Shown piece by piece: positions 1-34,870 of a stretch of 34,870 bases of DNA (position 1 is the stretch's first letter; the number at the start of each line of letters is the position of its first letter). Source of the DNA: a virus; the IMG/VR virus record IMGVR_UViG_3300050034_000236, positions 1-34,870 of that record. One strand, written 5' to 3'. Position numbers and translations under genes: made by a program. The notes beneath the pieces are model-generated. The model was given only the letters and a program-made list of their open reading frames with translations, had not been told where the DNA came from and did no database searches.

Positions 1-1
1 T

Positions 2-334
2 GGGACACATTTTAATCATACGGAAGAAGCCAAGAAAAAAATCTCAGAAGCCTCTAAAAATCAAACATGGTCTATGCAAAGATGTCAAAATATAAGTCTG
101 AGTAAAATAAAAAAACAACGAATTTTTACGGAAGAAGAACGAAAAAATATAAGTGATGGAGTTCAAACAGCAGTTCTGGAGGGACGCTATCATAAAAACA
201 AAGTTCCGAAAGAAGAATACGAAACCATTCGTGGATTGTATTTATCAGGTAGTATAAACAAACGACAGTTAGCATTTAAGTATGGAATAACTCCATCTTC
301 TATGCAGAAACTTTTACAACGTATCGGAGTATAA
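2..334 (+). CDS. C-terminal part of a homing endonuclease with NUMOD3-type repeats (5' end outside window)
   Basis: The reading frame is open from the window edge, so this is the tail of a longer gene. It begins with GTHFNHTEEAKKKISEASKN, the typical NUMOD3 DNA-binding motif found after the catalytic domain of phage GIY-YIG and HNH homing endonucleases. A second, weaker copy (FTEEERKNISDGVQTAVLEG) follows. The last 40 residues (ETIRGLYLSGSINKRQLAFKYG and on) look like a helix-turn-helix. By family knowledge these parts hold DNA while the upstream nuclease cuts an allele lacking the element. It ends 6 bases before a structural gene, as expected of a free-standing homing gene inserted in a late operon. 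The nuclease class cannot be told from this fragment. Confidence 0.72.
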   Translation, partial: GTHFNHTEEAKKKISEASKNQTWSMQRCQNISLSKIKKQRIFTEEERKNISDGVQTAVLEGRYHKNKVPKEEYETIRGLYLSGSINKRQLAFKYGITPSSMQKLLQRIGV

Positions 335-340
335 TAACTT

Positions 341-988
341 ATGGCATATATCGACAACCAAAGTGTGACAGTGGATGCAATTTTGACCCAGAAGGGTCGC
401 CAACTTCTGGCCCAAAATGGCAACTTAAATATCACGTCGTTTGCGTTAGCCGACGATGAGATTGACTACACTCTTTACAATTCCAACAATCCAAACGGGA
501 GTGCATTTTATGATATTGCTCTTCGCAATACTCCTATTTTTGAACCATTGACGGACGAAACACAAGTAATGAAGTATAAACTCGTCACCCTCAATCAAGG
601 TGTCACTTCAATTCCGGTTATTAGTATTTCACAAGACAAGATTTTGATCACATCGACTTATACCGGAGACATCGTCATTAATCCTTCGACCAACCCGGCT
701 TATAATTTGCAGGCTGGTTATACCGCTATTCTCGGAAATAAAAATGTGGGAATTTTGATCGTTCAACAAACTAATGCTGTAAATTCTGTCTCGAACACCG
801 TGCCGACCTTTACCGGAGACATCAACATCGCCAGTGCTCAAGTAGTTGTTGGAAATAGTTTCCGATTTGTTCCAAATAGTGGATTGAGCCAAACAACTAC
901 TACTAACCTCACCATCATTGGAAATGAATCGGGAGGGAGCACGAGTATTGAAGTGACAGTAACCGTTCCTTCTTCAACTAATTCTTAA
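341..988 (+). CDS. Virion structural protein, 215 aa
   Basis: The N-terminus (SVTVDAILTQKGRQLLA, then SFALADDEIDYTLY) matches a pattern I associate with structural proteins of large T4-like phages; the exact virion position is not known to me. The C-terminal third (VPTFTGDINIASAQVVVGN to the end) is Ser/Thr-rich and beta-strand-like, resembling an Ig-like or baseplate-decoration domain. There is no signal peptide or membrane segment. The upstream sequence (ataataactt before ATG) has no Shine-Dalgarno site, which is common in this window. It heads a close-spaced run of structural genes. Function beyond virion component is inference. Confidence 0.65.
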   Translation: MAYIDNQSVTVDAILTQKGRQLLAQNGNLNITSFALADDEIDYTLYNSNNPNGSAFYDIALRNTPIFEPLTDETQVMKYKLVTLNQGVTSIPVISISQDKILITSTYTGDIVINPSTNPAYNLQAGYTAILGNKNVGILIVQQTNAVNSVSNTVPTFTGDINIASAQVVVGNSFRFVPNSGLSQTTTTNLTIIGNESGGSTSIEVTVTVPSSTNS

Positions 989-991
989 TTT

Positions 992-1189
992 ATGAGTGAA
1001 TTTACTGCATTGTTATATGGAAACAACACACCTATGGATATTGCCGAAAAAGCAGCAATAAGAGCCTTGATTGAAGTGGATTTAACCGGAAATACAGATT
1101 TTTGTAAAGATTATTCAATCGAAAATTCGATTGCCGGATTTCCTATGGCGAACGCTTCATTTTGTATAGGCTTAAACGAAAGACAATAA
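992..1189 (+). CDS. Small hypothetical protein, 65 aa, in the structural operon
   Basis: A 65-aa frame lying 3 bases after the previous stop and 4 bases before the next start, so almost certainly translated as part of the operon. It has the segment DIAEKAAIRALIEVDLTGN, predicted helical, and ends with a Cys-containing segment. I recognise no family. It may be a small accessory structural protein or chaperone, but nothing in the sequence shows this. Confidence 0.5.
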   Translation: MSEFTALLYGNNTPMDIAEKAAIRALIEVDLTGNTDFCKDYSIENSIAGFPMANASFCIGLNERQ

Positions 1190-1193
1190 GAAT

Positions 1194-2357
1194 ATGATAT
1201 TTAATACATTTGATCCCAACCAAGACATTGTAACGGGACGTGTTACTCGGGTCGCCAGTGGGTTTTGGCCCGACGGGTCTCCAAATTTGGACCAAGGCAA
1301 CCTCTGCACTGATTTTTGGCGACTGACCGGATCAGTCGGTACACCATCATATGGAACATCATATTATGACGTTCGATATACGATGTATTATCTGAATGTG
1401 TTTCCAGATCAAGCAACATACGTTAATTACGACCCATATTTTTCTATTACGTATGGAAATTTTTATGGAAATTTAGGCAGCGGGTCGTTTTCCACCGAAT
1501 CGGCAAGTATTGATGCATCTCCAACTAAAGCTATTTACTCACAGTATAAGAATGTTTTGTTGGCTGATTCTGATGTAAGTGCCATGACCAATGGAATGTT
1601 TTCAATGATTAGTAGTAGTACCACTGTCCAAGCATCAGATATTTGGGTCATTAATTTTTCTGCATATAAAATGAAAGATCGTGTGGATGAAGGATTGCTT
1701 CAACTTAATTTCAGTGGTTCCAATGGAATTTTCACAGTGATCGATGATTCTATTTATACTCAACAAAATCAATCCTCCTATCAAATTATATTAGGAAATC
1801 TTGATAATCCTCCGGCGAGTCCAACTTATGCCGGACTTGGATTATTCTATCCGCAATCGGGAATTGTTGTTTTAAATGCGGCATTGATGGCTCAAATGTT
1901 GGGCATTAATTGTATTACTGGGTCGGGTCCGGGAACAGGTGGCCCATTAACGGGCAGCCCATCAACGAATGGCTCGTGGCCATATAATTCGGGGTCAAGT
2001 GATACACAATATACATACAATCACATGACATTGTTTCAGTCAATGAACACCGCCGGTGGTCAGTTCATGAATGTTCGGAAATCCGAATATGTTCCTTCAA
2101 CGCATTATTTCGTGCGTATTAAGAACCGCGATTTTAATTATAGCAACAATCCCACTTATGTATATGACGGAACCGATGGGAAACATTCGGAAGGGCAAAT
2201 ATACAATTCGGATTTTATTACCGATCCAAAGACTTATATTACGACCGTTGGATTATATGATAACAGTAATAATCTCGTAGCCGTTGCCAAATTGAGCAGA
2301 CCCGTGGTTAAAGATTTTTCAAATGAACTGAATATTCGCGTAAGATTGGATTTTTGA
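1194..2357 (+). CDS. Virion structural protein, 387 aa, with C-terminal module shared with the 804-aa protein
   Basis: Rich in Tyr, Ser, Gly and Asn, as in beta-structured phage tail and baseplate proteins. The C-terminal part carries HYFVRIKNRDFNYSNNPTY, then YITTVGLYDNSNNLVAVAKL and a final NIRVRLDF. The same ending occurs in the protein at 7475-9889 (TIGLYDGLQLVALGKLGSPI, ending MVLKIDF), so both share an assembly or attachment module. I recall similar C-termini in structural proteins of giant T4-like phages. The middle is Gly/Ser-rich (around residues 240-265), probably a flexible linker. No catalytic motif is visible. Confidence 0.65.
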   Translation: MIFNTFDPNQDIVTGRVTRVASGFWPDGSPNLDQGNLCTDFWRLTGSVGTPSYGTSYYDVRYTMYYLNVFPDQATYVNYDPYFSITYGNFYGNLGSGSFSTESASIDASPTKAIYSQYKNVLLADSDVSAMTNGMFSMISSSTTVQASDIWVINFSAYKMKDRVDEGLLQLNFSGSNGIFTVIDDSIYTQQNQSSYQIILGNLDNPPASPTYAGLGLFYPQSGIVVLNAALMAQMLGINCITGSGPGTGGPLTGSPSTNGSWPYNSGSSDTQYTYNHMTLFQSMNTAGGQFMNVRKSEYVPSTHYFVRIKNRDFNYSNNPTYVYDGTDGKHSEGQIYNSDFITDPKTYITTVGLYDNSNNLVAVAKLSRPVVKDFSNELNIRVRLDF

Positions 2358-2380
2358 TTAAGAGTTCATAATCAAATATC

Positions 2381-2403
2381 GTCTTGACCATGTTGCTCAA
2401 GAC
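2381..2403 (+). terminator. Small hairpin in the 1194/2452 intergenic gap
   Basis: GTCTTGA and TCAAGAC form a perfect 7-bp stem with a 9-base loop. No U-tract follows, so it is at best a weak or factor-dependent terminator, an RNA-processing site, or a protein-binding dyad. It lies in the only gap of note (94 bases) in this part of the structural run. Confidence 0.35.
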
Positions 2404-2451
2404 CCATCTATTGTTCTTAAATACATTGTTTGAGGATATTTATAGAGTAAT

Positions 2452-2721
2452 ATGAGTAATTGGCTAACACCATTAAACAAATCCGAAAAAGAAACTTTCC
2501 AGCAATGGTTGCTTGGACATGTAGTCAGAGACCCACTGACAGGTGAAATTATTCACCATAGAATATGGTTTAAAACTATACTCAATCCATTTTTGAGAAA
2601 ACATGGATGGGTTATTGGAACGAATGTGGATGCTAATGGAAAAGTATTGGGATATGTCGTTCAAAAATATGATGCAAATGCTCCATTACAAAAAGCTCAT
2701 CCCGAACTGCCCGGAGGATAA
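2452..2721 (+). CDS. Hypothetical protein, 89 aa
   Basis: A compact frame with Trp and charged residues (SEKETFQQWLLGHVVRDPLT, later RKHGWVIGTNVDANGKVLGY) that looks like a small globular alpha/beta domain. I do not recognise the family. It follows a 94-base gap containing a hairpin and a TATTTATA octamer ending 7 bases before the ATG, and it ends just before the next gene, whose ribosome site (ggagg) overlaps its last codons. Probably co-expressed with the structural genes around it. Confidence 0.5.
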   Translation: MSNWLTPLNKSEKETFQQWLLGHVVRDPLTGEIIHHRIWFKTILNPFLRKHGWVIGTNVDANGKVLGYVVQKYDANAPLQKAHPELPGG

Positions 2722-2729
2722 TAATACCA

Positions 2730-3392
2730 ATGATAAAACACATAAATCCTCAGAACATCCTGAATTCACCGTTTATTGCGGTCAAGGCCCACGCGGCATC
2801 TAATACTGAGAATAATGATTGTATTTTGCTGGAGGATGGTGAGAATTGTCTTGCCCTCGAATATATTGATTACAATGATGGCTTTCCAACTCTCAATTGT
2901 ACTTGCAATATTGCACTGGAACAACAAGCCAATGACAGTTTAAATTGTCAAGAAGGTATAACTGGATCAAGGGCATTTAATAGTGCATCGGACCCCCGCA
3001 ATTTTGATGGGACGTATAAAAGCCTCGTTTATCGAACAATTCAAAATACATTTTATAACACATATCAAAATCCAGTTGAAATCTTCGGAATTGAAAATAT
3101 TGACTTTCCATTAAGTAATACACACCGGAATATTTCGAATCAATTTAGAATATTTTCGATCCCCCCACTTCAGATGGGAGATAAAATACATCCGCAAAGC
3201 GTCCAGATTTATGATGATCTCCTAGATGATAATGTAACTATATTTGACGATGGCGATCAAAATCTTATTGCTGGTTACAATTTATTTTCCAAGGTTCAGG
3301 AAATCCGAAGTTATCCATCCGGCTCCAATCCACAGCAAATTTTCCCCGGGACAAGCAGTCTGGATTGTCCACATTATAGCGAGGCTTCGTGA
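2730..3392 (+). CDS. Virion structural protein, 220 aa
   Basis: Starts behind one of the few clear Shine-Dalgarno sites here (ggagg at about 2713). The central region (DPRNFDGTYKSLVYRTIQNT, SIPPLQMGDKIHPQSVQIYD, then DDNVTIFDDGDQNLIAGYNL) resembles a family I know only as virion structural proteins of large T4-like phages. The N-terminal third holds five Cys between residues 32 and 75, unusual for a phage structural protein. Its stop is 3 bases before the next start. No enzyme motif is visible. Confidence 0.6.
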   Translation: MIKHINPQNILNSPFIAVKAHAASNTENNDCILLEDGENCLALEYIDYNDGFPTLNCTCNIALEQQANDSLNCQEGITGSRAFNSASDPRNFDGTYKSLVYRTIQNTFYNTYQNPVEIFGIENIDFPLSNTHRNISNQFRIFSIPPLQMGDKIHPQSVQIYDDLLDDNVTIFDDGDQNLIAGYNLFSKVQEIRSYPSGSNPQQIFPGTSSLDCPHYSEAS

Positions 3393-3395
3393 CCC

Positions 3396-4961
3396 ATGGC
3401 TACTCATTCTATACCACCATCAGTAACGAAAGTGCCTTCTGGATTTTTGGCTTCCGGTGGAAACATAGCGTTTGATGAGCAGTATTTTTATGTTAATTAT
3501 AATGGATGGCGGCGATTTCCATTGATTCAAACATGCAATTTAGGATTCTCGTTCCCAGCCCCTTCGAATAACGGGGACATCTATTGTGATAATGAATATT
3601 TTTATATCGTAGTTAATTCTGAGTGGTTACGACTTCCGATATTTGTCATAAAACCACACCTTCCAATTCGAGGGAAGGTCCCGACCATAAACATTCAAAA
3701 TACAAAGTTATCTACATTTCCAAGTAACACCGACACATATGGATGTTGGGGAATGATTGCATTTAATGCCGAATATTTTTGCATTTGGGGGCAAGGAAAA
3801 TGGCATAAAGTTCCAATTGTCCCAATGCCAAGTTCTATCTCTCCGGCAATCCCCCTTGATTCAATGTTCAGTGAGTTTATATATGTAACAAAACCATTAA
3901 GCGTTTATACTGAACCCGGGTTTAATGTCAGTTTTAGTGTTAGTGCAAGTAGCTTATACCAACCATTAGAATTTCAATGGTATTTGGGGAAGTTCGCATC
4001 AAATTATATACCACTTTCTGATGGAGGACATATTACTGGTAGTCGAAGCCCAGTCTTATACATTAATACCGCAAGTATTCAAAATTCGGGGTCATATCTT
4101 GTAGAAATATCACACCCAAAAGGATTCAGTTGCACGAGTTCTGCCGCTAATCTTATTATTCTCCCACCAGTTATTTTATCTCAGCCCACATCACAAACTA
4201 ATTACAAAACGGATTTTGACATTTTTTTTGAGTTGTCTGACCAAAATTTCTTTACCGCATCATTTAATATCATGGCATATGGTGGGTTGCTTCCATTGAC
4301 TTATCAATGGTATTCAGGAAGTACACCGTTAATAGATAGTGGACATATAACCGGAAGTTATCTAATCAATGGAAATACATCATCCCTCCAGATCAATAGC
4401 TTGGAATTTAATGAGGATGGTACGTATTGGGTATCCGTGTCAAATGGAGTGACAACAACAAGCAGTGTCGCTCCACTTACAGTTCTCGATAATGTTATAC
4501 CAACTTTTCAAAGTGAATCTATTTATCAGAACGCATCTATTTTGTATGGAAACAGTCAAGATACCGGAATTCCATATAAAGATGATACTGCCCCAATATT
4601 CGGAGTATCCTTTCTCACGGGGTCTTTAACTAACACTGTCATTTCAACTCAAAATTGTAATGACACCGCGTCCACTTCGATTGGATTTGAAAATGGTTAT
4701 ATTGTTAATGTTATTACTCCAATTTATGGTGGATACGAGACCAGTTCTTATAATATAGGCTTTGAAAATGGTTATATTTCCGATGTTGTAATCCCAATAA
4801 CCGCGAGTACAACTTTGGTCGGGTTTCCTGAGACCAGTTCTTACAATATAGGATTTGAGAATGGATACACAACGACGGTTGTCAATCCAATATATTCGAC
4901 TGAAAATAATGATACAACCACAACATTCGGTGTAAGCTTATTGATGGGAAGCGTATTATGA
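3396..4961 (+). CDS. Ig-like and repeat-containing surface or tail protein, 521 aa
   Basis: Three parts are visible. Residues about 22-142 hold three diverged copies of a unit with the pattern D(E/N)xYFYxxxNxxWxRxPI (near 27-44, 65-83 and 124-142). Residues about 170-370 hold two Ig-like domains, each with a core Trp (FQWYLG; YQWYSG), a GGHITGS/SGHITGS element and a terminal DxGTYWVxVSNG-type strand. Residues about 428-505 hold three copies of SxxIGFENGY followed by xxVVxPI. Phage Ig-like domains commonly decorate virions and bind surface carbohydrate weakly. The layout suggests an elongated surface-exposed fibre or decoration protein. The exact location is inference. Confidence 0.65.
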   Translation: MATHSIPPSVTKVPSGFLASGGNIAFDEQYFYVNYNGWRRFPLIQTCNLGFSFPAPSNNGDIYCDNEYFYIVVNSEWLRLPIFVIKPHLPIRGKVPTINIQNTKLSTFPSNTDTYGCWGMIAFNAEYFCIWGQGKWHKVPIVPMPSSISPAIPLDSMFSEFIYVTKPLSVYTEPGFNVSFSVSASSLYQPLEFQWYLGKFASNYIPLSDGGHITGSRSPVLYINTASIQNSGSYLVEISHPKGFSCTSSAANLIILPPVILSQPTSQTNYKTDFDIFFELSDQNFFTASFNIMAYGGLLPLTYQWYSGSTPLIDSGHITGSYLINGNTSSLQINSLEFNEDGTYWVSVSNGVTTTSSVAPLTVLDNVIPTFQSESIYQNASILYGNSQDTGIPYKDDTAPIFGVSFLTGSLTNTVISTQNCNDTASTSIGFENGYIVNVITPIYGGYETSSYNIGFENGYISDVVIPITASTTLVGFPETSSYNIGFENGYTTTVVNPIYSTENNDTTTTFGVSLLMGSVL

Positions 4962-4982
4962 AAATATGTATAGAATAGAATT

Positions 4983-6185
4983 ATGAAAAATACCCAAGGA
5001 ATCACACAAACACTTCAAGGTCACTATAAGATTGGTGTCGTTAATGCTGAGACGGACGAAGTCCAATGGCAATATTCCGGAAGCAATCTCGTGCTTAACG
5101 CGGGAATGGATAATTTGTATAATATGTCCGTCGTCGACCAAATGACGTATGGTGTTTGCGGCACTGGTACTCGTCCGAATAACCAATATAGTGGATTGTC
5201 TCAAATTTCTCAATCGGGAAATACAGTTTTATTGTGCAATACAAGCGGGTTAATTACAAATTTTACCTCATCATTTGATGTATATCCAACCATGGTTCAA
5301 GTCGGGGACATGATTTCATGTTCACTTGGACAACAACTTACCGTCACTGATGTCAATTCTAATGGAGTTAACCTGACCGTAACGCCATCCTATACCTTTG
5401 GAGCACAACCATTTGCCATTTATAAAAGTACGCAGACGGGATTGGAATCTGAGGTTTCCCGTTCAAATACTTATCAACCGGGGGCCGGGGCTTGTGGCAC
5501 TACTTTTATCGGGAGTACAGCCGTTCATTTAAGAAGCTATAATTTCCCAGTTCTTGCTACCGATCAATTTTACAATGAAGTGGGTGTAGGATGGTCCACT
5601 GGTCCGGGCAATGTATTTAGTCGGATTCTTTTGCCTTCACCAATTACCGTATATGCTGGATTTTATTTGAGAATTACATATCAATTAACTGTAGTATATA
5701 CCCCGGCATCCTCAAGTGCAGGAAATGTATCCATCGGGGGGTGGACCAATACTAATGGAAGTCAATCTATACAAAATGTCCTCTGTTCATATATTGATAT
5801 AAATGGTAACTCTCAAAATTCAACCGCAGTGCTTGACCCATATTTTATCAATCCAAGTGGATATTATGCCTCTATCTTTGCTTCCGCCAATTCGTCCTTA
5901 CCGGTCTCTGTTGGGAGTGCGGTTGACCGTTCTTCCGTCTGCGTCGTAAGTGGTCAAATGAGTAAAGCGGCCTATGCCAATGGAAATTATTATTGTGATC
6001 GAACGGGAAATACCCCGACCGGAACCAGTCTTTCGGTCGGAAGCATTGGATTTGGTGTAACCGCAAATCCAGCCAATAATTTGAATCAAGCATTTTGTTT
6101 TGTCTTCAATCAACCACCATCATTAATAAATACACAAATTCTTTCGCTTACGTTTCGACACGCTTGGAGCAGAATATTAGGATAA
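4983..6185 (+). CDS. Tail or fibre-like structural protein, copy 1 of a tandem pair, 400 aa
   Basis: Starts QTLQGHYKIGVVNAETDEV and continues to NLVLNAGMDNLYNM and GVCGTGTRPNNQYSGLSQIS. The next gene has the same order of motifs (FKGQYRLQVIDAVSHEIV, NLILNNGMDILGNL, GVVGTGSRPN), so the two are paralogues. Both also share YxSTQxGLExEVxRSxTY, a RSYNFP/RTYDFP element, EVGxxW, FSRIxLP and an FVFNQPP/FLFNQPQ ending. Phage proteins with an N-terminal NxxLNxGMD segment are often annotated as tail proteins. No catalytic motif. Likely a trimeric or multimeric adsorption-structure component; that role is inferred. Confidence 0.62.
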   Translation: MKNTQGITQTLQGHYKIGVVNAETDEVQWQYSGSNLVLNAGMDNLYNMSVVDQMTYGVCGTGTRPNNQYSGLSQISQSGNTVLLCNTSGLITNFTSSFDVYPTMVQVGDMISCSLGQQLTVTDVNSNGVNLTVTPSYTFGAQPFAIYKSTQTGLESEVSRSNTYQPGAGACGTTFIGSTAVHLRSYNFPVLATDQFYNEVGVGWSTGPGNVFSRILLPSPITVYAGFYLRITYQLTVVYTPASSSAGNVSIGGWTNTNGSQSIQNVLCSYIDINGNSQNSTAVLDPYFINPSGYYASIFASANSSLPVSVGSAVDRSSVCVVSGQMSKAAYANGNYYCDRTGNTPTGTSLSVGSIGFGVTANPANNLNQAFCFVFNQPPSLINTQILSLTFRHAWSRILG

Positions 6186-6189
6186 GATT

Positions 6190-7470
6190 ATGAATATGAA
6201 TTACGACGGAGGAATTAACATTGGATTCAAGGGCCAATATCGGCTTCAAGTAATAGATGCAGTGTCACATGAAATTGTATCTGATTATGGGTGGCATCCG
6301 AATCTCATTTTAAATAATGGAATGGATATATTAGGGAATCTTGCTGGACCTTCAATTGGAGTACTCTCGTCATATGGGGTAGTAGGAACTGGTTCAAGAC
6401 CCAATTATATTGCGAGTGGCACATCTACAATAACTCAATCCGGGGCTTATATTGGATTATCCAACCATACGGGATTACTATCATTTACCCAATCGGTATG
6501 GACTAATGGAACGTCATCTTATACCTCTAGTGTTGATATTGGAGATTTAATTGTTGACCAAGACATGAGTCAGTCTATGGTTGTCTGGGTTAGCGGAAGT
6601 CTATTGTATATCACTGGGACTTCACTTAATTATACAACACCCAAAACATTTACCGTTTGGAAAACTTCACAGGCGGGATTACAAGGAGAATATATTCGTT
6701 CCTCGACTTATCTTGTAGGATCAAGTAGTGTACTAGGATGGAATTGTGGGACTGTTGTCAGTGGAAGTACTACAACAATGCGAAGAACGTATGATTTTCC
6801 AGCCGAAACAGCGTCTCAATCCTATACGGAAGTTGGATGTAGTTGGAATGGAATACCGAATGGAGGACTTTTTAGTCGAATTGTACTTCCTCAATCTGTT
6901 AATTTGGCCCCTCAACAATCATTGAGAATGACCTATGATTTATTTACATCCTATGGACCATTCTCGCCAGTTTATAAAACTGCCAGCATAGTAGGATGGC
7001 CCGTATCTCCGGCGACGGATACATCCGGAGTTGAATGTTTACAGAATTTTCTCCCGTCGATGGTTCAAACAGATGGAAACTCAAGTGGTCTGGCGGGGCT
7101 TGATCCCACCGGCTTATATTCATATAATTTCTTTGTATTTGCATCAACGGTTAATACACCATTATACACCGGTTCTGCGGGAGTTAATATGGGAGTTAAC
7201 CGACTCGGAGATTATGCTGTTTCCAATACCACGACATCTACTCCATATGTTTCCGGGACTTATACGACAGTAAAATACGGTACACTGAGTATGTATCAAG
7301 CAGTGTCATCCCAAATTTATAGCATAGGATTTGGACAGATTGCCGGTTATTATCCATACAATTCCGGTGGACAGATTATGGTATTTTTATTTAACCAACC
7401 TCAGACCAAGACAAATCTTCAAACGTTGACATTGGGATGGAGATGGACGTGGAATCGGATCATCCAATAA
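6190..7470 (+). CDS. Tail or fibre-like structural protein, copy 2 of a tandem pair, 426 aa
   Basis: A diverged duplicate of the gene immediately upstream, 4 bases after its stop, with an aggat ribosome site. Homology runs over the whole length, from FKGQYRLQV near the start to the final LTLGWRWTWNRIIQ (copy 1 ends LTFRHAWSRILG). Copy 2 has longer inserts in the C-terminal half (around TTSTPYVSGTYTTVKYG). Diverged but length-conserved duplicates in tail regions often reflect alternative receptor specificity or hetero-oligomer partners; here this is only inference. Confidence 0.62.
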   Translation: MNMNYDGGINIGFKGQYRLQVIDAVSHEIVSDYGWHPNLILNNGMDILGNLAGPSIGVLSSYGVVGTGSRPNYIASGTSTITQSGAYIGLSNHTGLLSFTQSVWTNGTSSYTSSVDIGDLIVDQDMSQSMVVWVSGSLLYITGTSLNYTTPKTFTVWKTSQAGLQGEYIRSSTYLVGSSSVLGWNCGTVVSGSTTTMRRTYDFPAETASQSYTEVGCSWNGIPNGGLFSRIVLPQSVNLAPQQSLRMTYDLFTSYGPFSPVYKTASIVGWPVSPATDTSGVECLQNFLPSMVQTDGNSSGLAGLDPTGLYSYNFFVFASTVNTPLYTGSAGVNMGVNRLGDYAVSNTTTSTPYVSGTYTTVKYGTLSMYQAVSSQIYSIGFGQIAGYYPYNSGGQIMVFLFNQPQTKTNLQTLTLGWRWTWNRIIQ

Positions 7471-7474
7471 TATT

Positions 7475-9889
7475 ATGTATGTTTCAGTAAAAAATGAAAA
7501 TTATGGTTATGCTGTGAGCACGGCGGGTAATTATGTTGCAGTTGCCAATCCAGATTTTTTGCCATATGATCCAACAACTGGAAGTTTTCATACGGGGTCG
7601 GTAGATGTGTTTCTTTATAATAAGTCAAAGGACGAACATGATTATGTCGGCACTCTGTATCAACTTTGGAAAGAGATGGATGTCAGACTGACAACCGAAG
7701 CAAACAATTCATATGACGCGGCTACTCCCCTTGGAGCCGAAGATTCAGGATTAGTTAATTATCCAGACTATAACATTTGCATAGATAAAGACCTTTATAC
7801 GGCATCTATTCAAAATGGATATGGAGCGGCCCTTGATATGTACAACACATATCTCGTGGTTGGAACCCCGTATCTTACTGAAATCACACAAACATCTTCG
7901 AGTTTTATCACCGAATCGTGGGCAATGGCCGAAGTGTATGATTTGGCACGATTGGCATGGACTGCTGGCAGTGCAAGTGCGGCAGCATTTACAATTGCCG
8001 ATCCCGATTTTACAACTGGCGTAGGAGTTATAGGTTCATTCGGACAGTCTATTTCCATAAATAATGATTGGATTGCGGTCGGTGCTCCGTATCATAGCGG
8101 GTCTAATGGATTGGTTTACATGTATCGGAATCAAACCATAGGTAATAATTATTCGTGGTCATTGAGTCAAATAATTCAACCTACCAATCCTATTCCGGGA
8201 GCCGAATTTGGACTTAGTTTGAAACTGAATAAATCTGATGGCCTTCATAGTAATAGTCTCGTAGTTGGTAGCGGTCCTATCGGATCATTGGCTTATTACT
8301 TCGAGTATATTAATAATTCATGGACACAAACACATGTCTTTTCCCCGGACATGTCGGTGTCTCCCATGATCTTCAATCCTGAGTATTATCCACCGTCGAA
8401 TAACCTCGTGATGAATGTTTTCAATGGGTTTGGACAATCGGTTGGATGTTATGGTGACGCGGTTATTGTGGGAGAGCCATATGATCGCATGTTTAATGAA
8501 TATAATGGATCAACATTATATCAGCAGGGATCAACATATATATTTGAACGATGTATCACGGGATCGGGGTGGATGCAGGTTTTAAAGACGTATGGCAATC
8601 CTAAGACCATAGATAACAATCGAATGGGTTGGGCAGTAGATATGTTTGGTTATAATGCAGTATCAGGAGTTCCGAAAATAGACGTAACCAATTTAACTTC
8701 ATGTAAAATTGAAAACACACTAACCCAATTACTTTATTGTGAATCCGATAAGACTGCATTAGTCAATGGACAAACGCTTCTGATTCAGAAAAATACTGGA
8801 TCGGGGGCGTGGGAAATTACGAATGTATATCAAAAAAAGAAAAAATTTCTAAGTCCATATCGTGAGTTTGGGTTTGATGTTGCAGTAGCAGATTATTCCA
8901 TGGTTGTGGGGTCTCCTATGCCGATCTCGGATACCAATCGATATATTAATATTGAAACCACTCAAAGTTCCGGTGTAAATTTGGATGATATTATGGGAAA
9001 ATCTTACATTTATAATTGGAATAATCTTCGAAATCAATTCTACGTTGGAAATGTATTTTATCGGAATGGTAAAATCGTTGTTATGACATCGGGATCAGTA
9101 TTCGATAATCTATTCTCTAATCCAATCAACACGTATAATTATGAATACAACGTGGAATTTAAAAGTGAACATACGATTTACGAAAAACAAATTATTTGCT
9201 CGGTTGACCCGGGAGAGTTCAATGTTAGTACCAATCCAACTGCCATTACTGAGAATATTGCTGCGTTTGATATCAACGGAAATGGACAATTTGATTTTCA
9301 AGATGCGGACATTATTCTTCGGTACATGCAATACAAAAATACAGCTATTCTCGGCCTTCCCATGTCAACCGATTGGAGTTCCTCTATCGTTAAATCTGCG
9401 GATGAAATAAGCCTGTTGAATTGGTATCAAGCCAATACCAATACGAGCACAACCTCAAATCTTCTATCTCAGAGTTTACTGACGTGGGAGACCGTAAATA
9501 CAGCCATGCAAAGTAACTTCGATCTTAATCAAGATAATCGGATTGATGTTCGAGATATGAATATTTTGTGGAAATATTTTACGAATCGCTTAACACAGGA
9601 AAATTATATCACATATATTACCCCAGCATGTAATCGTCGATTATTTAGTGATGTAACCGATTATCTTAATGGATTGAGCGGGAAGTTTTCAATGCCATTA
9701 ATTAAAAGTGATTTTGCGGACTATGAACGCTTGACGGTGCTTGATAAAACCGGATCATTCTTAGCTCCCTATTGCACAACCATTGGATTATATGATGGAT
9801 TGCAATTAGTCGCATTGGGAAAGCTTGGAAGTCCCATTAAGATCACACCTGAGTTGCCAATTAACATGGTTTTAAAAATAGATTTCTGA
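7475..9889 (+). CDS. FG-GAP beta-propeller plus dockerin-type calcium loops, large virion protein, 804 aa
   Basis: Seven FG-GAP-like repeats begin near residues 10, 115, 188, 244, 318, 384 and 464, each a variant of (Y/F)GxSVxxxxxxxxVGxPxxxxxxGxxYxY (for example GSFGQSISINNDWIAVGAPY), predicting a seven-bladed propeller. Two calcium loops follow at residues 599-622 (DINGNGQFDFQDADIILRYM) and 683-706 (DLNQDNRIDVRDMNILWKYF), matching the dockerin F-hand pattern DxNxxxxxDxxDxxxLxxY but with an unusually long spacer of about 60 residues. The last 80 residues match the end of the 387-aa protein at 1194. Such propellers bind ligands or proteins, and dockerins bind cohesins. A host-binding or baseplate role is inferred. 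Confidence 0.7.
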   Translation: MYVSVKNENYGYAVSTAGNYVAVANPDFLPYDPTTGSFHTGSVDVFLYNKSKDEHDYVGTLYQLWKEMDVRLTTEANNSYDAATPLGAEDSGLVNYPDYNICIDKDLYTASIQNGYGAALDMYNTYLVVGTPYLTEITQTSSSFITESWAMAEVYDLARLAWTAGSASAAAFTIADPDFTTGVGVIGSFGQSISINNDWIAVGAPYHSGSNGLVYMYRNQTIGNNYSWSLSQIIQPTNPIPGAEFGLSLKLNKSDGLHSNSLVVGSGPIGSLAYYFEYINNSWTQTHVFSPDMSVSPMIFNPEYYPPSNNLVMNVFNGFGQSVGCYGDAVIVGEPYDRMFNEYNGSTLYQQGSTYIFERCITGSGWMQVLKTYGNPKTIDNNRMGWAVDMFGYNAVSGVPKIDVTNLTSCKIENTLTQLLYCESDKTALVNGQTLLIQKNTGSGAWEITNVYQKKKKFLSPYREFGFDVAVADYSMVVGSPMPISDTNRYINIETTQSSGVNLDDIMGKSYIYNWNNLRNQFYVGNVFYRNGKIVVMTSGSVFDNLFSNPINTYNYEYNVEFKSEHTIYEKQIICSVDPGEFNVSTNPTAITENIAAFDINGNGQFDFQDADIILRYMQYKNTAILGLPMSTDWSSSIVKSADEISLLNWYQANTNTSTTSNLLSQSLLTWETVNTAMQSNFDLNQDNRIDVRDMNILWKYFTNRLTQENYITYITPACNRRLFSDVTDYLNGLSGKFSMPLIKSDFADYERLTVLDKTGSFLAPYCTTIGLYDGLQLVALGKLGSPIKITPELPINMVLKIDF

Positions 9890-9939
9890 CCCCATTCAAC
9901 CTTGGCATCTTATCGTGCGGGTTTTAATTATAAAATAAG

Positions 9940-9967
9940 TTGCATTTTAGTGCATTTCTATTATAGT
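9940..9967 (+). promoter_or_regulatory. Putative sigma70-like promoter with overlapping direct repeat
   Basis: TTGCAT, a 16-base spacer and TATAGT precede the ATG at 9976 by 8 bases. TGCATTT occurs twice (9941-9947 and 9951-9957) with a 10-base period across the -35 region, a layout suited to cooperative binding by a small regulator such as a ribbon-helix-helix protein. The same TATAGTTAT string precedes the small gene at 20958. Confidence 0.4.
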
Positions 9968-9975
9968 TATCGTAT

Positions 9976-10125
9976 ATGAGAAAAGAAAAACATTTACGAA
10001 CATTGCGGATTGATGAGAAACTTCATGCGGTGATAAAAGCACACTGCGAGAAAAATGGTATAAAAATTTATAAGTGGGTGGAGAATACGTTGCGAGAAAA
10101 GATTACACGTGAAAACATCAACTAA
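9976..10125 (+). CDS. Small basic ribbon-helix-helix-like protein, 49 aa
   Basis: ATG at 9976 opens a 49-aa frame: a basic N-terminus, a strand-like segment (HLRTLRIDEKL) and two helices (HAVIKAHCEKNG and KIYKWVENTLREKI). This order resembles Arc/CopG-type ribbon-helix-helix DNA-binding proteins, which bind as dimers to short repeats. A candidate promoter with two TGCATTT repeats lies just upstream, so self-regulation is plausible. The fold call rests on pattern only, and a short non-DNA-binding phage peptide cannot be excluded. Confidence 0.45.
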   Translation: MRKEKHLRTLRIDEKLHAVIKAHCEKNGIKIYKWVENTLREKITRENIN

Positions 10126-10243
10126 GAAATCAACCACCGGAGAATTCATTCGGCGTGCGATGTTGATACATAATAATTATTATGACTATTCTAAATTTCA
10201 TTACACAAATAATCGTACTAAGGGTTGCCAACAGTTGACGTAA
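10109..10243 (+). pseudogene. Remnant of a DUF723-like, homing-endonuclease-associated gene, cut by the IS607 element
   Basis: From a GTG at 10109 (agaaaag upstream) the frame reads TTGEFIRRAMLIHNNYYDYS then KFHYTNNRTK. This is the opening of the DUF723-type repeat (F...A...H...YDYSK..Y.N..TK), normally continuing VxIxCxxHGxF. Here similarity stops at NNRTK and the frame ends 6 codons later inside what I judge to be the left end of the IS607-type element. The missing half is not recognisable right of the element, so either the gene was already decayed or a deletion accompanied insertion. The repeat is common in GIY-YIG and other selfish phage genes. Confidence 0.45.
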
Positions 10244-10309
10244 ATGTTAAAATATCTAAAGAAAGTTAAAGATATTTCATGCTTTTGACTTTTTCAGGTG
10301 TATTTATAT

Positions 10310-10483
10310 ATGAAGACAAAACCAAAAATGATAACTAGAGTCACCAAAACTGAATTTGAAACCGATGACGGAGATGTTTATCCGATTCCCTTTGAATTGG
10401 ATGACGTTCCTACAATCGAAGAGTTTCAACGTATTTATGACGAATGGTTTAGGTTGTTCCAACAAAAGGGGTTGATTGAATGA
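10310..10483 (+). CDS. Small acidic protein upstream of tnpA, 57 aa
   Basis: I choose the ATG at 10310, 9 bases after an AGGTG ribosome site, rather than the GTG at 10298. The product (MITRVTKTEFETDDGDVYPI, then ELDDVPTIEEFQRIYDEWF) is acidic, with a beta-hairpin-like N-terminus and a C-terminal helix. The stop overlaps the tnpA start (ATGA at 10480-10483), which implies translational coupling. It may belong to the element as an accessory or regulator of transposition. I do not recognise its family, and standard IS607 elements do not need it. Confidence 0.5.
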   Translation: MKTKPKMITRVTKTEFETDDGDVYPIPFELDDVPTIEEFQRIYDEWFRLFQQKGLIE

Positions 10484-11115
10484 ATAAACCAATTCTATCA
10501 ATTAAAGAAGCTGCTGAGATTCTTGGAGTTTCCGATGAAACGTTACGAAACTATGAACGTGATGGGAAACTATCCCCAACTTATACTGATGGTGGACATC
10601 GTAGATATAAGAGAATTGATATAGAGAAATTCGCAGGAACTTACATTGAACCAGTAACCAAAGTTGGGACAAATCGAGTGGCAATTTATTGTCGGGTCAG
10701 TTCCCATGAACAGAAACAAAAAGGGGATTTGGAGCGTCAAGTAGGGCGTATGACGACTGAGGCACTAAAACGTAATTACTCGATTATTTCTGTTTTTGAT
10801 GAGGTTGGTTCTGGAATGAACGATAGTAGAAAGAAACTTCAAAAACTTTTTGAGTTGGTGGAGTCGAAATCAATTGATATTGTTTTAGTGGAACATAAAG
10901 ATAGATTGTCAAGATTTTGTTTCAATTATTTGGTTTCTTATTTTAAATCGTATGGAATTAAGATTGAATTAGTGGAAGAGATTCTTGGAAAAGGCTACGA
11001 ACAAGAACTCGTCGAAGATATTCTATCGTTGATGGCTTCATTTAGTGCGAAAATTTATGGTCGTAGGTCTAGCCAAAATCGCAAGAAAAAAGAAAAGGAA
11101 GAAGCCAATGCCTAA
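10480..11115 (+). CDS. tnpA: IS607-family serine recombinase TnpA, 211 aa
   Basis: Residues 6-51 form a MerR-like helix-turn-helix (LSIKEAAEILGVSDETLRNY, ending GGHRRYKRIDIEKF). The serine-recombinase domain begins at 66 with VAIYCRVSSHEQ; the nucleophile is expected to be Ser74. SGMNDSRKKL and VEHKDRLSRF are the other conserved catalytic-domain blocks. Length and order fit IS607 TnpA, which cuts and rejoins DNA at GG-type sites through a circular intermediate. All key residues are present, so it is probably active. It overlaps the small gene upstream and tnpB downstream (8 bases), forming one translational unit. Confidence 0.9.
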   Translation: MNKPILSIKEAAEILGVSDETLRNYERDGKLSPTYTDGGHRRYKRIDIEKFAGTYIEPVTKVGTNRVAIYCRVSSHEQKQKGDLERQVGRMTTEALKRNYSIISVFDEVGSGMNDSRKKLQKLFELVESKSIDIVLVEHKDRLSRFCFNYLVSYFKSYGIKIELVEEILGKGYEQELVEDILSLMASFSAKIYGRRSSQNRKKKEKEEANA

Positions 11116-12340
11116 ATTTCTTAAAGGCTACAAGGTTGAATTAGACCCGAACAAGTGTCAAATGACAATGTTCCGAAAGCATTTTGGAGCAAGTAGGTTC
11201 GCATTCAACTATGCCCTTGTAAAGAAAAAAGAAGCATTTGATAAAAAAACAAAGATTCCTAATAATATCGAACTTCACAGAGAATTAAATAAAATCAAAG
11301 GAACTGATGAGTTACCTTGGGCTTACGATTGCTCGAAAACCGCTTTCCAGTCAGGACTTATTAATTGTGACAGGGCATTCCAGAACTTCTTTAGTAAATG
11401 CAAGAAGAAGACAAAAGGAAAGAAAGGATTTCCAAAGTTTAAGTCAAAGAAGAATGAGATTCAATCGTTTAAGTTAGATGGTTCTATTTGGTTGGTAGAT
11501 GATAACCATATTAAATTACCAAGAATCGGTAAAATTAAATTAAAGGAATCTGGTTACATTCTATTGGATGCTGATATAAAATCAGTGACAATTACAAGTA
11601 AATCTGGTAAATGGTTTATGTCATGTCTTATCGAAAATGAGATAAAAATTCTTCCTAAATTAAATAATATAATCGGGGTTGATTTAGGTATCAAAACATT
11701 GGCAACTTGTTCGGATGGAACTACGTTTGAAAATCCAAAAGCATTATCTAAGAATTTAAAGAAGTTAAAAAGAAAGCAGAGACAATTATCAAGAAAAAAG
11801 AAAGGTAGTAATAATTATAAGAAATCAAAGAAAAAGTTAGCAAGATTACACCATAGAATTGCTAATATTAGAAAAGATACTTTACACAAAGCAACAACTA
11901 AGATAATTTCCGAGAACCAAGGGATTGTGTTAGAAAATCTTAAAGTATCAAATATGATGAAAAATCATTGTTTGGCAAGAGCAATTGGTGATGTTGGAAT
12001 GTTTGAGTTTAGGAGACAATTGGAATACAAGGCAAAGTGGTATGGTAGAGAAGTTCAATTTGCAGATACGTTTTATCCTTCATCGAAGACTTGTTGTAAG
12101 TGCGGTTGGAAGAATGAAAATTTGACATTGGGAGACAGAACCTTTAAATGTGAAATTTGTAAGAATGAAATTGACAGAGACTTAAACGCCTCAATCAATT
12201 TGAAGAATTTATATATCGAGAGTTCCTCGAAAATTAACGCCTTTGGAGATGGAAGTCCTGTTTGTTCGGAGTCGAACAAGCATAGTCCATCGTTGAAAAA
12301 GGAATCTAACGGAAAATTTACTTATACTTTAAAAATATGA
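11108..12340 (+). CDS. tnpB: TnpB, RNA-guided nuclease of the IS607-type element, 410 aa
   Basis: I start at ATG 11108, which has aaaggaag upstream and gives the usual TnpB N-terminus (KFLKGYKVELDPNKCQMTMF); the frame is open 21 codons further. The RuvC-like nuclease has Asp192 (IIGVDLGIKTLAT), Glu276 (IVLENLKVSN) and Asp358 (DRDLNA), almost the spacing of the characterised ISDra2 TnpB. A zinc ribbon with CCKCG and CEIC lies between the second and third acidic residues. By family knowledge TnpB cuts DNA guided by an omega-RNA from the element's right end, favouring retention of the element. All catalytic positions are intact. Confidence 0.92.
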   Translation: MPKFLKGYKVELDPNKCQMTMFRKHFGASRFAFNYALVKKKEAFDKKTKIPNNIELHRELNKIKGTDELPWAYDCSKTAFQSGLINCDRAFQNFFSKCKKKTKGKKGFPKFKSKKNEIQSFKLDGSIWLVDDNHIKLPRIGKIKLKESGYILLDADIKSVTITSKSGKWFMSCLIENEIKILPKLNNIIGVDLGIKTLATCSDGTTFENPKALSKNLKKLKRKQRQLSRKKKGSNNYKKSKKKLARLHHRIANIRKDTLHKATTKIISENQGIVLENLKVSNMMKNHCLARAIGDVGMFEFRRQLEYKAKWYGREVQFADTFYPSSKTCCKCGWKNENLTLGDRTFKCEICKNEIDRDLNASINLKNLYIESSSKINAFGDGSPVCSESNKHSPSLKKESNGKFTYTLKI

Positions 12341-12370
12341 GTTTAGATTTTTGTAAGTTTGGAAGAACGG
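12240..12370 (+). ncRNA. Probable TnpB omega-RNA (right-end RNA), overlapping the tnpB 3' end
   Basis: Characterised TnpB guide RNAs come from the tnpB 3' end through the right end of the element, with the guide read from the flank. Here tgtttgttcg (12259-12268) and cgaacaagca (12273-12282) form a 10-bp stem, with one G-U pair and a gagt loop, inside the last 30 codons. Downstream is tagatttttgtaagtttgg, which resembles right ends of similar elements. If the boundary is 12370 the guide would start cgacgacaaatctccg. The 5' limit given is arbitrary. Expression is not shown by sequence. Confidence 0.5.
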
Positions 12371-12445
12371 CGACGACAAATCTCCGAGAATTTTAGAATA
12401 TTCCGACTCTTAGTTAATATTTATATCTATAACAAACTATAACTT

Positions 12446-12739
12446 ATGCCAACACCATTCAGTCGCCCATCTCTAACAACTACGCTTGACCAGCGTTACG
12501 CCTCCCAGCCTGCTGGTGAAGCATTCAATGTCAAAAATGTTTTGGGAAGCCCCGGTAGTACGCCACCGGCAGGCGAGGTCATTGATGCTGCTAGCCAAAA
12601 TGGTATGACATTTCAGAACCCCGATGGATTTCAAGTCAAAATGATGCCACAAGTATCACAACTGAAAGATGTCCAAGCCGGAAATAGCTCATTATCTCGA
12701 TATATTCATGGTCTGGATACGACAAAATACCACGGATAA
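12446..12739 (+). CDS. Hypothetical protein, 97 aa
   Basis: Follows the IS607 element after a 75-base gap containing TATTTATA (12418-12425). The product is Pro/Gly/Ser-rich (SRPSLTTTLDQRYASQPAGE, then LGSPGSTPPAGEVIDAASQN) with no predicted membrane segment or enzyme motif, resembling a flexible virion or head-associated peptide. I do not recognise it. Its stop is followed at once by a strong intrinsic terminator, so it ends a transcription unit that was probably continuous with the structural genes before the island inserted. Confidence 0.5.
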   Translation: MPTPFSRPSLTTTLDQRYASQPAGEAFNVKNVLGSPGSTPPAGEVIDAASQNGMTFQNPDGFQVKMMPQVSQLKDVQAGNSSLSRYIHGLDTTKYHG

Positions 12740-12757
12740 ATAAAATAATTCATAAAC

Positions 12758-12805
12758 ACCCTCTATTGCCCTATGTATTTCAAACGGCAATAGAGGGTTT
12801 TTTAT
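12758..12805 (+). terminator. Intrinsic (Rho-independent) terminator
   Basis: ACCCTCTATTGCC (12758-12770) pairs perfectly with GGCAATAGAGGGT (12786-12798) around a 15-base loop, followed by a run of T (12798-12803). It sits 18 bases after the stop of the 97-aa gene and before the resolvase gene, and marks the boundary between the structural and island transcripts and the DNA-metabolism block. Confidence 0.88.
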
Positions 12806-12829
12806 TGTCGAAAATAATGTAACAAAATT

Positions 12830-13330
12830 ATGATTTTAGGCTATGATGCGTCGACCTCGTGCTGCGGCTGGGCATTCTATGACGGAACACTTATAAAAGA
12901 TGCTGGATTTGTGGATATTTCCAAGTATCCTACTAATAAAGAAAAGACGTTACAAATCATATCCGTCATGGATGCTCATCCACTTATCTCTTCGGTGACT
13001 CAAATCAAACTTGAGGCAGCACTATCCGGATTCGCCGGGGGATTTACTAGTCAACAAGTAATTATAAAACTTGCACGGTTCAATGCTGTATTTGAGTATA
13101 TAATGTCAGAGCACTTCAAAATACCAGTTGAGCTTCTAAACGTCGCGACGGCTCGTAAAACGGTCTTCGGTAAAGCTAGAATTAAAGGCGTCAAGAGTAA
13201 AGTATTCGTTCGTCAGCAAATCGACGAAAAATTCGCATACGTCCATCAATTTGATAAAGAAAATAAATTAGGAAACCCCGACAAAAGGAATGAGGACATG
13301 TATGATGCCGTGGTGATTGCAGCCGCTTAG
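12830..13330 (+). CDS. RuvC-like Holliday-junction resolvase, 166 aa
   Basis: RNase-H-fold resolvase. The N-terminal strand ILGYDASTSCCGWAF supplies Asp6; VTQIKLEAAL supplies Glu62; the C-terminal NEDMYDAVVIAA supplies Asp156 and Asp159. These four acidic positions bind the two metal ions in RuvC-type enzymes, and the length (166 aa) is close to bacterial RuvC. Phage versions cut branched DNA before packaging, the role T4 gives to the unrelated gp49. It opens the DNA-metabolism block after a terminator. A poxvirus-type or mitochondrial-type resolvase label would fit equally well. Confidence 0.75.
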   Translation: MILGYDASTSCCGWAFYDGTLIKDAGFVDISKYPTNKEKTLQIISVMDAHPLISSVTQIKLEAALSGFAGGFTSQQVIIKLARFNAVFEYIMSEHFKIPVELLNVATARKTVFGKARIKGVKSKVFVRQQIDEKFAYVHQFDKENKLGNPDKRNEDMYDAVVIAAA

Positions 13331-13333
13331 TTT

Positions 13334-13639
13334 ATGAAATCAGGATACATCTACATAATTTCCAATCCCGCTCACCCGGGGTTTTTGAAATTTGGAATTA
13401 CAGAGGATATCAAATCCAGATTGGGAACTTACCAAACCGGTGATCCAAAGCGAGCCTATCAGATAGAATATTATATTCTTCATCCCGACTATAAAACTGC
13501 CGAGCGTAAAATAAAAGAGATGCTTAAATATTTTGCAAAATCCCAAAGGAATGAGTGGGCAGAAATTTCATTACCCATTGCAATATCAAGAGTGGATGAA
13601 ACGTTGGATGATTATAATAATGACCCCGAAAATTATTAA
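13334..13639 (+). CDS. GIY-YIG-like protein of the T5orf172/MUG113 type, 101 aa
   Basis: The frame starts GYIYIISNPAHPGFLKFGIT, with YIYI and KFGIT as the two GIY-YIG half-motifs, followed by KSRLGTYQTGDPKRAYQIEY and a conserved C-terminal block ending NEWAEIS. This is the pattern of the T5orf172 domain, a compact GIY-YIG relative found in phages. A catalytic Arg is likely the R in IKSRLGTY, and a Glu in KTAERKIKEM or NEWAEI completes the site. Function in phages is unknown: homing, DNA repair and anti-defence have all been considered. It begins 3 bases after the resolvase stop. Confidence 0.7.
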   Translation: MKSGYIYIISNPAHPGFLKFGITEDIKSRLGTYQTGDPKRAYQIEYYILHPDYKTAERKIKEMLKYFAKSQRNEWAEISLPIAISRVDETLDDYNNDPENY

Positions 13640-13656
13640 ATATTTAAGTAGACGGG

Positions 13657-13670
13657 GGGGTAAAGACCCC
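13657..13670 (+). other. Short GC hairpin in an 84-base gap
   Basis: GGGGT (13657-13661) and ACCCC (13666-13670) form a 5-bp stem with loop aaag, at the end of a run of seven G. No U-tract follows. It may be a weak pause or mRNA-stability element at the end of the GIY-YIG-like gene. The rest of the gap holds an AT-rich -10-like tract (tatattat, 13695-13702). Confidence 0.25.
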
Positions 13671-13723
13671 ATATCTATTGTTCTGGGAAGGTAGTATATT
13701 ATGGTCAATGATAAAAACACCAT

Positions 13724-13891
13724 ATGAAAAAAATATTACTTACCGAGCCACCATTCACACAGATCGACAAAACGCTTTATGGAGAAGTTATCCATATATG
13801 CACTCCAGAAGAGCATGATCATTATAATGCATATGTGGATTTTTTCGGAACAGATGAGAATGATTTCGAAAAATACGATGAATTGCCTTAA
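13724..13891 (+). CDS. Small acidic hypothetical protein, 55 aa
   Basis: ATG at 13724 opens MKKILLTEPPFTQIDKTLYG, then EEHDHYNAYVDFFGTDENDF, ending in an acidic tail. Predicted soluble, pI clearly low. I know no family. Small acidic phage proteins often act as inhibitors or DNA mimics, but nothing here proves that. It is followed within 11 bases by the promoter candidate of the primase gene. Confidence 0.4.
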   Translation: MKKILLTEPPFTQIDKTLYGEVIHICTPEEHDHYNAYVDFFGTDENDFEKYDELP

Positions 13892-13901
13892 TTAAAATAA
13901 A

Positions 13902-13930
13902 TTGAGTGTGGACTTGAACTAGGATATTAT
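13902..13930 (+). promoter_or_regulatory. Sigma70-like promoter of the primase gene
   Basis: TTGAGT (13902-13907), a 17-base spacer and TATTAT (13925-13930). The start codon of the primase is only 7 bases after the -10 box, so transcription would begin at or next to the ATG, giving a leaderless or nearly leaderless mRNA. Confidence 0.5.
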
Positions 13931-13937
13931 TGGTGCA

Positions 13938-14891
13938 ATGATTGTTCAGTCAGAGATTATTGCGATACTTGATAATGTCCTCGGACAGCGAGGACGATTG
14001 CGGAAAGGTGGCAGTCAGCTCTTATATCACTGCCCCGTCTGTGCTGACAAAAATCTAGTCACTCAAAAATTGGAAGTATCTGTTAGTGGTCCTACGATTG
14101 GATGCTACCATTGTTGGCGGTGTAATTTTAGGGGCCGGTCCTTCGGGAGTTTACTTAAGAATCTAAATGCTTCCCAAAATAGCCGCGAGGCGATGTTTAA
14201 ACTGACGGGCGATATTAAGTTAGCCCGGGATCAGCAAACAGATGAATATACAGAAGTCAGGTTACCGCCGGAGTTTCACCCGATGCGTATGCCTAAGAAG
14301 ACCCCGGAATATAAAAATGCATTGGCATATTTGAAGCGTCGAGGTGTTACCCGGGAAGATATTCTCCGATATAATATTGGATTTTGTGAGAGTGGAGAAT
14401 ATGAACAACATATCATTATCCCATCATACGATGCCCATGGCGACTTGAATTTTTTTACGGGAAGAAAATATTACGAAGACGGCACTATATTTCGTCACAA
14501 AAAACCAAATGCCCCCATGAATACAATCATTGGGTTTGAATGCCTTATTAATTGGAATGAACCTGTAATCTTAGTTGAAGGGGCATTCAACGCAATTACA
14601 ATTCGCCGTAATGCAATTCCTTTATTTGGAAAGTTTCCATCCTCAAAGTTATATGAAACCATGATTGCTAATCACGTCGAGCGGTGTTATGTGTGTTTGG
14701 ATACTGATGCAGTATCAGATGCTATAAAAATTTGCGAACGATTACTTCGGCTTGGGATAGTGCCATACATAGTGACTCTAAGTGGAGGAAAAGACGCCAA
14801 TGAAATTGGATTCGTCAATTCATGGCGATGTATTCAGTCTGCGGTTGAAGTGGATTCTACCTTTTTATTGAGATACCACTTGGAAATGTAA
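13938..14891 (+). CDS. DNA primase (zinc-binding plus TOPRIM), 317 aa
   Basis: An N-terminal zinc module has CPVC (Cys32, Cys35) and CYHCWRC (Cys56, Cys59, Cys62) and matches CHC2-type primase zinc domains. The TOPRIM core has VEGAFNA (Glu214) and CLDTDA (Asp255, Asp257), then LSGGKDANEIG. Together these identify a DnaG/gp61-like primase that lays RNA primers for lagging-strand synthesis. At 317 aa it is close to T4 gp61 and lacks the long helicase-binding domain of bacterial DnaG. No replicative helicase is in the window. A short sigma70-like promoter lies directly before it. Confidence 0.85.
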   Translation: MIVQSEIIAILDNVLGQRGRLRKGGSQLLYHCPVCADKNLVTQKLEVSVSGPTIGCYHCWRCNFRGRSFGSLLKNLNASQNSREAMFKLTGDIKLARDQQTDEYTEVRLPPEFHPMRMPKKTPEYKNALAYLKRRGVTREDILRYNIGFCESGEYEQHIIIPSYDAHGDLNFFTGRKYYEDGTIFRHKKPNAPMNTIIGFECLINWNEPVILVEGAFNAITIRRNAIPLFGKFPSSKLYETMIANHVERCYVCLDTDAVSDAIKICERLLRLGIVPYIVTLSGGKDANEIGFVNSWRCIQSAVEVDSTFLLRYHLEM

Positions 14892-14896
14892 TTATT

Positions 14897-14983
14897 ATGA
14901 ACGATATATGTAAGAATACTGATAAAGAAATATGGCGAGAACGTCCCGCAGATTTTTATGCGGATCAGAATAAAAGAAAATAA
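14897..14983 (+). CDS. Very short frame, 28 aa
   Basis: Reads MNDICKNTDKEIWRERPADF then YADQNKRK. The KEIWRERPADFYA stretch resembles the start of small phage proteins that I remember with a KEIWRxxPxDYYSPS core, here cut short by a stop. It could be a real peptide or the decayed head of such a gene. It lies 5 bases after the primase stop. A 15-aa frame from 14994 overlaps the start of the next gene and is likely only a spacer. Confidence 0.25.
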   Translation: MNDICKNTDKEIWRERPADFYADQNKRK

Positions 14984-15015
14984 ATTAGATAAAATGAAGG
15001 TATTCGATAAAATTT

Positions 15016-18000
15016 ATGAATATATTAAAAACAAATCTTAAAAAAATAACACATATATTACATATATCCGATGTACATATACGACTCAATAAGCGAATAG
15101 ATGAATATAAAGAAATATTTAATAAGTTGTATGTCGAAATTCAATCCTCTCCGAAATCATCTATTGTGGTTCTAGCCGGGGATACGTGTCATAACAAAAA
15201 TCAATTAAGTCCAGAATGCGTTCAATTGATTTCGGAATTATTCGTAAATATAGCCAATATCAGGCCATTAATTCTTATAGCTGGTAATCACGATGCAATT
15301 CTTTCCAATAAAAGTCGAATGGATTCTTTATCCCCAATAGTTAGTGCTCTGAATCATTCCAATATTTATTATCTTAAAGAAACCGGATTATATGGATTCG
15401 GAAACATTTTATTTAATAATATGTCGGTGTTTGATTCTCCCGACAAATACATTCTTGGAAAAGATATTCCATCTATATATCGCAATCAATATGACCACAT
15501 TATTGCATTATTTCACGGAGCCGTAGATGGATCAGCATTAGACACCGGATATTCAATTCAAAACCCGTCGATAATGCTACCATTATTTGACAATCATCAT
15601 TTGGCGTTATTGGGAGATATACATTTAGCTCAAACTCTACAGGACTATGATGATGACAAAAATAAACCGTGTGTACGGTTCTGTGGGAGTTTAATCCAAC
15701 AGAACTTTGGGGAAAAGTTAAACGGGCATGGTTATTCTCTATGGGATTTATCTGATTATTCGTATCAGCATCATGAAATTCCCAATGAATTTGGATATTT
15801 CACGGTTGAAATTCACAAGGGTCAACTAACTACAGATATTTCTAAATTGCCCAAATCGTGTCGTCTTCGTGCCCAATGCTATGAGAGCATTGTGTCCGAG
15901 GTAAAAAAAGTCATTGCCGACATTAAAATGAAAACACAGGTAATAGAAACTGCCTTTGTTCGTATGGATCAAGAACGAGATAAGAAAGATATCATCCCGT
16001 TATGTAAGGACATTGTGTTGGCGGATTTAACCACGGTCGAATATCAAGAACGATTATTGACCGAGTTTCTTAAGAAAAAATTAAATATTGATTCCGCCAT
16101 TAAAATCAAAGAGATTCTCAAGATCAATAAGGAAACTAATCTCCTTATTCAACGGGATGATTTTGCTCGCAATTTGAAATGGAAACCAATACGATTTGAA
16201 TGGGATAATATGTTCACCTATGGGGAAGGAAATGTCATTGATTTTACCCAAATGAATGGAGCATATGGAATCTTTGGGGCTAACAGATCGGGCAAATCAA
16301 GTATTTTATCAGCACTGATTTTTTGTTTATTCGATAAATTTGACAGAGGATATAAGGGAGTACATGTTCTCAACGTTCAAAAAACATCGTTCAAATGCAA
16401 ATTGGAGTTTGAAATTTCAGGCGTTAGATATTTCATTGAACGTACAGGTAGTACCACTCGCTCAGGAAATGTCAAAGTGGATGTTCGATTCTGGAAAGTA
16501 ACGAATGGGGTTGAAGAAGATTTACATGGAACCGCTCGGAGGGATACCAATGACATTATTCGAGACTATGTCGGAACGTATGAAGACTTCGTCATTACTG
16601 CCGTATCATTTCAAAATGCCAAGAATCTGACCTCGTTTATTGATATGGGCAATAGTGAGCGGAAGGATTTATTGGTACAATTTATTGGTCTTAATATTTT
16701 TGACAGACTGCATGAATCCGCCGGAGATAGAAGTAAAGAATTAGTAACCATACTTAAGACTCACAAGGATACAGATTATCAATTTGAGGTTCAACAAAAC
16801 GAAACCGCGTTGGCCCGTGCCAACACGTTGTTCGTCGAGGCACAAAATCAATCGAATAATCTGACCAAACAAATCGCGGCGGTCAATGAACAAATTCTAG
16901 TGGAAAGTCAGAATATAATTAAACTGGATACAAATGTCCCAACCGATCTATCTGCATTGAAAGCTCGGCAGGTTACAGCAGAAGCCACTCTCATAACAAA
17001 ACGAAAGTTTATTGCCGATACTAAAAATATAATGGCAGAACAAGAAGCCCATCTCGCCGAAATTAATACGGAAATTGAGAAAATTGAGAAATCCGACTTT
17101 ATCGAGGCTCACAAAACCCATGAGGAATTGAAGAATAAGCTTATTGATCTTAAGCAAAAAATTGACCTTAAAAAAGTAGAAATTAAAGGCAAACTTGATA
17201 AAGTAGCCCGGCTGGATAAATATGAGTATAATCCCGATTGCAAGTATTGCACCAATAATGCATTTGTAAAAGATGCCACTAAAGCTAAAAGCGAACTGAT
17301 TGGTGATAAAGCGGAAACCGATCAAATGCTAACAGCATGGAGTGCCTTACAAATTGAATCATCGAAATATGATTGGGTAGCTCAGTCCTACGAGACTTAT
17401 ACTCGTCTGTTGACTGAACGAGGAACGATTAAAGATAAATGTGCAACCGCAAGCAAAAGCATCATCATTGCGATCAATGAGCTTGAACGTCTCGATGCTG
17501 GGACGAACGCCGTTATGCAGCAGATTGAAGTTTATCATCGTAATGAAGTAGCAGTTGAAAATAATATCAAGGTGCAATCTAAGGTCAATGCCTTTAGAAT
17601 CGCTTTATCTAAACTCGATGTACAATTTCAATCTCAGCAACAATCATTGATGGAGATTTCCGGTCAACGAGAATTATTCCGGTCAACCATCGAAACCCTC
17701 CAAAAAACCATTGCCGAGGTTATGGCGATGGAAACGGAACTTGATTCATATCAAAATTATTTACAAGCAGTGGGAAGAGATGGCATTCCCTATCAAGTTA
17801 TTTGTAATACGGTTCCTGAAATTGAGAAAGAAGTCAATGCTATTCTCAGCCAAGTCGTGGATTATACCATTCAGTTCGAAACAGATGGTAAGAATATCAT
17901 CCCAAACGTGGTATATGAGCATGGACAATGGCCAATCGAATTAACATCGGGTTACGAACGATTTGTGGCAAGTGTGGCTATTCGGGTGGCTCTAACGAAT

Positions 18001-18219
18001 GTGTCCAATCTTCCGAAATGTAATTTCCTCGCATTAGATGAAGGATTTTCGACACTCGACCCAGAGCATCTGTCATCAATGTCAACCCTATTCTCAATCC
18101 TTAAAAATTATTATGACTTCACATTTATTATAAGTCATAATGATACAATAAAAGACTTTGTGGATAAAACCATTGAAATTACACACGACGGAACACTTGC
18201 AAAAGTAGTATTTGAGTGA
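15016..18219 (+). CDS. Single-chain Mre11-Rad50 (SbcD-SbcC, T4 gp47-gp46) fusion, 1067 aa
   Basis: Residues 11-270 are an Mre11/SbcD metallophosphoesterase: ISDVHI (Asp19, His21), LAGDT (Asp56), AGNHD (Asn91, His92), LFHG (His167) and LGDIH (His203). Residues about 390-1067 are a Rad50/SbcC ATPase: Walker A GANRSGKSS (421-429), a Q-loop-like SFQNAKNL, long coiled coils interrupted by a CKYC zinc hook (Cys742, Cys745), signature ELTSGYERF and Walker B FLALDEGF (Asp1008, Glu1009). T4 and most bacteria encode these as two proteins. No internal stop or frameshift separates them. Expected role: ATP-driven end resection for recombination-dependent replication and repair. Confidence 0.93.
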   Translation: MNILKTNLKKITHILHISDVHIRLNKRIDEYKEIFNKLYVEIQSSPKSSIVVLAGDTCHNKNQLSPECVQLISELFVNIANIRPLILIAGNHDAILSNKSRMDSLSPIVSALNHSNIYYLKETGLYGFGNILFNNMSVFDSPDKYILGKDIPSIYRNQYDHIIALFHGAVDGSALDTGYSIQNPSIMLPLFDNHHLALLGDIHLAQTLQDYDDDKNKPCVRFCGSLIQQNFGEKLNGHGYSLWDLSDYSYQHHEIPNEFGYFTVEIHKGQLTTDISKLPKSCRLRAQCYESIVSEVKKVIADIKMKTQVIETAFVRMDQERDKKDIIPLCKDIVLADLTTVEYQERLLTEFLKKKLNIDSAIKIKEILKINKETNLLIQRDDFARNLKWKPIRFEWDNMFTYGEGNVIDFTQMNGAYGIFGANRSGKSSILSALIFCLFDKFDRGYKGVHVLNVQKTSFKCKLEFEISGVRYFIERTGSTTRSGNVKVDVRFWKVTNGVEEDLHGTARRDTNDIIRDYVGTYEDFVITAVSFQNAKNLTSFIDMGNSERKDLLVQFIGLNIFDRLHESAGDRSKELVTILKTHKDTDYQFEVQQNETALARANTLFVEAQNQSNNLTKQIAAVNEQILVESQNIIKLDTNVPTDLSALKARQVTAEATLITKRKFIADTKNIMAEQEAHLAEINTEIEKIEKSDFIEAHKTHEELKNKLIDLKQKIDLKKVEIKGKLDKVARLDKYEYNPDCKYCTNNAFVKDATKAKSELIGDKAETDQMLTAWSALQIESSKYDWVAQSYETYTRLLTERGTIKDKCATASKSIIIAINELERLDAGTNAVMQQIEVYHRNEVAVENNIKVQSKVNAFRIALSKLDVQFQSQQQSLMEISGQRELFRSTIETLQKTIAEVMAMETELDSYQNYLQAVGRDGIPYQVICNTVPEIEKEVNAILSQVVDYTIQFETDGKNIIPNVVYEHGQWPIELTSGYERFVASVAIRVALTNVSNLPKCNFLALDEGFSTLDPEHLSSMSTLFSILKNYYDFTFIISHNDTIKDFVDKTIEITHDGTLAKVVFE

Positions 18220-18233
18220 AATTATTTTCCTCA

Positions 18234-18275
18234 GCCATATGTATAGACGGAGCATTACTCCACTATACATATGGC
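18234..18275 (+). promoter_or_regulatory. Long perfect inverted repeat enclosing the start codon of the 877-aa gene
   Basis: GCCATATGTATAG (18234-18246) is the exact reverse complement of CTATACATATGGC (18263-18275). Inside, GGAG (18249-18252) pairs with CTCC (18258-18261) around loop CATTA. The ATG at 18271 lies in the right arm, so folded mRNA would bury the start codon and the GGAG motif. A protein-binding operator is an alternative reading. Confidence 0.7.
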
Positions 18276-20904
18276 AAATCAAACACAATTATTATCCAGC
18301 CGTAAATCCGGGGATAGCAGTTACACTACTACGGGCATTCGTCAAGGACTTGATACAATTCGAGTTGATATTGAGGATACTGCTCATCTTTCGACATATT
18401 TTCAAATAGTTGAATTTACCCCCGTCTTTACGGCGGGGAAAAATTCTATCTCGTTTAATGGTTCCCACTTACTCGCAGAAAATTCTGAGATCAAAATGGA
18501 AGTTCTGGATGCGGCTGGAAACTCTCTCTATTTGACGTCTCCTCCGACCAACACTAATTTAATTGATATTGCTAATTTTACAGTTGCGATTCATGTATTT
18601 CAAGAAACGGTCAATGGTCCGGGGCAAGTTTTTTTAGTCGGGACAACAACTGGCGGAGAAGTTGTCCGGTGGACCGGGAATATAAGCATTAATAACACAT
18701 ATAAAAATGCTAGCCGGACTCGATTTTATTACTCTCCTACATTAGAAGTCGAGCCAGTATTAATTCCTACAATTGACATTACTACTGGTGCCACATTAGG
18801 TATTTCTGTTGTTATAACCGGATCATGCACAGGACATTCATTAAATCCATATACATGGACCAGTGGCGGGGGTAATTCGTCCAAGGTTCCCGACGTTGCT
18901 AATAGTAAATCATCAAATTATCATGTAAATTGGACGACCTTTTCATCTAGTATAGAAGATATTACTGGCTTCAATTCGCAAATGATAGGGGAATCCATTC
19001 TCCTATATATTACGCGTGCGGATAATCCATCGACAAATGCATCGAATAACATCCACTCCACTCAGTCGTTTAAAATATCCGATGTAATTAGTCCGACCGA
19101 GATTCGATTGGATGGTGACGTCGTAGATACCATTAATGTTTATGATGCAAGTCTCGTCTCTCCGAGTTTTACGGGAACGTTTGCTTTAAGTTACACTCAA
19201 ACCTCGCGTGTTAATCAATTTCAAAATATTCCATTCGCGGGATATTTTAATACGACAAATAACACCACTCAATTGGTTACAAATCAACCATTCTTTAGTG
19301 CATCAATGGTAGGAAATGCAATCCAAGTCAATTACACGACATTGAATCTTGGACACGCCGGGTCTTCATATGTGATACGTCCGGCAATATCATCGTCTAT
19401 CAATCCGATTCCAGTTACATCGTCCAATTTCACGGTACTTAATATTACAAACAGTTATACTGGTAGTATTGGGCTGGTTTCATATACACTTTCTAATTCG
19501 CCAAATCCACATGTAATTAGTACGACGATTTATACAGCATCAATTTTAACCGGAACCTTAACGAACCTAACGGAATCATCACCATATCAATCTTACTCAT
19601 CGGAATATTCATCTTCAATCATTTTACAAAAATCCTATGCTGATATAGTGTATAAAAATCTTGGTACATTTTCTGGATTTGTCGCCCGCCAAAAATTATA
19701 TGCTCAAAGTAATATTTATCCGGGGGAATTTGAGCTTATTAGCGATACCCCAATTACTCCATCAGAAATGTTATTGGATGCTCTTACAGCCAATAAAACT
19801 TATGCCAATATCGGGACATTTTATGACCAATCCCAAGTCAATACTTACTGGTTCCCGTCATCCCCCGCATTATCACTAATTCAAACCGACGTTCCACTTA
19901 TGAGTGGAATGACAATTACAAGCGTTCCCGATTATACCGCAGCCAATGGAACGAATTATGTCATCGCGAAAGTAACGGCGATGAATACCACAAATGATTC
20001 CAATTACTATCCATATGATTCAGTAGAATATGGAAATGTTACTGGTACTGGTTATACGTCAAATTTCATTTGCGTACAGAAGGGGGTGCTTTATTCATTA
20101 ACAACGAATGTCGTGGTTAATAAAAACCCCTCGGTCCCCGCCAAGGTGGCATTTTATCTAACGAGTTCTCTCCCGGGCATCTCAAACGAGCCGAATTACA
20201 ATCCAAATTATGGACTTCTCATCGGAGAGCTTAGGATTCCCGATAATGTCGGAACAAAAACATTTGGGAAACCCCAAGAATTTCTATTTAATCCTCAGCA
20301 TGATTATTATGGAACCTTGATTATTGTTCCGTATCAATGTAATGTAACACTCGCGAATTTATCACTCGTTAATTATGGAGACTATGGATTTTCGCCGGGT
20401 GGAGCAGTCATTCAGGTCCCATTTCCACTTAATTGTGCAAATGAATCGTGGACATTTAAATCAGAATTGTATGATAACAATTCCAATCTTGTATTCACGA
20501 CATCTCCAATAGTTCAAGCATTTGATCCTGACGGTGAAAGTTTATTTGGAACTTCGATTATAGAATCGACTGGAACCGGAAGCGGCATCGAATTTCCGAC
20601 GACGATTCCTCAATTGACGATTACCAGCAATCTTAATGTCCCGGGACTTCGACTCTTAAATCCTCCGCTTAATTTTGTTGCATGGAATCAAAGTGGAGGA
20701 ACATTGGGTTATACTGACGTATCAAATATATCATTAATTCCAACCAATACTGGGAGTGTAAGTTTAGATTATATTAATGTAGAACTTAATGGGGGATCAT
20801 CCTATGGTCGAGCACTTGCTGTTCGATATAGCGGAAACACATCAACCGTATATGGTCGACGAATTTACATTGATCCATCAGGAAATAAGACGACATATAT
20901 GTAA
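18271..20904 (+). CDS. Large virion structural protein, 877 aa
   Basis: The N-terminus (SSRKSGDSSYTTTGIRQGLD, VRVDIEDTAHLS-like, then EVLDAAGNSLYLTSPP and GEVVRWTGNISIN) matches structural proteins I associate with giant T4-like phages. The protein is Ser/Thr/Asn-rich with many predicted beta strands, and has no enzyme motif. The length and composition suit a tail, baseplate or fibre component. It stands apart from the first structural run, behind a strong hairpin that covers its start codon, so it may be controlled separately. Its C-terminus (VELNGGSSYGRALAVRYSGN) does not match the shared module of the 387- and 804-aa proteins. Confidence 0.62.
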   Translation: MANQTQLLSSRKSGDSSYTTTGIRQGLDTIRVDIEDTAHLSTYFQIVEFTPVFTAGKNSISFNGSHLLAENSEIKMEVLDAAGNSLYLTSPPTNTNLIDIANFTVAIHVFQETVNGPGQVFLVGTTTGGEVVRWTGNISINNTYKNASRTRFYYSPTLEVEPVLIPTIDITTGATLGISVVITGSCTGHSLNPYTWTSGGGNSSKVPDVANSKSSNYHVNWTTFSSSIEDITGFNSQMIGESILLYITRADNPSTNASNNIHSTQSFKISDVISPTEIRLDGDVVDTINVYDASLVSPSFTGTFALSYTQTSRVNQFQNIPFAGYFNTTNNTTQLVTNQPFFSASMVGNAIQVNYTTLNLGHAGSSYVIRPAISSSINPIPVTSSNFTVLNITNSYTGSIGLVSYTLSNSPNPHVISTTIYTASILTGTLTNLTESSPYQSYSSEYSSSIILQKSYADIVYKNLGTFSGFVARQKLYAQSNIYPGEFELISDTPITPSEMLLDALTANKTYANIGTFYDQSQVNTYWFPSSPALSLIQTDVPLMSGMTITSVPDYTAANGTNYVIAKVTAMNTTNDSNYYPYDSVEYGNVTGTGYTSNFICVQKGVLYSLTTNVVVNKNPSVPAKVAFYLTSSLPGISNEPNYNPNYGLLIGELRIPDNVGTKTFGKPQEFLFNPQHDYYGTLIIVPYQCNVTLANLSLVNYGDYGFSPGGAVIQVPFPLNCANESWTFKSELYDNNSNLVFTTSPIVQAFDPDGESLFGTSIIESTGTGSGIEFPTTIPQLTITSNLNVPGLRLLNPPLNFVAWNQSGGTLGYTDVSNISLIPTNTGSVSLDYINVELNGGSSYGRALAVRYSGNTSTVYGRRIYIDPSGNKTTYM

Positions 20905-20917
20905 AAATATACGGGGA

Positions 20918-20949
20918 TTTTCTGTGTTTTTTCTGTGTTATGATATAGT
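20918..20949 (+). promoter_or_regulatory. Tandem 11-bp direct repeat and -10 region before the 52-aa gene
   Basis: TTTTCTGTGTT is perfectly repeated back to back (20918-20928 and 20929-20939), a one-helical-turn period. It runs directly into TGTTATGAT (extended -10) and TATAGT (20944-20949), 8 bases before the ATG at 20958. This suggests activator or repressor sites overlapping a promoter. Confidence 0.45.
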
Positions 20950-20957
20950 TATAGAGT

Positions 20958-21116
20958 ATGGATAACAAGTTATATCAGGCCAAATATCGCCGCCACAAGG
21001 AAAAGCGTGGATGGCGATATTTTTCTACTATAGTACCGCCTGATTGTTATTTGGAATTGAAAAAATTTTATCTTCGGTGGAAAAGCGATAATATAGAAAA
21101 ATGGAACAATAAATAA
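20958..21116 (+). CDS. Small basic protein, 52 aa
   Basis: ATG at 20958. The protein is basic at the N-terminus (KLYQAKYRRHKEKRGWRYF), followed by a strand-like STIVPP and a helix (CYLELKKFYLRWKSDN). This could be a minimal strand-helix-helix DNA-binding protein like the 49-aa one at 9976; the two also share the TATAGTTAT promoter string and helical-turn direct repeats upstream. There is no detectable enzyme motif. Self-regulation at the tandem 11-bp repeat is an inference. Confidence 0.42.
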   Translation: MDNKLYQAKYRRHKEKRGWRYFSTIVPPDCYLELKKFYLRWKSDNIEKWNNK

Positions 21117-21130
21117 GACGGAATTAAGTT

Positions 21131-21823
21131 ATGAATAAAAAAAGATTTTCAAGCATGTCAAATATAGATGTCGTCAAGAAATATTTGGCAGGAGAACGTC
21201 CTTATATTACAATATCGAATCACATTTCCGAAAAGGAGAGAACCAGAGAAAATGGAGAAGAGTGGACATTAAATGGCAAGCAATATAAAAAGGAAAATGG
21301 GAAAACCATTTGTCTTACAAAAACCCAAGGGGATATTATTCGCGAAGCTATTGGGGAAATGATGAATTGTAACAAATGTGGAGCATCATATAAATGGGCA
21401 GGTAAATATGACCGGAAATTTTTGTCACGAACGGGAATGTGTGAAGAGTGTCTTATTAACTATGAGACTAAATTGCGGATATTGGGAATTTATCAGGATT
21501 ACGAGACATATAAACTAGCATCGAATGAACTTGGTGCGATACTGGATTTAAAGGCTAAAATTCAAGAAACTATTAAATACTTCAATTCAAATGATACCGA
21601 TGTTAAAATGCTCTGCAATTCTGAAGGATTCATGGAACGCTGGAAAACGACTAATGTCGAACAAATTCTTGAAAATGCCAAAACGGACTTGAAAAATGCG
21701 GATCGTCGTATTGATGCCCTGACTAAAATTCGGGATGAAGAAAAAGAAAAATATGTTACTGCGGCAACCAAATATGGATTAGAAATCTTATGCCAAACGG
21801 ACAAATCTCATACCACGATTTAA
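21131..21823 (+). CDS. Zinc-ribbon and coiled-coil protein overlapping terL, possible terminase small subunit, 230 aa
   Basis: Residues 80-107 hold CNKC and CEEC, a treble-clef or ribbon-like zinc site. Residues about 140-215 are strongly helical with heptad-like charge (NAKTDLKNADRRIDALTKIR), a likely coiled coil. Its end overlaps the large terminase start by 34 bases. Its position matches T4 gene 16, whose product is a helical ring-forming regulator of packaging, so a small-terminase role is the best contextual guess. The zinc site is not a feature of T4 gp16. I do not recognise direct sequence similarity. Confidence 0.55.
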   Translation: MNKKRFSSMSNIDVVKKYLAGERPYITISNHISEKERTRENGEEWTLNGKQYKKENGKTICLTKTQGDIIREAIGEMMNCNKCGASYKWAGKYDRKFLSRTGMCEECLINYETKLRILGIYQDYETYKLASNELGAILDLKAKIQETIKYFNSNDTDVKMLCNSEGFMERWKTTNVEQILENAKTDLKNADRRIDALTKIRDEEKEKYVTAATKYGLEILCQTDKSHTTI

Positions 21824-23442
21824 TCTTAGGGGAATATAAAAAGTGCTTGGAGTCACCCGTGTACTTCATGAAACATTATGTTAAAATCAAGCATCCAATG
21901 CGTGGAACAATCCTGTTTAATTTATTTCCCTTCCAAGAAAAAACTTTACAATCATTTCATGATTATAAGTTCAACATCATCCTCAAATCCCGGCAGATGG
22001 GAATTTCGACCCTCGTAGCAGCTTATTCGTTATGGCTAATGATATTTCATAAGGACAAAACGGTTCTCCTAATTTCACTGAAACAAGACGACGCTAAAGA
22101 CATTGTAACGAAGGTACGAGATGCATATACCGAATTGCCAACATGGCTAAAAAAAGATGTAAAATGCATATTAGATAATCGACTATCAATGCAATTTACT
22201 AATGGTTCAGTCATTAAAGCCGCATCTACAACAAAGAAATCAGGGGTTGGTCAAGCTCTTTCGCTCCTAATTATTGACGAAGCAGCTCTGATTGATGAAG
22301 CTGAGGAATTGTGGACTTCCGCTCAACCAACGCTCTCAACCGGTGGTAATGCCATTGTTCTTTCAACTCCCCGTGGTGTTGGTAATTGGTTTCATAAAAT
22401 GTGGCAAGGTGCTGAAGCCGATAATGTGAACAATACGGTCGGAAAAAACGGATTTCATGCCATTACTCTTCCATGGCAATTACATCCTGAACGGGATGAC
22501 GAATGGCGTCGTATTGAAGGAGAAAAGCAAGGTAATCCTAAGAAAGCATCACAGGAATATGATTGTAACTTTCTTGCATCTGGTGATAACGTGGTCGATC
22601 TTAACATCATCGAATTTTACAAGAAAAATAAGGCGACAGACCCGTTGGAGTGCCGGGGGATAGACAAAAATCTGTGGATTTGGGAATATCCGGATCGAAC
22701 TCATATTTACGTCGTTGCAGCAGACGTAGCCCGGGGTGATGGGCAGGATTACTCTGCATGTCATGTTTTAGATATAAGCAACGAAAAACCAGTTCAAGTT
22801 GCCGAATACAAAGGGAAAATAAGTACCAAAGATTTCGGAGATTTTCTTGTAGCATTAGCTACAGAATACAATAGTTGTTTACTCATCATCGAACGGGAAA
22901 ACGTTGGATGGGGGACCATTCAAGAGGTCATCGACCGAGAATATCCAAATATTTTTTATAGTTCTGCTGACTTAAGATATGTCGAAGTACGCCGACAAAT
23001 TACTAATAATTGGGCATCCGAAGATAAAAAGATGGTCCCCGGATTCAGTACGAATATGAAAACCCGACCAATGATCATTGATGGCATGGAACATTACATG
23101 CGTCAAATGGCGATTGAAATCCGCTCTAAACGAACATTAGCAGAGCTGGAAACATTCATATGGAAGAATGGTAAACCTATAGCAATGGAAGGATATAATG
23201 ACGATTTAGTCATGTCACTCTGTATTGCTCTCTGGGTTCGTGATACTGCACTCCGACTTCGTCAGGAAGGCACAGAATTAACCAGATTAGCCGTAAGTGG
23301 CATAACTTCCACCCAAAAGGATAAAACCCCCGTTTATAAAGCAACTCAGCAGCAAACGGGATTCAATTCATGGAAGATGAATACCGGAAGACAAGGATTT
23401 GGGAAGAATAATCAAGAGGATTTGAGATGGTTGATTTCTTAA
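21790..23442 (+). CDS. terL: Terminase large subunit (T4 gp17-like), 550 aa
   Basis: ATPase domain: NIILKSRQMGIST (Walker A, residues 66-74), LLIIDEAA (Walker B, Asp163, Glu164) and VLSTPRG (coupling motif, 190-196). Nuclease domain (RNase-H fold): YVVAADVARGDGQDYS (Asp312), LLIIEREN (Glu368) and GYNDDLVMS (final acidic pair). The N-terminal adaptor (SPVYFMKHYVKIKHPMRG) is typical of gp17 relatives. The enzyme docks at the portal, pumps DNA with ATP and cuts at headful completion. The start at 21790 lies inside the preceding gene, with no clear ribosome site, suggesting coupling. Confidence 0.96.
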   Translation: MPNGQISYHDLILGEYKKCLESPVYFMKHYVKIKHPMRGTILFNLFPFQEKTLQSFHDYKFNIILKSRQMGISTLVAAYSLWLMIFHKDKTVLLISLKQDDAKDIVTKVRDAYTELPTWLKKDVKCILDNRLSMQFTNGSVIKAASTTKKSGVGQALSLLIIDEAALIDEAEELWTSAQPTLSTGGNAIVLSTPRGVGNWFHKMWQGAEADNVNNTVGKNGFHAITLPWQLHPERDDEWRRIEGEKQGNPKKASQEYDCNFLASGDNVVDLNIIEFYKKNKATDPLECRGIDKNLWIWEYPDRTHIYVVAADVARGDGQDYSACHVLDISNEKPVQVAEYKGKISTKDFGDFLVALATEYNSCLLIIERENVGWGTIQEVIDREYPNIFYSSADLRYVEVRRQITNNWASEDKKMVPGFSTNMKTRPMIIDGMEHYMRQMAIEIRSKRTLAELETFIWKNGKPIAMEGYNDDLVMSLCIALWVRDTALRLRQEGTELTRLAVSGITSTQKDKTPVYKATQQQTGFNSWKMNTGRQGFGKNNQEDLRWLIS

Positions 23443-23468
23443 GATGATACTTACAAGAGTTAAGAACA

Positions 23469-23498
23469 TATTTATATAAAAGATCATTGATGATCTTT
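23469..23498 (+). promoter_or_regulatory. TATTTATA element and hairpin upstream of the portal gene
   Basis: TATTTATA (23469-23476) is followed by AAAGATCA (23479-23486), loop ttga and TGATCTTT (23491-23498), a perfect 8-bp stem. TTACAA (23451-23456) lies 16 bases before TATATA and could serve as a -35. The hairpin may stabilise the portal mRNA 5' end; it has no U-tract and is not a convincing terminator. Confidence 0.35.
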
Positions 23499-23529
23499 AT
23501 ACATACACACTAAAATAAAAAGAAATATT

Positions 23530-25650
23530 ATGCCCTCCCCCAACCAAAACCCCCAATCCAATAAGCCATTCGATGACGAAATGCTTGACGTTAAAAAACA
23601 ATCGCTATATGCGAGATTAAAACGATTGTTTTCGACCGACGTTATCGTTCGTAACGTTGGGGGTAAGCAGCTCAAAATAAAAGATACCGATAGCATTATG
23701 TATGCTACGGATAGGAACAGTCTCAAGGACCGTTTCAACCGTATTCGGTCATCTGCTTATAATGCATATACCCGGGATTTTGCATTATCATATCAAGCGG
23801 CCCGTATGGACCTCTTTCGCGATTATGATACAATGGATATGGACCCCATTCTTTCTTCTGCATTGGACATTTATGCGGATGAATGTTTAACCTATAACGA
23901 AGTGGGTAAGATGATTACGGTCCACTCAAATAACAACAATGTTAAAAAGATTCTGGAGAATCTTTTCGATGAAGTCCTGAATGTTCGATTTAATTTATGG
24001 TCATGGGTTCGTAATATGACCAAATATGGAGATTTTTATCTCAAACTTTATGTGACACCAGAATATGGGATTTACATGGTAGAACCAATTTCTGCTTATA
24101 ATGTGGAGCGAATTGAGAACTCTGACCCATCAAACAAACGTTACGTCAAATTTCAACTTCGTCCTACAGATACAACTCAGGCAGAAATTCTGGAGAATTA
24201 CGAAGTAGCACACTTTCGACTTATTTCTGATTCCAATTTCCTTCCTTATGGTAAATCCATGATTGAGGGCGGGCGTCGTGTTTGGAAACAATTGTCACTC
24301 ATGGAAGATGCTATGCTTATCAGTCGTATCATGCGTGCTCCTGAACGTCGTATTTTCTACACCGATATTGGAAACATTCCACCCAATGAAGTGGATGCAT
24401 ACATGCAGAAAATGATGGACAAAATGAAAAAGGTCCCATACATGGACGAGCAAACGGGCGAATATAACCTTCGCTTTAATTTGCAAAACATGATTGAAGA
24501 TTACTACATTCCGGTTCGTGGAGGAGATAGTGGAACAAAAATTGATACTTTAGCAGGTATGGAATGGACTGGTATTGACGATCTTGAATATATCAAGACT
24601 AAGATGATGGCGGCTCTTAAAATTCCAAAGGCATTTCTTGGATATGATGAAGGCATTTCAGGTAAAGCAACCCTTGCGTCCGAAGATGTTCGTTTTGCCC
24701 GCACAATTCAACGTTTACAGCGTATTATTTCGTCAGAACTCAGTAAAATTGCTATTGTTCACTTGTATGCTCAGGGGTATCGTGATGAGTCATTAGTGGA
24801 TTTTGAAATTGAACTTACTAACCCATCAACTATTTTTGAGAAAGAGAAAATAGAAATTTGGCAGAATAAGATGGGTGTAGCCATTGATATGATCGAGAAT
24901 AAGTTTTTCTCTTTCAATTGGGTTTATAAAAACATATTCAACATGTCCGAAGATGACATCAAAGCTATCAAAGAAGAAGTCGTTGAAGATACGAAACAGA
25001 AGTATCGCTTGAATATGATCGAAGAGGATGGTGATGATCCGGCCAAACCGTTTAAAAAAATGGGGGGTAAGGAAGACAATGATGAGGGTGGCGGAGATTT
25101 CGGCGATATGGGGGGAGGCGGCGGTCATGGTGGTGGCGGTGGGGGCGGCGGGTTGCCCGATCTTGACGATTTAGATGATATGGGGGGGGATAAGGAAGAT
25201 AAAGATGGCAAAGATGGTAAAGATAAAGAAGATGATGGAGGAGACAATGGAGGAGACGATAAAGATAAACCTGATCTTAAAAAACTAAAAGAAGTTGTAG
25301 ATGATCGGGACCGGGGGGGTCGCGTGGACAACCGTGATCGAAGTGACCGTGATCAGACGGGGGAGAAGAAGGCTCCGAATATTACCGAAGACCCGCTGGG
25401 TGCCCTCGAACGATCTGCTACCGAAAAAAAGAAGAGTGAAGGCAAAGTCAAGAGTGCATTAAGTCATAATTATGAGGGTGGATCACCATTGCGAATAGGA
25501 GAACATCAAACTCCTGTCGCGGATAAGGGATTAATTGGTAGTTTATCAGATTTTCTTAAAAAAACACAATCCGAGACTAAAAAGGAACTTTTGCGTGAAA
25601 ATCAAAGCACGGGAAGCAAGTCCATGTTAGATGAATCTGGTATTTTATAA
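23530..25650 (+). CDS. Portal protein (T4 gp20-like), 706 aa
   Basis: Residues about 20-500 carry the gp20-family core, including MDMDPILSSALDIYADE, WSWVRNMTKYGDFYLKLYV, PYGKSMIEGGRRVWKQL, RIMRAPERRIFYTDIGN and TLAGMEWTGIDDLEYIKTKM. The dodecameric portal is the DNA gate and the start of head assembly; terminase docks on it. Residues about 510-615 are an unusual low-complexity extension, first almost pure Gly, then Asp/Lys/Gly-rich, followed by a charged tail. T4 gp20 is about 520 aa, so the last 190 residues are extra. The gene follows terL directly; T4 has the tail genes 18 and 19 in between. Confidence 0.93.
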   Translation: MPSPNQNPQSNKPFDDEMLDVKKQSLYARLKRLFSTDVIVRNVGGKQLKIKDTDSIMYATDRNSLKDRFNRIRSSAYNAYTRDFALSYQAARMDLFRDYDTMDMDPILSSALDIYADECLTYNEVGKMITVHSNNNNVKKILENLFDEVLNVRFNLWSWVRNMTKYGDFYLKLYVTPEYGIYMVEPISAYNVERIENSDPSNKRYVKFQLRPTDTTQAEILENYEVAHFRLISDSNFLPYGKSMIEGGRRVWKQLSLMEDAMLISRIMRAPERRIFYTDIGNIPPNEVDAYMQKMMDKMKKVPYMDEQTGEYNLRFNLQNMIEDYYIPVRGGDSGTKIDTLAGMEWTGIDDLEYIKTKMMAALKIPKAFLGYDEGISGKATLASEDVRFARTIQRLQRIISSELSKIAIVHLYAQGYRDESLVDFEIELTNPSTIFEKEKIEIWQNKMGVAIDMIENKFFSFNWVYKNIFNMSEDDIKAIKEEVVEDTKQKYRLNMIEEDGDDPAKPFKKMGGKEDNDEGGGDFGDMGGGGGHGGGGGGGGLPDLDDLDDMGGDKEDKDGKDGKDKEDDGGDNGGDDKDKPDLKKLKEVVDDRDRGGRVDNRDRSDRDQTGEKKAPNITEDPLGALERSATEKKKSEGKVKSALSHNYEGGSPLRIGEHQTPVADKGLIGSLSDFLKKTQSETKKELLRENQSTGSKSMLDESGIL

Positions 25651-25673
25651 TCCATACGTATCTCTATACAATC

Positions 25674-25706
25674 TCGACAGTTTCAGTGCGATTGTCTATA
25701 TTTATA
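25674..25706 (+). promoter_or_regulatory. Putative promoter before the 297-aa gene
   Basis: TCGACA (25674-25679), a 17-base spacer and TATATT (25697-25702), which overlaps TATTTATA (25699-25706) and TATAAT (25703-25708). The ATG is at 25721. It would separately feed the genes between portal and protease. Confidence 0.4.
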
Positions 25707-25720
25707 ATAGTTGAATAGAA

Positions 25721-26614
25721 ATGTCAAATACAATGCAAAAACGAATGCGTCATTCTAAATTCCGTAATACCGGCATCTTGTTCGAGTTGCTAACTAAGCA
25801 GGTGACTGCTGATATTATATCCGGGAAAGATACTTCCGCTGCAAAAGACTTGCTTCACAAGTATTTTCGAGAAACGAGTGAACTCGGGCGAGAACGACAA
25901 CTGTATAGCACTCTATTAAATGAGAAAATCAAAGATGAGCCGCACGCCGAGCGATTTTTTTCGGTTATTTTGGAAGCTCGCAAAAAGCTGAATAATCGTA
26001 AATTATCACTGCTCAAGTATGATCTAATCAAGGAAATTAAGGATGCATATCCCATCGAAGAAATGCTTAAAGCACCCGTTCGAAATTATCGTGTATTAGC
26101 GTCCATATATAAAGTTTTCGAAGATGTGGCAGCTTCAGATTGTAAGTTTGGGGTCAAAGAAGTATATCAAGCAAAAAACTGCATAGTAGAACATATCGTT
26201 GATCGTCCGAAAGTGGCACATTCCGAAGATGAACTCATCAACTATTATAAATCTCAAACCGAAGATATACGCCTCCTTACTTACAAACTTCTATGCGAGA
26301 AATTCAACGAAAAATACTCAAGTATCCTCGATGATGATCAACGAGATGTTTTACGCGAATATATCTGTAATGTTGCTAACACGAATAACTTTGACGTCTT
26401 TGTCAAGAAAAAAGTTGCTCAGATTAAGAAATCTTTAAATGAAGCGATTGAGACAATCAAAGATTCTGATGTCATGAAGATTAAAATTCATGAGGTCGTT
26501 AATCAACTCGACAAGATCAATCCCGGTAAAATAGTCAAAGATAATCATGTTATGGTATTGATGCTGTCTTATGAACTACTCAAAGAAGTTCGTAATCAGC
26601 TCAGTAGAAAGTAA
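25721..26614 (+). CDS. Conserved helical head-region protein of unknown function, 297 aa
   Basis: Starts MSNTMQKRMRHSKFRNTGIL, then FELLTKQVTADIISGKDTSA, and is predicted mostly alpha-helical and highly charged. I recall similar proteins beside the portal gene in giant T4-like phages, without a known role. It occupies the place of T4 genes 67 and 68 (prohead core proteins), so a core or scaffold role is plausible. There is no Cys-based zinc site, membrane segment or catalytic motif. It begins behind its own promoter candidate and ends 5 bases before the next gene. Confidence 0.6.
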   Translation: MSNTMQKRMRHSKFRNTGILFELLTKQVTADIISGKDTSAAKDLLHKYFRETSELGRERQLYSTLLNEKIKDEPHAERFFSVILEARKKLNNRKLSLLKYDLIKEIKDAYPIEEMLKAPVRNYRVLASIYKVFEDVAASDCKFGVKEVYQAKNCIVEHIVDRPKVAHSEDELINYYKSQTEDIRLLTYKLLCEKFNEKYSSILDDDQRDVLREYICNVANTNNFDVFVKKKVAQIKKSLNEAIETIKDSDVMKIKIHEVVNQLDKINPGKIVKDNHVMVLMLSYELLKEVRNQLSRK

Positions 26615-26619
26615 ATCTC

Positions 26620-27876
26620 ATGTCGAATAAACAGCATAAATCCGATATACGTCTTCTCATTGAACATATTGTTCAATCAATCGTTCGTGAGATTGATACT
26701 GCTAAAAATAAGTTGGAAAAAAAACGATGGACTGTTACATTAAAAGAAAATACAATAACAGAATCGATTAATCCAAAATTCGTATATCCGACGGATTTCA
26801 AATCTGCCAGAAATTATATTCGAATAGCAAGAAAGCCTTCGACCAATGAATATATTGTATTGTGGTATGAAGAGGGAACTCTAAACGAAGATAAGTCATA
26901 TTTTACGGATAGTATAAAAGATGCGTGGAATACATTTAATCAACTGAAAATACAGGTTGATAATGCAAACTCGGGAGCGATTAGACATGGAGTCCAACAA
27001 CCATCTTATTTTACGGAAAATGATGACTCCACTCAGTCAACCAAACGGTTTGTCAATCGGGGGGAAGTTCATTTGGGTGGTGGATTAGATTTTGAGACCG
27101 CTTCAAAAATAGCGAGTTTTCACTGGGATGTTTTTGGGTATGATTCGGATATTCATGGGGTATGGCATTTTAAAACCAGAGGAGACCGATATTGCTGCAC
27201 CGTCGGTACATTGAATGGGCAACCTGCCATTCTAAGCGTTACTACAACTCCCGGACGATTAGAACTATTAGTTGGAAAGGACACATATCCATTTTCCGAG
27301 CTTCAAGAGAAGAATCAATCAATAAAAAAAGTTGATCCTCATCATTCACTCAAAGAAATGACAACCACCAGTGGAGGGGGCGGGTCTTCAGCCGGGACGC
27401 CCGGATATAATATTCCCGGAGCATTTTCAGGTGATGATTTAGAGAAATGTAAAAAACATATCGAAGTGCTCGGATATACATTAACACCACAGGGTAAAGC
27501 CGAAATGAAGCGTGCTGGGGATAAACTCGATGAAGGAATTATGCCTACTAAAAAATGTCAGCAATGTGGGTCATTAATGCCAGAAAGTAGTACCCGGTGC
27601 CCCACTTGTAAATTTTTAAATGACGATACCCCTGAGCATAAGAAATTAAAATTGGGACCACTTCAAGAAGGTGCTTCAGACGCGAGTTTTAGCCGAGCAC
27701 AACGCCAATATGACTCTCAATTGCCGCCGACGTCTGAAGGGCTTGAATGCCCAGAGTGTCATCGAAGCAATGGATTTTATACACAACGAGAAAAACGTGG
27801 TCGGTTTTATTCGTGGTCCGCAGAATGTCCTGATTGTCATGCTCAGTGGAGTGATGATAATCTTGATTCGGACTGA
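26620..27876 (+). CDS. Head-region protein with two C-terminal zinc ribbons, 418 aa
   Basis: The N-terminus has an amphipathic segment (DIRLLIEHIVQSIVREID). Residues about 40-250 look globular (FKSARNYIRIARKPSTNEYI; YFTDSIKDAWNTFNQLKI) with no family I recognise. A Gly/Ser linker (TTSGGGGSSAGTPG) leads to two zinc ribbons: Cys313, Cys316, Cys327, Cys330 and Cys377, Cys380, Cys403, Cys406. The first resembles short zinc-ribbon tails (CQQCGSLMPESSTRCPTC). It lies between portal and prohead protease. A core protein, a DNA-packaged ejected protein or a nucleic-acid binder are all possible; none is shown. Confidence 0.6.
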   Translation: MSNKQHKSDIRLLIEHIVQSIVREIDTAKNKLEKKRWTVTLKENTITESINPKFVYPTDFKSARNYIRIARKPSTNEYIVLWYEEGTLNEDKSYFTDSIKDAWNTFNQLKIQVDNANSGAIRHGVQQPSYFTENDDSTQSTKRFVNRGEVHLGGGLDFETASKIASFHWDVFGYDSDIHGVWHFKTRGDRYCCTVGTLNGQPAILSVTTTPGRLELLVGKDTYPFSELQEKNQSIKKVDPHHSLKEMTTTSGGGGSSAGTPGYNIPGAFSGDDLEKCKKHIEVLGYTLTPQGKAEMKRAGDKLDEGIMPTKKCQQCGSLMPESSTRCPTCKFLNDDTPEHKKLKLGPLQEGASDASFSRAQRQYDSQLPPTSEGLECPECHRSNGFYTQREKRGRFYSWSAECPDCHAQWSDDNLDSD

Positions 27877-27891
27877 AATGAACGATGATAT

Positions 27892-28770
27892 ATGATTAAG
27901 CTATTACGGATGGTAGAATCTTATGGAGCTGAAGGTCAGTATTATGACATCGGTAAGGATTTTTCGTCTTTTCGTCGAATGATTGATGGAGCAGATCAAC
28001 AAATAAAAGCTCAATATGAAAAGGCTATTACAGATAAACTCGTAGGAAAACGTATTCGTGCAAGTGCGTCCAGAGGATACAAGCAATATGTTAAAACATA
28101 TGAATTCGATGTTACGAAAATAAACCTCGATGATTATTACGATAATTTTGTGGTAGTAGCATATGATAATACTAGTCCAAAGCCCAAAGAATATTTTCTA
28201 AAAACCGGATTTAAGGTTCAAATTATAGGACCTGCGACTGGACAGGCTACACCTCAAAAAGGAGGAGACCCACGATTTCAAAAACAGAATAAGCCGGGTC
28301 CAACCACAATTCAACCGGGACAGAATCCTGATGCCGCCCAATCCCAACAGATGGCATTAGCACCCGCCGGAAAAACTCCCCAAGAGACTTCCATGGATGA
28401 AAATACTAAAGATGGAATGTATGATGCTTATGGAGTGGATGAAATTTCCGAAGACCTAAAAACATGGTTGCCGGGCATTCTCCTAAAACCCACGGCTATG
28501 CGTGAATTTGTCAAGGGTCTCGGCTGGAAAAAAGAATTAGATGATCGGACTACGGTATCCATGTATGATTTACGACTCCCGGGAAATACAATTAAACCAA
28601 AGGTTAATGAAACAACCGTTCGCAAACTGCTTGAAAAGGCAGGTATGACCCCCGTTATTGGAGAAAAACAAGGAACGTCACAAACCAAATATGAATTGGT
28701 TAAACTTACCGCCGATAAACAACGGGGGGAGTGGAACCTTCGCATCAAGAAAGTAATTTCAAAAGTATGA
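27892..28770 (+). CDS. Hypothetical head-region protein, 292 aa
   Basis: Begins MIKLLRMVESYGAEG, a short hydrophobic-acidic helix like those at the start of its neighbours. Residues about 15-110 form one predicted domain (FRRMIDGADQQIKAQYEKAI; KQYVKTYEFDVTKINLDDYY), then a Pro/Gln/Gly-rich linker (around 115-165), then a second domain (LGWKKELDDRTTVSMYDLRL onward). Its stop overlaps the protease start (ATGA at 28767-28770). The two-domain, flexible-linker layout and position suggest a prohead core component that may be processed by the protease. Unknown family. Confidence 0.55.
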   Translation: MIKLLRMVESYGAEGQYYDIGKDFSSFRRMIDGADQQIKAQYEKAITDKLVGKRIRASASRGYKQYVKTYEFDVTKINLDDYYDNFVVVAYDNTSPKPKEYFLKTGFKVQIIGPATGQATPQKGGDPRFQKQNKPGPTTIQPGQNPDAAQSQQMALAPAGKTPQETSMDENTKDGMYDAYGVDEISEDLKTWLPGILLKPTAMREFVKGLGWKKELDDRTTVSMYDLRLPGNTIKPKVNETTVRKLLEKAGMTPVIGEKQGTSQTKYELVKLTADKQRGEWNLRIKKVISKV

Positions 28771-29390
28771 ATATCGATAAAAAGCTCTTAGTGGAATGCA
28801 TCACATTTGAAGCAGACCAACGTGTACTTAAAGAGTCTTCCGAGCATCCAAATCAGCCATTTACAGTACGAGGTATTTTGCAACGCAAAGGCAAGAAGAA
28901 TCAAAATGGACGTATTTATCCTGACGAAGTTCTTATGCGTGAGGCCAATAAGTATGCTGAGACATTTATCAGAGACCGGCGTGCCATGGGAGAATTGGAT
29001 CATCCTGAGTCATCGGTGGTTAATCTAAAAAATGTATCACACAATATTCGGGAAATGCACTGGGAAGGTGATGATCTCGTCGGCACGGTGGAAGTATTGA
29101 CCACCCCCAACGGAAACATTCTTCGGGAACTTTTCCGCAATGGAATTAAATTGGGTATCTCTAGCCGGGGGCTTGGAAGTCTTAAGAAAATTTCCGAAAA
29201 TTCTGCGGTTGTTGGCGATGATTTTGAACTAATCGCATTTGACTTTGTGTCAAATCCTTCCACCCAAGGAGCATTTATGGCACCTACGGGTCCAATTCCA
29301 TTGGCCGAGGGAATCGTTAAAAATCCGGTTACTAACCGGTGGGAACGTACCGATGACATTATTCGTAATATTCTATCTGAAATTGGATAA
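28767..29390 (+). CDS. Prohead core protease (T4 gp21-like serine protease), 207 aa
   Basis: I start at ATG 28767, which overlaps the preceding stop, rather than an in-frame GTG at 28731. The phage prohead-protease fold is recognised by VRGILQRKGKKNQNGRIYP near the start, AMGELDHPES (His79), LGISSRGLGS (Ser132) and IAFDFVSNPST (Asp159), which form the expected His-Ser-Asp set. In T4, gp21 cleaves core and shell proteins in the assembled prohead and then destroys itself. Length agrees with gp21 (212 aa). The N-terminus (DKKLLVECITFEAD) resembles helices at the start of neighbouring genes. Confidence 0.93.
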   Translation: MNIDKKLLVECITFEADQRVLKESSEHPNQPFTVRGILQRKGKKNQNGRIYPDEVLMREANKYAETFIRDRRAMGELDHPESSVVNLKNVSHNIREMHWEGDDLVGTVEVLTTPNGNILRELFRNGIKLGISSRGLGSLKKISENSAVVGDDFELIAFDFVSNPSTQGAFMAPTGPIPLAEGIVKNPVTNRWERTDDIIRNILSEIG

Positions 29391-29393
29391 GGT

Positions 29394-30506
29394 ATGAATA
29401 CGAAATCATTTATAAAGCACTGTATTGTCGAAGTCACTGGGGAGACGACTTGTCAGAAATGTAAAGGTGCGGGATATTATCATATGTCGTTTCCCGATAA
29501 AACGGGGCGGGGTGGGAGTCATACACAAATAGTTCCATGTGATTTTCCCGGATGCCATAACGGAATCATTGACCGTGAAGAAAACCGCCGTGCTCAGGGA
29601 TTAATACCACATGGCCCCGGATGTGGTTGTGGTTTAGACGAAGCAAAGCTCCGATGCACTATTTGTGGCGGAAATGCCAAGGGTAAGCAATGGTGGAATC
29701 AGGACAAGGGGCAAGGAATTTGTGGAGCCTGTGCCGCTAAAATGAAAGCACGGGGGCAGGAAGACATTGAACAATCCTATGGTAAGGAAGGAGAACATTA
29801 TCATCTTCCGGAAGGATTTGCAAATATAAGGGCATCTTCACCACGTCATTCAACCGAAAATCCTCACGCCCAACACGAAGCTCAGACGTCGAAGGCGTCG
29901 GACTTCATCAAAGAATGTCTCATAGAAGTTCTTACGGAAAATTTAACGGAGGGATTTGATCCCCTCTCAAACGCAGGTCCAAATTCCCCCCAAGAAAATC
30001 CATATCCCATATGGAATAATAAAATGCGGAATCTCGAAGAATCGGAACCGACACCAGAATTGTCGGACCCCACTGGAAAGCCTTATGCCAGTAAAAATAC
30101 TGATGCAAAGGATTATATTCCGACAATATCAATCATTAAATGGGCAGTCCAATATTTGGGAAAACCTGAATTTGAATCCCGAGTAACACAATTATTAGCC
30201 AAGGCCAACGTATCATCCGAAGAAAAAGTTGCTCATTGTATTGAATTTGTCGCAAGGGAAGCCTTGAATCAACGTAAAATGCAACCCGTTAATGAACAGT
30301 CATTGCCTCAATCTACATCTATCAATTGGAAATGCCCACATTGCTCAGGGGTAACTAAAATTCTTCTTGAAATCGAATCCCCCGCTGATTATATTTCATG
30401 TTCAGAGTGCGATCACTGTGGAAAAGAAATTAATGACCCCTATCTTGATAACAGAATCTACGAGGAAGTCATTAGTCAGTTCGCATCGCGAAAAATATTA
30501 AAATAA
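29394..30506 (+). CDS. Multi-zinc-finger protein after the prohead protease, 370 aa
   Basis: Three Cys-rich sites are visible. Residues 20-54 (CQKCKGAGYYHMSF, then CDFPGC) resemble a DnaJ-type CxxCxGxG finger; 88-113 hold CTIC and CGAC; about 313-345 hold CPHC and CSECDHC. Two similar helices occur, at the N-terminus (SFIKHCIVEVTGE) and at 169-183 (SDFIKECLIEVLTEN), suggesting two fused units. In T4 the gene after the protease is the scaffold gp22, but this protein does not look like a scaffold. It may be a core or internal protein, or a chaperone-like factor. No enzyme motif is visible. Confidence 0.58.
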   Translation: MNTKSFIKHCIVEVTGETTCQKCKGAGYYHMSFPDKTGRGGSHTQIVPCDFPGCHNGIIDREENRRAQGLIPHGPGCGCGLDEAKLRCTICGGNAKGKQWWNQDKGQGICGACAAKMKARGQEDIEQSYGKEGEHYHLPEGFANIRASSPRHSTENPHAQHEAQTSKASDFIKECLIEVLTENLTEGFDPLSNAGPNSPQENPYPIWNNKMRNLEESEPTPELSDPTGKPYASKNTDAKDYIPTISIIKWAVQYLGKPEFESRVTQLLAKANVSSEEKVAHCIEFVAREALNQRKMQPVNEQSLPQSTSINWKCPHCSGVTKILLEIESPADYISCSECDHCGKEINDPYLDNRIYEEVISQFASRKILK

Positions 30507-30507
30507 G

Positions 30508-30537
30508 TTGATTCTCCTCCCATGGTGTTGCTATACT
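30508..30537 (+). promoter_or_regulatory. Sigma70-like promoter with extended -10
   Basis: TTGATT (30508-30513), an 18-base spacer and TGCTATACT, an extended -10 with TATACT at 30532-30537. A transcript starting near 30544 excludes the ATG at 30522 and supports ATG 30549 as the start of the purine enzyme. It lies directly after the stop of the 370-aa gene. Confidence 0.6.
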
Positions 30538-30548
30538 TCTCAAGTATT

Positions 30549-31538
30549 ATGCAACAATTTCTATTGAATTATCAAGACATTATTCTTCGTCACAAAAAAT
30601 CAGTGGTTTTTTCGAGGTCGGAGTGTAATATTACCTCCAAACTTGGACCCAAAACATTTGACGCTCCAGTATGTTGCAGCAATATGAAATCCATTCTGAC
30701 TCCAAATATTTGCAAAGTATTTGATGATAGAAATTGGTTTTATGTTTATCATAGAATTGATGGTATAAAAGATGTCGAGTCATTTATTGACCATGCTCAG
30801 ACATGTTGGAATCTCGAAACTGATTCAAAAATGAAATGGAACACTATTTCTATATCTATTGGAATTGGGAATGAATGGATTCAAGCATTACAACAATGGG
30901 CAACCAATGAGTGGAGAATTGATTATATTACAATAGATGTAGCATTGTCATATAATGATAATATCATCCCAACTATAAATGCCATTAAAAAATATTATCC
31001 GAACGCCTATCTTATTGTTGGAAATGGATGCATACCAGAATGGATAACTTGGCTAGAAGGATTGGGGGTTAATTGTGCTAAAATTGGTATTGGCGTCTCC
31101 AAATCATGCCGAACCAGACAATATACTGGATTCGGGTCAACAACCGTGTCAGATTTAATCGAATGTGTTAACGTCGCTAAAGAAATAGATATTATGAGTG
31201 ATGGCGGATTAACGGTTGATAATAACGGAGAGGTATGGATCGGAGACATAAACAAAGCTTTAGTATTAGGAAGTAATTTTGTAATGACCGGAGCAGCATT
31301 TAGCAAATGTATAGATTCACAATCAGTAGTCAATGGATATTTTGGAAATGCTTCGGTTGCGGCAAAGGGAAATAGAAATCATATTGAAGGTACAAATGTT
31401 CAACTTGTAACGAACGGTCTTACCATAAATCAAATGTGCGATTTAATTGAGGATAGTATTAAATCAGGAACAAGTTACGCGGGCGGAACGAATTTATCGG
31501 CGTTTAATTCTGTCGAGTGGAACCTTATTCGAAATTAG
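30549..31538 (+). CDS. IMP dehydrogenase / GMP reductase-like enzyme, 329 aa
   Basis: Typical IMPDH/GMPR barrel motifs appear in order: SRSECNITSKLG then APVCCSNM; DYITIDVALSYND; YLIVGNGC; CAKIGIGVSKSCRTRQYTGF with catalytic Cys187; DIMSDGGL (218-220 as DGG); VMTGAAFS; and a GYFGNAS..AKG..IEG block like the flap region of GMP reductases. There is no CBS domain, so it is nearer to GuaC or to CBS-less IMPDH. The reaction would be NADPH-dependent GMP to IMP, or IMP to XMP. I start at ATG 30549 because a promoter overlaps the earlier ATG (30522). It has no partner purine genes here. Confidence 0.8.
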   Translation: MQQFLLNYQDIILRHKKSVVFSRSECNITSKLGPKTFDAPVCCSNMKSILTPNICKVFDDRNWFYVYHRIDGIKDVESFIDHAQTCWNLETDSKMKWNTISISIGIGNEWIQALQQWATNEWRIDYITIDVALSYNDNIIPTINAIKKYYPNAYLIVGNGCIPEWITWLEGLGVNCAKIGIGVSKSCRTRQYTGFGSTTVSDLIECVNVAKEIDIMSDGGLTVDNNGEVWIGDINKALVLGSNFVMTGAAFSKCIDSQSVVNGYFGNASVAAKGNRNHIEGTNVQLVTNGLTINQMCDLIEDSIKSGTSYAGGTNLSAFNSVEWNLIRN

Positions 31539-31540
31539 GC

Positions 31541-31573
31541 TTGACTTCGAGCATCACAATTGATATTGTGATG
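31541..31573 (+). promoter_or_regulatory. Sigma70-like promoter overlapped by a perfect 22-bp palindrome (operator)
   Basis: TTGACT (31541-31546), a 17-base spacer and TATTGT (31564-31569). CATCACAAT (31552-31560) and ATTGTGATG (31565-31573) are exact reverse complements around tgat, covering the spacer and the -10 box. This is the classical layout of a repressor operator; a hairpin in mRNA is unlikely because it would lie mostly upstream of the transcription start. The ATG is at 31578. Confidence 0.65.
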
Positions 31574-31577
31574 ATAT

Positions 31578-32102
31578 ATGAAGAGAAATGATCGCATTAA
31601 ACGAGAAGCTGCCCTGACCATGGAGAAAATCCGGGCCATTGCCCGGCATATTCGGAATGTCGAGGATAATTGCGTGTTGATAGCGGAAAAGTTACTCGAA
31701 GCGGGTGAAATAGATTTAGCCCGTAGTTTAGTTGCTAATGGAATGGTGCATGACGCATCAAAATTCAAGGGCATTGAATGGGAGTATCTCTCATCTGGAA
31801 ATCCGGTTGAAGATGGTGCTAAACTCAAAATGAAGCTGGCCATTCATCATCATAATTCCATCAATAAGCATCACCCCGACGCATGGTCAAAGGGGATTAA
31901 GGAAATGCCCGACGTATATCTGGCCGAGATGGCCGCAGATTGGAAGTCCCGCTCAGAGGAGTTCGGAACTGATCTTCGGCAATGGATAGATACGGTAGCA
32001 ACCAAACGATACGAATTTACACCGGAGGATAAAGTTTATAAGTCGTTAACGCGATTTGTAGATTTACTATGTCCAAAGCCATTTGAAGATTTATCAAAGT
32101 GA
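31578..32102 (+). CDS. DUF5662 / HD-like protein, 174 aa
   Basis: The central motifs MVHDASKFKGIEWEYL, AIHHHNSINKHHPDAW and AEMAADWKSRSEEFG resemble the DUF5662 family, a compact helical HD-like fold common in phages, with His/Asp residues suited to metal binding. The first 55 residues are helical and basic at the start (RIKREAALTMEKIRAIARHI). A nucleotide or phosphohydrolase role is suggested by the HD-type motif but not proven for this family. The gene starts 39 bases after the purine enzyme, with its own promoter and a perfect palindrome over the -10 box. Confidence 0.65.
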   Translation: MKRNDRIKREAALTMEKIRAIARHIRNVEDNCVLIAEKLLEAGEIDLARSLVANGMVHDASKFKGIEWEYLSSGNPVEDGAKLKMKLAIHHHNSINKHHPDAWSKGIKEMPDVYLAEMAADWKSRSEEFGTDLRQWIDTVATKRYEFTPEDKVYKSLTRFVDLLCPKPFEDLSK

Positions 32103-32162
32103 TAAATAAAATTTTTCCAAATTCGCGGATGATAACATCGTCACTCGATTTAGAATATAACC

Positions 32163-32189
32163 ACAAACAAACAAACAAACAAACAAACA
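32163..32189 (+). repeat. ACAA tetranucleotide microsatellite in the leader of the 138-aa gene
   Basis: 27 bases of uninterrupted ACAA repeat (6.75 copies) end 5 bases before the ATG at 32195. Tracts like this are slippage-prone, and they also form an unstructured leader that can aid initiation where no Shine-Dalgarno site exists. Confidence 0.9.
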
Positions 32190-32194
32190 TAAAT

Positions 32195-32611
32195 ATGAGC
32201 GATATCAAAACAACACCAAAAACCATTAACGTTGCCGTTGCTGAACAAGTAGCTAAACTCGGTTCCACAAAAATAGTGGATACTGTGGTCGAAAAACTTG
32301 TCCAACTCGAAATTACTAAACGTGCCGAAGCCCTCGCCGCAGTTATCAAACTGTCCGAGGACACCGTTCGTGATCAACGCAAAGCATCAAAACCCGATCA
32401 AGTTTCGATCAATGCGGATGGAACCAAGGTCGAGACTTTCTCAGCCAAAGCGTTCGAGATCAAAAAGAAGCTGGACGAAAAGCTAACCAAAATCGACAAT
32501 GCGGTTTCCAATGCCGTCGAAAAGGGCGAATGGGGCAAACTGTATGAATTGATTAAGGGCGGTAATAACTCCGAAACGGCCAAGACCAATGACCCCGAAG
32601 CAACTGCTTAA
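32195..32611 (+). CDS. Hypothetical Lys/Ala-rich protein, 138 aa
   Basis: I choose ATG 32195, just after the ACAA repeat; a longer frame from 32099 would overlap the previous stop and run through the repeat. The product is helical and basic-acidic mixed (VAEQVAKLGSTKIVDTVVEK; SAKAFEIKKKLDEKLTKIDN; WGKLYELIKGGNN). It has no Cys, no membrane segment and no motif I know. It may be an abundant small DNA- or RNA-associated phage protein, judging by composition. It overlaps the next gene by 23 bases. Confidence 0.55.
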   Translation: MSDIKTTPKTINVAVAEQVAKLGSTKIVDTVVEKLVQLEITKRAEALAAVIKLSEDTVRDQRKASKPDQVSINADGTKVETFSAKAFEIKKKLDEKLTKIDNAVSNAVEKGEWGKLYELIKGGNNSETAKTNDPEATA

Positions 32612-32966
32612 TCGGGTCCAAATTGAGGCGGATGCTCGATTGAGTGATGTCGTCGAGCATCTGCTTTATATTTTAGATGACCCCCCATTTCTCTCGGAAT
32701 CCAACCATTTGGTTTGGAAATGGGAGCAGACGGGATTCCTCGCGGATTTGGATATGGCGGGGAAAATATCATTATCTAAATTACTGGAACAAGCCGCCCA
32801 ACAATTTATTGATTGGGCAGAGTTGGAAGTTCCATCGCAAAAAGAAAAAGACGAAGTGATACTCGATGAATTTATGAAATTGCGAACGAAGGAATTGTGG
32901 CGGATGGATGAATACGGTCCGAGCCGTTACGGAACCACCTTTTATCATACCAAATGTTTTCAGTAA
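32589..32966 (+). CDS. Hypothetical protein, 125 aa, paralogue of the next gene at its N-terminus
   Basis: Begins LLNRVQIEADARLSDVVEHL, matching NKIRVEADIRLGDTVDQLLE of the next gene, so the pair share an N-terminal module of about 25 residues, probably a helical oligomerisation or binding element. The rest (SNHLVWKWEQTGFLADLDMA, KISLSKLLEQAAQQFIDWAE) is helical and differs from the neighbour. It overlaps the gene before by 23 bases and the one after by 13 bases. No known family. Confidence 0.55.
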   Translation: MTPKQLLNRVQIEADARLSDVVEHLLYILDDPPFLSESNHLVWKWEQTGFLADLDMAGKISLSKLLEQAAQQFIDWAELEVPSQKEKDEVILDEFMKLRTKELWRMDEYGPSRYGTTFYHTKCFQ

Positions 32967-33307
32967 ACGCCACTGCCATTAGAAATAAAATCCGAGTTGA
33001 AGCTGATATTCGATTAGGAGATACAGTCGACCAGCTCTTGGAATTATTACGCCGTCGGCATACTCATGAAAGTCATATTGGTGCATGTCGGTGTGCATAT
33101 TGTTCTTTCATTCGAACACAATATACAAATTCCAAAATCGCTTTTCATCAGGCCAACCGAGACTTTAACCGGTGCAATGACATTTTCTCGGCTGAAATGG
33201 ACGACTCGATTCGGTTGGATGAGTTGCACAGAAATCTTTGCCGCTGGCAAAAAAACATCCATGCAATGCATCAACGGAAATTTGATATGTTAAAAGATGT
33301 TTTATGA
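32954..33307 (+). CDS. Hypothetical Cys/His-containing protein, 117 aa, paralogue of the previous gene at its N-terminus
   Basis: Shares the VEADxRLxDxVxxLL element with its upstream neighbour. The following part has HTHESHIGACRCAYCSF, with two His and three Cys that could bind a metal ion, then a long charged helix to the end (FNRCNDIFSAEMDDSIRLDE; RWQKNIHAMHQRKFDMLKDV). No known family is recognised. It overlaps the previous gene by 13 bases, so the two are translated together. Confidence 0.55.
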   Translation: MFSVNATAIRNKIRVEADIRLGDTVDQLLELLRRRHTHESHIGACRCAYCSFIRTQYTNSKIAFHQANRDFNRCNDIFSAEMDDSIRLDELHRNLCRWQKNIHAMHQRKFDMLKDVL

Positions 33308-33312
33308 TTTCC

Positions 33313-33341
33313 TTGACAATATAAATGAAACGTGATACGAT
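33313..33341 (+). promoter_or_regulatory. Consensus sigma70 promoter of the nucleotidyltransferase gene
   Basis: TTGACA (33313-33318), exactly 17 bases, then TACGAT (33336-33341). The ATG at 33347 is 5 bases after the -10 box, so the transcript should begin at the start codon itself. This also argues against the in-frame GTG at 33332, which lies inside the promoter. Confidence 0.7.
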
Positions 33342-33346
33342 TCAGT

Positions 33347-34528
33347 ATGAATGAATTTTTAGAAACAAATACCATCTATGTGACCCTTCATGGTTCACAA
33401 GCATATGGTCTCCAGAATGATTTTTCTGATGTGGATTTAAAGGGAATTTGCATACCGCCGCCATATGTCGAAAATCATCTCTATCATCGGTTTGACCAAG
33501 CTCAAAATTCTTTGTGGCTTGAGAATAAACTCAGTTATTTAAAAAATCCAAGAAATCCCAAATTAGAGAGTGAGATTTATTCCCTTCGTAAATTTTTTCT
33601 CCTTGCAGCAGAAGTTAATCCGAATGTAATCGAATTGCTGTTTACGCTCCCGGAACATCATTTTATTATGCATCCGATCATGGAAAACCTACTGGCCAAT
33701 CGCATGATGTTCGTGTCTAACAAGGCACGTTACACATTTGCGGGGTATGCATGTGCTCAGGCGAAGAAAATCGAACGGCACCGGGAGTGGATTGTTCTCG
33801 GTGAGGTCCAGCCACCCAAGCGAGAAGACTTCGGACTCCCATTGATTCCAGAACCGGGATTATCCGAAGTTCTTGGTCATATTAAGTCTACTGTCGAAAA
33901 GTGGAATCTTAATCAATTTCCATTGGAAGAAATGGATCGATCAGAACTCAAGGATACTATATGGGAATTAATGAGTAATATAACGGAGAATGAAATCTCG
34001 GTAGCTAATTGGCCCGACATATATTCCGACGCCGTTATTCATAAAATGGCCAAAGAGTTCAACCTCAAAGATGAATTAGTTCACTATATTTATTGTGAAC
34101 GTGCTTACGCCAAAGCTAAGCAGGTATATGATTCTTGGATTTCATGGAAGAAAGAACGCAACCCAGCCCGACGTGAATTGGAAGAGAAAAGTGGTTACGA
34201 TACCAAACATGCCAGCCACTTGGTCCGACTTATGCGTATGGGGTACGAAATAATCACAGAAGGCAAAGTCATCGTGAAGCGTCCTGACGCAGAAGAATTA
34301 CTTGCCATCAAAAATGGATCGTGGTCATTTGAAAAGGTCATGCAGTTTAAGGACGAAATGGAAGCAAAGCTGGATGCGGAGTATAATCGCCAGAAAAAAC
34401 TTATTGCCGAAGGCAAACCAACACCTCTTCCACGTGATGTTAACAAAGTAAAACTCAACGAACTTTATCACCAACTCTATAATGAGTATTGGTATGGTTC
34501 CGGATATATTGCAACACTTAAACACTAA
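33347..34528 (+). CDS. Nucleotidyltransferase of the DNA polymerase beta superfamily, 393 aa
   Basis: The N-terminus YVTLHGSQAYGLQNDFSDVD has the superfamily's hGS motif (Gly16, Ser17) and the metal-binding DxD (Asp28, Asp30). A long helical remainder follows (REWIVLGEVQPPKREDFGLP; ELVHYIYCERAYAKAKQVYD; NELYHQLYNEYWYGSGYIAT). Related large phages carry enzymes of this type annotated as predicted nucleotidyltransferases, some linked to RNA repair; the substrate is unknown. Start is ATG 33347, since the GTG at 33332 lies inside a consensus promoter. The stop shares its last base with the next start. Confidence 0.78.
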   Translation: MNEFLETNTIYVTLHGSQAYGLQNDFSDVDLKGICIPPPYVENHLYHRFDQAQNSLWLENKLSYLKNPRNPKLESEIYSLRKFFLLAAEVNPNVIELLFTLPEHHFIMHPIMENLLANRMMFVSNKARYTFAGYACAQAKKIERHREWIVLGEVQPPKREDFGLPLIPEPGLSEVLGHIKSTVEKWNLNQFPLEEMDRSELKDTIWELMSNITENEISVANWPDIYSDAVIHKMAKEFNLKDELVHYIYCERAYAKAKQVYDSWISWKKERNPARRELEEKSGYDTKHASHLVRLMRMGYEIITEGKVIVKRPDAEELLAIKNGSWSFEKVMQFKDEMEAKLDAEYNRQKKLIAEGKPTPLPRDVNKVKLNELYHQLYNEYWYGSGYIATLKH

Positions 34529-34761
34529 TGAAAATCATTGTCACAAAAAGCGTCTGTGTCTCCGACGGGGATATTTCTATAAATAACTATCCCGGCGTGT
34601 TTGCGATTAACATCGGAAATCCCACGGCACAAATTCAGATCGACAACAAACATCTGGACACATTGATAAAGTTGCTTCAGACATTCAAGGAGCAACGAGC
34701 GACTGAACACACATTGACGGACGTACTTCTCCGCGATGACACACCATTGAAACCCGCATGA
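34528..34761 (+). CDS. Hypothetical protein, 77 aa
   Basis: Starts on the last base of the preceding stop (TAATG), so translation is coupled to the nucleotidyltransferase. The product (MKIIVTKSVCVSDGDISINN, DNKHLDTLIKLLQTFKEQRA) looks like a small beta-sheet plus one helix. Unknown family. Coupling suggests a partner or regulator of the enzyme, but this is only context. Its stop overlaps the next ATG (ATGA). Confidence 0.5.
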   Translation: MKIIVTKSVCVSDGDISINNYPGVFAINIGNPTAQIQIDNKHLDTLIKLLQTFKEQRATEHTLTDVLLRDDTPLKPA

Positions 34762-34856
34762 AAGACGCCGAACAGCCCAACACACCTCCAATGTTTTGGG
34801 TGTTCGTCGTACTGGTTATTTTATGGCTGATTTACAAAATATGGCACAACACATAA
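34758..34856 (+). CDS. Single-pass membrane mini-protein, 32 aa
   Basis: ATG at 34758 overlaps the previous stop. After a polar start (MKDAEQPNTPP) the rest is one hydrophobic stretch, MFWVFVVLVILWLIYKIW, long enough to span a membrane, with a short basic end. There is no lytic-enzyme motif. Phages use such peptides for lysis control, superinfection exclusion or host takeover; which applies here is not visible. Confidence 0.5.
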   Translation: MKDAEQPNTPPMFWVFVVLVILWLIYKIWHNT

Positions 34857-34870
34857 ACATAGAGACCGAT

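Follow-up and report, generated by a model that had tools for sequence, protein, structure and literature searches.

A seven-bladed FG-GAP propeller protein of large environmental phages with two predicted calcium-binding loops inside a shared C-terminal module

Introduction

FG-GAP propellers are known in enzymes and in inert structural proteins as well as in receptors such as integrin alpha, and DxDxDG calcium cages are not universal among them. FG-GAP-like propellers have also been recognised in phages; proteins of Cyanophage S-TIM5 (H6WG31), Agrobacterium phage Atu_ph07 (A0A2L0UZX4) and Vibrio phage nt-1 have the propeller fold or are annotated as FG-GAP. The integrin alpha propeller (PDB codes 4irz, 3fcu and 9ckv) has seven FG-GAP repeats, and several of its blades carry a DxDxDG cage.

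EF-type calcium loops are likewise well described, among them the paired loops of type I dockerins (PF00404; PDB codes 4fl4, 2y3n and 1daq). In these, two loop-helix DxNxDxxxxxxD motifs, each with an exit helix at position 10, form a compact two-repeat domain of about 60–70 residues with the loops 32–36 residues apart. Mention of dockerins in phages is sporadic, concerning an E. coli phage tail protein that resembles PDB 2wz8 (PMC5967307) and gene 40 of Vibrio phage VvAW1 (PMC3558961). The literature searched contained no paper on 'dockerin domain' and 'jumbo phage' together.

Here we describe an 804-residue protein in which a propeller and a pair of such loops occur together. It is encoded in a viral sequence of 34,870 nucleotides (IMG/VR record IMGVR_UViG_3300050034_000236), referred to as the window. 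To judge from the libraries and papers that we searched, a part of the whole literature, neither the architecture nor the loop-bearing domain, for which there is no fold match, nor the extent of the family seems to have been described.

Results

The gene has an ATG start and occupies 7475..9886 on the + strand, with the stop codon extending to 9889. Residues 1–515 (7475..9019, +) form the propeller. The remainder is a C-terminal module in two halves, separated by a helical domain that carries the calcium loops (residues 591–748, 9245..9718, +). The first half of the module (residues 516–590, FYVGNVFYRNGKIVVMTSGS ... GEFNVSTNPTA, 9020..9244, +) was delimited by alignment with phage homologues that have no dockerin-like loops, the second (residues 749–804, TTIGLYDG..LVALGKLGSPIKI...KIDF, 9719..9886, +) by its presence in the product of the open reading frame at 1194..2357 and in other phages. 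A signal-peptide-like hydrophobic start was not found in the protein, the N-terminus of which already lies within blade 1. Neither PHROGs nor NCBIfam supplies a name for it or for its structural neighbours at 341–988 and 1194–2357.

Seven FG-GAP repeats had been read from the sequence by the first-pass annotation, which expected structure prediction to give a seven-bladed propeller, and both statements hold. Pfam FG-GAP_2 matches at 5.8e-13, over the curated cut-off, and the repeats start at residues 10, 116, 189, 245, 319, 384 and 465, placing the blades near 7502, 7820, 8039, 8207, 8429, 8624 and 8867 on the + strand. When each blade was scored against a profile built from the others, six of the seven stood out, with scores reached by 0–37 of 2000 shuffles. 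Blade 4, which has a long loop between FG and GAP, went undetected in this test (927 of 2000 shuffles reach its score); its assignment rests on position and on the structure model. For the full-length protein the AlphaFold model has a mean pLDDT of 69, with propeller blocks mostly between 50 and 95, and matches the integrin alpha headpiece with a best E of 4.8e-13 over about 540 columns and a target TM-score up to about 0.6. Sequence identity to the integrin propeller is only about 13%, the DxDxDG cage is present in none of the seven blades (residues 1–515) and, unlike integrin alpha, the propeller here sits on a phage module. The likeness to the S-TIM5, Atu_ph07 and nt-1 proteins is seen over the propeller only.

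Several relatives have extra segments inside the propeller region. One of them (L011, 3499–6543) carries a large addition near the propeller N-terminus that looks, by eye, like a discoidin-type sugar-binding domain and has no Pfam name. A protein of about 3,690 codons in Sinorhizobium phage Phosso (L039, 9911–20843) matches the FG-GAP region, one of six such places in that record.

Two loops of the EF-hand/dockerin type, with a spacer of about 60 residues, had also been noted. Dockerin_1 matches at 1.3e-7, over the curated cut-off, and the start-to-start distance of 84 residues is consistent with that spacer. Loop 1 comprises residues 599–610 (DINGNGQFDFQD, 9269..9304, +) and loop 2 residues 683–694 (DLNQDNRIDVRD, 9521..9556, +), each assigned from Dockerin_1, pattern and alignment. 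In the six frames of the window the pattern DxNx[DN]xxxDxxD is found at these two places and nowhere else; among 20,000 shuffled versions of the protein there was none with two copies. In the model an exit helix follows each loop directly, beginning at residue 608 after loop 1 and at residue 692 after loop 2, which is loop position 10 in both cases. Both loops have oxygen ligands at the EF-hand positions 1, 3, 5, 9 and 12. Position 12 of EF-hands is usually Glu; here it is Asp, as in dockerins.

In the 34 closer members of the family each of the ten coordinating positions has a side chain with oxygen; nearly all of these are Asp or Asn, the exceptions being Ser or Glu. Eight of the ten positions are invariant, as against 55 of the 306 alignment columns (p 2e-5, or 2e-6 when tested within the insert), values that are optimistic because the sequences are related. 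Positions 1 and 12 of loop 2 are invariant in all 46 aligned members, and positions 1, 3, 9 and 12 of this loop are retained in more distant ones. In one branch (L106, L112, L113, L124 and L126) loop 1 is degenerate with loss of coordinating residues, and three other members (L103, L108 and L109) have a loop 2 without the residue at position 5; two bound calcium ions would therefore not be essential across the family. We regard the loops as canonical EF-hand/dockerin-type loops, predicted from their sequence to bind calcium.

The C-terminal module was said to be shared with another structural protein. That is the case: the neighbour encoded at 1194..2357 (+) aligns with the same module and has no insert. 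The alignment also took in the dockerin-less homologues immuto35A_165 and _164 of Flavobacterium phage immuto, WWT39517 of Microcystis phage Mel-JY01, Rm378p128 of phage RM378 and a 304-residue open reading frame of LR756508, a 484-kb huge phage. These share the conserved stretches VGNxFYxxGxIVI (harder to make out in immuto _164 and in RM378), EFNxSxNP and PYITTxGLYDxxxxLxAVGKL, together with a similar gene neighbourhood. They have no helical insert and no recognised propeller in front of the module, where Mel-JY01 has a region that is LamG-like by eye and the remaining homologues have other sequence. Between EFNxSxNP and PYITTxGLYD, where the helical domain sits in the 804-residue protein, they have a short linker, so the domain was either inserted into the shared module or lost from it. 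Given the number of lineages without the domain, insertion that splits the module is the simpler reading.

A model of residues 499–804, built with 46 sequences, gives pLDDT values of 89–97 over about residues 599–738, which form an all-helical domain of some 145 residues; the module itself is modelled poorly, mostly below 50. Foldseek comparison of this model with the PDB, in which small targets can be missed, returned no match to dockerins or to other folds (best E 0.95), and searches with the insert alone gave no convincing match among sequenced phages. Mean pairwise identity in the family is 66–68% for the module, 55% for the insert and 47% for the propeller, and residues 516–590 are the most conserved part. 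A gradient that falls from module to insert to propeller would suit an anchor at the C-terminus.

A first scan of IMG/VR found 21 relatives with 39–69% identity. Searching with a profile made from the last 305 residues extended this to 223 stretches that encode relatives, of which 80 were kept and 55 distinct proteins read; scans started from single divergent proteins contributed few further loci. FG-GAP_2 is present in all eight divergent members scanned with Pfam, and some relatives lie on contigs of 250–369 kb. Two scans of 84,980 cellular genomes found no relative, and a cellular origin or a prophage was rejected on this basis. Among sequenced phages there is no relative of the whole protein at E 1e-5, and at E up to 10 the matches are to the module or to parts of the propeller only. 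The family is a large one, found in environmental giant phages.

The gene keeps a fixed position in these phages. Upstream, nearly all relatives have structural genes for 215 and 387 residues, the equivalents of 341–988 and 1194–2357, followed by variable fibre-type genes; downstream are RuvC-like, primase and SbcCD genes. In the window the fibre-type genes immediately upstream are an adjoining pair (4983–6185 and 6190–7470, spanning 4983..7470, +) that match phrog_4176 'tail fiber protein' at 1.4e-22 and 4e-17. The terminase has its nearest sequenced relatives in phages immuto (50%) and Mel-JY01 (47%) and in LR756508 (46%). Phage immuto has its module genes flanked on one side by an annotated baseplate wedge gene, an assignment backed by PHROG, and on the other by a tail fibre gene. 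The phage structural context that had been proposed is borne out by the shared module and by the position near tail-fibre genes, and the same two features suggest a location in the virion.

Other genes of the window deserve brief mention. A 220-residue product (2730–3392) has homologues in phages of the group with varied C-terminal extensions, in several copies in some genomes, and is possibly a fibre-base module. The adjacent gene (3396–4961) encodes immunoglobulin domains with repeated 'SYNIGFENGY' motifs at the C-terminus and gives weak matches to Hoc-like head decoration proteins. Shortly downstream of the propeller gene is an IS607-type element (10480–12340), in which a TnpB-like gene follows and overlaps a MerR/serine-resolvase gene; it is missing at that position in most relatives. 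One 1067-residue protein (15016–18219) unites a phosphoesterase like SbcD with an ATPase like SbcC; the fusion is full-length in most relatives and split by intervening open reading frames in two (L038 and L004). Near the packaging genes there is an IMP dehydrogenase/GMP reductase-like gene (30522–31538, 6.2e-26), and 33332–34528 encodes an RlaP-type nucleotidyltransferase, of an RNA repair pathway family (1.1e-14).

Discussion

We favour, at a probability of about 0.5, a role for the 804-residue protein in host attachment as a core structural protein in this clade, whose members are large environmental phages with a terminase of the T4 type. Its place would be next to the tail fibres, on the periphery of tail or baseplate. 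The C-terminal module, common to proteins of the gene cluster, would anchor it to the particle, and the integrin-alpha-like propeller would face outward and bind a ligand on the host surface. During assembly, in the calcium-poor cytoplasm, the insert may be unloaded; calcium outside the cell would then order it, so that the propeller becomes fixed relative to the particle or attachment becomes calcium-dependent. Calcium-dependent assembly, raised when the sequence was first read, or calcium-dependent ordering is plausible on this basis. A bolder form of the proposal is that the insert represents a new calcium-binding fold acting as a calcium-gated joint of anchor and propeller, so that the phage would become able to attach only once set free in water that contains calcium; we consider this unlikely.

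Calcium sites of phage tail proteins are commonly structural, and the ions may do no more here than stabilise the insert at fixed sites, with neither switching nor docking, the protein itself being a passive component of the tail, structural or decorative. Such a role is a real possibility, if a somewhat doubtful one. It agrees with the confident folding of the insert as a single helical domain in the model, and with the retention of the whole insert where loop 1 is degenerate in one branch and loop 2 altered in another. In the main branch the coordinating residues are more conserved than other parts of the insert, which is compatible with both views. Against a passive role, the propeller changes faster than the anchor, as it would if it faced a ligand. 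Should the protein instead lie outside the particle, it could be a cytoplasmic scaffold or a helper in tail-fibre assembly. Genes for fibre-assembly helpers are often found beside fibre genes, as this gene is, but the C-terminal module is common to other genes of the structural cluster and calcium loops would be of little use in the cytoplasm, so we judge a non-virion role improbable.

Docking to a cohesin, on another virion protein or on a cohesin-bearing host surface, had been suggested from the dockerin-type loops, and it has some attraction. Dockerin_1 matches 38 of the 46 members at E ≤ 0.01, and the best PDB sequence matches of the family profile are mostly dockerins (4fl4, 2y3n and 1daq, E about 0.001–0.003). 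The domain around the loops departs from that template. From PDB alignments the loops of solved dockerins are 32–36 residues apart, as against 84 here and 74–92 across the 46 members; each loop matches Dockerin_1 separately, mostly over the second half of the model; and additional helices, between the loops and also following them, make a larger helical domain in place of the compact two-repeat one. The Ser/Thr pair at loop positions 10–11 that is typical of clostridial dockerins is missing from both loops. Cohesin searches were negative at E ≤ 1 for 17 related records (51–369 kb) and at E ≤ 0.001 for the record of the window itself, any of which may be incomplete. With the cohesin searches of these 18 phage records, the loop spacing and the fold search against the PDB all pointing the same way, cohesin docking was set aside as the leading view, and we hold a true dockerin to be very improbable. 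The case shows how misleading a dockerin match can be: the loops themselves are genuine, but the domain that bears them diverges from the dockerin plan.

The favoured reading, a calcium-ordered attachment protein at the tail or baseplate periphery, gives a testable anatomy of anchor, calcium insert and outward propeller to a core protein that is widespread in uncultured giant phages. If calcium gating proves true, calcium-dependent adsorption of these phages would have a defined molecular site in the insert.
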